From Flavobacteria bacterium RIFCSPLOWO2_12_FULL_35_11 (lineage in GTDB: Bacteria; Bacteroidota; Bacteroidia; Flavobacteriales; Flavobacteriaceae), in assembly GCA_001800975.1 (NCBI GenBank), contig MGWK01000026.1, positions 62,001 through 126,000 of the forward strand: DNA of 64,000 bases, in the 5' to 3' direction. A program made the translations under genes and the position numbers. Below the pieces are notes generated by a model. The model had not been told where the DNA came from and ran no database searches. It saw nothing but the letters and a program-made list of their open reading frames with translations. Below, piece by piece: positions 1 to 64,000 of this stretch (within the stretch, counting starts at the first letter, position 1; every line of letters starts with the position of its first letter).

Positions 1-840
1 ACCTCCTCTTAAACGCAATGATGCTGTACTTGTAGGATCACCTGATGACTGAATAACCGATAGTCCAGCTACTTTACCTTGCAATAATTGCTCTGTGGAA
101 AAAACAACCCCTTTTTTGAGTTCTTTTGCAGAAACTGACGAAATGGAGCCGGTTAAATCACTTCTTTTCATCTTACCATATCCAACAACAACAATTTCAT
201 CAAGTGAAGCCAAATCCTCATCAAGCTGAACATTTATAATTGTTTCCAATCCAACTATTATTCTTTCTGTTTTCATTCCAATGAAAGAAAATTCAATAAT
301 ATCTCCTTCCTTAGATTCAATACTATAGTTTCCATTAAAATCGGTCTCTGTTCCTTTAACAGTTCCAACAATTAGTATGCTTACTCCCGGAAGCGGCGTT
401 CCATTACTGTCGGTCACTGTTCCTTTAATTTCTAATTGTTGATCAATTAATAAATTAATAGGATTTTCTTCTTTATCTTTTGGAGTATTTTTAATGATAA
501 TTTGTTTATTCAATAACTCAAATGAAACAGACATGTCTAAAAATATTTTATTCAAAATATTTTTAACTTTTTCATTTTTCGCCTTAACTGAAACAAGTTT
601 ATTTACATTGATATCATCTCTACTAAAAAGAAATTTAAACTCTGTTTTCATTTCAATTTCCTTTAGCACCTTTTCAATGGTGACATTGTTAAGATCCAAT
701 GTTATTTTTGTGTTTTGGGCATAATTGCTTGCTTCGATTTTGAATATGGAAACAATAAGTAAAAATGTGGTTAATTTCATTTTTAAATTAAAATTTAAGC
801 AGAATAAGGACATAATCCTATTCTTAATAAGATTTTTCAT
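1..840 (-). CDS. SusC/RagA-family TonB-linked outer membrane protein, N-terminal part only (runs off window start); STN domain, carboxypeptidase-regulatory-like domain, start of plug
   Basis: Reverse strand translation MKNLIKNRIMSLFCLNFNLKMKLTTFLLIVSIFKIEAS...ITLDLNNVTIEKVLKEIEMKTEFKFLFS...EIKGTVTDSNGTPLPGVSILIVGTVKGTETDFNGNYSIES...LDEIVVVGYGKMKRSDLTGSISSVSAKEL...; absent from ORF track because no stop lies in the window. Confidence 0.9.
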   Translation of the reverse strand, partial: MKNLIKNRIMSLFCLNFNLKMKLTTFLLIVSIFKIEASNYAQNTKITLDLNNVTIEKVLKEIEMKTEFKFLFSRDDINVNKLVSVKAKNEKVKNILNKIFLDMSVSFELLNKQIIIKNTPKDKEENPINLLIDQQLEIKGTVTDSNGTPLPGVSILIVGTVKGTETDFNGNYSIESKEGDIIEFSFIGMKTERIIVGLETIINVQLDEDLASLDEIVVVGYGKMKRSDLTGSISSVSAKELKKGVVFSTEQLLQGKVAGLSVIQSSGDPTSTASLRLRGG

Positions 841-987
841 ACTTTTGTGTTTGATTAGTGATTAATTAATAATGGTTAATTCACTTTATTATAATCGGAA
901 GTTGTTCTAGCATCTTCCGGTTTTTTATTTTATAAAGTGAATTGAGTTATTGGTTAAGTTTCAATTCATATATTTTTATAATTTAGG

Positions 988-2208
988 TTAGTTAATAATT
1001 ATTTTATTGTTCTCTATTGTGTACTCAATTTCATAATTTTTGTTAAAAGAGTTTAATACTTCTTCTATTGTTTCTACATCAAATGTTGCATCATAATTTT
1101 TTTCATCTAATTTGGAGTTGTTATTTATGATGGTAACATTATAATGTCTTTCAAGTTTTTTAATGATGTTTTTAAACTGTATATTTTTAAAAATAAGTTT
1201 CCCGTTTTTCCACCCAGTGTAAATATTTGTATCGACCTCATCTATAGTAGCATTGTTTTTAGTCTTATCCCAAGATGCCATATATCCCGGTTTCAGTTCT
1301 AGTGAAGTTGCCTTATCATATGTTTTATCTTTTCCAAAGATACTTACTGCTCCCTCTACGAGTACCGTATTTATTGATGAATCTTCAGGGTAAGTGGATA
1401 CGTTAAATTCTGTGCCTAACACTCTTATATTAATGTCATCGGCGTTTACAATAAAGGGATGTTTCGGGTCTTTAGCAACGTCGAAATATGCTTCGCCTTC
1501 TAATAAATAAACTTGCCTATTTATTCCCGTAATAAATTTTACGGGGTATTTTAAAACACTACCGGAATTCAAATGAACCTCTGTTCCATCTGATAAAACA
1601 ACTTGAAATTTTTTCCCATTGGGAATAGTTAATATATTGTAGGCCAATTCTTCTGCGCTATTTTCTTTTTCATAATTCAATATATTTCCTATTTGTTCAG
1701 CGACTACCTTTCCTGATATGTTTATGCGCTGTTGCTTTCCACCGGTTTGTATAACTTTCACATTTCCATTTTCTAATTCAAGCGTAATTTTATCATCAGC
1801 AATTTGTAATTGATTTCCAGACACCGCTGTTGTCTTGTGCTGATTCATAAAATAATAGCCAATGCCAATAACTCCAATAAAAACTGCAGCATATTTTATA
1901 AACCTTATGCCTTGTCTTAAAAATCTTAATTTAGAAATTGGCTTTTCAAGGATTGGAACTATATTCGGCTCCTGATGAAGTTTTGTATTAATGTTATTCC
2001 AAGCATGATTACTGTCTACATTTTCTGTAAATCCAATTCTTCTTGATTTCTTATAAAAGTATAGGTACTCTGAAAATAGCTTCGTATTTTCGGGATCATC
2101 ATTTAACCAATCCTTTAGTTCGTTAAATTCCTTCTCACTTAAATCCTGGGAGATATAAGCAAGTATAAGTTTTAAAATATAAGTGTCATTTTTTTTCATT
2201 GCAAACAT
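988..2208 (-). CDS. FecR family anti-sigma / signal transducer protein
   Basis: Single TM followed by FecR-like periplasmic domain (LTIPNGKKFQVVLSDGTEVHLNSGSVLKYP...GEAYFDVAKDPKHPFIVNADDINIRVLGTEFNVSTYPED) and C-terminal STN-like segment; between ECF sigma and SusC. Confidence 0.93.
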   Translation of the reverse strand: MFAMKKNDTYILKLILAYISQDLSEKEFNELKDWLNDDPENTKLFSEYLYFYKKSRRIGFTENVDSNHAWNNINTKLHQEPNIVPILEKPISKLRFLRQGIRFIKYAAVFIGVIGIGYYFMNQHKTTAVSGNQLQIADDKITLELENGNVKVIQTGGKQQRINISGKVVAEQIGNILNYEKENSAEELAYNILTIPNGKKFQVVLSDGTEVHLNSGSVLKYPVKFITGINRQVYLLEGEAYFDVAKDPKHPFIVNADDINIRVLGTEFNVSTYPEDSSINTVLVEGAVSIFGKDKTYDKATSLELKPGYMASWDKTKNNATIDEVDTNIYTGWKNGKLIFKNIQFKNIIKKLERHYNVTIINNNSKLDEKNYDATFDVETIEEVLNSFNKNYEIEYTIENNKIIIN

Positions 2209-2274
2209 TTCTATGTCATGTATATTTATAATATGACAAAATGTTCAAAATGGGTGAACAATATTTTACTTTTT

Positions 2275-2838
2275 TTAAACTAATAGTAAAACAATGATAA
2301 TATCCAATGATTTTCTAAGTTGTTTTAACGCATTGGAATAATGCGTTTTAATGGTGTTTACCGAAACGCCAAGTTGTTCGGCAGCCTCTTTATACTTAAG
2401 ATTGTCCAGTACAATGGCTTTAAAGACCTTCCTGCTTTTCTCAGGCAAAGCTTCAATTTCTTTGTATAATTTCCTTTTTTCTTCTTCAATATTTTCGATG
2501 TCTACAACCTCATCCTCTATTAGTCTGTTGACCTGGCTCTCAATTTCTTCAAAGCGATACTTTGCATTTTTCCTTATGTAGGACAGTGTATTATTTTTTA
2601 CTGCTTTAAAAAGGTATGGACCAATTGAATTTTTAAGTTTAAGGTATAACTTGTCATCCCAAAATTTTACAAATATTTCCTGAACAATATCCTCTGCCTG
2701 ATCAAAGGAATCGCAATATTTTAACGAATAAACACTCAATGGAATATAATATAGGTCAAATAAATCTTTATAACCGGATTGATCCCCAATTTTTAATTTT
2801 TCTAGTATTTCGATATCATTTAACCTCATAAAATCCAA
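2275..2838 (-). CDS. RNA polymerase ECF-type sigma-70 factor (FecI-like, Bacteroidetes type)
   Basis: Region 2 (GYKDLFDLYYIPLSVYSLKYCDSFDQAEDIVQEIFVKFWD) and region 4 (LPEKSRKVFKAIVLDNLKYKEAAEQLGVSVNTIKTHYSNALKQLRK). Confidence 0.94.
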   Translation of the reverse strand: MDFMRLNDIEILEKLKIGDQSGYKDLFDLYYIPLSVYSLKYCDSFDQAEDIVQEIFVKFWDDKLYLKLKNSIGPYLFKAVKNNTLSYIRKNAKYRFEEIESQVNRLIEDEVVDIENIEEEKRKLYKEIEALPEKSRKVFKAIVLDNLKYKEAAEQLGVSVNTIKTHYSNALKQLRKSLDIIIVLLLV

Positions 2839-3327
2839 ATATTGAAAAAACAGCTATTTTTTTCAATATTTCGCTAATATAAAAGATTTTTTTAAATATA
2901 AATTAAAAACACTTTGAAACTAAATAATATGCAATTTAGCAATAAAAGGAAAATTTTGAAAAAAAATCATACATCTCCAGCAGTATTTCATTCCTCCTGA
3001 ACTTGTTTCAGGATCTTATCAATTAAAATAAAATTAACTGCATACGGCTGCCAATAAAAGCTTCCTTAATACAAATCTAAAGGAGCGGAGTCGAAGGGAG
3101 TAAGCCTTTATTCTTTGCCTTTGTGCTTTAAATCCCTGCTGATGTAAAAGAATAAATTATTATTTTTTTAAATAATTCTTTCGCTTTTTCCTCTTTTATA
3201 TCTCACAATAGCATAATCCTAAAATATTATGCAAATAAATCGGTTGTTAAATATCCATTCATCACATTTTTTAATCAAATTCAGCCATGGTAAATTTTTG
3301 GGATCCAAGAAAGTTTAATATTATGTT

Positions 3328-3361
3328 TAAAAAAAAACAGGAAGCCAAAGCTTCCTGTTTC
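3328..3361 (-). terminator. Putative intrinsic terminator (minus strand) at the end of repeat copy 1
   Basis: Minus strand: AAACAGGAAGC-TTTG-GCTTCCTGTTTTTTTT. Confidence 0.6.
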
Positions 3362-3497
3362 CTGAAGAATTTAGTATATCTGGTAACTTTTAACGAATCC
3401 TTAGCATCACTCCATTTCTAAAATAATACCAAAGAAAGTTTAAATTAGCAAATGTCTATAACCCTTCATAAATCCTCAATACTTTTCAGTAATGAAG
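3335..3497. repeat. Tandem repeat unit copy 1 (~163 bp)
   Basis: aaaacaggaagccaaagcttcctgtttcctgaagaatttagtatatctggtaacttttaac...cttttcagtaatgaag; repeats at +179 bp with few substitutions. Confidence 0.9.
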
Positions 3498-3513
3498 ATC
3501 TGTTTTTTTTGAA

Positions 3514-3676
3514 AAACAGGAAGCCGAAACTTCCTGTTTCCTGAAGAATTTAGTATATCTGGTAACTTTTAACAAATCCTTAGCATCACTTCATTTCTAA
3601 AATAACACCAAAGAAAGTTTAAATTAGCAAATGTCTATAACCCTTCATATTTTCTCAATACTTTTCAGTAATGAAG
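3514..3676. repeat. Tandem repeat unit copy 2 (~163 bp)
   Basis: Near-identical to 3335-3497, offset 179 bp; only scattered substitutions. Confidence 0.9.
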
Positions 3677-3750
3677 TTTTATATTTTATATGCTAAATCA
3701 ATGAACTAAATTAATAAGCCAAAATTACGTCATCAATACCTTCTCCAAAA

Positions 3751-3825
3751 TGATCTTTATCAAATTGCTATATGATTGTTATCAAATTACTATATGTTAC
3801 GATATGATTGTTATCAAATTAACTA
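3751..3825. repeat. Three imperfect ~21 bp direct repeats (TGATYKTTATCAAATTRCTA)
   Basis: tgatctttatcaaattgcta / tgattgttatcaaattacta / tgattgttatcaaattaacta at ~3751, 3773, 3804. Confidence 0.75.
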
Positions 3826-4132
3826 TTGACAAAAGAAAAGATTATTTTATTTCAAAATTAGCAGTTAAACTATATTTTATTATTTCACTGTCAAGATCTC
3901 TTTTGCAATGGAAAGGGGTCATCATTTTAAAATTAACCTAAGCTTTAATCCGTTTCCATTAGAATAGCCCCAACAAAACAGAATGTTTAGCAGGTAATAA
4001 GGTGTTCGAAATCCGCTTCATTTTGTTTCATAAAATATATCTGCAAGGGCATTAAATGTAAAAGAAAATATAAACTTGTATCGATAGTTAATTATAAAAC
4101 CCAAATCCCGGTAACCAACCCTTGCATATACC

Positions 4133-4179
4133 ACAAATAGCACTACTGCGGTGACACATCCTCGTTTAGTGCTATTTGT
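4133..4179. other. 12 bp perfect inverted repeat with 23 nt loop, followed by T-rich tract
   Basis: ACAAATAGCACT - N23 - AGTGCTATTTGT then ttattttc. Confidence 0.7.
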
Positions 4180-4577
4180 TTATTTTCAAAGTGGAGCGTT
4201 ATAGGAAATTTAATCCTACTGTGATCACTGAAACAATACTCAAAAGGTATCCTGAGTTTAGTCGAAGGGTTTTTGTGTCAAGACAAGGCGAAGCACTTCA
4301 CAATCATCAAAACAAATAAAAAAGGGGGTGAGTAGATGTTAAACTTGATTGGTTTCGATGAAAAAGCAAAAAAACAAAAGGAATTAGATGAATAACCTTA
4401 AAATACAATTATAAAAACTGCCATAAAATTTGGAGGCGAGAATTAATTGTTTGAAGAATCCGTAAAAATGAGGAAATGGATTAAAAAATGGCCAATATTT
4501 AAATAGTGAATTAATAAACTTAAATTAAAAGCTTCATAGCGTTAACTTTGTTATTTTTGCAGAAGATTTATTTTAAA

Positions 4578-5717
4578 ATGCCTTTAAAAGCAAAACAACG
4601 CGCTGCCTTAAGTACCTATTTCTTTTTATCGGGTTTATGTTTTGCTACTTGGGCTTCTCGAATTCCAACAATAAAAGATTTTTTCAATTTCAATGAAGCG
4701 CAATTAGGCACCGTGTTACTGTCAATGCCTATTAGCTCACTTATTGGATTGCCAATTTCAGGTTGGCTTGTTTCAAAATTTGACAGTCGTTTCCCATTGA
4801 TTGTGGCGATAATGTTTTTAGCAATGGCTCTAACGTTTATCGGTTTTGCCGATACCCCATTTTTATTGGTAGCTGCGCTTAGTTTGTATTCTTTTAGTTC
4901 GCGTATTTTATATATTTCAATGAATACCCAATCCATTACCATTCAAAAAAAATATACAAAAAAAATTGTTGGTTCTTTTCATGGTCTTTGGAGTACTGGA
5001 GGTTTATTAGGGGTTGTTTTGTCAACCATTATGGTAAAATACAACATACCTTTACATATACATTTAGCAACAATAGCCGTATTTATAGCAATCATTTCCT
5101 TATTGATATTTTCCTATACACTCACGAATGATAAATCAACTTTTGGTAACAAGTTAATTTTTGGAAAACCAGATTCTTTTATTTTTTATTTAGGCTTACT
5201 GGTCTTTTTTGCTGCAATTTGCGAAGGAGGAATGTTCGACTGGAGTGGTGTTTATTTCAAAGAGGTAATAAATGAACCTATTTTTACTTATGGATATTTA
5301 TTATTTACGGCAGCTATGGCTTTTTCCAGGTTTTATTCAGATAGATTGGTAGAGGTAATTGGATTGGAAAAAATATATATTTTTAGTTCTCTATTAATTG
5401 CTGTTGGTATTTTATTGGCTATAACATTTCCTTATTTCTATCCGGCATTAATCGGCTTTAGTTTGGTAGGTCTTGGAACAGCCGCTATTTTTCCAATGAC
5501 ATTTATGCTTGCGGGGACATCAAAAAAATATTCACCAGGAATGGCGATTTCAATTATATCAACCTACGCCACGGTAGGAATGCTTGTTGGCCCGCCATTA
5601 GTAGGTTATGTGGCCCATGCATTTGGTTTAAAAAATGCCTTTTATATTTTTGTAGTTGCAGGGTTGCTATTTATTCCTTTATCACAATTTTTCTTTAAAC
5701 TTCAGAAAAAAAATTAA
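4578..5717 (+). CDS. MFS transporter
   Basis: Twelve-TM-like hydrophobic protein; MPLKAKQRAALSTYFFLSGLCFATWASRIPTIKDFFNFNEAQLGTVLLSMPISSLIGLPISGWLVSKFDSR; internal ATG chosen. Confidence 0.88.
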   Translation: MPLKAKQRAALSTYFFLSGLCFATWASRIPTIKDFFNFNEAQLGTVLLSMPISSLIGLPISGWLVSKFDSRFPLIVAIMFLAMALTFIGFADTPFLLVAALSLYSFSSRILYISMNTQSITIQKKYTKKIVGSFHGLWSTGGLLGVVLSTIMVKYNIPLHIHLATIAVFIAIISLLIFSYTLTNDKSTFGNKLIFGKPDSFIFYLGLLVFFAAICEGGMFDWSGVYFKEVINEPIFTYGYLLFTAAMAFSRFYSDRLVEVIGLEKIYIFSSLLIAVGILLAITFPYFYPALIGFSLVGLGTAAIFPMTFMLAGTSKKYSPGMAISIISTYATVGMLVGPPLVGYVAHAFGLKNAFYIFVVAGLLFIPLSQFFFKLQKKN

Positions 5718-6175
5718 CGTATAGAATTTTAAAATTTACTGGAAATCGCATCAAAACCAGCATATTAAAATTTCAATAAATCAAAATATCATATTTATGA
5801 TAGGCTTGCATGTCTTTATTAGTTTCCTTGGCTTTATTCAAACCAAATAGCACTCCTTCAAGATGAATAATATTCATAAGTCTTTGAAATTGCATCGTAG
5901 ATAAATTCAATCTACCCTGCTCTTTCGTCCTCAATCCAATATATTTAGAGTATTTAATGTTACAAAATTAGGAAAATACCCCATTGCTCATAGCTTAGGA
6001 TTTTAGCAAAATAAAAAAAGAAAAACCAATATCAAATTTATGATTTTGAAAACACGCTTTAAGTAATTGTTAATATCAGTCCGCTTTTTGCTGACAATTT
6101 ATACTCAATTTTAAAAATGAAAGGCTCAATTCAAATAATATGAATACATTTGCACGAAATTTGAAAATACAATTT

Positions 6176-6613
6176 ATGAAGCGTATCAATGAATATAAAA
6201 AAATATTTAAGGTAGAAGGAGAAATTAATCTGAAAGAGCTTAAAACTACTTACAGAGACCTGGTAAAGGAATGGCATCCAGATAAATTTCAGGACGAAGC
6301 GAAAAAACATGAGGCAGGAATCGTAAGCACAAAAATTATTGATGGCTATCATTTTTTAGTAAGCATAGCTCCCGAAACGAAGGAGTCTAATCTAAAAGAA
6401 TACGCCAGCCTGACTTCTGAATCAAAAATTGAAAACTTCCAACATAAAAGCATGCTTTTGGAAATTACCTTTGCTTGCGGAACCACTTACGAATATTTTG
6501 GTGTGAACCAAAACCTATTCACCAAATTCGTGAATAGCGGTCAGCGATCTAATTTTGCCAAAAGAAAATTGTATAACTCTTTCCTTTACAGAATGTCGAA
6601 AAAAGCGGCCTAA
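6176..6613 (+). CDS. J-domain-like plus KTSC domain protein
   Basis: HPD motif in TYRDLVKEWHPDKFQDEAKKHEA; C-terminal KTSC-like TFACGTTYEYFGVNQNLFTKFVNSGQRSNFAKRKLYNSFLYR; start moved to internal ATG because TACATTTG (-7 like) overlaps the upstream ATG. Confidence 0.75.
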   Translation: MKRINEYKKIFKVEGEINLKELKTTYRDLVKEWHPDKFQDEAKKHEAGIVSTKIIDGYHFLVSIAPETKESNLKEYASLTSESKIENFQHKSMLLEITFACGTTYEYFGVNQNLFTKFVNSGQRSNFAKRKLYNSFLYRMSKKAA

Positions 6614-6623
6614 CTGCCTTACT

Positions 6624-6680
6624 CTATAATAAAAATACAAAGCGCCCAATAATTTCGGGCGCTTTGTATTTTTATTATAG
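6624..6680. terminator. Bidirectional intrinsic terminator, perfect 24 bp stem
   Basis: CTATAATAAAAATACAAAGCGCCC-aataatttc-GGGCGCTTTGTATTTTTATTATAG between convergent genes. Confidence 0.92.
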
Positions 6681-6709
6681 TGGAAGCAGGAATCTTTATA
6701 TTAAAAAAT

Positions 6710-7252
6710 TCATAAGACACGCACTGCTTTTACAAATCGGCGCGTATAACCCGCTTTTTTCAGACTGGTAACAATCACTTTCTTTTCACCGCCTGAGGAT
6801 GCGTGTATAAAATCACTTTCCTTTCCTTTCGGATCTGTAACGATGCCCACATGGCCAATAACATTTCTTGTCGGACTCAAAAACACCAGAATATCTCCTT
6901 TTCTTACGCTTTCAATCGGTATTTCTTTTCCGAAATTTTTAAATTGTGAAGAACTTCGCGGAACCTGAATTTTAAAATGTTTAAAAACATAGTAAACAAA
7001 TCCCGAACAGTCAAACCCAACTTTACTGCTTCCTCCTCCAACATAAGGTGTGCCCAATAATTTCATTCCAAAGCTTACAATGCTGTCTTCTAATGAAGGA
7101 TTATTTATCTCTATATTACTGACAATAGTTTCACTGCTTTCAGGTAAACTCTTTACTTCTCTCGATGCACCATATGTGTGGTTACACAATAGAATTAGCG
7201 ATAAACTGATACGGGTTGCAAATTTGGAGAGATTTATCTTTTTATAGGTCAT
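6710..7252 (-). CDS. NlpC/P60 family C40 cysteine peptidase
   Basis: LLGTPYVGGGSSKVGFDCSGFVYYVFKHFKIQVPRSSSQF...RKGDILVFLSP...IGHVGIVTDP...FIHASSG; signal-like N-terminus. Confidence 0.93.
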   Translation of the reverse strand: MTYKKINLSKFATRISLSLILLCNHTYGASREVKSLPESSETIVSNIEINNPSLEDSIVSFGMKLLGTPYVGGGSSKVGFDCSGFVYYVFKHFKIQVPRSSSQFKNFGKEIPIESVRKGDILVFLSPTRNVIGHVGIVTDPKGKESDFIHASSGGEKKVIVTSLKKAGYTRRFVKAVRVL

Positions 7253-7569
7253 ATTAAAAAATTAAATTAGCGAACTTAAGTTCATAAAATCTGTTCAGGG
7301 AATCCTGTATTCCATGATTTAATAAATAAGTGGATGATTGACATCTGTCTTACAATTTGCAAATTTAACCAAAATTAGATGATTTGGACTTAAAGAAAAT
7401 AAAAATGCATAACTAATAAAAGAGATTTGGGTTTTAAGCTTATAGGAAAATTAGCATTATTTGACAAATTATACCAATCCGAAAAATTAGGCTTTAGATA
7501 GCCTCAAACCTAGTTTAGCATTGAAATGACGTTGGTGATAATTATAAAAAATAGGCTTACTGTGCTAAA

Positions 7570-7713
7570 TTATTTATAGATGCAGATAAGTAGCATAACC
7601 AAACTCACAGCTATCAATAATTTATTTAAAAACGCCAATTTTTCATCGATTGAAGCTATTTTTTTTTCGTATTGCTCCAATTGAAAAGCAATATAGTCTA
7701 AATCTTTTTCCAT
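7570..7713 (-). CDS. Small predicted coiled-coil/TM protein (47 aa)
   Basis: MEKDLDYIAFQLEQYEKKIASIDEKLAFLNKLLIAVSLVMLLICIYK*; below the ORF track cutoff. Confidence 0.55.
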   Translation of the reverse strand: MEKDLDYIAFQLEQYEKKIASIDEKLAFLNKLLIAVSLVMLLICIYK

Positions 7714-7813
7714 TTTCCCAATTTTAAAAACGCCAAAATTTGTGGGGCAACAAATAATAATTAATTAAATGATAAAAATTATGGGGTTATTTTGGGGTAT
7801 TTATGGCTGGGGG

Positions 7814-8290
7814 TTATCCAAATTTTTTGGGTGTTCTCATATTTTCGTCCATTTCCTTTTTTAAATCAACTGCCTGTATGTAAATGGATATTTTACTTCT
7901 AATAAAATAAAGAATTACAAGAATTACCACCAGAAAAGGAACGGTATAGATAAACTCCACTTCATCCATATACAATTCACTGTCATTAATAACTGCTATA
8001 AGTTGAAATAAATAAACTGAAATAGGTATAATCAGTGCATGCACCCACCAATTTTTATTGGTAATAAACCAAATAAATAATAACATTAATGGTACAAATT
8101 TTGAAAATAAGGTGTAAATATATATTTGTACTGTTGCATAATAGCCATTTTTTACAGTGCCAAAAATAGTATCCATAGTTTTTAAATCATCAGGAATATT
8201 TTGGTAAAAATATAGCAAATAAGGGGTTGAAATGATGAATATCACCATTAAACTGCCAATGAATAAGGATGTTTTTTTGTTGTCTTTCAT
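7814..8290 (-). CDS. Hypothetical multi-pass membrane protein
   Basis: MKDNKKTSLFIGSLMVIFIISTPYLLYFYQNIP...; several hydrophobic segments. Confidence 0.65.
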   Translation of the reverse strand: MKDNKKTSLFIGSLMVIFIISTPYLLYFYQNIPDDLKTMDTIFGTVKNGYYATVQIYIYTLFSKFVPLMLLFIWFITNKNWWVHALIIPISVYLFQLIAVINDSELYMDEVEFIYTVPFLVVILVILYFIRSKISIYIQAVDLKKEMDENMRTPKKFG

Positions 8291-8423
8291 TATGAAATTG
8301 GGGTTATAGATTTCAAATATAATATAATAAATTGGAATTAACAACTTTATTCCAGGACAAAAACCACAATAAAATTATATTGTGGTTTACATTATTAAAA
8401 TAAATGTTTGTTCTATGCGATTG

Positions 8424-8555
8424 TTATCCTTGTCTAGGAATAACCATGTCTGATTTTAAAATAGCTTGGCTATCCTTTGATGCGTAGCTTAAAACTGTTA
8501 TAGCTATAAAACCTGCTACAAGTAGCAACCCGAAAATTAATTTTAATTTTTTCAT
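8424..8555 (-). CDS. Small single-TM / signal-peptide-like protein (43 aa)
   Basis: MKKLKLIFGLLLVAGFIAITVLSYASKDSQAILKSDMVIPRQG*. Confidence 0.5.
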   Translation of the reverse strand: MKKLKLIFGLLLVAGFIAITVLSYASKDSQAILKSDMVIPRQG

Positions 8556-8966
8556 TTTTAGTAAGAATTAAATGATTAGTAAGAACATCAAATATAGTAT
8601 AAATCTCACATAAAGACAAAAAAATCCCGATTTTTTCTAAAGAATTTTAGAAAAAAGGGGTTTGAAAAGCTATTTTTCTCTTATTTTACAGGGCTTGAGC
8701 CTTAAATAAAAAAGTTAAAATACTTTTAAATTTTACTAAATAAAACTTCTATTTTGGAGATTTTAAAAGCTAAAATTGATTTTTAAGGGATAAAAACGGG
8801 TATTTTTATCGTACAAATCAACTAATTGCAAACCCTCTCCGTAAAAATTTGCAATCTTAGGGACGCTCTTATGGGCCAAATGTAAAATATAAATTTTATA
8901 TACGCAAGAAATTATGCGAAATATTATATAAAATATGTATTTTATGTGTTAAAACGTGTATTTTGT

Positions 8967-9746
8967 TTATTTTTCGGAGTAAATGGTTGCTTTGTTCCCG
9001 CGTGAGAAGCCAATCAGACAAATACCAAATTCTTTGGCAAAATCTACCGCTAGAGTAGAACAGGCAGACACAGCGACCACAATTGGGATTTTAGCAATAA
9101 ATGCTTTTGAGATAATTTCATACGAAACCCTTCCGCTTACAAGCATAACAAAAGATTCCTTTAATTGTTCTGTATTTAACAATTCACCAACAACTTTATC
9201 TACGGCATTATGCCTTCCGATGTCTTCTTTTAAAGAAATAATTTCATACTTTTTATTGAAAATGGCAGCTGCGTGAGAACCTCCAGAAATTTCAAATGTT
9301 TCTTGTTTCAGTTTCATTTCATTAAACATTGCTGACAATCTTGTGCTGTCGAAAATAGCGTTGTTTGCTAATTTAACGCCACTATAGTTAATGTCTTCCA
9401 ATTTTTGTTTGCCGCAAATGCCACATGAGGATACAGAAAGCAAAGTGCGTTTGTTTAAATATCCTTTACCAAGTTGTTTTTTTGCAATGGAAGCATTCAG
9501 AATGGAAAATCCGTTTTCGCGTTTTTCAACGACTTCAATGGCTAAATTTTCATTTCCTTTATAAATATCTTCCGCATAAAGCAAACCTCTAATCAATTCA
9601 AAATCGTCTCCTGGCGTTCGCATAACCACTGTATAAGGTTCGGCGTTTATATTTATTTGCAAAGCAGCCTCAACCACCAAAGCATCTGTTACTTTTTGCG
9701 GAACGCCATTTGTAAGTTGTAAACCTTCGTAATTTAATGTCTGCAT
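8967..9746 (-). CDS. fdhD: Formate dehydrogenase accessory sulfurtransferase FdhD
   Basis: VSSCGICGKQ motif, EISGGSHAAAIFN, LKEDIGRHNAVDKVVGELL, VSGRVSYEIISKAFIAKIPIVVAVSACSTLAVDFA. Confidence 0.96.
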   Translation of the reverse strand: MQTLNYEGLQLTNGVPQKVTDALVVEAALQININAEPYTVVMRTPGDDFELIRGLLYAEDIYKGNENLAIEVVEKRENGFSILNASIAKKQLGKGYLNKRTLLSVSSCGICGKQKLEDINYSGVKLANNAIFDSTRLSAMFNEMKLKQETFEISGGSHAAAIFNKKYEIISLKEDIGRHNAVDKVVGELLNTEQLKESFVMLVSGRVSYEIISKAFIAKIPIVVAVSACSTLAVDFAKEFGICLIGFSRGNKATIYSEK

Positions 9747-9770
9747 TTTTTAATGGTTGTAAAGTTGGAA

Positions 9771-9868
9771 AGTCGGAAGTCGGAAGTCCGAAGACCGAAG
9801 TTCAAAAAGGGTTTAGGGATTTTTTATATTAGATGTTCGGAATTTCTTCCGTCTTCCGACTTCCGACT
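9771..9868. repeat. Inverted repeat, 16 bp perfect arms (AGTCGGAAGTCGGAAG / CTTCCGACTTCCGACT)
   Basis: 9771-9786 and 9853-9868, in the fdhA-fdhD intergenic region. Confidence 0.85.
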
Positions 9869-9886
9869 ATTGGCTCATCCATAATT

Positions 9887-12601
9887 TTAAACCTTTTCAA
9901 AATCAACGGCAACCACTTTGTATTCTGGCGTCATGGTTTCTTTGTCTCCAACGCTTCCTGTGATTAAATTGATAAATACTTCAGGCTGGTGGAAAGTTGT
10001 TCTTAAAACGCCTCTTTTAACTGTTTTGGCGTACTTTATTGGAATGTTAACGCTTCCCCTGTCCGAAAACAGGTTAACAATGTCACCATCTTTTATTCCT
10101 TTGGCCAAAGCGTCTTTCGGATGCACTTCTAAAATGTCTTTTCCCAGAATAAGTTGATTGTCCGTTCTGCGCGTCATAGTGCCCGAATTGTAATGTTCCA
10201 ATTCTCTTCCAGTGGTTAAAATAAACGGATAAAATTTTCCGTGAGAAACAATTTCTGGAGATTCTTCAAAATCGAAATGGTGAAATGTACCTATTCCTTT
10301 TTTGAAATTGCCACCAATATGAAGCATTTTTGTATCGGTTCCATCTTCTTTAATCGGCCATTGCAGTCCGTTATCACCCAATCTTTCCCAAGTCAGCCCT
10401 TTCATAAAAGGAATGACACCTGCAATTTCTTCAATAACTTTTGCGGCATCATAAATCAATCCGGTTGGCTGGTCGTAACCCAATCTATGCATTACATCGA
10501 TAATTATTTGTCCGTCGGGTTTTGTGTTTCCAATAGGTTCAATCACTTTATTAACGCGTTGCACACGGCGTTCTCCATTGGTGAAAGTGCCATTTTTTTC
10601 GAAATAAGAGGAAGCAGGCAGCACCACATCGGCCATTTCTGAAGTTGCAGTCATAAATAATTCCTGCACCACAATCAATTCTAATTTTTCAAATGCTTTT
10701 ATGCTGTGATAGGAGTTAGGGTCGGTCATAATCGTATCTTCACCCATAATGTACAATGCTTTAATTTTACCGTTTATGGCTGCATCAAGCATTTGAGGAA
10801 TTTTTAATCCTGTACTTTCAGGCATTTTTTCAATTCCGTATTTTTGTGCATAATATTGTTGAATATCGGGTTTGCTGACATCCATATAGCCTGCTCCCTG
10901 ATGCGGTTGCACGCCCATATCCGCAGAACCCTGCACATTATTTTGTCCGCGCAACGGATTCAATCCAACGCCATTTCGCCCAACATTTCCTGTCATCATT
11001 GCTAAATTAGACAATAACATGACGGTTTTACTTCCCTGAAAATGCTCCGTTACCCCTAAACCATGAAATTCCATCGCTCTCTCTGCGGAAGCATAGGCAA
11101 TCGCGGCATTTCTAACCAATTCTTTAGAAACGCCCGTAAGTGTTTCCAATTCATTCATATTTAGATGTTCCACATGGTTTTTAAATTCGGCATATTTCTC
11201 CGTATAAGAATCTATAAAATGCTGATTCACCAATCCTTCTTTAATGATGTAATAGGACATCATATTAAGAACGGCCACATTCGTTCCCGGCCTGATTTGA
11301 AGAAAATAAGTCGCCAAATCGGCCAAACTCGTTCTAATCGGATCAACAACGATGGAAGTCACACCTTTCATAAACGCCTGCTTAATTTTAGCGCCTGTGA
11401 CCGGATGCCCTTTAATCGGATTTGCCCCAAAAAGAAAAATAGCATCAGTTAGTTTTAAATCTTCTATGGAATTTGTTGCAGCGCCGGTTCCGAAAGCTTT
11501 TTGCATTCCGAAGGCAGTAGGAGCGTGGCAAACACGAGCGCAGCCATCAATATTATTGGTGCCAACGGCTACACGAATCATTTTTTGCATTAAATAATTC
11601 TCTTCGTTTGTTGCTCTTGAGGAAGAAATTCCGCCAATAGCATCCGCGCCGTATTTATTTTTGATTTCGGTTAATTTTGAAGCGATAAAATCATAGGCTT
11701 CATCCCAAGTAACCACTTCAAATTTGCCGTTCTTTTTGATCATAGGCTCTCGCAACCTGTCGGGATGGTTGTAAAACTGAAAAGCAAAACGACCTTTTAA
11801 ACAAGTATGTCCCTGATTTACCTCAGCAGTTTCCGGAGCTTGAATTCCCCTGATTTTTCCGTCAATAACCGAAACTTCTAACTGACAGCCAACACCGCAA
11901 TACGTGCAGGTGGTTCGCACAGTTTTATCCGGAATTAATGTTTTGGTTTCATATTTATCGGTCAACGCTTCGGTTGGACAAGTTTGCACGCAGGCGCCAC
12001 AAGAAACGCAGGCCGATTCGTTAAAAGTGGTGTCGAAACCTTTGATAATGTTGGTTGCGAATCCGCGACCCGACATTCCCAAAATCATTTCTCCCTGTAT
12101 TTCTTCACAGGCTCTCACGCATCTAAAACAATTGATGCACTGCGATAAATCCGATTTTATATAAGGATGCGCGCGATCTGGCTGAATATCTAAATGATTT
12201 TTTCCTTGTGGATAGCGAATATTCGGAATTCCGATTTGCGCAATAGTTTCTTGAAATGGCGTTGCTTTTTTTCCTGCGGAAGGAAAAACTTTATCAGAAG
12301 GATAATCTGTTAGGACCAATTCGACAATATTTTTGCGAAGGCGTTTTATTTTTTCTGTGTTGGGATAAATATACAATCCTTCAGAAATAGGGGTGTGGCA
12401 AGAAGCCATGGTTTTTGTTGACCCATCTTTTTCACGCGCCACTTCAACCGAACAAACCCTGCATGAACCGAAATTTTCCAGTCGGTCATCCTGACACATC
12501 GTCGGAATGGCATTTTTATTTTCTTCAATTCTTCTTACAAATTCCAACATGGTTTCCCCTTGCAAAAATTCGTGCGCGATGTTGTTTATAAATGCTTTCA
12601 T
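9887..12601 (-). CDS. Formate dehydrogenase subunit alpha, NAD-dependent type with N-terminal [2Fe-2S]/4Fe-4S ferredoxin region
   Basis: CRVCSVEV, CINCFRCVRACEEIQGE, CVSCGACVQTCPTEAL, CTYCGVGCQLEV, GCARVCHAPTAFGM, molybdopterin-binding C-terminus. Confidence 0.95.
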   Translation of the reverse strand: MKAFINNIAHEFLQGETMLEFVRRIEENKNAIPTMCQDDRLENFGSCRVCSVEVAREKDGSTKTMASCHTPISEGLYIYPNTEKIKRLRKNIVELVLTDYPSDKVFPSAGKKATPFQETIAQIGIPNIRYPQGKNHLDIQPDRAHPYIKSDLSQCINCFRCVRACEEIQGEMILGMSGRGFATNIIKGFDTTFNESACVSCGACVQTCPTEALTDKYETKTLIPDKTVRTTCTYCGVGCQLEVSVIDGKIRGIQAPETAEVNQGHTCLKGRFAFQFYNHPDRLREPMIKKNGKFEVVTWDEAYDFIASKLTEIKNKYGADAIGGISSSRATNEENYLMQKMIRVAVGTNNIDGCARVCHAPTAFGMQKAFGTGAATNSIEDLKLTDAIFLFGANPIKGHPVTGAKIKQAFMKGVTSIVVDPIRTSLADLATYFLQIRPGTNVAVLNMMSYYIIKEGLVNQHFIDSYTEKYAEFKNHVEHLNMNELETLTGVSKELVRNAAIAYASAERAMEFHGLGVTEHFQGSKTVMLLSNLAMMTGNVGRNGVGLNPLRGQNNVQGSADMGVQPHQGAGYMDVSKPDIQQYYAQKYGIEKMPESTGLKIPQMLDAAINGKIKALYIMGEDTIMTDPNSYHSIKAFEKLELIVVQELFMTATSEMADVVLPASSYFEKNGTFTNGERRVQRVNKVIEPIGNTKPDGQIIIDVMHRLGYDQPTGLIYDAAKVIEEIAGVIPFMKGLTWERLGDNGLQWPIKEDGTDTKMLHIGGNFKKGIGTFHHFDFEESPEIVSHGKFYPFILTTGRELEHYNSGTMTRRTDNQLILGKDILEVHPKDALAKGIKDGDIVNLFSDRGSVNIPIKYAKTVKRGVLRTTFHQPEVFINLITGSVGDKETMTPEYKVVAVDFEKV

Positions 12602-12607
12602 GGTCGT

Positions 12608-14233
12608 TTAGTTTGTAGTGAAATACTGTTTTAACTCGGCCTCAAAATATTGCAATGCATTTTTTACAGGCAACGGAATTCCGCCGCCCAAAGCACAAAG
12701 CGAACCAATTTCAAGGGTTTCCAATAAATCATCAAATAACTGGCGGTCAATTTTATAATTTTCACGTTGCGCTTTTTGAAGCATCTCCATGCCTCTAAAA
12801 GAACCGATTCTGCACGGATAACATTTTCCGCAGGATTCATCCGCAGTGAATTCCATTAAATGTTCCAAAAATTGAATCATCGGAAAATCCTTTGGAATGG
12901 AAACAACACTTGCGTGTCCCAATAAAAATCCGTTGCTGTTTAACGATTCAAAATCCAATGTTAACTCGTTAATTTTATCAAAAGGAACAATGCCACCCAA
13001 CGGTCCGCCAATTTGAAATGCTTTTATTTCCGATTTTAATCCGTGTCCAAATTCATCAAAAACAGTTTTTAAGGGCGTTCCCATTTCAATTTCATACATT
13101 CCCGGTGTGTTGAAAAAACTGTCCAACGAAACCAATTTTGTTCCTGTTGATTGTTTTGTTCCCAATTTTGAATAAGCTTCTCCGCCATTTTCTAAAATCC
13201 AATGAATGTTCGCAAATGTTTCCACATTGCTTAAAACAGTTGGTTTTCCAAACAAACCGTATTGTGCGGGATAAGGCGGACGAACTCGGACTTCCGGGCG
13301 CAATCCTTCAATAGAACTCAATAAAGCGGTTTCCTCGCCGCAAACATAGGAACCTTGTCCGCGAATAATCTTGAATTTAAAATCGCCAATCAGGTTTTTT
13401 TCTTTTAAAAATTCAATCGCTTCACCAACAATGCGAATCGAATCCGGATATTCTCCCCTGATGTATAAAACGCCAGTATTTGCTCCAACGGTCAATCCTG
13501 CCATAAACATTCCGAAAAGTACTTTATGCGTCTGATGTTCCATCAAATACATATCAGAATAAGCTCCTGGATCACCTTCATCGGCATTGCAAACAATGTA
13601 TTTTTGGGCATTTGTTTCCTTTATAACGGCATCCAGTTTAAACCAAAACGGGAATCCGGCACCGCCGCGACCGCGTAAATTCGATATTTTTAATTCATGA
13701 ATTATTTGTTGCGGATTGTTTTTATAAACTTCCGCCAATTGATAAAAGGCTTCAATACCTCCAATTTTTGAAGTTAAAATTGGAGTGGTGTTGCAGCTTA
13801 TGTTGTACTTATTTTCTTGGTAATTTTTGTTTTCAATGATACTTTCAAGTTCCTTTTCATTTGAAGAAGAATAGGTGTTCTCATTGTACATAAACGCATT
13901 GTTGGTGTGGCAACGGCCCACGCAGGCAGCGTGACCGATTTCGACTTTGTCAAAATGATTTTCTATTTGCTGTTGCAATTTATTTTGTGTATTGGCCACC
14001 ATGCAAGCCGTTCCGCTGCACACATGAATTTTTTTGTTCCGATTGCTTTCTCTGGTGAAATCATAAAAAGATGCGGTGCCTGCAATAACGGAATCATCAA
14101 TCATAAATCGTTTTGCCAGTTCCTGAAAATCAGACTTTGGAGCGTTTTTATGCGATAAATCTGCGATATTTTCGAACAAATTATCATCCAATTCCTTTCT
14201 TGACGATAACGAGCGTATATTTTTATTTGCCAT
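12608..14233 (-). CDS. Formate dehydrogenase beta subunit: fused NuoE-like (2Fe-2S) and NuoF-like (FMN/NAD, 4Fe-4S) protein
   Basis: HVCSGTACMVANTQNKL...HAACVGRCHTNNAFM; GRGGAGFPFWFKLDAV; CNADEGDPGAYSD; GSYVCGEETALLSSIEG; ESCGKCYPCRIGSFRG. Confidence 0.93.
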   Translation of the reverse strand: MANKNIRSLSSRKELDDNLFENIADLSHKNAPKSDFQELAKRFMIDDSVIAGTASFYDFTRESNRNKKIHVCSGTACMVANTQNKLQQQIENHFDKVEIGHAACVGRCHTNNAFMYNENTYSSSNEKELESIIENKNYQENKYNISCNTTPILTSKIGGIEAFYQLAEVYKNNPQQIIHELKISNLRGRGGAGFPFWFKLDAVIKETNAQKYIVCNADEGDPGAYSDMYLMEHQTHKVLFGMFMAGLTVGANTGVLYIRGEYPDSIRIVGEAIEFLKEKNLIGDFKFKIIRGQGSYVCGEETALLSSIEGLRPEVRVRPPYPAQYGLFGKPTVLSNVETFANIHWILENGGEAYSKLGTKQSTGTKLVSLDSFFNTPGMYEIEMGTPLKTVFDEFGHGLKSEIKAFQIGGPLGGIVPFDKINELTLDFESLNSNGFLLGHASVVSIPKDFPMIQFLEHLMEFTADESCGKCYPCRIGSFRGMEMLQKAQRENYKIDRQLFDDLLETLEIGSLCALGGGIPLPVKNALQYFEAELKQYFTTN

Positions 14234-14292
14234 TTTATTGAGTATAAACGGCTAAAAATACTAAATTTTAATGATTTTTGCTAAAACAACTT

Positions 14293-15468
14293 TTACACTT
14301 TCTCACAAATGAGCACCAAATGCTTGTTGTTAAAATCGGTTGTAAAAAATAGGTACTGATTTCCGCCATCTTTTAACCCTGTTCTTTTCCGAATCTGGGC
14401 AACGGTTTCGGGGAAATTTCGAATGGCAATATTGGCTTTTTTTGTAGGAATTAGTTGCAGTAATTGCTTTTTGTCGTAAGAAATACATTGTTTTATTTCA
14501 AATTTCCTTCCGGGAAAATCGATCAATTTATCTGAAGTGTATAAATGCGAATGCTGATGCAATTTAGCAATATTTAATTTTTCTGAAACCTGTAAAAATG
14601 CGCCTGCTTTTAAGATGGCGGCATTTGGTTCATACACATATTTTTTAGGTTCAGAAAAAGTGACATTTGTGTTTTCGCCTAAATTAAAGTCGAATTTTTG
14701 GGTATTTGTTTTCGCGATGTTAATGGTTTTAACTTTGATGGATTTTGTGTAATTTTTCTCCAATAAAAACAGCAATTCTTTCACTTCATTTTCAACGGCA
14801 ACCACATGAATTTCTTTCACGTTATTTAACTCATTGATGGCGCTTTTGAGGTCTAAAATAGGGGAGGCCTTCAGCAAAATATGATTGGTTTTTTGAAACA
14901 ATAAATCCAGGTTTTTCGGAATATTCGGCAAGCAGTCTTCCAACAAAAAAACTTTTTCCTTGGCGTCATTTCTGCGTGAAGGATCGGCGTAAATCCAATC
15001 AAATTTTTCTTTGGATTTTTCCAGAAATTCAATTCCGTCACCGAGATAGGTGGTGATATTTTTTACCTTTAACTGTTTGAAATTATGAGACACCATTGCA
15101 GACAATTCCTCATTAATTTCACAATGTGATATATTTGTAACTTTTTGTGAAAAAAAGTAAGCATCAACGCCAAATCCGCCGGTAATGTCGATTAATGTTT
15201 CTCCTGAAACCAAATCGGATTTATATTTGGAGGTAATTTCGGAAGAGGTTTGCTCAATGTTCAATTTGTTGGGATAGTAAATATTTTCAGCATTGAACCA
15301 GCTTGGCAATTTTTTTTCACAGCTGTTTTTGGCCAATATCTGTTCCGCAATTTCCTGGATGGAAACGGATTCAAACGGACTTCCCTTTAAAATCAGTTTA
15401 GTGATATCCGATTTTAAATGAGCGTTGATAAAGTATTGAACTTCTTTATTTAATATATGGTGATTCAA
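14293..15468 (-). CDS. Class I SAM-dependent methyltransferase (THUMP-like domain protein)
   Basis: LIDITGGFGVDAYFFSQKV; DWIYADPSRRNDAKEKVFLLEDC. Confidence 0.85.
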   Translation of the reverse strand: MNHHILNKEVQYFINAHLKSDITKLILKGSPFESVSIQEIAEQILAKNSCEKKLPSWFNAENIYYPNKLNIEQTSSEITSKYKSDLVSGETLIDITGGFGVDAYFFSQKVTNISHCEINEELSAMVSHNFKQLKVKNITTYLGDGIEFLEKSKEKFDWIYADPSRRNDAKEKVFLLEDCLPNIPKNLDLLFQKTNHILLKASPILDLKSAINELNNVKEIHVVAVENEVKELLFLLEKNYTKSIKVKTINIAKTNTQKFDFNLGENTNVTFSEPKKYVYEPNAAILKAGAFLQVSEKLNIAKLHQHSHLYTSDKLIDFPGRKFEIKQCISYDKKQLLQLIPTKKANIAIRNFPETVAQIRKRTGLKDGGNQYLFFTTDFNNKHLVLICEKV

Positions 15469-15480
15469 TGAATTGGCGTT

Positions 15481-16029
15481 TTATAAATTGCTAATTTCCA
15501 CTAGTTTTGAAATGGTGTTCCAATTTCTTGTTGTTGCGGATATTTTCAATTTTCTTTCAAATAAATTGTTGTTTAAGGGCGTTTTTCCGTAACCATTTGG
15601 GCAATAAAGGTAAATTGTTTTATCAATAATTATGAAAGTATCTTCATTTTTACTTAAAGTATTAAGTGGAATAATATCGTTTTCATTTGGTTTGTTGCTC
15701 AAAAGCGTCACATGAAGTTTCGTGATGTCGATGTTTGGATCTTGTAAAAACGGATTCGAAACATAAATGGTTTCCAACGATTTTTTGGTTAAAACGATCA
15801 CTTGAACCAAGTAACCAAAAGTTTGCTTTATGCCATTTATAATTTGTTGCTCAATTTTATCAAGTTCCTCTAAATTTGTTCGAAAAACCACATTGCCGCT
15901 TTGTATATAAGTTGTTACATTCTTAAAATCCAATTCAATAAAAAGCTGCTGTAGCTCGGTCATTTTTATTTTATTGCAACCAGAAACGTTGATGCCTCTT
16001 ATAAACGCTATGAAAGTATTGGTCGCCAT
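15481..16029 (-). CDS. DUF1697 family protein
   Basis: FIAFIRGINVSGCNKIKMTELQQLFIELDFKNVTTYIQSGNVVFRT. Confidence 0.9.
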   Translation of the reverse strand: MATNTFIAFIRGINVSGCNKIKMTELQQLFIELDFKNVTTYIQSGNVVFRTNLEELDKIEQQIINGIKQTFGYLVQVIVLTKKSLETIYVSNPFLQDPNIDITKLHVTLLSNKPNENDIIPLNTLSKNEDTFIIIDKTIYLYCPNGYGKTPLNNNLFERKLKISATTRNWNTISKLVEISNL

Positions 16030-16035
16030 ATCTAT

Positions 16036-16560
16036 TTAATCTTTTTTGTAGCCAATTTTTTTTCTTGGAATTTTATTTTCTTTCTTTTCTAACAATTCAT
16101 CCAAATAACTGAAAACCAATTCTATATTTTTATTTTGATGCGATAGTTTTTTCTTTATTTCCTCAATTTCAAGTTTTAAGCTTAAATTATCGGTGAATAG
16201 TTGCCTTAATTTAGTAAATACCCTTATAATTTGAATATTTACTTTTATGGCGGTTTGGCTGTTCAAAACGCTAGATAACATGGCGATGCCTTGTTCAGTA
16301 AAAGCGTAAGGAGCATAACGAGTTCCACCCCATTTTGAGGTGCCAAATTGGCTCCTCAAGTTTTCGAATTCATTTTTGGAGAGTTCAAACATAAAATCTT
16401 CGGGAAAGCGTTCTATATTTCTGCGAACCTGCCTTTTTAACTGTTTGGTTTCCACTTTATAGAGTTCAGCTAAATCTTCATCTAGCATTACTTTTTGTTC
16501 CCTGATTAAATATATTTTATTGGTAATTATTTCATCAGGAATGGTGATTTCATTTTTCAT
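16036..16560 (-). CDS. ORF6N domain-containing protein (phage-type DNA-binding)
   Basis: IYLIREQKVMLDEDLAELYKVETKQLKRQVRRNIERFPEDFMFELSKNEFENLRSQFGTSKWGGTRYAPYAFTEQGIAMLSSVL. Confidence 0.92.
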   Translation of the reverse strand: MKNEITIPDEIITNKIYLIREQKVMLDEDLAELYKVETKQLKRQVRRNIERFPEDFMFELSKNEFENLRSQFGTSKWGGTRYAPYAFTEQGIAMLSSVLNSQTAIKVNIQIIRVFTKLRQLFTDNLSLKLEIEEIKKKLSHQNKNIELVFSYLDELLEKKENKIPRKKIGYKKD

Positions 16561-16690
16561 AGCGCAATATTTTTATTGTAAATCTAAGGTTTAAAAATTT
16601 AAAACATAAATTTGGTGTTAAAATATATTGCTGAAATACAGTTTTAAAAACATTCTTTTAAGTTGAAATTGGAATTCTTAAAATCAATTT

Positions 16691-16786
16691 GCGTTAGGGG
16701 GTGAAGCGGAAATCCTGTTTTTGCGAGGCACGAAGCAAGAACAGATTGAAGCGAAAAACCCGCCCGCCGAATAGGAGGGAACGCCT
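16691..16786 (+). repeat. Dispersed intergenic repeat (GCGTTAGGG ... GGGAACGCC), copy A
   Basis: gcgttagggggtgaagcgg...gcgaaaaacccgcccgccgaataggagggaacgcct; shares termini with 23692-23793 in reverse orientation. Confidence 0.65.
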
Positions 16787-16817
16787 AAACATAAATAATC
16801 TTAGTGTTTAAGCAAAA

Positions 16818-17900
16818 TTAGAGATCCTTAGTCATCAATTTCACAATTTTATTAGCCGGTAAAAATGCTTTTAAAATGACTTTTACGGCGGTATACATTG
16901 GCACCGCCACGATCATTCCTGTAATGCCAAATAAAATTCCGCCAATAATAATCACTAAAAATATTTCCAATGGATGCGATTTTACACTTTTTGAAAATAT
17001 AAAAGGCACACTCACATTATTGTCAATAAATTGGGCCACCATATAACCAATCATCACATAAATGGTGGTTGGCAATATTTCTGTTTGAAAATCTTGTCCT
17101 AAATTGTTGCTCATGGTTAAAATCAGCAGGAGAACGCCGCCAAATAACGGACCTATGTATGGAATTAAGTTTAGCAGTGCACATAAAAACGCGATTACTA
17201 TGGCATTTTCTATCCCAAAAATTGCTAAAATAATTAAATACATGATGAACAGGATTAAAATTTGAAGCACCAAACCAATAAAATATCTCGACAATAAATA
17301 GTTGATGGAGGCTAAAGCATTTCTAAGTTTTGGCTCGCTTTTGTCATTGACTAAGGCATACAGGGAATTTTCCATGATGTGAGAGTCTTTCATTAAAAAG
17401 AAAGTGATGAAAATAACTGAAAATAATCCAACACTGAAGCTTCCAATTGTTCCGATAATCGCATTTAATAAATCTGGAATAGCTTTAAGATTTTTAAACA
17501 AATCGGCATTTTTTAATTCATTTAAAATATCAATATTATATAAAAAAAAGTAATCGTTAATCTGATTTAATAGTTGTTCAATATTCATTTGAAGTTGCTC
17601 AATATTTAACAAGGATAAATTTTCGCCCTGTTTAATGATAAGCGGAATAAACATACTAATTACTCCGGCCAAGATCCCTAAAAACAACAACATGGTAGTC
17701 AAAACGGCCACAGCGTTCGGAAATTTAAGCCTTCTTTTTAAAAAATGAATAATCGGACTTCCAATCAACGCAATAACAACTGAAATTGCGATATACGCAA
17801 TAACGGATTGTATTTCGTACAAAAAATACAGCAGCAAAAAAACGCCTGCAATAACTCCAATTGCTTTTAAAATTCCGTTGGTTATTGTGTTGGAATTCAT
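16818..17900 (-). CDS. AI-2E family transporter (PerM-like)
   Basis: Multi-TM protein with FLCALLNLIPYIGPLFGGVLLLILT and C-terminal VSVPFIFSKSVKSHPLEIFLVIIIGGILFGITGMIVAVPMYTAVKVILK. Confidence 0.93.
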   Translation of the reverse strand: MNSNTITNGILKAIGVIAGVFLLLYFLYEIQSVIAYIAISVVIALIGSPIIHFLKRRLKFPNAVAVLTTMLLFLGILAGVISMFIPLIIKQGENLSLLNIEQLQMNIEQLLNQINDYFFLYNIDILNELKNADLFKNLKAIPDLLNAIIGTIGSFSVGLFSVIFITFFLMKDSHIMENSLYALVNDKSEPKLRNALASINYLLSRYFIGLVLQILILFIMYLIILAIFGIENAIVIAFLCALLNLIPYIGPLFGGVLLLILTMSNNLGQDFQTEILPTTIYVMIGYMVAQFIDNNVSVPFIFSKSVKSHPLEIFLVIIIGGILFGITGMIVAVPMYTAVKVILKAFLPANKIVKLMTKDL

Positions 17901-18049
17901 ATTTTTAAATGTTTAATCGTTTAACAGTTAATTAAAATTAGGAAAAACTTTTAACTTTTTTAAAGCCCAACGTGTCAGCTGGCACTTTCACTAAAATTGT
18001 TTACTGAACATTTTTTTAGCGTTCTTTCCCCCTTCGTGGGTTAGGGGGC

Positions 18050-19753
18050 CTAAAATCCAACCGCTTTATCATCGCCTCTATAATCTGCGCCGCCCTCTAA
18101 TTTTCCGTTTGGCAATCGCAAAATTGCATCAACTTTACCCAAAATTACGCTATTTTCCTGTTTAATTTGATAGCCTTTTTCCTGTAATTGATTTAGCAGC
18201 AAACTGTCGAAACCTTTCGGTTCAAAAGTTACAACATCCGGTAGCCATTGGTGGTGAAATCTTGGTGCGTTAACGGCATCTTGCATGCCCATTTTAAATT
18301 CATAAACATTTAAAATAGTTTGCAATACAGAAGTGATAATAGTTGAACCTCCCGGTGAGCCAACCGACATATAAAACTGATTGTTTTTTTCAACAATTGT
18401 GGGCGTCATAGAACTGAGCATGCGTTTTCCGGGTTCAATTGAATTCGCCTCGGCGCCAACCAATCCGAACATATTGGGCGTTCCCGGTTTCGAACTGAAA
18501 TCGTCCATTTCATTGTTTAAAAAGAAACCGCCTTCAGAAACAAACACTTTTGAACCATAAGCACCATTTAAAGTGGTGGTTGCAGAAATTGAATTTCCAT
18601 ATTTGTCAACAATGGAATAATGTGTGGTTTCGTCACTTTCATAGCCGGTAATTTTTCCGTGTTTTAAAGTCGAAGAAGGTGTGGCTTTGTCCCATGAAAA
18701 ATTGGCCATTCTTTTTTGAACGTATTTTGAAGAAATTAATGTGTCGATAGGAATTTTCACGAAATCGGGATCGCCTAAATAAAAGGAACGGTCTGCATAG
18801 GCCCTTCTTTCAGCTTCGGTAAGCAATTGAACAGATTTTAAGGAATTATGTCCGTATGAAGCAATGTCAAACGGTTCAATCGCCTTAAAAATTTGCGCGT
18901 TGCAAATTCCGCCGCTTGATGGGGGCGACATTGAAATGATTTTCAGGTCTTTGTAATTAAACTCTATAGGAGTTCTCCATTTTGCTTCGTAGTTTTCCAA
19001 ATCCGTTTTGGTGATAATTCCACCCAATTTCTGAACATAATTCACCAGCATATCTGCAGTTTCTCCTTTGTAAAATTCATCCCTGCCAAAATCCCTGATT
19101 CTTTCCAGCGTTTTGGCCAGCTTCACATATTTAATGGTGTCGCCTTCTTTCCAATCATTGTCTAATATAATTTTGGTATCATTTACTTCCGAAAAAAAAT
19201 GTCGGTATTCCGCCAGTCTTTCCGCTTGTTTTTTCGTAACAACTACACCTTTATTCGCCAAATCAATGGCTGGCTGAATCAATTCCGAAAATGGCAAACT
19301 CCCAAATTTTTCGTGAACTTTAAACAATCCGTCCACCGTTCCCGGAACGCCAACAGCCATTGCGCCCAAAGTGCTTTTTCCTTGAATAATATTGCCATTT
19401 TCATCCAAATACATATTTTTTGAAGCAGCCTGCGGCGCTTTTTCCCTGTAATCCAAGGCCCCGGTTTTGCCGTCGTTGGTTCTGTAAACCATAAATCCGC
19501 CGCCGCCAATATTTCCGGCAAAAGGATAGGCAACCGCCAAAGCCAGTTCTGTCGCAATCATGGCGTCAAAAGCATTTCCGCCTTTCTTTAATATGGCTAC
19601 GCCAATTTTTGAGGCTTCTTCCCGTGCGCTCACAACCATAGCGCTATCGGCAATAAAACCGGTAATTTTCTTATTTTGGGCATTTTCTACAGGATTTACT
19701 TTACACTGTGTAAATAGAAAAGCGATTGCAAAAAGTGTTAAAATTTTCTTCAT
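18050..19753 (-). CDS. ggt: Gamma-glutamyltransferase
   Basis: [74 protein letters not shown]...[16 protein letters not shown]. Confidence 0.96.
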
Positions 19754-20343
19754 TTCAGTAATAAATTTATTGTTTTTTCTTCTGAAAATTGCATCAATTC
19801 CTCAAAAAATTCCGTGAAATCCGATTCAAAATCCTCGTAGTGTTTTATCAAATCTTCCGTGGCCAAATCCATTTTTGAAATTCCTTTGGATCGCCTGTTC
19901 ATTCCCGCTAAAATTTTTTCAATTCCGGGAATGGAAGCGTTGCTTACCAGCCAATTATATTCAATCATATAAGGAAGAAATTTCTGGATTCTTTCCGGAA
20001 AAATCTCCTTGTTTTCCTGCAAGAATCCATAAACGTTTTCTGCATAAACCGCTAAAGGGGTATCAGAATACTGTTGCCAGTTTTTTGCCAAAAAATGATC
20101 GTAAAATATGTCGATAATTACGCCTTTGTAATGCCTGTATTGCAAATTTAAACGGCGTTTGCTTGTTTTAACAATTAAATGCGTGTCGGTATAATTGTCA
20201 ATTTCCCGATGCAATAAAATGCCTGCCTGAATCTCTTCAGGAAATTTTTTAAAGTCACTCCCTTTCACAGCATCAGCAATAAAATTGCCGATTAAGATGT
20301 TTTTGTTATTTTTTGAAAGGTATAAATGCGCCAGGAAATTCAT
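19750..20343 (-). CDS. acpH: Acyl carrier protein phosphodiesterase (AcpH/DUF479 family)
   Basis: [55 protein letters not shown]...[17 protein letters not shown]. Confidence 0.9.
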
Positions 20344-20370
20344 AATTGGGATTTATAACAATAATACAAA

Positions 20371-20397
20371 AAAATCCGCTAATAGCGGATTTTTAAT
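20371..20397. terminator. Intrinsic terminator
   Basis: aaaaatccgctaatagcggattttt. Confidence 0.75.
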
Positions 20398-20408
20398 GTT
20401 TTCTATTT

Positions 20409-20463
20409 AGAAATGTGCTTAGTTATTCAACATCACCGGCATCACCAACATGGTAATAAATTA
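20409..20463 (-). pseudogene. Degraded duplicate of the dnaN 3' terminus (plus a few nt of its 3' UTR)
   Basis: Minus translation ...*FITMLVMPVMLNN* matches the native dnaN end EFITMLVMPVMLNN*; 55 nt aligned to 22429-22483 with 4 mismatches, offset 2020 bp. Confidence 0.85.
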
Positions 20464-20489
20464 AATGCCATCAATCACGTCAATTGTGG

Positions 20490-21545
20490 TTAAATTATTC
20501 TCGTTGGATCAAATTTTAGGATGAACTGATTTAACTCATAAGTTGATTCCTTATTTGTTTTTGATTTAGGTGAAACTCTCGGAATAATTTCTAATTCAAT
20601 ATTATTTAATTTAAGAGTTTTCATAACTCTGTGCATTCCAAGACCTTTCCCTTTATCAGTTAAAATAAGAGCACTCTTAGCTCTAAATTTTTTTTGACAT
20701 ATTTTATTTACTTCATAATCTTCTATCCTAAGTGATAACATTTCAAATTTCACCAAAAATAAATTATCAGAAACTTCTTTAAATATTACTTTAAAATCAG
20801 AATTCTCACAACAATATTTTACAGAATTTTCAAAAATATAAAATAAAGAAACAAACAAAATATCATAGTCAAAGTATAATCTCTTTGAGTTTGAATCAAC
20901 AAATACTTGAATTTTCTTTTTTTCAAAATCATCAATAAAAATTTGAAGGATTGAAAGAATGGCCTCTTTAATAGAATATTCAATTTTTTGAACACTTGGA
21001 TTGAGTAATACTGTTTTTTCAAATACAGAAAACTCAACTTTCATTGCAAAATTGTATTTTATTAGTTTTAGTATTGTTTCTGCTGAAATATTAGGTTTGG
21101 TTGAGATTATTTCTTTTACGGTGTCTTTTTGTCTATTGATATTTTGACTTAGTACATTTTGAGGAATCAAATTTTGCAAATCGAGAATGTTATAAGTATT
21201 TAGGGAAGTCAAATTATGAATTAAATCTTGAACATATTCATTTTGATTTAATGACAAATTCTTTTTGAAATCCACAATAGAATCTAATATAATAATACTC
21301 ATTTGTATTAATTCTTTAAATAATTTTGAACTATTTATATATTTTGATTCAGTAGTCAGAACGTAAATTATTCCATTTGAATTCTCTTCGAATCCACATC
21401 TTGAGTCGACATCTCTTTGATCTATAGAAACTTTCATTTTTATAGATTTTTCAGTTATCTTTGAAGTTAAGGTCTTTAATTCTTGTGGGAAATCACCAAA
21501 TATAATCTTCCCTTGATTATCAATTATTTGTTTATAAGTGCCCAT
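20490..21545 (-). CDS. Histidine-kinase-like protein (cytosolic, HATPase_c-like C-terminus)
   Basis: H-box-like YVQDLIHNLTSLNTYNI; N-box FYIFENSVKYC; G-box LTDKGKGLGMHRVMKTL; no obvious TM. Confidence 0.7.
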   Translation of the reverse strand: MGTYKQIIDNQGKIIFGDFPQELKTLTSKITEKSIKMKVSIDQRDVDSRCGFEENSNGIIYVLTTESKYINSSKLFKELIQMSIIILDSIVDFKKNLSLNQNEYVQDLIHNLTSLNTYNILDLQNLIPQNVLSQNINRQKDTVKEIISTKPNISAETILKLIKYNFAMKVEFSVFEKTVLLNPSVQKIEYSIKEAILSILQIFIDDFEKKKIQVFVDSNSKRLYFDYDILFVSLFYIFENSVKYCCENSDFKVIFKEVSDNLFLVKFEMLSLRIEDYEVNKICQKKFRAKSALILTDKGKGLGMHRVMKTLKLNNIELEIIPRVSPKSKTNKESTYELNQFILKFDPTRII

Positions 21546-21550
21546 ATTAA

Positions 21551-22234
21551 TTATGAGTATAACTCTAAACCATATTTTTCTACAAGTGATTGAAATTGAT
21601 AAAAAATTGCATTTTTTTCTAATTTATAATCACAGATATCCCAAGCTTTATGGAAAGAATAAGAGGTGTTATTTGCAGAATAAATTATTACTTTTTTATT
21701 TGGATACTTTTGTTTAAGCATTAAAGCAATATCTAATCCTTCATATTGGCAATTTAAAAGTTTTCCAACACCATTAATATCCACAAAGAAAATGTCCGTT
21801 TCTTTAATAATAGGGATGTCAATACTTTTAATATCAATAACGGATGACGTCTTTTTCCATCCACTATTTTTTAGCGCCTTGACGACACTAAATTTAGTAT
21901 CATCATCAATGAACAAAATGTGAACCTTATGTTTAATAGAGTCAATCTTAAGCGTCCTTAAATCAGCCAAATCACCATTATCAGACTTGTCTGTTTTTGA
22001 AGAGGAATTAGAATTTACTTCAATATTAATTATATTTTTTTGGCTTGTTTTTGGTTGAATAATTGAATTTATAGGATTATTACTTGTAGCTTCTTTATTC
22101 TTTTTATAATAGTTTTTGATAGCAAAGGTAAGTGATATAAGCCCAATTAATACAGCCATTATATAGTACCAGTTAACAATCCAGAAATTTGTTGCGTCAA
22201 TTTGTAATAGAATAAGATTAGGTGTCATAAGCAA
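21551..22234 (-). CDS. Membrane-anchored response-regulator receiver-like protein
   Basis: N-terminal TM (NWYYIMAVLIGLISLTFAIKNYYKK), then receiver-like VHILFIDDDTKFSVVKALKNSGW...DIFFVDINGVGKLLNCQYEGLDIALMLKQKYPNKKVIIYSA; no DNA-binding output domain. Confidence 0.7.
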   Translation of the reverse strand: MLMTPNLILLQIDATNFWIVNWYYIMAVLIGLISLTFAIKNYYKKNKEATSNNPINSIIQPKTSQKNIINIEVNSNSSSKTDKSDNGDLADLRTLKIDSIKHKVHILFIDDDTKFSVVKALKNSGWKKTSSVIDIKSIDIPIIKETDIFFVDINGVGKLLNCQYEGLDIALMLKQKYPNKKVIIYSANNTSYSFHKAWDICDYKLEKNAIFYQFQSLVEKYGLELYS

Positions 22235-22438
22235 TTGATTTTCAATATTTTATATAAATATAACAGCTAAGATATAGATATATATGGAATGAATATGATT
22301 ATTATCAAGGAATCTGGTGTTTTCTAATAAATCAGGTTTCGATTATTAATTTTATTTTATTAATTCTTAAGCTTCTACTATAAAAAAGCCATAACATATT
22401 TGTTGTGGCTTTTCAATTTTATACAGACAGAATTGTGC

Positions 22439-23557
22439 TTAATTATTCAACATCACCGGCATCACCAACATCGTGATAAATTCACCGGCCTCAATACCGT
22501 CAACCGGCGTCAAAATTCCGGCCCTGTTTGGCATCGACATTTCAATCAACACTTCATTTGAATTTAAATTGCTCAACATTTCGGTTAAAAAACGGGAGTT
22601 AAATCCAATTTGCATATCGTCGCCTTGGTAATCGCAGGCCAAACGTTCTTCCGCTTTGTTTGAATAATCAATGTCTTCCGCAGAAATATTTAATTCGGTT
22701 CCAGCCATTTTCAAACGAATTTGGTGCGTTGTTTTGCTTGAGAAAATCGATACACGTTTCACCGAGTTTAAAAATGTGCCTCTGTCAACTGTCAGTTTAT
22801 TCGGATTTTCCTTAGGAATAACAGCCTCGTAATTTGGGTATTTTCCGTCTATCAATCGGCAAACCAACACCACATTGTCAAATATAAATTTGGCGTTGGA
22901 ATCGTTATATTCTATGGTAACATCACTGTTTGATCCGGCTAAAATTCCTTTTAATAAGTTTAGCGGTTTTTTTGGCATAATGAATTCCGCAGGCTGGTTT
23001 GCGGTAACATCAGTTCTTGTATACTTCACCAATTTATGGGCATCTGTCGCCACAAAAGTAAGGTTACTTGCATTAAATTGAAAAAACACACCGCTCATCA
23101 CAGGTCTTAAATCATCGTTTCCAGCTGCAAATATTGTTTTTGAAATCGCAGTGGCCAACACTTCTCCCGGAATTGTGGTGCTGCTTGGCGACTCAAGCGT
23201 CACCGCTTTCGGGAATTCGTTGCCGTCAAAATACGCCATATCATATTTCCCGTGGCTCGAGCTAATTTCTATGGTGCTGTTTTCTTCGGTTTTGAAAGTT
23301 AAAGGCTGGTTTGGAAATGTTTTTAAAGTATCCAATAATAATCGTGCTGAAATTGCCACAGATCCTTGAGATTCAGATTCAACTTCAATAACGGTGCTCA
23401 TGATTGTTTCCAAATCCGAAGCCGATATTTTTAATTCGTTTTCTTTTAATTCGAATAAGAAATTATCTAAAATTGGCAATGTATTATTGCTATTGATAAC
23501 GCCTCCCAAAACTTGGAGTTGTTTTAATAATTGACCGCTTGATACTATGAATTTCAT
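22439..23557 (-). CDS. dnaN: DNA polymerase III subunit beta (sliding clamp)
   Basis: MKFIVSSGQLLKQLQVLGGVINSNNTLPILDNFLFEL...GEFITMLVMPVMLNN. Confidence 0.98.
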   Translation of the reverse strand: MKFIVSSGQLLKQLQVLGGVINSNNTLPILDNFLFELKENELKISASDLETIMSTVIEVESESQGSVAISARLLLDTLKTFPNQPLTFKTEENSTIEISSSHGKYDMAYFDGNEFPKAVTLESPSSTTIPGEVLATAISKTIFAAGNDDLRPVMSGVFFQFNASNLTFVATDAHKLVKYTRTDVTANQPAEFIMPKKPLNLLKGILAGSNSDVTIEYNDSNAKFIFDNVVLVCRLIDGKYPNYEAVIPKENPNKLTVDRGTFLNSVKRVSIFSSKTTHQIRLKMAGTELNISAEDIDYSNKAEERLACDYQGDDMQIGFNSRFLTEMLSNLNSNEVLIEMSMPNRAGILTPVDGIEAGEFITMLVMPVMLNN

Positions 23558-23691
23558 TTATGATTTTTTTAATGGAATAAGTTACAAATATATTCTAAAT
23601 ATGTTGTTATAAAAAGATTTTTTATCAACACGTTATCAATATAAAATATGCGTTAAATTTTAGTAGATTTTAATCCTAAAAAGATATTTTT

Positions 23692-23793
23692 GGGCGTTCC
23701 CGCTGAAAAAGCGGGCAGGCTTTCGCTACTCGCTTTTTTTGTTGCGAAAAGCAACAAAAAAAGAGCTCAAACAAACCACTCAATCCCTAACGC
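23692..23793 (-). repeat. Dispersed intergenic repeat (GCGTTAGGG ... GGGAACGCC), copy B, with strong internal hairpins
   Basis: Reverse complement GCGTTAGGGATTGAGTGG...CTTTTTTTGTTGCTTTTCGCAACAAAAAAAGCGAGTAGCGAAAGCCTGCCCGCTTTTTCAGCGGGAACGCCC. Confidence 0.75.
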
Positions 23794-23933
23794 GACTTCA
23801 ATTAATAATGAATAACGTATTACAAATAACATTTAGCATTCCAACTTTTACAAATATGTTAATACCTTCATAAAAAAAAGTGAAGTCTAAAATTTAATTT
23901 TATATTTGATTTCTGCTAAAAAATCAAAATTAA

Positions 23934-24017
23934 ATGAAACGAGCCTATCAAATTTTGACACACAATGGAATGATTAATGGCGAACAGCATCTGTTACCAC
24001 TAAAAAATAAAATTTAA
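23934..24017 (+). CDS. Candidate short leader ORF (27 aa) 4 nt upstream of the PIG-L gene
   Basis: MKRAYQILTHNGMINGEQHLLPLKNKI*; homologous element at 63898-63999. Confidence 0.45.
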   Translation: MKRAYQILTHNGMINGEQHLLPLKNKI

Positions 24018-24021
24018 ACAG

Positions 24022-26538
24022 ATGAAAAAAATAGTTTCCCTTTTATTCCTTTCACTCTTTTGCATCACCATAACTTTTGCGCAAGCGCCCAAAAAACCAA
24101 CTTCAGGAGAAATCTACGAATCCATTCAAAAACTTAACTTTTTAGGGACGGTTTTGTACATCGCAGCACATCCCGATGATGAAAATACCCGACTTATTTC
24201 TTATTTTTCAAACGATGTAAAAGCGCGTACCGCTTATTTAAGCATTACAAGAGGCGACGGCGGCCAAAATTTAATCGGACCTGAACTTGGGGAATTGCTC
24301 GGAGTTATCAGAACCCAGGAATTATTGGCGGCACGACGTATAGACGGCGGCGAACAATTTTTTACGCGCGCCAACGATTTTGGTTATTCAAAACATCCCG
24401 ATGAAACGCTAATTATGTGGAATAAAGAAGCCGTGTTAAATGATGTGGTGGCAACCATCAGAAAATTAAAACCCGATGTGATCATCAACAGATTCAATCA
24501 CAAAACTCCCGGAACCACGCACGGACATCATACTTCTTCTGCAATGTTAGGCGTTGAGGCATTTGATTTGGCTTCAGACAAAACCTACAAAACACATTTG
24601 GAAAACGATGCCGTTTGGCAGCCAAAACGATTGTTTTTTAACACATCCTGGTGGTTTTACGGAAGCGAAGAAAATTTTAATAAGGCTGATAAAACCAATT
24701 TACTGACCTTGGAAATTGGCACTTATTATGTAAGCAAAGGCCTTTCTAACAGCGAAATAGCTTCTTTGAGCAGGAGCCGACACGAATCCCAAGGTTTTGG
24801 AAGCACGGGTTCAAGAGGCACGGAAAAGGAATATTTAGAGTTTTTGAAAGGAGAATTTCCGGCAAGCAGAAATGTTTTTGATGGCATAGACACTTCCTGG
24901 AATCGCGTTGAAGGCGGAAAGGAAATCGGGAAAATTTTACAAAAAACAGAAACCGATTACAATTTTAGAAATCCGGCAGCGAGCATTCCTGGTTTAATTG
25001 AAGCCTATAAATTAATTCAGCAGTTGAAAGACGACCATTGGAAACAACTGAAATCCGAAGAAATAAAAGAAATTATTGCAGCTTGTGCCGGTTTGTATTT
25101 GGAAGTTGTTGCCAATAATGCATCAACAACCGCCAATTCAAAAAATAGTTTAAAAATTGAAGCGGTAAATAGGAGCAATGCCAATATTACGCTGGAATCG
25201 GTTGAAATTTCACCATTAAAGGCGCGACTTGATTCCGTTATTGTCTTAAAACAAAATATTGCCAATTCACTTTCTTTAGCTGTTGAAATTCCGTCGGAAA
25301 TTAAGCAAACTTCGCCATATTGGCTTCGGGAAAAAGGAAGTATCGGAATGTACCAGGTTTCCGATCAAAATTTGATTGGTTTGCCTGAAACTCCAAGAAT
25401 TATCGTAGCGAATTTTAAGGTTAATTTTAACGGGTTTACAATTCCTTTTGCCAAAAATGTGGTTTATAAATACAACGATCCCGTAAAAGGAGAAGTCTAT
25501 AAACCTTTTGAAATTTTGCCCGAAGTTTCAGCTACGTTTAACGAAAAGGCCTATATTTTTGCCAATGATGATGCGCAAAAAATTAGCGTTAAAGTAAAAG
25601 CAATCAAAGAAAATTTAAGCGGAAATTTATCCTTGGAGATCCCCGAATTTTGGACTGTTTCCCCAAAAAGTTTTTCATTCAGTTTAAAGGAAAAAGGCGA
25701 GGAGCAAAATTTTGAATTTGTGGTAAGGCCACCTTCCAAAGCATCCGAAGTATTTATCAATCCGGTGGTGCAAATTGGAAACAGCAAATACACCAACGAA
25801 TTGGTTGAAATTAATTATGATCACATTCCGTTTCAATCGGTTGTGATGCCTTCAGAAGCAAAATTGGTTCGGTTAACCATTGAGAAAAAAGGGCAAATAA
25901 TTGGCTATATTCAAGGTGCCGGCGATGCTGTTCCAACTGCTTTGCGTCAAATGGGCTATACGGTTGTTGAATTAAATGATGATGACATCACTCCTGAAAA
26001 ATTGACAAATTTTGATGCCATAGTATTGGGAATTAGGGCTTATAACACCAATGACCGGACGAAATTTTATCAAAAATTCTTGCACAGTTATGCGGAAAAT
26101 GGCGGTACTTTAATTGTGCAGTACAACACCAATTCCCGACTTAAAGTTGATGCTCCGGCGCCATTTCCTTTAAAATTATCGAACAACAGGGTTACAGAAG
26201 AAGATGCCAAAGTTCGGATGATTAATCCTGCCCATGAACTGTTGAATTTCCCCAATAAAATTTCGGATAAAGATTTTGAAGGCTGGGTTCAGGAACGTGG
26301 TTTGTATTTTCCAAGCGAATGGGATCCAAAATTTGAAGCAATTTTAGGTATGAACGATAAAAATGAAGCTGAAAGCAAAGGAAGTTTGCTGGTTGCCAAA
26401 TACGGCAAGGGGAATTTTATTTACACCGGATTGAGTTTTTTCAGGGAACTGCCGGAAGGCGTTTCAGGAGCCTATAAATTGTTCGCAAATATGCTGTCTA
26501 TAGGAAAAAATAAGACGGAAAAACCTTTAAAAAACTAA
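24022..26538 (+). CDS. PIG-L (LmbE-like) family deacetylase with C-terminal GATase1/ThuA-like region
   Basis: YIAAHPDDENTRLISYFSNDVKARTAYLSITRGDGGQNLIGPELGELLGVIRTQELLAARRIDGGEQFFTRANDFGYSK; C-terminal ALRQMGYTVVELNDDDITPEKLTNFDAIVLGIRAYN. Confidence 0.93.
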   Translation: MKKIVSLLFLSLFCITITFAQAPKKPTSGEIYESIQKLNFLGTVLYIAAHPDDENTRLISYFSNDVKARTAYLSITRGDGGQNLIGPELGELLGVIRTQELLAARRIDGGEQFFTRANDFGYSKHPDETLIMWNKEAVLNDVVATIRKLKPDVIINRFNHKTPGTTHGHHTSSAMLGVEAFDLASDKTYKTHLENDAVWQPKRLFFNTSWWFYGSEENFNKADKTNLLTLEIGTYYVSKGLSNSEIASLSRSRHESQGFGSTGSRGTEKEYLEFLKGEFPASRNVFDGIDTSWNRVEGGKEIGKILQKTETDYNFRNPAASIPGLIEAYKLIQQLKDDHWKQLKSEEIKEIIAACAGLYLEVVANNASTTANSKNSLKIEAVNRSNANITLESVEISPLKARLDSVIVLKQNIANSLSLAVEIPSEIKQTSPYWLREKGSIGMYQVSDQNLIGLPETPRIIVANFKVNFNGFTIPFAKNVVYKYNDPVKGEVYKPFEILPEVSATFNEKAYIFANDDAQKISVKVKAIKENLSGNLSLEIPEFWTVSPKSFSFSLKEKGEEQNFEFVVRPPSKASEVFINPVVQIGNSKYTNELVEINYDHIPFQSVVMPSEAKLVRLTIEKKGQIIGYIQGAGDAVPTALRQMGYTVVELNDDDITPEKLTNFDAIVLGIRAYNTNDRTKFYQKFLHSYAENGGTLIVQYNTNSRLKVDAPAPFPLKLSNNRVTEEDAKVRMINPAHELLNFPNKISDKDFEGWVQERGLYFPSEWDPKFEAILGMNDKNEAESKGSLLVAKYGKGNFIYTGLSFFRELPEGVSGAYKLFANMLSIGKNKTEKPLKN

Positions 26539-26539
26539 G

Positions 26540-26644
26540 ATGGAAAAGCAAAAATACGTCTGGAAAAAGGAATATACTTTAGTTTTACTCGCCAATGCAG
26601 TTTATATCGTGCTGTTCTATGTCATTATGAAAAACTTTTCCTGA
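26540..26644 (+). CDS. Small single-TM protein (34 aa), candidate symporter accessory protein
   Basis: MEKQKYVWKKEYTLVLLANAVYIVLFYVIMKNFS*; starts 2 nt after the PIG-L stop and ends 1 nt before the SSS start. Confidence 0.75.
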   Translation: MEKQKYVWKKEYTLVLLANAVYIVLFYVIMKNFS

Positions 26645-26645
26645 T

Positions 26646-28340
26646 ATGCAGTGGTTGGACTGGCTGGTGCTTATCGGTACCTTGGGATTTATAGTGATTT
26701 ATGGCGCATGGAAAACACAGGGAAGCAAAAACGTGACCGACTATATTAAAGGAGGAAATGAAGCGAAAGGGTGGGCGATAGCTTTATCAGTAATGGCAAC
26801 CCAAGCCAGTGCCATTACCTTTTTATCAACGCCGGGCCAGGCATTTCACAGCGGCATGGGTTTTGTGCAATTTTATTTCGGATTGCCAATAGCGATGGTT
26901 ATTATTTGTTTGGTTTTCATTCCAATTTACCACCGATTAAAGGTTTTTACCGCCTATGAATATTTGGAAACCCGATTCGATTTAAAAACCCGAACCATTG
27001 CCGCAGTTTTATTTCTGATTCAACGCGGATTGGCAGCCGGAATCACCATTTTTGCGCCAGCCATTATTTTATCGGCTGTTTTGGGCTGGGACTTAAATAC
27101 TTTGAATATCATTATTGGCGTGCTGGTGATCATTTATACGGTCACTGGTGGAACAAAAGCAGTGAACGTTACGCAAAAACAGCAAATGGCGGTCATTTTT
27201 TTCGGAATGTTTGTGGCATTTTATTTAATTGTGAGTTATTTGCCTGCAGACATATCATTTTCCAAAGCCCTGAAAATTGCCGGTGCCAGCGGTAAAATGG
27301 AGGTGCTGGATTTCTCTTTTAATTTTGAAAATCGCTATACTTTTTGGAGTGGCATTATAGGCGGAAGCTTTTTGGCGCTGTCCTATTTTGGAACAGACCA
27401 AAGTCAGGTGCAACGCTATTTGTCGGGGAAATCATTGAAAGAAATGCAACTCGGACTTATTTTTAACGGATTGTTAAAAGTGCCGATGCAATTTTTTATT
27501 TTATTGGTGGGCGTGATGGTTTTTGTTTTTTACCAATTCAACGCTTCACCCTTAAATTTCAATCCGGCTGCCGATAGCGCCGTAAAAAATTCGATTTATT
27601 CCGAAGAATATAAAGCATTGGAAAATAAACATTTAGAAATTGAAAAAAGCAAATCTGTTGCGAATTTGAACTACGGAATTTCCTTGGATAATGAAAATAA
27701 TTCAGCTCAGCTTGAAAAATCGGTACAAGAAATACAAGCCTTGAATTTGTTGGAATTGGAAAACAGGGAACAAGCCAAAGAAATCATTAAAAAAGCAGAT
27801 GATTTGGTTGAAACCAACGATAAAGATTACGTTTTTATTCATTTTATTTTGAACAATCTTCCACGTGGATTGATAGGATTGTTGCTGGCGGTAATTCTTT
27901 CTGCGGCTATGTCCAGCACAGCTTCCGAACTCAATGCTTTGGCGAGCACTACAGTTATCGATTTGTATAAAAGAAACGAAAAGACGGTAAAAAATGACCG
28001 GCATTATGTGAAAGCTTCCAAATGGTTTACGCTGCTTTGGGGAATATTGGCGATCACATTCGCCTGTTTTGCCAATTTATTCGACAATTTAATTCAGTTG
28101 GTCAATATCATCGGTTCTATTTTTTATGGAAATATTTTGGGTATATTTTTACTGGCATTTTTTGTGAAATACGTAAGAAGCAATGCGGTTTTTGTGGCGG
28201 CATTAATCACACAAATTATTGTAATTGTTGGCTATATTTATGATTGGATGCCTTATTTATGGTTGAATTTATTTGGCTGTATGTTGGTAATGGGTATTGC
28301 GATTCTGCTTCAATTTTCACCTTCAGCGGTTAAAGATTAA
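26646..28340 (+). CDS. Sodium:solute symporter (SSS family)
   Basis: DYIKGGNEAKGWAIALSVMATQASAITFLSTPGQAFHSGMGFVQFYFGLPIAM...; YFGTDQSQVQRYLSGKS; LSAAMSSTASELNALASTTVIDLYKR. Confidence 0.94.
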   Translation: MQWLDWLVLIGTLGFIVIYGAWKTQGSKNVTDYIKGGNEAKGWAIALSVMATQASAITFLSTPGQAFHSGMGFVQFYFGLPIAMVIICLVFIPIYHRLKVFTAYEYLETRFDLKTRTIAAVLFLIQRGLAAGITIFAPAIILSAVLGWDLNTLNIIIGVLVIIYTVTGGTKAVNVTQKQQMAVIFFGMFVAFYLIVSYLPADISFSKALKIAGASGKMEVLDFSFNFENRYTFWSGIIGGSFLALSYFGTDQSQVQRYLSGKSLKEMQLGLIFNGLLKVPMQFFILLVGVMVFVFYQFNASPLNFNPAADSAVKNSIYSEEYKALENKHLEIEKSKSVANLNYGISLDNENNSAQLEKSVQEIQALNLLELENREQAKEIIKKADDLVETNDKDYVFIHFILNNLPRGLIGLLLAVILSAAMSSTASELNALASTTVIDLYKRNEKTVKNDRHYVKASKWFTLLWGILAITFACFANLFDNLIQLVNIIGSIFYGNILGIFLLAFFVKYVRSNAVFVAALITQIIVIVGYIYDWMPYLWLNLFGCMLVMGIAILLQFSPSAVKD

Positions 28341-28350
28341 TTTTTTGGTT

Positions 28351-28359
28351 CCCCCCCCC
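28351..28359. repeat. C9 homopolymer tract
   Basis: ttttttggttcccccccccgatattt between the SSS symporter and the Bro-N gene. Confidence 0.9.
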
Positions 28360-28414
28360 GATATTTCTTTTAATTTTAAAATTATAGTATCTTTAAAAAA
28401 AAGTTGAGTAATTT

Positions 28415-29248
28415 ATGACAAAAGAAACCGCATTACAGATGTTTGAACAAAAGCAAGTGCGTTCCTATTGGAACGAAAACGAGGAACAATGGTATTTTTC
28501 AATTATTGATGTCATTGAAATTTTAACAGAAAGTTCTATTCCAAAGAGATATTGGTCGGACTTAAAAAAGAAACTGACAAAAGAAGGAAGCCAGTTGTAC
28601 GAAAACATCGTACAACTTAAATTTGTTGCTGCTGATGGGAAAAAATATGCAACAGATTGTTTAAACACAACGCAGTTATTTCGATTAATCCAATCTATTC
28701 CGTCACCAAAGGCAGAACCTTTTAAACGATGGTTAGCCCAAGTAGGGAGTGAACGGATTGACGAAATGCAGGATCCGGAATTATCTATTGACAGGGCTTT
28801 GGAACATTATTTACAATTGGGCTATTCTGAAAACTGGATTAACCAACGTTTAAAAAGTATTGAAATTCGCAAAGAACTTACCGATGAATGGAAAAGTAAA
28901 GGATTAAAAAAAGGTACTCAATTTGCCATTTTAACAGATATAATCACAAAAGCATGGTCTGAAAAAACGACCAAAGAATATAAAATTTTGAAAGGGTTGA
29001 AAAAAGAAAATCTTCGGGACAATATGACGAATACAGAATTAATTTTGAATATGTTGGCAGAAGCTTCCACTAAAGATATTTCGCAAGCGATAAATCCAAA
29101 GAATTTTAAAGAAAGTCAAAAAGTAGCGCAACAAGGCGGTAATGTAGCCAAAGTTGCCTTAACAGAATTGGAAGATAAAACCGGCAAAAAAGTAGTTACG
29201 GCTATCTCTGCGAGGACACTTTTGGAAAATAAAAGAAGAAAAGAATAA
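28415..29248 (+). CDS. Bro-N domain-containing protein
   Basis: VRSYWNENEEQWYFSIIDVIEILTESSIPKRYWSDLKKKLTKEGSQLYENIVQLKFVAADGKKYATDCLNTTQLFRLIQSIPSPKAEPFKRWLAQVGSERIDEMQDPE. Confidence 0.9.
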   Translation: MTKETALQMFEQKQVRSYWNENEEQWYFSIIDVIEILTESSIPKRYWSDLKKKLTKEGSQLYENIVQLKFVAADGKKYATDCLNTTQLFRLIQSIPSPKAEPFKRWLAQVGSERIDEMQDPELSIDRALEHYLQLGYSENWINQRLKSIEIRKELTDEWKSKGLKKGTQFAILTDIITKAWSEKTTKEYKILKGLKKENLRDNMTNTELILNMLAEASTKDISQAINPKNFKESQKVAQQGGNVAKVALTELEDKTGKKVVTAISARTLLENKRRKE

Positions 29249-29315
29249 TTTAACTAACGACTTGCAAAGTCTAAAAGTCTCAAGTAAGCTAACTTGAACT
29301 TCCGGTAAAATAATA

Positions 29316-29354
29316 AAAAAAAGGCTGCCTAAATATTTTCAGACAGCCTTTTTA
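29316..29354. terminator. Bidirectional intrinsic terminator
   Basis: aaaaaaggctgcctaaatattttcagacagcctttttaa between convergent genes. Confidence 0.85.
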
Positions 29355-29372
29355 ATTGTTTAATGTAAGGTT

Positions 29373-29867
29373 TTATTGAACCGGAATGACGATTTTAACT
29401 TTTGCCCATTTTATGATGATTTCTTTTTCACCAATAGCATAATCTAATGCTTCTTGGTTATTATCGGTATAATCAGGTTTCACATTCATTCTTAAAATAT
29501 CTTCTTCCTGTTTGTACGCATTGGAACCCCAAGCGTCATTTTTGCTATTCAGGATTACGACCCATTCCTTGTTTTCACTTGGAATAATAAAAAAACCATA
29601 TTTACCTGCTTTAACTTTGATATCTCCAATTTTAACGTCTTTATCAAATGAAAAAGTGGTGTTTTCATTGGCTCCGGCTCTCCAAACTTTTCCGTAAGGC
29701 ACAAGTTCTCCCCAAATTGTTCTTCCTTTAACACTAGGTGAACCATAATCAACAATTGCATTTGCCGTACCTATTTTGCCTGTTGCTTGTTTTCTCGGAC
29801 TTTCTTGCGCGAAAGTCAAAGTTGCAATCATTAATAATATGAATGTGAATTTTAGTTTTTTCATCAT
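29373..29867 (-). CDS. DUF2911 domain-containing protein
   Basis: QATGKIGTANAIVDYGSPSVKGRTIWGELVPYGKVWRAGANENTTFSFDKDVKIGDIKVKAGKYGFFIIP; start overlaps the upstream stop (TAATGATG). Confidence 0.88.
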   Translation of the reverse strand: MMKKLKFTFILLMIATLTFAQESPRKQATGKIGTANAIVDYGSPSVKGRTIWGELVPYGKVWRAGANENTTFSFDKDVKIGDIKVKAGKYGFFIIPSENKEWVVILNSKNDAWGSNAYKQEEDILRMNVKPDYTDNNQEALDYAIGEKEIIIKWAKVKIVIPVQ

Positions 29868-30712
29868 TATTTTTTTGTCCATTCTTCAATAGATTCTTTA
29901 TTCATTTTTATATAATCTGCATTTCCTGCTTTTTCAGCTCCTGCCAATGATTTTTTTGCAGTGGCTATTGCGCCGGCTTTGTCTCCTAAATCTGCCTGAA
30001 TCAAACTCATTCTGCGCAAATACCAGAAAGCAGGATCATCGCCAGCTGTTGCTTTTTTCATCCATTCCAATGCCTGTTTTAAATCTTTTCCAGAAGTATG
30101 ATAATAGGTAGCTGCCTGAAAATAATCATTTTTTGTTGGTCCAGCCAAGGCTGTTTCTATACTTTTCATGGTTGTTTTATCAGTAGGCACTTCAAATTTT
30201 ACGCCTACATAGGTATTTTCCCAAAGTATGCCTAATACTGCAGAATCGTTGTTTACATCATCGAATGTCATTGTAAAAGATTCAATTTTATTGGGCAATA
30301 AATGAACTTCAACAGCAGTTTTTAAAGCGACTTTGCTTTCATCCCATTTTGCCGGATTCCCCCAATTGGTGGCATCACTGTAAAAAATAACGTCCCAAGA
30401 AGTTGCATTTGGAATGGTGTAAATGGCGTAAGTTCCTTTTTTTAATTCTTTTCCGCCAATGGTAACATCATCGCCGAAAGTAATTTTTGTGTTTGCATTT
30501 GCGCCGGTTCTCCAAACTTCCCCGTAAGGAACCAAATCTCCAAAAATAGTTCTGCCTTTCATTCCAGGTCTTGAATATTCCACCGTAACATCGGTCAAAC
30601 CAACAACTTGCTCCATTTTTGCGGCCGGACTTGGTTGTGGTGTTTTAATTTGAGCGTTAATTGTTGAAGCTATTCCAACAACTGCCATTAGCATAAATAA
30701 ATTTTTAATCAT
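29867..30712 (-). CDS. DUF2911 domain protein with C-terminal TPR-like region
   Basis: PSPAAKMEQVVGLTDVTVEYSRPGMKGRTIFGDLVPYGEVWRTGANANTKITFGDDVTIGGKELKKGTYAIYTIP. Confidence 0.9.
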   Translation of the reverse strand: MIKNLFMLMAVVGIASTINAQIKTPQPSPAAKMEQVVGLTDVTVEYSRPGMKGRTIFGDLVPYGEVWRTGANANTKITFGDDVTIGGKELKKGTYAIYTIPNATSWDVIFYSDATNWGNPAKWDESKVALKTAVEVHLLPNKIESFTMTFDDVNNDSAVLGILWENTYVGVKFEVPTDKTTMKSIETALAGPTKNDYFQAATYYHTSGKDLKQALEWMKKATAGDDPAFWYLRRMSLIQADLGDKAGAIATAKKSLAGAEKAGNADYIKMNKESIEEWTKK

Positions 30713-30815
30713 CTTAGTTTTAGTTTAAGTTATTATCAAATATAGCATATAATAAAGCCCAAAAAACGGATTATTTTTAATTTTAACAATATTTTAAGAG
30801 GTAGAAATCGTGTGT

Positions 30816-32456
30816 TTATTGGTATTTTTTCTTTCTGAAATAGTTGAAGATAAATCCAAAAAATGCGAGTATCAATAAGGGAAAGAGAATATTTATCAAT
30901 TGCCATTTGGTTGCTTCTTCAAACGCTTTTTCTTTATTTAAAAAGTCGAGTTTAACTTTTTTCGAACGGATGTTGATTAAACCGGTGTCATCCAATAAAT
31001 AATTTACGGCATTCAGCAAAAATTCTTTGTTTCCATAGCGCTGATTGGTCCATTTGTTAAGTCCCAATTCCAGCGGTTGTCCCTTAGAAATTTCGTTGGC
31101 AATAACATCTCCGTCAGCAATAACCAACATTTTATTTTCTACGCCGTTTTCTTTTGATGCCGCAATTTTAAAAGGATTTATTCTTTCAAAATAAGCCGAT
31201 TTAAATTTCCCTTCCAACAATACTGAAATTGGTTTGTTTCCTTTATTGTATTCGGCCTCATTACGTTTTTGGGTGATTGTTCTCAAGGAAATGATGGAAG
31301 GCGTTCCAACCGATTTTGAAAGCGGTGAACTTTGAAGCAATATTATTTTTTGAATGTTGTTGTCCAGCAGGTCAATACTATTGGCGAATTTCGTGCTTAC
31401 GGCTTCAATATTGTTGTTTATCGGATGGTTGTTTATGGAATTCACCAAAGGAAAATATTCCCATAAAAACTGATTAAATTGCGTTTGGTTTCCAATATTT
31501 CCTGTTGCCAAAGGAATTTCGGAACTGTATAAATCCGTAATTAAATCGCTATTAATTCTAATGCCGTAATTAAAAAACAAATCGGTCAATCCTAAATCTC
31601 TCGGATAAGCCAACGTTTCACCGGTTTGCATTAAACTGTCCAGTTCTGCCTGCACATTGTCAATTAACCAAAGTGTTTTTCCGCCATTCATTACAAATTG
31701 ATCCAGCGTAAATTTTTCTGCTTCGGTAAATTTTTCGGTCGGTTTGGCTATGATTGTGAGGTCAAATTCTAAAATTTGCTCAAAAGTTTTTTGTGGTTGG
31801 AAAGCAACACTGTCTAAGGTAAAAGGCGCCAAAAAGTAATATTCGCCTAATTTTCGTAAAAAATCTGCGATGTAAATGTCGTTAAGTTCTCCGTTTCCTC
31901 TTAAAACAGCGATTTTTTTTGATTTTTCTGAAGTTACTTTATGAATGGCGTTGGCAAAGGCAAATTCTAAATTTTGTATGGAACTTTCCAATTGCTGATC
32001 CTGAGAATTTGAAAATACATCTTTTAACAGCGACACATTTTCGGTCTTGTCTTTATAGGAAACAACCGCCCATGGAAACATGATAATTTCAGATAATTTT
32101 CCGTTTTCCTGAATTTGTAAGCGACTTGGTTCAAGTCCGCTTTCAATTAATTTTTGGGCAATTTCTGTAGGATTTACAAAACGGAACTGAATATTTTTAT
32201 TGCGGGCCTTCAGCTCTTCCAAATGCAACTTGGTTTCTGTCTGAAGCCGTTTAAATTCCGCGGGAAATTCACCTTTTAAATAAACCGTTATTGTGGTGAT
32301 ATCTTTGACGTTTTCAACTATTTTTTCAGTTGCTTTAGACAATGTGTAACGATTGTCTTCGGTTAAATCGAAGCGTTTGTAAATTTTTGAACCAATAATG
32401 TTCAGCAAAACAAGGCCTATCAGCAATAATATTATTTTAGAATACTTATTTTTCAT
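30816..32456 (-). CDS. gldG: Gliding motility-associated ABC transporter substrate-binding protein GldG
   Basis: KRFDLTEDNRYTLSKATEKIVENVKDITTITVYLKGEFPAEFKRLQTETKLHLEELKARNKNIQFRFVNPTE; overlaps GldF. Confidence 0.93.
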   Translation of the reverse strand: MKNKYSKIILLLIGLVLLNIIGSKIYKRFDLTEDNRYTLSKATEKIVENVKDITTITVYLKGEFPAEFKRLQTETKLHLEELKARNKNIQFRFVNPTEIAQKLIESGLEPSRLQIQENGKLSEIIMFPWAVVSYKDKTENVSLLKDVFSNSQDQQLESSIQNLEFAFANAIHKVTSEKSKKIAVLRGNGELNDIYIADFLRKLGEYYFLAPFTLDSVAFQPQKTFEQILEFDLTIIAKPTEKFTEAEKFTLDQFVMNGGKTLWLIDNVQAELDSLMQTGETLAYPRDLGLTDLFFNYGIRINSDLITDLYSSEIPLATGNIGNQTQFNQFLWEYFPLVNSINNHPINNNIEAVSTKFANSIDLLDNNIQKIILLQSSPLSKSVGTPSIISLRTITQKRNEAEYNKGNKPISVLLEGKFKSAYFERINPFKIAASKENGVENKMLVIADGDVIANEISKGQPLELGLNKWTNQRYGNKEFLLNAVNYLLDDTGLINIRSKKVKLDFLNKEKAFEEATKWQLINILFPLLILAFFGFIFNYFRKKKYQ

Positions 32457-33174
32457 GTTGAATTCTAAAATGGGTGAATGCCAAAAAGATAAAGGTGACG
32501 GACAAAAAGTAAATCAAATCTCTTGTATCAATAACGCCTTTGCTGATGCTGTTAAAGTGTTCGCTCATCCCAAAATTTTGAATGGCGTAATCTAAATTCC
32601 CCAGCAGATTGTAACTTGCCAAAGCTTCAAATCCGTAAAATAAAAAGAAGGAAATAAAGACCGCGATGATAAATGAAACGATTTGATTTTTTGAAATTGT
32701 GGAGGAAAAAACACCAATGGCAGTATAAGAGCTTGCCAAAAACAGCAATCCGATAAAAGATCCAAAAGTGGTTCCAAATTCAATATTTCCAACCGGATTT
32801 CCCAATTGAAAAATGCTGTAAACGTAGATTAATGTTGGGATTATTGCCAATACAACCAAAATTAAGGCCCCAAAATATTTTCCCAATATAATTTCCCAGT
32901 TTGTAAGGGGTTTGGTTTTTATAATTTCGATGGTTCCGGTGTTTATTTCTTCAGAAAAACTGCGCATTGTAATGGCCGGAATCAAAAAGATAAAAATCCA
33001 CGGCGCTAAAAAAAAGTAACTGTTTAAGTCTGCGAAACCTGCGTGCAATATGTTAAATTCCCCATTAAAAACCCATAAAAACAATCCGTTAATCACCAAA
33101 TACACCCCAATAACCAAATAGCCAATTGGCGATGAGAAAAAGGAATTTAGTTCTTTTATTAAAATAGATTTCAT
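32446..33174 (-). CDS. gldF: Gliding motility-associated ABC transporter permease GldF
   Basis: MKSILIKELNSFFSSPIGYLVIGVYLVINGLFLWVFNGEFNILHAGFADLNSYFFLAPWIFIFLIPAITMRSFSEEINTGTIEIIKTKPL. Confidence 0.94.
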   Translation of the reverse strand: MKSILIKELNSFFSSPIGYLVIGVYLVINGLFLWVFNGEFNILHAGFADLNSYFFLAPWIFIFLIPAITMRSFSEEINTGTIEIIKTKPLTNWEIILGKYFGALILVVLAIIPTLIYVYSIFQLGNPVGNIEFGTTFGSFIGLLFLASSYTAIGVFSSTISKNQIVSFIIAVFISFFLFYGFEALASYNLLGNLDYAIQNFGMSEHFNSISKGVIDTRDLIYFLSVTFIFLAFTHFRIQHEK

Positions 33175-33267
33175 TAAAAATGTTTAACTGTTTAATCGTG
33201 TATTTGTTTCCCTTCGACTCAGCTCAGGGTGAAAATTGTGTATTTGTTTATTTTAATTTTTCAATAA

Positions 33268-33564
33268 TCATGTCAATGATTGAACTTTATCAACGCTCCA
33301 GGCTTCTGGTTTGTTGTTGAACAATGCTTTTGCTTTTCCCCAAACCACTTTAAAAAGTTCAGAATTTCTGTAGGCTTCCAAATCAGCTTCAGTTTCCCAG
33401 TAACTATAGGTAAAAAAGGTATTGGAATCGTTTTTGTCTCTGTACAATTCCAATAAATTACATCCTTTAAAATTTCTTATTTTTTCTTTATTCTCATTAA
33501 AATTTTCAAGGAACAAGGCTATGTTTGATTCTTTAAAATTCATTTTTACAATTCGCACAAACAT
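33268..33564 (-). CDS. Antibiotic biosynthesis monooxygenase (ABM) fold protein
   Basis: FLENFNENKEKIRNFKGCNLLELYRDKNDSNTFFTYSYWETEADLEAYRNSELFKVVWGKAKALF. Confidence 0.85.
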   Translation of the reverse strand: MFVRIVKMNFKESNIALFLENFNENKEKIRNFKGCNLLELYRDKNDSNTFFTYSYWETEADLEAYRNSELFKVVWGKAKALFNNKPEAWSVDKVQSLT

Positions 33565-33591
33565 ATTATTCTTGGGGTTTTTATTAATTAT

Positions 33592-34422
33592 TTAATTGAA
33601 CTTGACGGTTATTACAGCCCTGTAATTTAATCCCAGAAGCGAAACAGCGCCGCCCACAGTGCTTGTATTGCTGCGGTACATGGCAATTTCTAAAAAGTTG
33701 GCCGAATTGAATAACGCCAATCTGGTTCCATCTTTTTGACGTTGCTCTTTTGGTAATGAAAAATCGACAATATCGCTGTATTTTTCATGAATCTTGGTGA
33801 ATGTGTATCTATTAGCAATAACTTCAAAATCGCGTCCTTTTCCAACTTGGCTAAATAGTTTTTCACTGATGTTACTTATGGAATTTCCATAATTGTCAAC
33901 ATAGATAATATTGCCGAAAATTGTATTATTGTCGCCTGAAATTGTCGGCTGGAGTTCGCTAATTTTTTTGAATTCGGGAATCGTTTTTCCGATGATTTCC
34001 AATTTTCCGCCACGGGCAATATGACAGGCTACTTTTACAAAAACGTCTAAAACAGGAAAACTGCTTTCTATATATTCATGAATGTTTATTTCAACAATTT
34101 TTTCAGGGGTGATTTCTGACGCCAAAAGGGAAATAACGCCGTTATCCGGACAAATAAAATAATGGTTGTCCAGTTTTATTGCAATGTGTCTGTTTTCATC
34201 ATTTAATTCCGCATCAACACCAATAATATGAATGCTTCCATCAGGAAATTTTTTATAGGAGTTCCTTAAAATATAAGCGGTTTCTGTAATGTTAAATGGT
34301 GAAATTTGATGAGAAATATCCACAATTCGCGCATCTGGCAATTCGCTGTAAATAGTGCCTTTTACCGCCCCAACAAAGTGGTCTTTGATTCCAAAATCGG
34401 TGGTTAAAGTTATTATGGACAT
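33592..34422 (-). CDS. SAM hydroxide adenosyltransferase (DUF62) family protein
   Basis: MSIITLTTDFGIKDHFVGAVKGTIYSELPDARIVDISHQISPFNITETAYILRNSYKKFP; CPDNGVISLL. Confidence 0.93.
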   Translation of the reverse strand: MSIITLTTDFGIKDHFVGAVKGTIYSELPDARIVDISHQISPFNITETAYILRNSYKKFPDGSIHIIGVDAELNDENRHIAIKLDNHYFICPDNGVISLLASEITPEKIVEINIHEYIESSFPVLDVFVKVACHIARGGKLEIIGKTIPEFKKISELQPTISGDNNTIFGNIIYVDNYGNSISNISEKLFSQVGKGRDFEVIANRYTFTKIHEKYSDIVDFSLPKEQRQKDGTRLALFNSANFLEIAMYRSNTSTVGGAVSLLGLNYRAVITVKFN

Positions 34423-34602
34423 ATAATATTCAGACGAAATTTTTGATGAAAATTAAAGCAAATTTTTAATAAAATGTTTACAACTTATTTGTAATAATTC
34501 AATTTTTGTTATTTGATATTTACTACATTTGACATGCAAATCTAATCAATTATTTGGTGATTGAAAGACTATTTTTTTAATAAGACTTAACACTTTTATC
34601 AT

Positions 34603-35553
34603 TTGAACGAACGTATTATTGTATTAACCGAAATTCATCCAAACGACTTATTTGGCAATAAAAATTCCAATATAGAACTTTTACAAAAATATTTTCCGAA
34701 ACTTAAGATTGTTGCCAGAGGAACAGAACTTAAAGTCTATGGTGAACCAGAAATTTTAGATGAATTTGAGAAACGGTTAGAAATGATTATTTCTTATTTT
34801 GGAAGATACAATAAACTTGACGAAAATAGTATTGAGCGTCTTTTGACCACAAACGGCAGCGAGCATAAAAGTTCACTTGAAGCTGATGGCGTTTTAGTTC
34901 ATGGCGTGAGCGGGAGACTTATTAAAGCCCAAACGCCAAACCAACGCATAATGGTTGAGAAAATGGGTAAAAATGATATGCTTTTTGCAGTTGGACCTGC
35001 CGGTACCGGAAAAACGTATACAGCGGTTGCTTTGGCTGTTAAAGCATTAAAGGAAAAAGAAGTAAGAAGAATTATTTTAACGCGGCCTGCAGTGGAATCT
35101 GGTGAAAATTTAGGATTTTTGCCCGGAGATTTAAAAGAAAAATTAGACCCATATATGCAACCATTATATGATGCATTGCGTGATATGATTCCATACGAAA
35201 GGCTGGATTCCTATTTGGAAAAGGAAATAATACAAATTGCGCCTTTGGCATTTATGCGGGGACGGACTTTAGACAATGCGTTTGTGATTTTGGACGAAGC
35301 GCAAAACACAACCCATAACCAAATGAAAATGTTTTTAACGCGGATGGGTAAAAATGCAAAATTTATTATTAACGGAGATCCCGGACAAGTAGATTTGCCA
35401 AGAAGACAAATATCGGGTTTAAAAGAAGCAATGCTTACGCTTAAAGATATTAATGGAATCGCATTTGTGCATTTTGACGATAAAGATATTATTAGACACC
35501 GATTGGTAAAAGATATCATTTTGGCTTATACAAACCTTGAAGTAGGTGAGTAA
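34603..35553 (+). CDS. PhoH family protein
   Basis: FAVGPAGTGKTYTAVALAVKALKEKEVRRIILTRPAVESGENLGFLPGDLKEKLDPYMQPLYDAL; AFVILDEAQNTTHNQMKMFLTRMG; TTG start assumed by the track. Confidence 0.95.
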   Translation: MNERIIVLTEIHPNDLFGNKNSNIELLQKYFPKLKIVARGTELKVYGEPEILDEFEKRLEMIISYFGRYNKLDENSIERLLTTNGSEHKSSLEADGVLVHGVSGRLIKAQTPNQRIMVEKMGKNDMLFAVGPAGTGKTYTAVALAVKALKEKEVRRIILTRPAVESGENLGFLPGDLKEKLDPYMQPLYDALRDMIPYERLDSYLEKEIIQIAPLAFMRGRTLDNAFVILDEAQNTTHNQMKMFLTRMGKNAKFIINGDPGQVDLPRRQISGLKEAMLTLKDINGIAFVHFDDKDIIRHRLVKDIILAYTNLEVGE

Positions 35554-35668
35554 TTAAACAATTGACAATTGATAATCAGCAATTGATAATTAAAAAATTA
35601 AACAGATAAACTAATATACAGTTAAACGACTAAACGATTCAAAACTTAAACAACTAAACGCCTAAAAA

Positions 35669-36622
35669 ATGAGCAACACAATTAACAACACTGCATTTAA
35701 CTTCCCAAATCAAAAATCGCTTTACAGAGGTAAGGTTAGAGAGGTTTACAATATTAATGATGAAATTTTGGTGATGATTGCCTCCGACAGGCTTTCTGCT
35801 TTTGACGTAGTGATGCCAAAACAAATTCCGTTTAAAGGGCAAATTTTAAACCAGATTGCGGCTAAAATGATGGATGCCACCAAAGATATTGTGCCAAATT
35901 GGATTATTGCCATTCCAGATCCAAATGTTGCTGTGGGTCATTTGTGTGATCCTTTTAAAGTTGAAATGGTTATTCGCGGCTACTTATCTGGTCATGCGGA
36001 TCGTGAATACAAATTGGGAAAACGATTTTTATGCGGTGTTGCAATGCCCGAGGGAATGAAAGAAAATGACAAGTTTCCTGAACCAATCATTACGCCTTCA
36101 ACAAAAGCTGAAGGAGGCGAGCATGATGAGGATATTTCAAGAGAGGAAATATTAAGCCAAGGAATTGTTTCAAAAGAAGATTATGAAGTGTTGGAAAAAT
36201 ACACCAAAGCTTTATTTCAACGCGGAACCGAAATTGCGGCAAAACGAGGTTTAATTTTGGTGGACACCAAATATGAATTCGGTAAAACCAAAGATGGTAA
36301 AATTGTGCTAATTGATGAAATTCACACACCCGATTCTTCTCGTTATTTTTATGCTGAAGGTTATCAAGAAAGACAAAATAAAGGGGAAGCCCAAAAACAA
36401 TTGTCTAAAGAATTTGTGCGCCAATGGTTAATTGAAAATGGTTTTCAGGGATTAAAAGATCAACAAATTCCGGAAATGACCGTAGAAAAAATAAATGAAA
36501 TTTCAGACAGATATATTGAATTGTATGAAAAAATCACCGGTGAAAAATTCGTAAAATCGGATGTGAGCAATATATTAGACAGAATTGAAAAAAACGTACT
36601 GTTTTTTTTAAATAATAGATAA
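35669..36622 (+). CDS. purC: Phosphoribosylaminoimidazolesuccinocarboxamide synthase
   Basis: [85 protein letters not shown]. Confidence 0.96.
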
Positions 36623-36625
36623 GGT

Positions 36626-37057
36626 TTAGGCAGGTATTAAAGATACTAAAACATCAAGTATTTCGTCTTTATTTAGGTTGCTGTTAAGCCATTCCAACGC
36701 GTTTTCGTTTGTTGAAAATATTTCAACCGACTGGGATTTATTTTGTTGCATCATTTTAAACATCGTGGTAGAAACCACTTGATTGGGCGTGTTCGTAATA
36801 AGCGCAACACGCCTGTTCCCGTAAACCTTGGAATTGGCATCTAAAAACCTAACGTATTTGTCAATATCTTCCGGATTTGTGTTGAAAGTAACCTTTTTTA
36901 AATGTACGAAGTAATTTAAACTTGGTAAAAATAAGGGATCTAAAGTGATGCTTTTCTTAAATTCTATAAATGAATCAGCATCTAAAATACCTGTATGGTA
37001 TTCAACTATAAGGTTGTGTTCCTTTAAAATTTTATAATTACTTATTAAACCTGACAT
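36626..37057 (-). CDS. Hypothetical protein (STAS/SpoIIAA-like size), paralog of 37118-37576
   Basis: SNYKILKEHNLIVEYHTGILDADSFIEFKKSITLDPLFLPSLNYFVHLKKVTFNTNPEDIDKYVRFLDANSK...RRVALITNTPNQVVSTTMF. Confidence 0.75.
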   Translation of the reverse strand: MSGLISNYKILKEHNLIVEYHTGILDADSFIEFKKSITLDPLFLPSLNYFVHLKKVTFNTNPEDIDKYVRFLDANSKVYGNRRVALITNTPNQVVSTTMFKMMQQNKSQSVEIFSTNENALEWLNSNLNKDEILDVLVSLIPA

Positions 37058-37080
37058 TTATCAATTTTGTATAAAAATAA

Positions 37081-37119
37081 AAAAAAGTCCCAATTAAATA
37101 TACATTGGGACTTTTTTTT
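37081..37119. terminator. Intrinsic terminator
   Basis: aaaaaagtcccaattaaatatacattgggacttttttt. Confidence 0.85.
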
Positions 37120-37576
37120 ACTGTTTTTTTTGCGGTTGATATTTAGCAGGATTTTTTAAGGCCATTAAAACATCAAGAATTTCGTATTTAATAAGGCTGC
37201 TATTTAGCCAGTTTATTGCCGCTGTGGTTGTAGAAAAAACCTCAATTTCTTTTAACTTTTGTGTATTGCTATTTTTAAATAAGGTTGCGAAAACCATTTG
37301 GTTTGGAGAATTGGTTACCAATACAACCTTTCTTTTTCTTTCAGATATAAAGTTTTCTTCCGTAAAATTATTGTATTTTCTGATATCATCTATTGAAGCA
37401 GTAACAACAACGTTGCTTAAATCTATAAAATAATTCATATTGGCAGAAAACAAGGGGTCAAGTGTGGTACTAGTCACAAAATTTATATAGGATTCCAAAT
37501 CTAAATTGCCCGAATGGCATTCAATAATAAGATTTTGTTTCTTTAAAATAATATAATTGCTATTTAGTGATGACAT
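37118..37576 (-). CDS. Hypothetical protein, tandem paralog of 36626-37057
   Basis: SNYIILKKQNLIIECHSGNLDLESYINFVTSTTLDPLFSANMNYFIDLSNVVVTASIDDIRKYNNF...RKVVLVTNSPNQMVFATLF. Confidence 0.75.
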   Translation of the reverse strand: MSSLNSNYIILKKQNLIIECHSGNLDLESYINFVTSTTLDPLFSANMNYFIDLSNVVVTASIDDIRKYNNFTEENFISERKRKVVLVTNSPNQMVFATLFKNSNTQKLKEIEVFSTTTAAINWLNSSLIKYEILDVLMALKNPAKYQPQKKQ

Positions 37577-37616
37577 TGGGGTTAGGGGTTAATTTTATTA
37601 AATAGGATTCGCATAT

Positions 37617-37660
37617 AATAAAAGTCCCAAATAAATAACTTTATTTTAGGACTTTTATTT
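37617..37660. terminator. Intrinsic terminator-like hairpin
   Basis: ataaaagtcc...ggacttttattt. Confidence 0.6.
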
Positions 37661-37684
37661 AATACTATTTTTTATTTCTTTTTC

Positions 37685-39592
37685 TTATTTCTTTTTCTTT
37701 TGTTGTGCCTGTTGTTCTTGCGCTTGAGACATCGCCTGATTTAAGCGTTGACGAAATTTACCCTCTTTTTTAGGTTTCGTTTTGTTTACCTGAATTTGAG
37801 CATGAATTTTATCTTCATCAATAATGTAATTTTTAATTACAAACATAATGGCAACAGTCAATAAGTTAGAAACAAAATAGTACAAACTTAAACTGCTGGC
37901 ATACATATTAAAGAAAATTAACATCATAATTGGTGAAAGATACATCATCATTTTCATCATTTTTTGCATATCAGGCATTCCTTCTTGCGCTGGTTGTTGC
38001 ATCCCCATTTGCTGGTCTTGGCTCATTTTCATATAAAAGAAAATGGCAAGTGACGCTAAAATTGGGAATAAACTTATGTGAGATCCATACATCGGAATTC
38101 TAAACGGAAGTTCATATATGGAGTCGTATGCCGATAAGTCATCAGCCCATAAAAAACTTTGTTGACGTAAATCTATGTTCGATGGAAAAAAGCGGAACAA
38201 GGCAAAGAAAACAGGCATTTGCAACAATGCAGGAATACATCCGGCAAGCGGGCTTACACCAGCTTTACTTTGAAGCGCCATAGTTTCTTGTTGACGTTTC
38301 ATGGCATTTTCTTTTCCTGGTAAACGTTTGTTGATGTCTTCCATCTCAGGTTTTAAAACCTTCATTTTCGCGCTGGAAACATAAGATTTATAAACCAAAG
38401 GAGACATGATTATTCTGACTACAATCGTTAACAAAATAATGATTAAACCGTAATTTCCAATAAATAATTGTAAAAAGTTGAACACCGGAATGAAAATCCA
38501 TCGGTTTAAATAACCGAAAATTCCCCAACCAAGATTTACAATTTCTTTAATATTGCGGTCGTATTTTTTTAGAATTTGATAATCATTTGGTCCGATATAC
38601 CAATTCATATTGTAATTTAATTCACCTCCTTTTAGTGCCAGTGGTGCTTTTAAGTAAAATCCTTTTGTGAATGTGGTATCAACATCTTCATCAAGTGACA
38701 ATGTTTTAGATTCTAATTTGGCTGATGAAAAAGCCTGTTCAGAAATTAAAATGGAAGAGAAAAAATGTTGTTTGTAAGCAACCCAATTTACATCAGTTTC
38801 TTCCGCATCATCTTCGCCGCCAATTGATAAGTAATCGATGCTTTCATCCTCTTTTTCATAATACATTTCGGTTTGTTGGTTCTCATAGCTGATGCTTTTC
38901 TCTTTTCTGAAAGCTTCTAAACTATAATCTAAAGTCACCGGTTTGCTTGTGTCTAGTGAAGCGCTTAATCCTTGTGAGCGCACCGTGAAATCAACCATAT
39001 ATTCAGATGGTTTCATCACATATCGATATTCTAAATAGTTGCCTTCAGAAACTTTTAATTTCATGGAAAGCACTTGATTTTCGCCAACTTTTGATAGTTT
39101 TGGCTCAAAAAATAAGTCTTTTGTGTTTAATGTTCGGTTGTCGGAAGTTCCAAAGTTGATGTTAAAAGTGGCGTTGTTGTCCTTTATCATATACAATGGC
39201 AAAGAATCATAAGTCACATAATTTTTTAACAATGCTTCCTTAATTTGTCCGCCCTTATTTGAAATAACCAATTTAAGCAGGTCATTTTCCAATACCGTTT
39301 CTCCGTCTTTTTTAGCGGAAGGAAGTGTTGCGGAATAAGCAAAAACACCCAACTGGCCTTTCGCTTTAACCAAAGAAAGTGAATCTGTTGCCTGGGTAAT
39401 TATTTCGGATTTTTTGGTGGAATCAGTAAGGGTTGAAGTAACGGTAGCTTTTTCTACGTTTTCTATCTTGTTTTTCTCAGCTTCCAATTTTTCTTCCGGA
39501 GTTGGCTGATTGCTGTACATCCACCATAAAACGATAGCTCCTAATAAAACAAAACCTATCAGTGAATTAATATCAAATTTCTTTTCTTCCAT
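37685..39592 (-). CDS. yidC: Membrane protein insertase YidC
   Basis: NSLIGFVLLGAIVLWWMYSNQPTPEE; FNFLQLFIGNYGLIIILLTIVVRIIMSPLVYKSYVSSAKMKVLKPEM; MSPIMMLIFFNMYASSLSLYYFVSNLLT. Confidence 0.97.
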   Translation of the reverse strand: MEEKKFDINSLIGFVLLGAIVLWWMYSNQPTPEEKLEAEKNKIENVEKATVTSTLTDSTKKSEIITQATDSLSLVKAKGQLGVFAYSATLPSAKKDGETVLENDLLKLVISNKGGQIKEALLKNYVTYDSLPLYMIKDNNATFNINFGTSDNRTLNTKDLFFEPKLSKVGENQVLSMKLKVSEGNYLEYRYVMKPSEYMVDFTVRSQGLSASLDTSKPVTLDYSLEAFRKEKSISYENQQTEMYYEKEDESIDYLSIGGEDDAEETDVNWVAYKQHFFSSILISEQAFSSAKLESKTLSLDEDVDTTFTKGFYLKAPLALKGGELNYNMNWYIGPNDYQILKKYDRNIKEIVNLGWGIFGYLNRWIFIPVFNFLQLFIGNYGLIIILLTIVVRIIMSPLVYKSYVSSAKMKVLKPEMEDINKRLPGKENAMKRQQETMALQSKAGVSPLAGCIPALLQMPVFFALFRFFPSNIDLRQQSFLWADDLSAYDSIYELPFRIPMYGSHISLFPILASLAIFFYMKMSQDQQMGMQQPAQEGMPDMQKMMKMMMYLSPIMMLIFFNMYASSLSLYYFVSNLLTVAIMFVIKNYIIDEDKIHAQIQVNKTKPKKEGKFRQRLNQAMSQAQEQQAQQKKKK

Positions 39593-39685
39593 GGGTATAA
39601 TTAAATGTCAATTTGTCCATTACCTTTTTATCGTAATTAAAAAGCCCGACAAATGTACTAAATGTAAATTAATTTTGGTTTTTTA

Positions 39686-41335
<1,650 letters not shown>

Positions 41336-41359
41336 TTACATTTAATGTTTTAGTCTACA

Positions 41360-41404
41360 AAAACAAACCTTCAATTTTTGGAAAAAATTGAAGGTTTGTT
41401 TTTT
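41360..41404. terminator. Intrinsic terminator-like hairpin
   Basis: aaacaaaccttcaatttttggaaaaaattgaaggtttgttttttaatt. Confidence 0.7.
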
Positions 41405-41424
41405 AATTGAATTTTAAAGAATAT

Positions 41425-42300
41425 TTATTTCTTTTTGCTTCTGATCATCATTTCAAGCATATCCCACATTTCTTTGGGAATATCTTCGAGCATATTAAAT
41501 TCTCCTGCACCTTTTAACCATTCTCCGCCATCAATTGTAATGACTTCACCATTTATATATGCCGAAAAATCGCTCATTAAATAAGCGGCCAAATTCGCCA
41601 ATTCCTGATGTTCGCCAACTCGGCCAACCGGAACTTTCTTTTTCATATCAAATTTATCTTTTAAATTTCCAGGCAACAATCTGTCCCAAGCGCCTTCAGT
41701 AGGAAACGGGCCAGGAGCGATGGCGTTGGAACGAATGCCGTATTTTGCCCATTCAACAGCTAAAGAACGGGTCATGGCCAAAACACCGGCTTTTGCGGTT
41801 GCGGATGGAACAACATAAGCCGAACCTGTCCACGCGTAAGTGGTCACAATATTTAAAATGGTTGATTTTGGCTGTTTGATGTCTATCCAATGTTTTCCAA
41901 ATGCCAGCGTGCAATTTTTGCTTCCTTTTAAAACAATGTCAATAACAGTGTCGAAAGCGTTGGCCGACAAACGTTCGGTTGGACTGATAAAATTTCCTGC
42001 GGCGTTGTTCAAAAGTCCATCAACTTTCCCAAATTTATCTAAAGTTGCCTGTAAAACAGCTTCGACTTCAGTGTAATTTCTAACATCACATTGAACTGCC
42101 AAAACGGTTCCTCCAGTTTTTTCTTCTAACTCTTGTTTTGCTTTTTCTAATTTTTCAATATTTCTTGAAGTGATGACCACATGAGCGCCAAGTTCTAAAA
42201 AATAAGTGGACATCGCCTTTCCTAAACCGCTTCCGCCACCTGTTACAACAATGACTTGATCTTTTAAACTTCCTTCTTTAAGCATTGGTTCAGTATACAT
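41425..42300 (-). CDS. SDR family oxidoreductase (2,4-dienoyl-CoA reductase-like)
   Basis: VIVVTGGGSGLGKAMSTYFLELGAHVVITSRN; GLLNNAAGNFISPTERLSANAFDTVIDIVLKG; IAPGPFPTEGAWDRL. Confidence 0.92.
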   Translation of the reverse strand: MYTEPMLKEGSLKDQVIVVTGGGSGLGKAMSTYFLELGAHVVITSRNIEKLEKAKQELEEKTGGTVLAVQCDVRNYTEVEAVLQATLDKFGKVDGLLNNAAGNFISPTERLSANAFDTVIDIVLKGSKNCTLAFGKHWIDIKQPKSTILNIVTTYAWTGSAYVVPSATAKAGVLAMTRSLAVEWAKYGIRSNAIAPGPFPTEGAWDRLLPGNLKDKFDMKKKVPVGRVGEHQELANLAAYLMSDFSAYINGEVITIDGGEWLKGAGEFNMLEDIPKEMWDMLEMMIRSKKK

Positions 42301-42387
42301 ATTTATGATATTTTTGATTTGTATAAAAGTATGTTTTTTTTTAATTTAGGGCTAAAAAATAAAAATAATATTTTTTTTTAAATTCTA

Positions 42388-42418
42388 TTTGCCAAAAACA
42401 AAAGTAATTGTATATTTG
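42388..42418 (+). promoter_or_regulatory. Bacteroidetes-type promoter for rpmH (TTTG-N19-TATATTTG)
   Basis: tttg ccaaaaacaaaagtaattg tatatttg, exact 19 nt spacer. Confidence 0.75.
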
Positions 42419-42489
42419 CCAACGCTTTTGAGGAGAGGAATTCCAAAGAAAGCAACAACAGAAGAAACACTATTTTAAAGATATTTGTA

Positions 42490-42651
42490 ATGAGTAAAAG
42501 AACATATCAGCCATCAAAAAGAAAAAGAAGAAATAAGCACGGTTTTAGAGAACGTATGGCTAGTGCAACAGGTAGAAAAGTGTTGGCAAGAAGAAGAGCT
42601 AAAGGTAGAAAAAGAATAAGTGTATCTTCAGATCCGAGACCAAAAAAATAA
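42490..42651 (+). CDS. rpmH: 50S ribosomal protein L34
   Basis: [53 protein letters not shown]; below the ORF track cutoff. Confidence 0.98.
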
Positions 42652-42673
42652 TGAAACAATAGTTTTGTATATA

Positions 42674-42704
42674 GGGTGTTACTTTTTAGTAACACCTTTT
42701 TTTT
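42674..42704 (+). terminator. Intrinsic terminator after rpmH
   Basis: ggtgttactttttagtaacacctttttttt. Confidence 0.9.
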
Positions 42705-42789
42705 GAACTTTTAATAAGTTTTGAAAACTATTTCACCCCAGAAAACGAATTTTATAGATATTTGTACCATACTATTTTATATTTAAAAA

Positions 42790-45639
42790 ATGCCAAAAAA
42801 CAATAATATTAAATCAATTTTAATAATTGGATCAGGACCAATTATTATTGGCCAGGCTTGTGAATTTGATTATGCCGGCTCACAAGCAATCAGATCTTTA
42901 AAAGAAGAAGGAATTGAAGTGACACTCATCAATTCAAATCCGGCTACAATTATGACGGATCCATCTTTGGCAGATAATGTGTATTTGTTGCCGTTAACCA
43001 CAAAATCGATCATTCAAATTTTAGAAATGCACCCAAATATTGATGCGGTTTTGCCAACAATGGGCGGACAAACAGCGTTGAATTTATGCATTGAAGCTGA
43101 TGATAAAGGGATTTGGAAAGATTTCAACATAGATATAATTGGGGTTGACATTGCTGCCATTCACATTACTGAAGATCGCGAACAATTTAGAAAGTTGATG
43201 GAAAAAATTGGTATCGGTCAAGCGCCGTCAACCATCGCGAATTCATATTTAAAAGGAAAGGAAATTGCACAGGAATACGGATTTCCGTTGGTTATTCGTC
43301 CATCCTTTACCTTAGGTGGTTTTGGGGCTTCCATTGTTTATAAAAAGGAAGATTTTGATGATTTGCTAAGTCGCGGTTTAGAAGCTTCGCCAATTCACGA
43401 AGTAATTATTGACAAGGCATTGTTAGGTTGGAAGGAATATGAACTGGAGTTGTTGCGTGACAGAAATGACAATGTGGTGATTATTTGCACCATTGAAAAT
43501 ATGGATCCGATGGGAATTCATACCGGAGATTCTATCACAGTGGCGCCTGCAATGACTTTAAGCGATACCACTTTTCAAAAAATGCGTGATATGGCCATTT
43601 TGATGATGCGTTCTATCGGCGATTTTGCCGGCGGCTGTAATGTGCAGTTTGCCGTAAGTCCGGATGAAAAAGAAGATATTATAGCTATTGAAATTAATCC
43701 GCGGGTTTCGCGGTCATCAGCATTGGCTTCAAAAGCAACCGGATATCCGATTGCGAAAATTGCCGCAAAATTGGCCATTGGTTATCATTTAGATGAACTG
43801 AATAACCAAATTACCAAAACAACTTCGGCTTTATTTGAGCCAACTTTAGATTATGTAATCGTAAAAATACCACGATGGAATTTCGACAAATTTGAAGGTG
43901 CAGACAGAACTTTGGGATTGCAAATGAAATCGGTTGGAGAAGTGATGGGAATTGGGCGTTCATTTCAGGAAGCACTGCATAAAGCAACGCAATCTTTAGA
44001 AATTAAACGCAACGGATTGGGCGCTGACGGAAAAGGAGAGAAGGATTACGACACCATTATCGAGAAATTAACCTACCCAAGTTGGGATCGGGTTTTTATT
44101 ATATATGATGCACTTCAAATTGGAATACCATTAAGCAGAATCCACGAAATTACCAAAATAGATATTTGGTTTTTAAAGCAATACGAACAATTATTGGCAT
44201 TGGACAGGGAAATTTCTACGCATAAACTGGAAACTTTAACCTATGATTTGTTGTTGGAAGCAAAACAAAAAGGATTTGCAGACCGACAAATAGCGCATAT
44301 GTTAGGCTGTTGGGAAAGTGAAGTGCACAGTAAAAGGCAGGAATTAAATATCAATAGAGTTTACAAATTAGTGGATACTTGCGCAGCCGAATTTAATGCG
44401 CAAACACCTTATTATTATTCTACTTTCGAAAATAAAATGATTACCGAAAACGGAAGTTTTTCGGACAATGAAAGTGTGGTTACCGACAAGAAAAAAATTG
44501 TGGTTTTGGGCTCAGGACCTAACAGAATCGGACAGGGAATTGAGTTTGATTATTGTTGTGTGCACGGCGTTTTGGCCGCCAAAGAATTAGGTTACGAAAC
44601 CATCATGATTAACTGCAACCCGGAAACGGTTTCAACCGATTTTGACACAGCCGACAAATTGTATTTTGAACCGGTGTTTTGGGAGCATATTTATGACATT
44701 ATTAGACATGAGAAACCGGAAGGCGTTATTGTTCAGCTGGGCGGGCAAACCGCTTTAAAACTGGCTGAGAAATTAGACAAGTACGGAATTAAAATTATAG
44801 GAACCAGTTTTGACGCGCTAGATTTGGCGGAAGACAGAAAACGTTTTTCTGAATTATTGATTGATTTGGACATTCCTTTTCCGCAATATGGAACTGCAAC
44901 CACTGCTGATGAAGCGTCTGCGATTGCCGATAGTTTGGATTTCCCAATATTGGTTCGTCCTTCTTATGTTTTGGGCGGACAAGGAATGAAAATTGTGATC
45001 AATAAGGAAGAATTGGAAAAACACGTGGTTGATTTACTGCGCAAAATTCCAAACAATGTGTTGTTGTTAGACCATTATTTAGATGGTGCTATTGAAGCGG
45101 AAGCGGATGCAATTTGCGACGGGGAAGAAGTGTATATTATTGGCATTATGGAGCATATCGAGCCTTGTGGTGTACACTCTGGTGATTCAAACGCTACCTT
45201 GCCGCCATTTAATTTGGGTGAATTCGTTATGCAGCAAATTAAAGACCATACGCTGAAAATTGCTTTGGCTTTAAGAACTGTAGGGTTGATAAATATTCAG
45301 TTTGCCATTAAAGACGATATTGTTTATATCATTGAAGCCAATCCGAGAGCTTCACGTACGGTGCCATTTATTTCTAAAGCATATAAAGAACCTTATGTAA
45401 ACTACGCAACAAAAATAATGTTGGGAGCAAATAAGGTAAAAGATTTTACATTTAATCCAAAATTAGAAGGTTATGCCATTAAACAACCAGTATTTTCTTT
45501 CAATAAATTCCCCAATGTGGATAAAAAATTAGGTCCGGAAATGAAATCGACCGGAGAAAGTATTTTGTTTATCGACAGTTTAAAAGATGACCAGTTTTAC
45601 GAATTGTATTCAAGAAGAAAAATGTATTTAAACAAATAA
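42790..45639 (+). CDS. carB: Carbamoyl-phosphate synthase large subunit
   Basis: IKSILIIGSGPIIIGQACEFDYAGSQAIRSLKEEGIEVTLINSNPATIMTDP; second half KIVVLGSGPNRIGQGIEFDYCCVHGV. Confidence 0.98.
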   Translation: MPKNNNIKSILIIGSGPIIIGQACEFDYAGSQAIRSLKEEGIEVTLINSNPATIMTDPSLADNVYLLPLTTKSIIQILEMHPNIDAVLPTMGGQTALNLCIEADDKGIWKDFNIDIIGVDIAAIHITEDREQFRKLMEKIGIGQAPSTIANSYLKGKEIAQEYGFPLVIRPSFTLGGFGASIVYKKEDFDDLLSRGLEASPIHEVIIDKALLGWKEYELELLRDRNDNVVIICTIENMDPMGIHTGDSITVAPAMTLSDTTFQKMRDMAILMMRSIGDFAGGCNVQFAVSPDEKEDIIAIEINPRVSRSSALASKATGYPIAKIAAKLAIGYHLDELNNQITKTTSALFEPTLDYVIVKIPRWNFDKFEGADRTLGLQMKSVGEVMGIGRSFQEALHKATQSLEIKRNGLGADGKGEKDYDTIIEKLTYPSWDRVFIIYDALQIGIPLSRIHEITKIDIWFLKQYEQLLALDREISTHKLETLTYDLLLEAKQKGFADRQIAHMLGCWESEVHSKRQELNINRVYKLVDTCAAEFNAQTPYYYSTFENKMITENGSFSDNESVVTDKKKIVVLGSGPNRIGQGIEFDYCCVHGVLAAKELGYETIMINCNPETVSTDFDTADKLYFEPVFWEHIYDIIRHEKPEGVIVQLGGQTALKLAEKLDKYGIKIIGTSFDALDLAEDRKRFSELLIDLDIPFPQYGTATTADEASAIADSLDFPILVRPSYVLGGQGMKIVINKEELEKHVVDLLRKIPNNVLLLDHYLDGAIEAEADAICDGEEVYIIGIMEHIEPCGVHSGDSNATLPPFNLGEFVMQQIKDHTLKIALALRTVGLINIQFAIKDDIVYIIEANPRASRTVPFISKAYKEPYVNYATKIMLGANKVKDFTFNPKLEGYAIKQPVFSFNKFPNVDKKLGPEMKSTGESILFIDSLKDDQFYELYSRRKMYLNK

Positions 45640-45655
45640 AATTGGTTAAAAAATC

Positions 45656-45686
45656 TAAAAAGAGCTCTCAGAGCTCTTTTTTATGC
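45656..45686 (+). terminator. Intrinsic terminator after carB
   Basis: aaaaagagctctcagagctctttttt. Confidence 0.85.
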
Positions 45687-45718
45687 AAAAATTGTCGCAT
45701 ATTAATTTATTATATATA

Positions 45719-45752
45719 TTTGTTCAACTAAACTTAATTTACTTTGAACAAT
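45719..45752 (+). promoter_or_regulatory. Candidate operator at the CarH-like gene promoter/start: TTTGTTCAAC-N14-TTTGAACAAT, overlapping a TATATTTG -7 element (45715-45722)
   Basis: Same motif and spacing as 46666-46701. Confidence 0.6.
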
Positions 45753-46646
45753 ATTAAAACGGAGTTCACTATAAAGGATCTCGAAAATTTTTCAGGAATC
45801 AAAGCGCATACCATTCGGATTTGGGAAAAAAGGTATAATTTATTTCAACCAAAAAGAACGGATTCAAATATTCGATATTATGATATGAATAGCTTGCTGA
45901 AGCTGTTAAACGTATCATTGCTTTATAATAACGGCGTAAAAATATCCAAAATAGCAATCCTTTCAGAAGCTAAAATGGAATTAAGCGTAAAAGAGCTTGT
46001 ATTTAAAGAGGGTTTTGAAAGCAATGCATTGAATTCATTTAAATTGGCCATGCTAAATTTTGATGAAGCATTGTTTAATCAAACCTATAATAGCCTTATT
46101 TCGCAAACATCTTTCCGGACTATTTTTACTGAAATTTTCATTCCATTTTTGAATGAAATTGGCATTTTGTGGCAAGTTCATTCTATAACTCCTGCTCATG
46201 AACATTTTATCACCAATTTAATCAAGCAAAAAATCCTTATAAATTTAGAGAAACTACAGTTTCTTCAACCAAATAAATCATCCAGAAAGTTTGTGCTGTA
46301 TTTGCCAATGAATGAAATTCACGAACTTGGTTTGCTCTATTTGCATTTTGAGTTGTTATTTCATGGGTACCATTCAATTTATCTGGGGCAAAGCGTTCCG
46401 GTTGAAAATTTGAACGATCTACAAAAAATATTTAGTGACGTTTGCTTTGTTACTTATTTGACTGTTGAACCTTCAAAAGAATCTATTGAAGATTATTTAC
46501 AGACTGTTAATAGTGAGGTGCTTCAGAATACCAACGATACCTTGTGGGTTTTAGGCTCAAAACTTGCCCAATTTGATTCGGATTCATTTAAAAATGATAA
46601 AATTAAAATCTTTAAATCTGCGATTGACTTGTTAAATATTTTGTAA
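45744..46646 (+). CDS. MerR family regulator with cobalamin-binding-like C-terminus (CarH/LitR-like)
   Basis: HTH FTIKDLENFSGIKAHTIRIWEKRYNLFQPKRTDSNIRYYD; W-x9-EH motif WQVHSITPAHEH; E-x-H-x-x-G motif EIHELG; next to carotenoid and photolyase genes; TTG start. Confidence 0.88.
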   Translation: MNNIKTEFTIKDLENFSGIKAHTIRIWEKRYNLFQPKRTDSNIRYYDMNSLLKLLNVSLLYNNGVKISKIAILSEAKMELSVKELVFKEGFESNALNSFKLAMLNFDEALFNQTYNSLISQTSFRTIFTEIFIPFLNEIGILWQVHSITPAHEHFITNLIKQKILINLEKLQFLQPNKSSRKFVLYLPMNEIHELGLLYLHFELLFHGYHSIYLGQSVPVENLNDLQKIFSDVCFVTYLTVEPSKESIEDYLQTVNSEVLQNTNDTLWVLGSKLAQFDSDSFKNDKIKIFKSAIDLLNIL

Positions 46647-46660
46647 TTTTTTTTAAATAA

Positions 46661-46701
46661 TTTGTTTTTGTTTAACTAATTTGTATTTTTGTTAAACAAA
46701 A
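46661..46701 (+). promoter_or_regulatory. crtI promoter (TTTG-N19-TATTTTTG) with embedded inverted repeat TTTTGTTTAAC-N14-GTTAAACAAAA
   Basis: TTTG 46661-46664, TATTTTTG 46684-46691, arms 46666-46676 and 46691-46701. Confidence 0.75.
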
Positions 46702-48164
46702 TGAAGAAAAAAATTATCATAATAGGTTCAGGGTTCTCCTCATTATCCGCTTCTTGCTACTTGGCGAAAGCAGGTCATGAGGTTACAATACTTGAGAAAA
46801 ACAGCAGCGTTGGCGGGAGAGCACGACTGCTAAATAAAGACGGATTTAAATTTGACATTGGTCCAACCTGGTATTGGATGCCCGATGTTTTTGAAAAATT
46901 CTTTACCGATTTCAATAAAAAACCATCAGACTTTTACGATTTAGAAAAACTGGGACCTGCCTATCAGGTCTATTTTGACCAACTTGATTCTTTACTCATT
47001 TCAGATAAAATTGAAGAAATCTATGAGGTTTTCGAAAATGAAGAGAAGGGAAGTTCCGTTTATCTTAAGAAATTTTTAAAAGCTGCAAAATTCAATTATG
47101 AAGTTGCCGTAAATAATTTGGTTTACAAACCCGGAAATTCCATTACCGAATTGGTGACTTTTCAAACAATTGCCAATGTAAATCAGTTTTTTAAAAGCAT
47201 AAGTACCGAAGTAAGAAGTCATATTAAAAGTAAAAAATTAATACAGATTTTAGAGTTTCCTGTGTTGTTTTTGGGGGCAAAACCCTCGAATACCCCGAGT
47301 TTTTACAGTTTTATGAATTATGCCGATTTTGGTTTGGGCACTTGGCATCCAAAAGGAGGAATGTTCGAAGTTGTTAAAGGTTTTGTGACCCTGGCTGAAC
47401 AATTGGGCGTTAAAATTGTAACCAACCAAAATGTTGAAAAAATTGTTGTTGAAAATTCCATCGTTAAAGGTGTTAAGGTGAATCAGCAATTTATGGAAGC
47501 ATATATAGTTGTCAGCGGTGCAGATTATCACCATTCAGAAACATTATTGGAGGATAAATACAGAATGTATTCCGAAAAGTATTGGAATAAAAAAACATTT
47601 GCGCCATCAGCTTTGTTGTTCTACGTTGGCTTCAGCAAAAAATTGAAAAACGTTTCTCACCATACTTTATTTTTCGATTCAAATTTCGACAAGCATGCAA
47701 TTGAAATTTACGACAATCCGCAATGGCCAAAAGATCCGCTTTTTTACGGAAGTTTTCCAAGCATCACCGATGACAGTTTCGCCCCAAATGGTTATGAAGC
47801 AGCTACTTTTCTAATTCCGATTGCGCCTGGAATTCAGGATAATAATGAAATACGCGAGGCATATTTTTTAAAAATAATTGAACGGCTTGAAAAATTGACC
47901 GATCAAAATGTGAGAGATTACATCATTTTTAAAGAATCTTATTGTGTAAACGATTTTGAAAAAGATTACAATTCGTATAAAGGAAATGCTTATGGATTGG
48001 CGAATACATTAATGCAAACTGCTTTTTTGAGGCCTAAAATTCAAAGTAAAAAGATAAAGAATTTGTTTTTTACCGGGCAGTTAACAGTTCCCGGTCCAGG
48101 AGTTCCTCCAGCAATTATATCGGGAAAAATTGTCTCAGAATTAATTATGAAAAACAGCATTTAA
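46701..48164 (+). CDS. crtI: Phytoene desaturase
   Basis: MKKKIIIIGSGFSSLSASCYLAKAGHEVTILEKNSSVGGRARLLNKDGFKFDIGPTWYWMPDVFEKFF; C-terminal LFFTGQLTVPGPGVPPAIISGKIVSELI. Confidence 0.96.
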   Translation: MKKKIIIIGSGFSSLSASCYLAKAGHEVTILEKNSSVGGRARLLNKDGFKFDIGPTWYWMPDVFEKFFTDFNKKPSDFYDLEKLGPAYQVYFDQLDSLLISDKIEEIYEVFENEEKGSSVYLKKFLKAAKFNYEVAVNNLVYKPGNSITELVTFQTIANVNQFFKSISTEVRSHIKSKKLIQILEFPVLFLGAKPSNTPSFYSFMNYADFGLGTWHPKGGMFEVVKGFVTLAEQLGVKIVTNQNVEKIVVENSIVKGVKVNQQFMEAYIVVSGADYHHSETLLEDKYRMYSEKYWNKKTFAPSALLFYVGFSKKLKNVSHHTLFFDSNFDKHAIEIYDNPQWPKDPLFYGSFPSITDDSFAPNGYEAATFLIPIAPGIQDNNEIREAYFLKIIERLEKLTDQNVRDYIIFKESYCVNDFEKDYNSYKGNAYGLANTLMQTAFLRPKIQSKKIKNLFFTGQLTVPGPGVPPAIISGKIVSELIMKNSI

Positions 48165-48207
48165 AATATTGACTTTAAAAATCATTACTAACTAAAAAAT
48201 AATTTTA

Positions 48208-49047
48208 ATGAAACAAATTTTTGATGATACTTCATTTTTATGTAGCAAAATAGTTACAAAAAAATATAGCACATCCTTTTCATTGGCCGTAAAAATGCTG
48301 GCGCCAAAAATTAGGGAAGGCATTTTTGGCATTTATGCTTTTGTAAGATTTGCTGATGAAATTGTGGATTCTTTTCACGATTTTGAGAAAAATGAACTCA
48401 TAAACGAATTTGAGCGCGATTATTATAAGGCCTATCATGCAGGAATCAGCTTAAATCCGATTTTAAACTGTTTTCAGTTAACGATAAAAAAGTATAATAT
48501 TGACGATGATTTAATTCAGGCTTTTTTAAAAAGCATGAAACAGGATTTAAATAAAGAACAATACAATACTGAAGCCGAATACAATGAATATATTTACGGA
48601 TCGGCTGATGTAGTTGGCTTAATGTGTTTGAAAGTTTTTGTTGATGGCGATAATGAAAAGTATGAAAAGCTTAAAAATTATGCCATGAGTTTGGGTTCTG
48701 CTTTTCAAAAAGTGAATTTCCTGAGAGATTTAAAAGATGATTATGAAGTTTTGAATCGTTCTTATTTTCCGGGAATAAATTTGATGTCCTTAGATTTTAC
48801 TTCAAAAAACAAAATCATTGAAGAAATAGAGCATGACTTTGAAGAAGCTTATAAAGGAATAAAATTATTGCCTATTGAAGCGAAGTTTGGCGTTTATACC
48901 GCCTATATTTATTACAAAGGTTTGTTGAAAAAATTAAAAAGCACTCCTTCAGAAAAAATAATGAATACAAGAATCAGAATTTCCAATCCTGTTAAAATCA
49001 GTTTGCTGGCAAGGTCTTTTGTGGTTTTTAAGTTAAATTTGATGTAA
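48208..49047 (+). CDS. crtB: Phytoene synthase (squalene/phytoene synthase family)
   Basis: YAFVRFADEIVDSFHDFEK; YIYGSADVVGLMCLKVFV; AFQKVNFLRDLKDDYEVLNRSYFPG. Confidence 0.95.
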   Translation: MKQIFDDTSFLCSKIVTKKYSTSFSLAVKMLAPKIREGIFGIYAFVRFADEIVDSFHDFEKNELINEFERDYYKAYHAGISLNPILNCFQLTIKKYNIDDDLIQAFLKSMKQDLNKEQYNTEAEYNEYIYGSADVVGLMCLKVFVDGDNEKYEKLKNYAMSLGSAFQKVNFLRDLKDDYEVLNRSYFPGINLMSLDFTSKNKIIEEIEHDFEEAYKGIKLLPIEAKFGVYTAYIYYKGLLKKLKSTPSEKIMNTRIRISNPVKISLLARSFVVFKLNLM

Positions 49048-49056
49048 TTTTATTAA

Positions 49057-49551
49057 ATGAAGTTAGTTGTTCTCTTTTTAATGTTTAATTCATTTTCTGC
49101 TTCGGTTTTAGACATTGTAAGAAATCAGTTACCCAAAATTAATTCATTGGATGAAGCCGAATTTCATATGAAATTACTGGAAAAAGAAAAGGGAACAGAA
49201 GCAAAAGCATATTATGCGTCCATGTTTTTTATGAAAGCCAAATATGTGAAATTTCCACTTTCAAAATACAATAATTTCAAAAAGGGAAAAACTGCTTTAG
49301 ATCAATTGGTAAAAGAAAATTCGGCAAATGTAGAAATTAGGTAATTGCGTTATGTATTTCAAAACGAGTTGCCAAATTTTTTGAATTATAACAGCAATAT
49401 TCAGGAAGATTATTCGGTTATCGCCAAAGGAATAGAGAAAAGCGATTTAAACAAACAATTTAAGCAGAAAATATTAAAAAATATGTTGTTGGTTAAGAGT
49501 ATAACTTCAGATCAATCAACGCAAATTAAATTATTATTAAACAAAATATAA
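49057..49551 (+). pseudogene. Hypothetical protein interrupted by an in-frame TAA at 49342-49344
   Basis: Track ORFs 49057-49344 and 49345-49551 are contiguous in the same frame: ...KENSANVEIR*LRYVFQNELPNFLNYNSNIQEDY... Confidence 0.8.
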
Positions 49552-49988
49552 TGTTTTTACTCATTACAATTTTTACTTTTTTATTGATGGAATGCGTAAC
49601 CTGGTTAACGCATAAATTTGTGATGCACGGGTTTATGTGGTATTTCCACGAAGATCATCACCAACCCAGATATCAAAATTGGTTTGAAAGGAATGATGTC
49701 TTTTTTATCATTTTCGCGATACCAAGCATTGTGCTGTTTTATCTTGGTTTGGAAGGCGGTTTAAACTATCTCTTTTTTATTGGTTTGGGAATTATGTTAT
49801 ACGGAATGGCTTATTTTTTGGTTCACGATGTGTTAATTCACAAGCGTTTTAAGTGGTTTAACAAAACAAATAACAAGTATTTAATAGGTTTGAGAAAAGC
49901 CCACAAAGTTCATCATAAACATTTGGGCAAAGAAGAAGGTGAGTGTTTTGGGATGTTATTTGTGCCATTTAAGTATTTTCGCGTCTAA
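49551..49988 (+). CDS. crtZ: Beta-carotene hydroxylase (sterol desaturase family)
   Basis: MECVTWLTHKFVMHGFMWYFHEDHHQP; His-rich FLVHDVLIHKRFKW...AHKVHHKHLGKEEGECFGMLFVP. Confidence 0.93.
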   Translation: MFLLITIFTFLLMECVTWLTHKFVMHGFMWYFHEDHHQPRYQNWFERNDVFFIIFAIPSIVLFYLGLEGGLNYLFFIGLGIMLYGMAYFLVHDVLIHKRFKWFNKTNNKYLIGLRKAHKVHHKHLGKEEGECFGMLFVPFKYFRV

Positions 49989-50686
49989 TGAGTCTTTATT
50001 TAATTTTAAATATAGCCTCATTTATTGTCCCGTTTGCGTATAGTTTTGAGAAAAAAATGCGCTTCATACAATGGTGGAAATCTGTTTTTCTTTCCATTTT
50101 TATCGTAGGTATCTTTTTTATAGTTTGGGACATTTTTTTTACCCGTCAAGGCGTTTGGGGATTTAATCCGGATTATCATATTGGTTTAAATTTGGCGGGT
50201 TTGCCCATAGAGGAAATATTGTTTTTTATATGCATTCCCTATGCAAGTATTTTTACCCATTATGCTTTTCTTTATTTTTTTGAAAACACAAGATTGTCTG
50301 ATAAATTAACCAAATTCATCAGTATTGGTTTGATATTTATTGCAATTTTTGTCTTGTTTTACGCATTTCCAAAAAAATATGCAACAGTAACCTTCAGCAT
50401 TTTTATTTTATTGATGTTATATTCTTTATTGAAAAAGAACTCAATTTTATCTCAATTTTTTATTACTTTTCTAATTATATTAATTCCATTTTTTATTGTC
50501 AACGGCATTTTAACCGGCAGTTTTATTGAAAATGAAGTTGTTTGGTATAATAATGCTGAAAATTTAAACATCCGATTGTTCACAATTCCTGTTGAAGATG
50601 CTGTTTATGCGTTTAATATGTTGTATCCCAGTTTGCTTTTAATCGAGTTTTTTAAAAAGAAATTCAACAAAGAACCAAAGTTTTAA
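49988..50686 (+). CDS. Lycopene cyclase domain-containing protein
   Basis: Multi-TM, VWDIFFTRQGVWGFNPDYHIGLNLAGLPIEEILFFICIPYASIFTHYAFLYFF and second NIRLFTIPVEDAVYAFNMLYPSLLLIEFFK. Confidence 0.92.
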   Translation: MSLYLILNIASFIVPFAYSFEKKMRFIQWWKSVFLSIFIVGIFFIVWDIFFTRQGVWGFNPDYHIGLNLAGLPIEEILFFICIPYASIFTHYAFLYFFENTRLSDKLTKFISIGLIFIAIFVLFYAFPKKYATVTFSIFILLMLYSLLKKNSILSQFFITFLIILIPFFIVNGILTGSFIENEVVWYNNAENLNIRLFTIPVEDAVYAFNMLYPSLLLIEFFKKKFNKEPKF

Positions 50687-50687
50687 G

Positions 50688-51977
50688 ATGAATAAAGAAG
50701 AAATTTCTGTTTTTTGGTTTCGACGCGATTTAAGATTGAAAGACAACTGCGCCTTATTTCATGCGTTAAATTCAAATTATAAGGTGCTTCCAATATTCAT
50801 TTTCGATGAGGCTATTTTAAATGAACTTCCAAAAAATGATCCTCGGGTGAATTTTATTTACGACACTTTAAAAAACATCAATAACGAATTGGCGAAATTC
50901 AATGCTTCATTATATATCAAAAAAGGAAATCCGGCTGATATTTGGGACACTATTTTTGAAGAATTTAAGGTGAAAAATGTTTTTTTCAATAAAGATTATG
51001 AGCCTTATGCAAAAGACAGGGATGAAAAATTAAAGGTGATTTGCAAGCAAAAAAACATATACTGCTTTAATTATAAAGATCAGGTGATTTTTGAAGAAAC
51101 TGAAATTGTAAAAGATGACGGATTGCCCTATAACGTTTATACGCCGTATAAAAATAAATGGCTGGAGAAATACAATTCCAATCCAACCAATCAGTACAAA
51201 TCAGAAAGCTTTAAGGATCATTTTTTAAAATCTGGTTTTACATTTCCATCTTTGGAAACTATCGGTTTTATAGAAAGTGCCATCAAAGTATTGCCGTCAA
51301 ATGCTGAATGCATAAAAAATTATCAGGATATTAGAGATATTCCTTCCAAAGAAACTTCTAACGCTTCGGTATATTTGCGTTTTGGAACAATAAGTGTCCG
51401 AAAATTGGTTGATTATGCCAATAAAACCAATCATATTTACTTGAGTGAATTGATTTGGCGTGAATTTTTTATGCAGATTCTTTTTCATTATCCAAAAGTG
51501 GTAAATGAAAATTTTAAATCGAAATACAATTTTATTCCCTGGAGAAATAACGAAGCCGAATTTAAATTGTGGTGCGAAGGCAAAACTGGTTATGCAATAG
51601 TTGATGCAGGAATGCGGCAATTAAATAAAACCGGTTATATGCACAATCGCGTACGAATGATCACTGCAAGTTTTTTATGCAAACATCTGTTGATTGACTG
51701 GCGTTGGGGTGAAGCCTATTTCGCTGAAAAATTGCTCGATTTTGAGTTGTCTTCCAATAACGGCAATTGGCAATGGGTTGCAGGAACTGGTTGTGATTCG
51801 GCTCCTTATTTCAGGGTTTTTAATCCGACAACGCAACAACAAAAATTTGATCCAGATTTTAAATACATCAAAAAGTGGATTCCCGATTTTAATCAAATTG
51901 CAATTCCGGAAATAGTGGAACATAAATTTGCCCGAGAACGCTATTTAAATGCGGTAAAAAGCAGCTTCTTTTCATAA
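50688..51977 (+). CDS. Deoxyribodipyrimidine photolyase / cryptochrome family
   Basis: EEISVFWFRRDLRLKDNCALFHAL; ELIWREFFMQILFHYP; TGYAIVDAGMRQLNKTGYMHNRVRMITASFLCKHLLIDWRWGEAYF; NNGNWQWVAGTGCDSAPYFRVFNP. Confidence 0.96.
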   Translation: MNKEEISVFWFRRDLRLKDNCALFHALNSNYKVLPIFIFDEAILNELPKNDPRVNFIYDTLKNINNELAKFNASLYIKKGNPADIWDTIFEEFKVKNVFFNKDYEPYAKDRDEKLKVICKQKNIYCFNYKDQVIFEETEIVKDDGLPYNVYTPYKNKWLEKYNSNPTNQYKSESFKDHFLKSGFTFPSLETIGFIESAIKVLPSNAECIKNYQDIRDIPSKETSNASVYLRFGTISVRKLVDYANKTNHIYLSELIWREFFMQILFHYPKVVNENFKSKYNFIPWRNNEAEFKLWCEGKTGYAIVDAGMRQLNKTGYMHNRVRMITASFLCKHLLIDWRWGEAYFAEKLLDFELSSNNGNWQWVAGTGCDSAPYFRVFNPTTQQQKFDPDFKYIKKWIPDFNQIAIPEIVEHKFARERYLNAVKSSFFS

Positions 51978-52441
51978 TATTGCGATTTCTTTTTCCAACT
52001 TATTTTAGGTATTTTTTGAAGACTGAAAATTAATTTTATAAGCCTAAAATCAGGACTAATTACGTTTTAATTAATTTTGCAGTCCAATTTTTTTCATTTC
52101 CTTATAAAAGAGCGCTAAAATAGTCAATTCTATAAATTTTCCGATTTATGCGCTCCGAATCGGAAGAAATTTTTCATTTTAAAACGTTACAAACATTGCA
52201 CACTTCAATTTTTGACGATAAAAATTATTTTTAAGGCCTTTAAAAACAATTACTTAAAATACCAATTCATATTAATTCTAAATAATTTTATCGCAAAATT
52301 AGCTGACATATGTCATTATAAATACTACTTTATTGCTATATTTTTACATAATAAATTTGAACAGTTAATTATATTATTTATAAAATAAAGGAATAGAAAA
52401 AACTTTATTTCGTAAATTTTTCAGAGTAAATATAACGTAAG

Positions 52442-55400
52442 ATGAAACAAGAAAGTGTAAAACTAATTTGTGATGCCAATGAAGCTGTAGCTATTATTGC
52501 ACACAAAACGAACGAGGTTTGTGCAATTTATCCGATCACACCATCATCACCAATGGGTGAACATGCGGAAGTGTACAGTTCAAAAGGCAAAAAGAATATT
52601 TGGGGCAATATTCCTCGAATTGTTGAAATGCAAAGTGAAGGCGGTGCTGCAGGAGCAGTTCACGGTTCTCTTCAGGGAGGCGCCTTAACAACCACATTTA
52701 CAGCATCTCAAGGTTTGTTGTTAATGATACCTAATATGTATAAAATTGCCGGTGAATTATTGCCGGCGGTAATTCATGTGGCTGCAAGAACGCTTGCAAC
52801 TCATGCCTTATCTATTTTTGGGGATCACTCAGATGTCATGGCTACACGTGCAACCGGATTCTCCATGTTATTTGCAGGTTCAGTTCAAGAAGCACACGAT
52901 TTTGCATTAATATCACAAGTTTCTGCATTAAAAAGCAGGGTTCCGTTTTTAAATATTTTTGATGGATTTAGAACTTCTCACGAAATTGCCAAAATTAATG
53001 GAATTCCAGATGATGTCATCAAAGCAATGATGCCGGAAGAGGAAGTGATGAAGCACAGAAAAAGTTCGTTAGATCCAGACAATCCGGTAATCAGAGGAAC
53101 AGCACAAAATCCTGATGTTTTCTTTCAGGCGCGTGAAGCTGCCAATACTTTCTACCAAAATGTTCCTGGAATCGTTCAAAAAACTATGGACGAATTCTAC
53201 AAACATACTGGCAGAAGATACAGCTTGTTCTATTATATTGGTCATCCAGAAGCTGAAAAAGTAATTATCGTTATGGGTTCAGGTGATGGACCAATTAGAG
53301 AAACCATTGACACTTTGGTTGAAAAAGGTGAAAAAGTGGGTGCTTTAATCGTTCGTTTATACCGTCCGTTCTCCGTATATGATTTTATTGAAAATATTCC
53401 TAAAACAGCTAAAAAAATTGCGGTTTTAGACAGAACAAAAGAACCAGGAAGCATTGGGGAACCTTTATATTTAGATGTAGTAACCGCATTTGTTGAAATG
53501 GGAGACTATATGCCTACAATTATTGGTGGACGTTACGGACTTTCTTCAAAAGAGTTTACGCCTGCAATGGTTAAAGGAATTTATGATGAATTAGACGAAA
53601 ATTCACCAAAAAATCACTTTACTATCGGTATCAATGATGATGTAACCAATACAAGTTTAACATATGATCCAAATTTCAAAACTAAAAAAGATACGTTTAA
53701 CTGTATGTTTTATGGTTTGGGATCAGATGGTACGGTTGGTGCTAATAAAAACTCAATTAAAATTATTGGTGAAACTACCGATAATTATGTGCAAGGATAT
53801 TTTGTGTACGACTCTAAAAAGGCCGGTGCCCAAACAGTTTCGCATTTGCGTTTTGGCCCAGAACCAATTTATTCTACCTATTTAATCAACAAAGCAAATT
53901 TTATCGCTTGTCATCAAACAAGCTTTATCTATAAATATGATGTTTTAGAACACATTAAAAAAGGCGGAACATTTTTATTGAACACACCTCATTCAAAATA
54001 TAAAGTTTGGACAGAGTTGCCAAGTATCATGCAACGCAGAATTATTGATAATGATATCGAATTTTACGTAATTGATGCTACAAAAGTAGCTCAAGAAGCA
54101 GATTTGGGTAAACGTACAAATACTATTTTACAAACATGTTTCTTTGCAATATCAGGTGTACTTCCTAAAGACGAAGCCATCAAGAAAATTAAAAATGCGA
54201 TTGTAAAATCATATTCACATAAAGGCGATGCCGTTGTGCAAATGAATTTTAATGCAGTTGACAAGTCTTTAGAAAATCTTCAAAAAGTTGAATATCCTCG
54301 TCATACCACCAATACAGATGGTTTAGTGCCTATGATGACTGAAAATGCCGATGATTTTGTTAGAGAAATTTTAGGAACTATTTTAGCCGGAAGAGGAGAT
54401 TCATTGCCTGTGAGCGCATTTTCTGTAGATGGAACATTTCCAACAGGAACCACGCAATATGAAAAACGCGGAATTGCCGATTTTGTGCCGGTTTGGGATG
54501 ATGCAGATCTTTGCACCCAGTGTAATAAATGTGTGAGCATTTGTCCTCACGCTGCAATTAGAGCTAAAGTTGTCTCTAATGATTTATTAATAAATGCTCC
54601 TGAATCACTAAAAAGCGTACCTGCAAAAGGAAGGCCTTTTAACAGTGAAAAAGAAAGTTACATCTTGCAGGTTTCACCTCAAGATTGTACCGGTTGCGAT
54701 TTATGTGTAGCTGTTTGTCCGGCTGAAAGTAAAGAAGTACCAAATACTTTTGCAATTAACTTAACAGATTACCGTAAAGTGCAAGAAGCAGAAAATGTAA
54801 ATTGGAATTACTTTATTGATTTACCTGATTACGACAGAAAAGAATTGGTTACTTCTACTGTTAAAGGATCTCAGTTCTTAGAACCGTTATTTGAATTCTC
54901 CGGAGCTTGTTCAGGTTGTGGTGAAACACCATATATTAAGTTAATTACACAATTATATGGAGACAGTATATTGATTGCAAATGCAACCGGTTGTTCTTCT
55001 ATATATGGGGCCAATTTACCAACAACGCCTTACAAAACAAACAAAGCAGGACGCGGACCGGCTTGGGCCAACTCTTTGTTTGAAGACAATGCCGAGTTTG
55101 GTTTAGGTATGCAATTGGCATTAACCAAAAAGCAAGAAATAGCAGTTGATTTATTAAAATCTTTGGAAAGTAAAATAGGCAGTACCATAGTAAATAACAT
55201 ACTAAACAATGCTGAAGAAAATGAAACGCTAAAAGAGCAAAAAATAAATCAAATTGAGGAGCTAAATGAAGTTTTGGAAACCATTGATACCTATGAAGCC
55301 AAAAAACTAAGAAACCTTTCTGAATACTTGCGTAAAAAAGCAGTTTGGATATTTGGTGGTGACGGTTGGGCTTATGATATTGGATATGGTGGTTTAGACC

Positions 55401-55972
55401 ATATATTTTCATCAGGAGAAAATGTGAATATTTTAGTATTGGATACGGAAGTTTATTCAAATACTGGAGGACAAGCATCTAAATCTACACCGATGGGTGC
55501 AAGTGCCAAATTTGCAATTTCAGGGAAAGTATCTTCTAAGAAAAGTTTGGCCCTACAGGCAGTTTCTTATGGAAATGTTTATGTTGCCCAAATTGCAATT
55601 GGGGCTAAAGACAATCAAACGCTGAAAGCAATTGAAGAAGCGGCAGCTTATCCGGGACCATCATTAATTATTGCTTATTCTCATTGTGGTGAGCACGGTT
55701 ACGATTTGAAAGATGGTGCGAAACATCAAGAAAAAGCAGTAGAAACAGGTTACTGGCCATTGTTTAGATTTAATCCTTTAGCAGAAAAAGGAAAGAAATT
55801 TAAATTGGATTCTAAAGCGCCTTCTGCTCCATTAAGTGAATTTATGTACTTAGAAACTCGTTTTACAAGAGTTGTAAACGAAAATCCTGTATTTGCGAAA
55901 GAACTATTGGACAAAGCACAAGAACAAGTTGAAGTTCAATGGGAAAGATTGGAACTTTATAAAAATTTATAA
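52442..55972 (+). CDS. nifJ: Pyruvate:ferredoxin (flavodoxin) oxidoreductase
   Basis: AIYPITPSSPMGEHAE; CTQCNKCVSICPHAAIRAK; CTGCDLCVAVCPAESKE; SGACSGCGETPYIKLITQLYGDSILIANATGCSSIYGANLPTTPY; GDGWAYDIGYGGLDHIFSSGENVNILVLDTEVYSNTGGQASKSTP. Confidence 0.97.
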   Translation: MKQESVKLICDANEAVAIIAHKTNEVCAIYPITPSSPMGEHAEVYSSKGKKNIWGNIPRIVEMQSEGGAAGAVHGSLQGGALTTTFTASQGLLLMIPNMYKIAGELLPAVIHVAARTLATHALSIFGDHSDVMATRATGFSMLFAGSVQEAHDFALISQVSALKSRVPFLNIFDGFRTSHEIAKINGIPDDVIKAMMPEEEVMKHRKSSLDPDNPVIRGTAQNPDVFFQAREAANTFYQNVPGIVQKTMDEFYKHTGRRYSLFYYIGHPEAEKVIIVMGSGDGPIRETIDTLVEKGEKVGALIVRLYRPFSVYDFIENIPKTAKKIAVLDRTKEPGSIGEPLYLDVVTAFVEMGDYMPTIIGGRYGLSSKEFTPAMVKGIYDELDENSPKNHFTIGINDDVTNTSLTYDPNFKTKKDTFNCMFYGLGSDGTVGANKNSIKIIGETTDNYVQGYFVYDSKKAGAQTVSHLRFGPEPIYSTYLINKANFIACHQTSFIYKYDVLEHIKKGGTFLLNTPHSKYKVWTELPSIMQRRIIDNDIEFYVIDATKVAQEADLGKRTNTILQTCFFAISGVLPKDEAIKKIKNAIVKSYSHKGDAVVQMNFNAVDKSLENLQKVEYPRHTTNTDGLVPMMTENADDFVREILGTILAGRGDSLPVSAFSVDGTFPTGTTQYEKRGIADFVPVWDDADLCTQCNKCVSICPHAAIRAKVVSNDLLINAPESLKSVPAKGRPFNSEKESYILQVSPQDCTGCDLCVAVCPAESKEVPNTFAINLTDYRKVQEAENVNWNYFIDLPDYDRKELVTSTVKGSQFLEPLFEFSGACSGCGETPYIKLITQLYGDSILIANATGCSSIYGANLPTTPYKTNKAGRGPAWANSLFEDNAEFGLGMQLALTKKQEIAVDLLKSLESKIGSTIVNNILNNAEENETLKEQKINQIEELNEVLETIDTYEAKKLRNLSEYLRKKAVWIFGGDGWAYDIGYGGLDHIFSSGENVNILVLDTEVYSNTGGQASKSTPMGASAKFAISGKVSSKKSLALQAVSYGNVYVAQIAIGAKDNQTLKAIEEAAAYPGPSLIIAYSHCGEHGYDLKDGAKHQEKAVETGYWPLFRFNPLAEKGKKFKLDSKAPSAPLSEFMYLETRFTRVVNENPVFAKELLDKAQEQVEVQWERLELYKNL

Positions 55973-55986
55973 TTTTAATTAATTTT

Positions 55987-56022
55987 AAAGTGTCAGGTAC
56001 AACATACCTGACACTTTTTTTA
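55987..56022 (+). terminator. Intrinsic terminator after nifJ
   Basis: aaagtgtcaggtacaacatacctgacactttttttat. Confidence 0.92.
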
Positions 56023-56128
56023 TATCTTTATTTGCTATTGTAAATGATTAATTTTATAAAAATTGAGGAGGTTACAAGAATCAATGTATTTTTATTTTCT
56101 TAAGTTACTAAAATTAAAAAATTAAAAA

Positions 56129-56503
56129 ATGAAATCAAGATCAGAAGCTTTTTTTAACGAAGCAACAAAAAAATTAAAATCGGCAAAAGAAGAATTGTTT
56201 AAACCAGCCGAAGATATTGTTAGTTATTCAGTATGTAAAAACGCACAGTTTGCCATTGAAAACTTTTTAAAAGGGTTTTTAACAAAAAATAATATCGAAT
56301 TACAGCCAAACGAAACAATCGCTTCCTTGTACGATAAATGTTTAAGCATCGATAAAAATTTCACCACCATAGATTTAAGTACAATCGGATGTAAAAATCA
56401 TGCAATAGATTCGCGTTATTGCTCAGATATTAATACGGTAAGTTCTTGTTTTGATACGGCAGACAGCATTGATACTTATTTAAGAAAAAACAAGATCGTA
56501 TAA
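56129..56503 (+). CDS. HEPN-like domain protein
   Basis: MKSRSEAFFNEATKKLKSAKEELFKPAEDIVSYSVCKNAQFAIENFLKGFLTKNNIELQPNETIASLYDKC. Confidence 0.7.
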   Translation: MKSRSEAFFNEATKKLKSAKEELFKPAEDIVSYSVCKNAQFAIENFLKGFLTKNNIELQPNETIASLYDKCLSIDKNFTTIDLSTIGCKNHAIDSRYCSDINTVSSCFDTADSIDTYLRKNKIV

Positions 56504-56571
56504 AACACGGCACTTTTTTTCGTTTGAGAAAGCAAAAAACTTACTGTACATTTGTGTAAAATAATTATGCA

Positions 56572-57747
56572 ATGAATTATATTTTATTTGATGGCACAGT
56601 TCGTAATTCGCTATTGCCATTAACTTTCACAAAACCCGTTGCCGATTTGCGAATAGGGATACTTACCATTCGTGAAAAATGGGAAACATATTTGGGTTTT
56701 ACCACAACCACACTTACCGAAGACTATTTAGAAGAGAAATTCCCCATGGTTGAAATGGAGCAAAATGTAATGATTAATGCTTCCTTTTTGCCAACACTTT
56801 CCTTAGCGGAAATGATCATGGAGTTAAAAGAAAATCAGGCAATTTTCAAAGAGGAAGAAGTGATTGCTTTTTATACCACCGATTCACAAGAAACTATCGA
56901 TTTTGAACACTACGAGCAAATTGAATTTGATTCAGAAGTGACCCAAATTAAAAATACTTGGGATTTATTTTCTTTGAATGAAAGCGCTTTAATAGCCGAT
57001 TTTGAATTAATTACTGAAGGCAGAAAATCACAACCCATTCCTGAAGGCGTTCGATTTTTGAATAAGGAAAATATTTTTATTGAGGAAGGCGCTAAAATCT
57101 TATTCTCAGTATTAAATGCAGATAGCGGACCTATTTATATTGGGAAAGATGCCTTGGTAATGGAAGGAAGCTTAATTAGAGGGCCTTTTGCCTTGGGAGA
57201 AAACTCTGTGGTTAAAATGGGTGCCAAAATTTATGGAGCCACCACCATTGGACCGTATTGTACCGTTGGAGGCGAAGTAAACAATGCTATTTTATCAGGT
57301 TATTCAAATAAAGGGCACGACGGATTTCTAGGCAACTCAGTATTGGGTGAATGGTGTAATATTGGTGCGGACACAAACAATTCAAACTTAAAAAATAATT
57401 ATAGCGAAGTTCGCTTGTGGAATTATGAAACCGAAAATTTCGCAAAAACCGGATTGCAGTTTTGTGGTTTAATCATGGGTGACCATTCTAAATGTGCCAT
57501 TAATACGATGTTTAATACAGGAACAGTTATAGGCGTGAGCGCAAATATTTACGGAAGTAATTTTCCCAGAAATTTCATCCCTTCTTTTAGTTGGGGCGGA
57601 GCCGCAGGTTTTTCAACGTATCAGCTAGATAAAGTGAATGAAACTGCTGTGTTGGTGATGAAAAGGAGAGAAGTTGATTTTGATGAAAAGGAACAGCGAA
57701 TTTTAGCCCACATTTTTGAAATAACCAAGAAATACAGAAATTTTTAA
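56572..57747 (+). CDS. GlmU-like putative sugar nucleotidyltransferase / left-handed beta-helix protein
   Basis: MNYILFDGTVRNSLLPLTFTKPVADLRIGILTIREKWETYLG; hexapeptide-like repeats DALVMEGSLIRGPFALGENSVVKMGAKIYGATTIGPYCTVGGEVNNAILSGYSNKGHDGFLGNSVLGEWCNIGADTNNSNLKNNY. Confidence 0.9.
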   Translation: MNYILFDGTVRNSLLPLTFTKPVADLRIGILTIREKWETYLGFTTTTLTEDYLEEKFPMVEMEQNVMINASFLPTLSLAEMIMELKENQAIFKEEEVIAFYTTDSQETIDFEHYEQIEFDSEVTQIKNTWDLFSLNESALIADFELITEGRKSQPIPEGVRFLNKENIFIEEGAKILFSVLNADSGPIYIGKDALVMEGSLIRGPFALGENSVVKMGAKIYGATTIGPYCTVGGEVNNAILSGYSNKGHDGFLGNSVLGEWCNIGADTNNSNLKNNYSEVRLWNYETENFAKTGLQFCGLIMGDHSKCAINTMFNTGTVIGVSANIYGSNFPRNFIPSFSWGGAAGFSTYQLDKVNETAVLVMKRREVDFDEKEQRILAHIFEITKKYRNF

Positions 57748-57750
57748 ATA

Positions 57751-57793
57751 AAAAAAGAGGGCTAAAAAATAATTATTTTTAGCCCTCTTTTTT
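57751..57793. terminator. Bidirectional intrinsic terminator
   Basis: aaaaaagagggctaaaaaataattatttttagccctctttttt between convergent genes. Confidence 0.9.
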
Positions 57794-57811
57794 CTTAAAC
57801 AAGCCAGTTGG

Positions 57812-60067
57812 CTATCCTTTTATTTGTTCTTTTTTGAATTGCTCAAATTTATTTTCTGTTTTTTTTGGCCAGCTGTTGTTGCTTAAATTCACGTCGGCAG
57901 TTTGTTCATCGGGATCAATCGTGATTTTTGAGATTGCTTTGCTTGACGGAAAAACTTTGGTGACTTCAGCATCACTATTTCTCCATATTTCTGCCGGATA
58001 TTGTTTGCGTTCTTTTGAGCCGTCTTCGTATTCAAATTCAACTACAATTGGCATCACCAAATCTCCCGGTTTTTCAAAAACCAATTCGTAAAAATATTTA
58101 GGCGCTTTCAATGCCGCTTTTTCTTCCAAAGAAAAATTCGTATTGATATAATCGCTCAACAAATTATAATCTTCCGGTTTTTTCGATTTTAAATCACTTT
58201 TAAATTCAGGGCTGTCTTCAGAAATTAAATACAATGCAGGCGGCAATTTATCAAGGGTAATTCCCCTGCGTTTTGCCATATTTTCGGCACGTTCGGTTGG
58301 CTTGTCTGTCACATAATATTTTTTCACTTCTTTGATGCCAATATCGTTGGCGCCGGTTGAATAAAACCAACCTCTCCAAAACCAGTCTAAATCCATTGCT
58401 GAAGCATCTTCCATCGTCCTGAAAAAATCGGCAGGTGTTGGGTGTTTAAAAGCCCAACGTTTTGCGTAGGTTTTAAAAGCATGGTCAAACAATTCAGGTC
58501 CCATTATTGTATTTCGTAACATCCACAAACCTGCTGCAGGTTTTGCATAGGCATTGTTAGAAAATTCAAAAAGGTGATCTCCCTGGGTCATAATTGGTGT
58601 CAATTTCGACTGGTCTCCTTTCATATAACCCACAATATTTTTAGGCAAGCCTCTGCTTAGCGGATAGTCTTTTTCATAATCCATTTGCGCCAGCATTTGC
58701 ACAAAAGAATTTAAACCTTCATCCATCCAAGTCCATTCTCGCTCATCAGAATTGATAATCATAGGGAAAAAGTTATGGCCAACTTCATGAATGGTCACAC
58801 CAATCATTCGATATTTTGTTTGATCGCTGTAGGTTCCATCAGGATTTGGTCTTCCTGGGTTAAAACAAATTTGAGGATACTCCATCCCCATTTGTCCATC
58901 AACCGAGATTGCCTTGTGATATGGATAGTCAATTGTATGTTTTGAATAGGTTATTAAAGTTTGCGCTACAGCTCTGGTTGAATGATCTCCATATAATGGA
59001 TTTGCTTCTTTTGAATAATAAGAATAAGCCATAACAGTTCTTCCGTTAATATCAACTGCCATCCCATCCCATATAAATTTTCTGGAAGTAGCAAAAGCGT
59101 AATCTCTCACATTTTCAGCAATAAATTTCCAAGTCTTCGTTTTTTTGGATTTATTTTTTTCAGCTTGAATAGCTTCATCTTGATTGAGAATAACAACTGG
59201 GGTTTGGAAAGATTTTCTGGCTTCAGCCAATCTTTTTTGTTGCGTTTTGGTAAATACTTCAGATTCATTTTGAAGAACGCCAGTTGCACCTAACATGTGA
59301 TCTTCTGGTGTGGTAATATTCACTTCATAGTTTCCAAATTCTAAAGCGAATTCGCTTCTTCCCCAAAATTGAAGGTTTTGCCAGCCTTCTACATTATTAT
59401 AAACACATAATCTTGGGAAAAATTGCGCAATTACATAACTGTTATTCCCATCAGCCGGAAAATGTTCAAAACCTGAACGACCTCCTTGTTCTATGTGATT
59501 ATTTATATTATACCACCATTTTATTTTAAATGAAAAAGTTTCACCACTTAAAAGTGGTTTGTCCAAATTTAAGCGCATCATGGTTTGGTTAATGAAGTAA
59601 GAAGCATCACTGCCGTCCATATTTTTCACATACTCAATTTTGAAACCGCCATCAAAAGGATCTTCTATAAAGTTTTTTGAAAATTGAGAAGGTGTATACA
59701 AAGCGTCAGTGTCATTTACTTGAATATCAGGAGTTTTAGAATCTGCAGCACGCATATTTTGATCTAACTGCAACCATAAATATTCCAAATTATCTTTGGA
59801 ATTGTTGTGATAGGTAATCGTTTCTTCTCCGTAAATTCGGTTCTTTTCCTCATCTAAAAGAATATCCATTTTATAATCTACCTGTTGCTGTGAATATTCA
59901 TGTCCAGGCGCACCCGAAGCTTTGTGCTCATTGTTTGGCGTAGGAAGCTCTTCGTGTAATTGTTTAAATTTACTGTTGTTGTAGTGTGCTTTTTGAGGTG
60001 CTGTTTGGCCGGTAACAGGCAAAATCACTGTCAGCAAAAGGAAGGAAATAAGGAGTAATTTTTTCAT
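57812..60067 (-). CDS. M1 family metallopeptidase (paralog 1)
   Basis: GVTIHEVGHNFFPMIINSDEREWTWMDEGLNSF (HExxH-x18-E); signal peptide. Confidence 0.94.
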   Translation of the reverse strand: MKKLLLISFLLLTVILPVTGQTAPQKAHYNNSKFKQLHEELPTPNNEHKASGAPGHEYSQQQVDYKMDILLDEEKNRIYGEETITYHNNSKDNLEYLWLQLDQNMRAADSKTPDIQVNDTDALYTPSQFSKNFIEDPFDGGFKIEYVKNMDGSDASYFINQTMMRLNLDKPLLSGETFSFKIKWWYNINNHIEQGGRSGFEHFPADGNNSYVIAQFFPRLCVYNNVEGWQNLQFWGRSEFALEFGNYEVNITTPEDHMLGATGVLQNESEVFTKTQQKRLAEARKSFQTPVVILNQDEAIQAEKNKSKKTKTWKFIAENVRDYAFATSRKFIWDGMAVDINGRTVMAYSYYSKEANPLYGDHSTRAVAQTLITYSKHTIDYPYHKAISVDGQMGMEYPQICFNPGRPNPDGTYSDQTKYRMIGVTIHEVGHNFFPMIINSDEREWTWMDEGLNSFVQMLAQMDYEKDYPLSRGLPKNIVGYMKGDQSKLTPIMTQGDHLFEFSNNAYAKPAAGLWMLRNTIMGPELFDHAFKTYAKRWAFKHPTPADFFRTMEDASAMDLDWFWRGWFYSTGANDIGIKEVKKYYVTDKPTERAENMAKRRGITLDKLPPALYLISEDSPEFKSDLKSKKPEDYNLLSDYINTNFSLEEKAALKAPKYFYELVFEKPGDLVMPIVVEFEYEDGSKERKQYPAEIWRNSDAEVTKVFPSSKAISKITIDPDEQTADVNLSNNSWPKKTENKFEQFKKEQIKG

Positions 60068-60128
60068 GAAATTAATTGTTTTTAGAAGTGTCTAATTAAA
60101 AAGCCGCCCAAGTGAGCGGCTTATTTCA

Positions 60129-62396
60129 CTAAGCTTTAATTTGATCTTTTTTAAATTTTTCGAATTTATTTTCTGTTTTTTTAGGCCAGCTATTGTTGTT
60201 TAAATTCACATCAGCAGTTTGCTCATCAGGGTCAACAGTGATTTTTGTGATTGCCTTGCTAGATGGAAAAACTTTGGTGACTTCATTGTCATTATTTCTC
60301 CAAATTTCGGCCGGATATAGTTTGCGTTCTTTTGTTCCGTCTTCGAATTCAAATTCAACAATAATTGGCATTACCAAATCTCCCGGTTTTTCAAAAACCA
60401 ATTCATAAAAATATTTAGGAGCTTTTAATGCCGCTTTTTCTTCGGCAGAAAAATTCGTATTGATATAATCACTTAACAAATTATAATCTTCCGGTTTTTT
60501 CGATTTTAAATCATTTTTAAATTCGGGGCTGTCTTCAGAAACCAAATAAAGCGCAGGCGGCAATTTATCAATGGTGATACCATAACGTTTTGCCATATTT
60601 TCGGCACGTTCGGTTGGCTTGTCTGTCACATAATATTTTTTAATTTCTTTGATGCCAATATCATTGGCGCCGGTTGTATAGAACCAGCCTCTCCAAAACC
60701 AGTCTAAATCCACTGCTGAAGCATCTTCCATCGTCCTGAAAAAATCGGCGGGCGTTGGGTGCTTAAATTTCCAGCGTTCGGCATAAGTTTTAAAAGCATG
60801 GTTAAATAATTCGTGCCCCATAACGGTTTCTCTCAAAATAAATAAACCGGCGGCAGGTTTTCCATAGGCATTAGACCCAAAGTCGGTCAAATCTTCTCCT
60901 TGCGACATAATTGGCTCTAAGCCGCTTTGGTCACCAGACATATATCTTACGATATTTTTCGGATGGTCCGTTAAAGGAAAAAGTATAGGGTCGTATTTAT
61001 ATTCTGCATAAATCTCCACAAATGAATTGATGCCTTCATCCATCCAAGTCCACATACGCTCATCAGAATTCACAATCATAGGGAAAAAATTATGGCCAAC
61101 TTCGTGTGTGATAACGCCAATCATTCCCTTTTTTGTTCTGTCGGTATATTTTCCGTCTTTATCTGGTCTTCCGCCGTTCCAGCAAATCATTGGGTATTCC
61201 ATTCCCTGGCGTTCAGCATTGATAGAGGTTGCGTGCGGATAAGGATAATCAAAAGTGAATTCGGAATATACTTTTAAGGTGTTTGCAACGGCTCTTGTTG
61301 AATGCTCTTCCCAAAGCGGATTTCCTTCATTTGGATATAAAGAATAGGCCATCACGGTTTTTCCGTTAAGATTCACGGCCATGGCATCCCATATTAATTT
61401 TCTTGAAGAAGCAAACGCAAAATCCCGTACGTTTTCTGCATAAAAATGCCAGTTTTTTGTTTCTTTGGATCTGCCTTTTTCAGCTGCTAAAGCTTCTTCG
61501 GGAGTTACGATAAAAACCGGATTTTCAAAGGCATTTTTTGAATCTTCATATCTTTTATTTTGGGCCGAAGTAAAAACATCTTTGGGATTTTGGAGCACGC
61601 CTGTTGCATTTAAAATATGATCTTTTGGCGTGGTTATGGTAACATCATAATTTCCAAATTCCAAAGCAAACTCGCTTCGTCCCAAAAACTGCAAGTTTTG
61701 CCATCCTTCTACATTATTGTACACGGCCAAACGCGGAAAAAATTGCGCAATCACATATAAATTATTTCCGTCGGGGAAAGGTTCATAGCCGGAACGGCCA
61801 CGATCAGCGATATAATCGTTAACGTTGTACCACCATTTTATTTTAAAGACATATTTTTCACCAGAAGCCAATGGTTTTGGTAAATTGATACGCATCATTG
61901 TTTTGTTAATCATATAGCTCACCTCTTTTCCGTTAACATCTTTTATAAATTCAATGTTAAATCCGCCTTGAAAAGGTTTTCCCATAAAGGTTTTTGCAAA
62001 TTTGGAAGGTGAATACATCACATCAGGTCCGCCACCACTAATTTCAGGGGTGTTAGAATCCGGAGCACGCATATTTTGATCTAATTGTAGCCATAAATAC
62101 TCTAAATTATCTTTGGAATTGTTATGATAAGTCACCGTTTCTTCGCCAAATATTTTTTGATTCTCATCGTCTAAAACAATGTTCATTTTATAATCAACTT
62201 GCTGTTGCGTGTATTCGTGGCCCGATGCGCCCGAAGCTTTGTGCTCGTTGTTAGGCGTAGGCAATTCTTCATTCAATTGCTTGAATTTGCTGGTATTGTA
62301 ATGTGCTTTTTGAGGCGCTGTTTTTTCCTCAACTTCTTGGGCGAAAAATGCCGTGGAGAAAATAGCCAAAATGGCTGCAACTAATAATTTTTTCAT
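60129..62396 (-). CDS. M1 family metallopeptidase (paralog 2)
   Basis: GVITHEVGHNFFPMIVNSDERMWTWMDEGINSF; highly similar to 57812-60067. Confidence 0.94.
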   Translation of the reverse strand: MKKLLVAAILAIFSTAFFAQEVEEKTAPQKAHYNTSKFKQLNEELPTPNNEHKASGASGHEYTQQQVDYKMNIVLDDENQKIFGEETVTYHNNSKDNLEYLWLQLDQNMRAPDSNTPEISGGGPDVMYSPSKFAKTFMGKPFQGGFNIEFIKDVNGKEVSYMINKTMMRINLPKPLASGEKYVFKIKWWYNVNDYIADRGRSGYEPFPDGNNLYVIAQFFPRLAVYNNVEGWQNLQFLGRSEFALEFGNYDVTITTPKDHILNATGVLQNPKDVFTSAQNKRYEDSKNAFENPVFIVTPEEALAAEKGRSKETKNWHFYAENVRDFAFASSRKLIWDAMAVNLNGKTVMAYSLYPNEGNPLWEEHSTRAVANTLKVYSEFTFDYPYPHATSINAERQGMEYPMICWNGGRPDKDGKYTDRTKKGMIGVITHEVGHNFFPMIVNSDERMWTWMDEGINSFVEIYAEYKYDPILFPLTDHPKNIVRYMSGDQSGLEPIMSQGEDLTDFGSNAYGKPAAGLFILRETVMGHELFNHAFKTYAERWKFKHPTPADFFRTMEDASAVDLDWFWRGWFYTTGANDIGIKEIKKYYVTDKPTERAENMAKRYGITIDKLPPALYLVSEDSPEFKNDLKSKKPEDYNLLSDYINTNFSAEEKAALKAPKYFYELVFEKPGDLVMPIIVEFEFEDGTKERKLYPAEIWRNNDNEVTKVFPSSKAITKITVDPDEQTADVNLNNNSWPKKTENKFEKFKKDQIKA

Positions 62397-62462
62397 TTTA
62401 AAGATTTTGGTTTTTTAGTTGGTACAATTTAATTATTTTTTAATAATACTTTGCAATTACCA

Positions 62463-62960
62463 TTAAAATTTTAATAAACTTTTATCATTTGATTTGTTTA
62501 GGTAAAAAGTTTTATTGAAATCTTTCACTTTTATTTTAACAATATTTTTCTGATTGTCAAACTCATTTATCAAAATGTTATTGGTGACTTCAATAGATTT
62601 AAGCTCTTTGATATTGTTTATTTCTAAGTAAAATCTTACAATATCGCCGTCATATTCTTTACCAATAAATTTATAAGGCTGATTTTTGCCATTAACCGAG
62701 ATTACTAAGTGTTCATTCAGGTATTTTTTATAGTGGTCATCTATATTTCCAACTTCTGTTTTGCTTCCCAAATTTAATCGTTTTCCGCTATTTTTATTGA
62801 GTGTAAATTCAAGATCCTCAATAAAAACACCTAAAGTAATTTGGATTGATTGCTTTTCTTTTAGGTATTCAATTTCGCATAAACTCACATAATACTTGTG
62901 CATTGTAAAAGCAAACAAGGGAAGTACCAATAAAATGACAATAATTTTTTTTAATTGCAT
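62463..62960 (-). CDS. DUF6702-like secreted protein
   Basis: HKYYVSLCEIEYLKEKQSIQITLGVFIEDLEFTLNK...YLNEHLVISVNGKNQPYKFIGKEYDGDIVRFYLEI. Confidence 0.75.
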   Translation of the reverse strand: MQLKKIIVILLVLPLFAFTMHKYYVSLCEIEYLKEKQSIQITLGVFIEDLEFTLNKNSGKRLNLGSKTEVGNIDDHYKKYLNEHLVISVNGKNQPYKFIGKEYDGDIVRFYLEINNIKELKSIEVTNNILINEFDNQKNIVKIKVKDFNKTFYLNKSNDKSLLKF

Positions 62961-63031
62961 AAAGGGTTAAATATTATGGCTAATAAACAAAAAGTATTCC
63001 AAAAAAGAGTGATTATGGTTACATAAATATA

Positions 63032-63799
63032 TTAATTTTTAAGGGCGTTGTATGCTGTGCTTTCTTCCCGCAGAATTTGAATGACCTCCAATAAATTGTT
63101 CTTATAAAATGCTGCAATAATATCCCTGTCTTCACAATAGGCCAAAAAGTGATCGATTTTTTCTTCTGGAATATGCAGTTTGTCTGTAAAATAAGCCAAT
63201 CCCAATTGCTTCCTGATATTTGAAGGGAATTGTTTTTTACGGGAAATTTCCCTTTTTAATCTTTGTTCCGCTTCATAACGTGCATCAGGGATTGGCACAC
63301 CTCCTGATGCAGGAGGAAAAAAACCAACATAGGGCGCTTTTTTTGAACCATGTAAATCGGGCGGCAAAATCTTTTTTAAATCGCCCGGCTTTAAAAAAAA
63401 TGTATGTTTTCTCACCGTGTCTTTTGGCACTTTTTTGATGTCGTAATTTAAATTTCCGGTTAAACCTTCTATGAAAATTTCAGCCAATTCATTTACCGTT
63501 GGAATTAATTCAACCAAAATTCTTTTATATTTTAGGAAGTTTCCGGTCATTTTAATTTTTTTTCTTTCGTATTCAATAGAGGAAAAAAGCAAGGTATCAT
63601 TTAAGGAAACCATCATTTCAAATTCACCGCTATCATTGCTCACGGTTCCCAATTTGGTATTTAGGTTAACGATATGCACATTGCCAACTGAATTGTTGGA
63701 ACTGATTATTTTTCCTGAAATGAGCGCATATTTCTCCTGTGAAAAGCAGTTCATAGCAAAAAAAACAAGCATTAAGAAGCAGGTTAGTTTTCTTTTCAT
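63032..63799 (-). CDS. Carboxypeptidase-like regulatory domain protein
   Basis: MKRKLTCFLMLVFFAMNCFSQEKYALISGKIISSNNSVGNVHIVNLNTKLGTVSNDSGEFEMMVSLNDTLLFSSIEY. Confidence 0.85.
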   Translation of the reverse strand: MKRKLTCFLMLVFFAMNCFSQEKYALISGKIISSNNSVGNVHIVNLNTKLGTVSNDSGEFEMMVSLNDTLLFSSIEYERKKIKMTGNFLKYKRILVELIPTVNELAEIFIEGLTGNLNYDIKKVPKDTVRKHTFFLKPGDLKKILPPDLHGSKKAPYVGFFPPASGGVPIPDARYEAEQRLKREISRKKQFPSNIRKQLGLAYFTDKLHIPEEKIDHFLAYCEDRDIIAAFYKNNLLEVIQILREESTAYNALKN

Positions 63800-63897
63800 T
63801 AAGTCAAAGTTCGGCAAAGAAAATTTATAAAAATTGCGAACTATAATAAACTTTTGTTAAGATTGAAAATTTGTACATTTGGTGAAACTTTGTTGAA

Positions 63898-63999
63898 ATG
63901 AAACGAGCATTACAAATTTTGACATAAAAAGGAATGATTAATGGCGAACCTGCCTTGCCGGCCAGGCAGCAGCTGTTACCGCTAAAAAATAAAATTTAA
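63898..63999 (+). repeat. Second copy of the 23934-24017 leader element, carrying an internal stop and an inserted palindrome
   Basis: atgaaacgagcattacaaattttgaca taa aaaggaatgattaatggcgaa[cctgccttgccggccaggcag]cagctgttaccgctaaaaaataaaatttaa. Confidence 0.85.
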
Positions 64000-64000
64000 A

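Follow-up and report, generated by a model that had tools for sequence, protein, structure and literature searches.

The locus analysed here raises the question of what a receiver domain might do when it is fixed to the membrane, ends without an output domain and is encoded beside a soluble histidine-kinase-like partner. We examined it within a window of 64,000 nucleotides (the whole stretch of DNA analysed) from Flavobacteria bacterium RIFCSPLOWO2_12_FULL_35_11. With a probability of roughly one in two, we read the pair as a mobile PDC-M43 module in which the kinase-like protein, B, would sense infection and the anchored receiver, A, would act at the membrane against phage.

Both open reading frames lie on the minus strand exactly where the sequence-only reading had placed them (Table 1), with A upstream of B and 5 nt between them; A starts with TTG, and an ATG follows two codons downstream. 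That reading had called the system undescribed, a claim that fails because PADLOC-DB 2.0 already catalogues the family. A matches the PDC-M43A model over residues 22-224 and B the PDC-M43B model over residues 2-346, nearly full length and in the same order; M43 models are the only PADLOC matches of the two proteins, and nothing excludes membership. Judged by its sequence, the pair is thus a member of PDC-M43, a catalogued yet uncharacterised candidate anti-phage system. Neither A nor B had a usable family match in Pfam or NCBIfam, apart from a sub-cutoff BaeS HATPase match for B. A passage of PMC12988326 traces PDC, for phage defence candidate, to the 'guilt-by-embedding' preprint of Payne et al. 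2024 (doi 10.1101/2024.01.29.577857), and a figure legend in PMC13092281 (Science 2026) includes HATPase and REC among the domains of predicted systems. In the literature searched, which lay apart from the Payne preprint, we found neither PDC-M43 by name nor experiments on any member, nor a paper stating that the family lacks a G1 box, exchanges membrane modules, is carried on a minimal plasmid or inserts at the dnaN 3' end. Our analysis adds to the catalogued family an account of its anatomy, its unusual nucleotide pocket, the exchange of its membrane modules and its mobility at dnaN, and it identifies homologues from E. coli and Kosakonia.

Table 1. Coordinates of the features discussed; positions are those of the window unless a locus or contig handle precedes them.
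Feature	Position	Strand	Basis
Gene A, PDC-M43A, membrane-anchored receiver, 227 aa	21551..22234	-	ORF; PADLOC PDLC04646, E 3.5e-60; AlphaFold2 mean pLDDT 84.8; receiver fold matched in PDB
Predicted N-terminal membrane helix of A, residues 15-47	22094..22192	-	AlphaFold2 helix; Kyte-Doolittle 1.86 over 19 residues
Receiver domain of A, residues 106-226	21557..21919	-	AlphaFold2 and Foldseek; DD110/111, D152, S186, K207 in 32-33/33 homologues
Codon of D152, predicted phosphoacceptor of A	21779..21781	-	Invariant, 33/33
Gene B, PDC-M43B, soluble histidine-kinase-like protein, 351 aa	20490..21545	-	ORF; PADLOC PDLC04647, E 2e-95; AlphaFold2 mean pLDDT 90.7
N-terminal beta-rich domain of B, residues 1-71, candidate sensor	21333..21545	-	AlphaFold2 strands 3-9, 14-17, 34-41, 44-55, 58-64
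DHp-like helical region of B, residues 73-179	21009..21329	-	AlphaFold2 helices 73-126, 151-179; Foldseek match HK853
Codon of H110, predicted phosphorylated histidine of B	21216..21218	-	Invariant, 33/33; also in plasmid homologues
HATPase (CA) domain of B, residues 188-345	20511..20984	-	Profile matches SrrB, YycG, HK853
dnaN (DNA polymerase sliding clamp); 3' end is the insertion target, outside the module	22439..23557	-	ORF; present in 38/38 genus genomes
Terminator-like hairpin now after dnaN	22384..22413		Resembles dnaN terminator of congener G037, not the type of most relatives
Displaced partial copy of dnaN 3' end, att-like direct repeat, far side of the pair	20419..20494	-	Repeat and alignment
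Original dnaN-type terminator (AAAAATCCGCTA...), left beside acpH by the insertion	20370..20394		Terminator comparison
Sites of the ~118-bp repeat	L086:964-1080; L170:3339-10846; L093:915-2301; G010:C1:608330-698866; G002:C18:206612-271053		

The homologous loci comprise 31 named loci from a scan of GTDB genomes and seven further records from a genome search, some of them from the same genomes; conservation was counted in a non-redundant set of 33 pairs. In 38/38 loci B comes directly after A on the same strand, as in the window; the two mostly overlap by 1-22 nt and otherwise lie 0-12 nt apart, and no third gene is constant across these loci. Since the 33 pairs keep length, order and catalytic residues, A and B are real genes.

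Structural modelling with AlphaFold2, followed by Foldseek comparison with the PDB, bore out the proposed architecture of A as one N-terminal transmembrane segment, a linker (residues 48-86, disordered in the model) and a receiver fold. The receivers of NtrX, ArlR and PorX were matched, with TM-scores of up to ~0.78 to isolated receiver targets. D110, D111, D134, D152, K180, Y185, D202 and K207 occur in all 33 proteins, and S186 in 32. We looked for an output or enzymatic domain on A and found none; the protein ends with the receiver and has no Pfam domain.

The model of B, for which a 31-sequence alignment was the input, likewise upheld the description of a soluble kinase-like partner with an H-box-like helix and an N-box, so that HATPase and receiver folds, whose absence from structure predictions would have spoken against the proposal, were both found. 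Foldseek matched B to HK853 (E ~1e-13) and YycG (~1e-11) and also to WalK, and a profile search returned the HATPase domains of SrrB (2e-11) and HK853 (9e-10). H110 sits on the long helix 73-126, and H110, N116, N240, K243, Y244, E278, G299, G301, G303 and N339 are found in 33/33 proteins. The sequence-only reading had recognised no sensor domain in B; its first ~70 residues, however, are modelled at high confidence as a beta-rich domain and a candidate sensor. Most B homologues carry a CxxC...C...C...CC-type motif there, whereas the window member belongs to a clade whose B has lost it (alignment A8).

With HK853/RR468, WalK/YycG and SrrB the pair shares the DHp-CA and receiver folds, together with the phospho-His, N-box (N240/K243/Y244) and G2 box (G299/G301/G303) in B and the receiver set DD110/111, D152, S186 and K207 in A. 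It differs from these canonical two-component systems in that the kinase is soluble and the receiver is on the membrane, that no output domain is present, and that the G1 box DxGxG is missing. The sequence-only reading had recognised a G-box, DKGKGLG, which stands as the G2 box, but it overlooked that G1 is absent throughout the family. In B this box is replaced by M269-x-S271: an ungapped alignment with HK853 sets Met269 at the G1 Asp and Ser271 at the first G1 Gly, and Met-x-Ser is present in 31/31 rows of alignment A8 as well as in the plasmid homologues (alignment A7), the divergent L017 protein being an exception.

Because of the missing G1 box, B could be an ordinary ATP-using kinase, a user of another nucleotide or a phosphatase-like pseudokinase. 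In the last case B would not autophosphorylate and would serve as a nucleotide- or partner-controlled phosphatase or scaffold for A, which would receive its phosphoryl group from host kinases or acetyl phosphate. The exchange of the adenine-contact Asp for an invariant Met and of the first G1 Gly for Ser could mean just this, that B lacks normal ATP binding, and H110 is followed by Asn where an acidic residue is usual. However, H110, N240, K243, Y244 and GxGxG are invariant, although pure scaffolds often lose such residues, and PhoQ-type kinases likewise have no acidic residue after the phospho-His. We regard a pseudokinase as a doubtful reading that concerns the biochemistry of B and would be compatible with a defence role. 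Phosphoryl transfer between B and A is likely, given the invariant His and Asp, the matching folds and the fact that the two always occur as a pair. A bolder version, in which A is the effector of a two-component immunity and B, with its replaced adenine-recognition box, reads or uses a nucleotide other than ATP, such as a phage-altered one, is a long shot.

How A is held at the membrane varies within the family. A strong N-terminal hydrophobic segment is present in 28/33 A proteins and a weaker one in 1/33, while 4/33 relatives have no N-terminal transmembrane segment and carry a C-terminal hydrophobic helix instead; the N-terminal membrane anchor predicted for the window's A is hence not universal in the family. 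By eye, the anchors fall into at least three types: ENYEWIFSGIG..., a two-helix type IIHNIVTLLIG...EPIIL, and NFWxxNWYY, to which the window belongs. The anchors of L075, L080 and L081 are the most similar to that of the window (scores of 158, 125 and 118, against a 99th percentile of 49 for reversed sequences). Given that L080 and L081 belong to another clade of the B tree than the window, this resemblance points to an exchange of membrane modules between lineages, with the receiver retained. The transmembrane modules of A matched no other plasmid proteins. The absence of an output domain and of a constant third gene, together with anchoring that is kept while its sequence varies, indicates the membrane as the likely site of action; swappable transmembrane segments would also fit a plain anchor, which weighs against A as an effector.

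The genomic setting agrees with the earlier proposal of a foreign island. The pair has a GC content of 25%, compared with 34% for the 64-kb window, and in 19/19 long loci the GC content of the pair is below that of its surroundings. In the window it is flanked by dnaN and acpH, genes separated by a gap of roughly 75-90 nt in about half of the congeners and by unrelated cargo in others. A direct repeat (20387-20494 and 22407-22514) is 77% identical over 108 nt with an identical 29-nt core, and the stop codon of B lies inside the degraded edge of the displaced dnaN tail copy. This displaced copy keeps the terminator type of most relatives, while the intact dnaN has one like that of G037. The duplicated tail and the swapped terminators suggest an insertion that replaced the dnaN tail and pushed the old one aside, and the pair thus has the sequence pattern of a horizontally acquired insertion at the dnaN 3' end. 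We rejected flanking direct repeats as a general signature of insertion, as they accompany 5/38 pairs and 14/95 control windows; comparative evidence of a separate kind is available only for the insertion at dnaN.

The distribution of the pair is patchy, with 2/38 congeners carrying it. The other copy among them, in G008, is identical to that of Lutibacter oceani, so that the window's genome probably belongs to this genus; the pairs of the window and L. oceani come from different clades. We also checked whether homologues reside mainly in a conserved housekeeping core locus, an outcome that would have counted against the proposal, and this was not the case. No M43 homologues were found in phage records, which leaves no signal of counter-defence.

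Several relatives lie among defence genes. The L092 pair is located within a type I R-M operon and the L091 pair adjoins an hsdM-like gene; on the E. coli plasmid pZ1322MEC0001-2 the pair adjoins a NACHT protein, on the Shewanella plasmid pSBAL11701 a diadenylate cyclase and a 2TM effector are encoded close to it, and on a Burkholderia plasmid it is near a DUF262 protein. A DNA search of complete E. coli genomes did not find the E. coli pair. The 125 neighbour proteins include three DUF1016/YhcG nucleases, three resolvases and three phage integrases, counts that have no matched control and from which we claim no enrichment. On a 6.2-kb Kosakonia plasmid the pair (208 and 360 aa) is apparently the sole cargo, the other annotated genes encoding Rop, a helix-turn-helix protein, a DUF2442 protein and a short hypothetical protein, which argues that two genes suffice.

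Such minimal plasmid carriage, and plasmid carriage in general, would also suit a toxin-antitoxin or plasmid-stabilisation pair in which A is a membrane toxin restrained by B; the operon is a tight two-gene unit, and a small membrane protein is a plausible toxin. A simple pair of this kind would have no need of the full histidine-kinase and receiver active-site set that is conserved here, and no credible toxin-antitoxin family was matched (HigA, sub-cutoff, E 0.12), so that we consider this explanation very improbable.

Many M43 pairs, on the other hand, stand alone between ordinary housekeeping genes, an observation that speaks against our model and for a regulatory two-component system that is mobile and whose membrane receiver would modulate a host membrane protein or act as a phosphate sink with no phage conflict. 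Its intact phosphotransfer residues would serve such accessory signalling, and single-domain response regulators without an output domain exist, as described in PMC8995066. However, there is no constant neighbouring target and no DNA-binding output, and the carriage among defence genes on plasmids, the apparently solitary occurrence on the 6.2-kb plasmid and the patchiness within the genus are less easily reconciled with it; we judge it unlikely. What favours a conflict role, which is plausible, is that the pair is carried on plasmids and in restriction islands, is patchily distributed and has been acquired repeatedly; we lean towards defence or another conflict as the function of the pair.

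Our preferred reading of PDC-M43 as an anti-phage module may be outlined as follows. B, a soluble histidine-kinase-like protein with a modified nucleotide pocket, would work as a dimer and use its small N-terminal domain as a sensor; it would detect an intracellular cue of infection and, through H110, alter the phosphorylation of D152 in A. Anchored in the inner membrane by its N-terminal helix, A would change its oligomeric state upon phosphorylation and would then either be the effector itself, for which we see an even chance, or grip a host membrane target, so that phage replication is stopped. The simplest outcome of its action would be membrane damage or growth arrest.

Two known kinds of system invite comparison. 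Detocs is reportedly a defensive two-component system with a third gene carrying a separate effector; PDC-M43 resembles it in having two-component machinery in a mobile, defence-like setting, but from that description differs in that its receiver is membrane-anchored and a third effector gene is absent, the neighbours of the window operon being dnaN and acpH. The 2TM/4TM effectors of CBASS-like systems combine an N-terminal membrane module with a C-terminal cyclic-nucleotide sensor. Similarly, A is small, begins with a membrane module and ends in a domain for receiving a signal, and its gene lies next to that of a signalling enzyme, although A would sense through a phospho-receiver rather than a cyclic-nucleotide sensor and no cyclase is present in the pair. 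If PDC-M43 is protective, immunity would make use of a His-Asp phosphorelay whose effector is a membrane receiver, with no separate killing enzyme, and a kinase would function without the usual motif for adenine binding. With homologues on E. coli and Kosakonia plasmids, the family is directly testable in a standard host.

Some further observations concern the neighbouring sequences. Elsewhere in the window, PADLOC candidate singletons are encoded at 28415-29248 on the plus strand (a Bro-N protein, PDC-S13) and at 16036-16560 on the minus strand (PDC-S05). On the Shewanella plasmid, the diadenylate cyclase gene is directly followed by that of a CBASS-type 2TM effector (L190:1848-2959). The dnaN 3' end is an insertion site within the genus, as tail copies with different cargo occur in three species (window 20370-22514; L150, G017; L177, G037), with two copies in tandem in G037. 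No recombinase was recognised in the cargo at this site. G017 and G037 have ~60 nt in common at the element end, a stretch that in the wider family gave four matches with two mismatches, compared with two in a reversed control. The dnaN-acpH cargo of G017 (L150:1235-6509) encodes an 826-aa P-loop ATPase (weak AAA_14 match) and proteins of 216 and 143 aa, all three with no PADLOC match, and is possibly an undescribed defence locus.

The genus also harbours integron-like arrays. A ~118-bp repeat forming an imperfect bottom-strand hairpin (z -3.0), for which Rfam gave no match, is present in 37/38 genus genomes, where it separates small genes in long same-strand arrays; a first look gave up to >100 candidates in a single genome. 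At the head of the array, several genomes encode a ~398-aa tyrosine recombinase, whose match to the integron-integrase profile is below the cut-off and skips positions ~180-240. In G004 (L170:1343-2509), the array recombinase lies directly after dnaN, and five copies of the repeat, separated by small genes, come next. The M43 pair itself lies 42-45 bp after a ~118-bp repeat in L. oceani (L086) and in L093.
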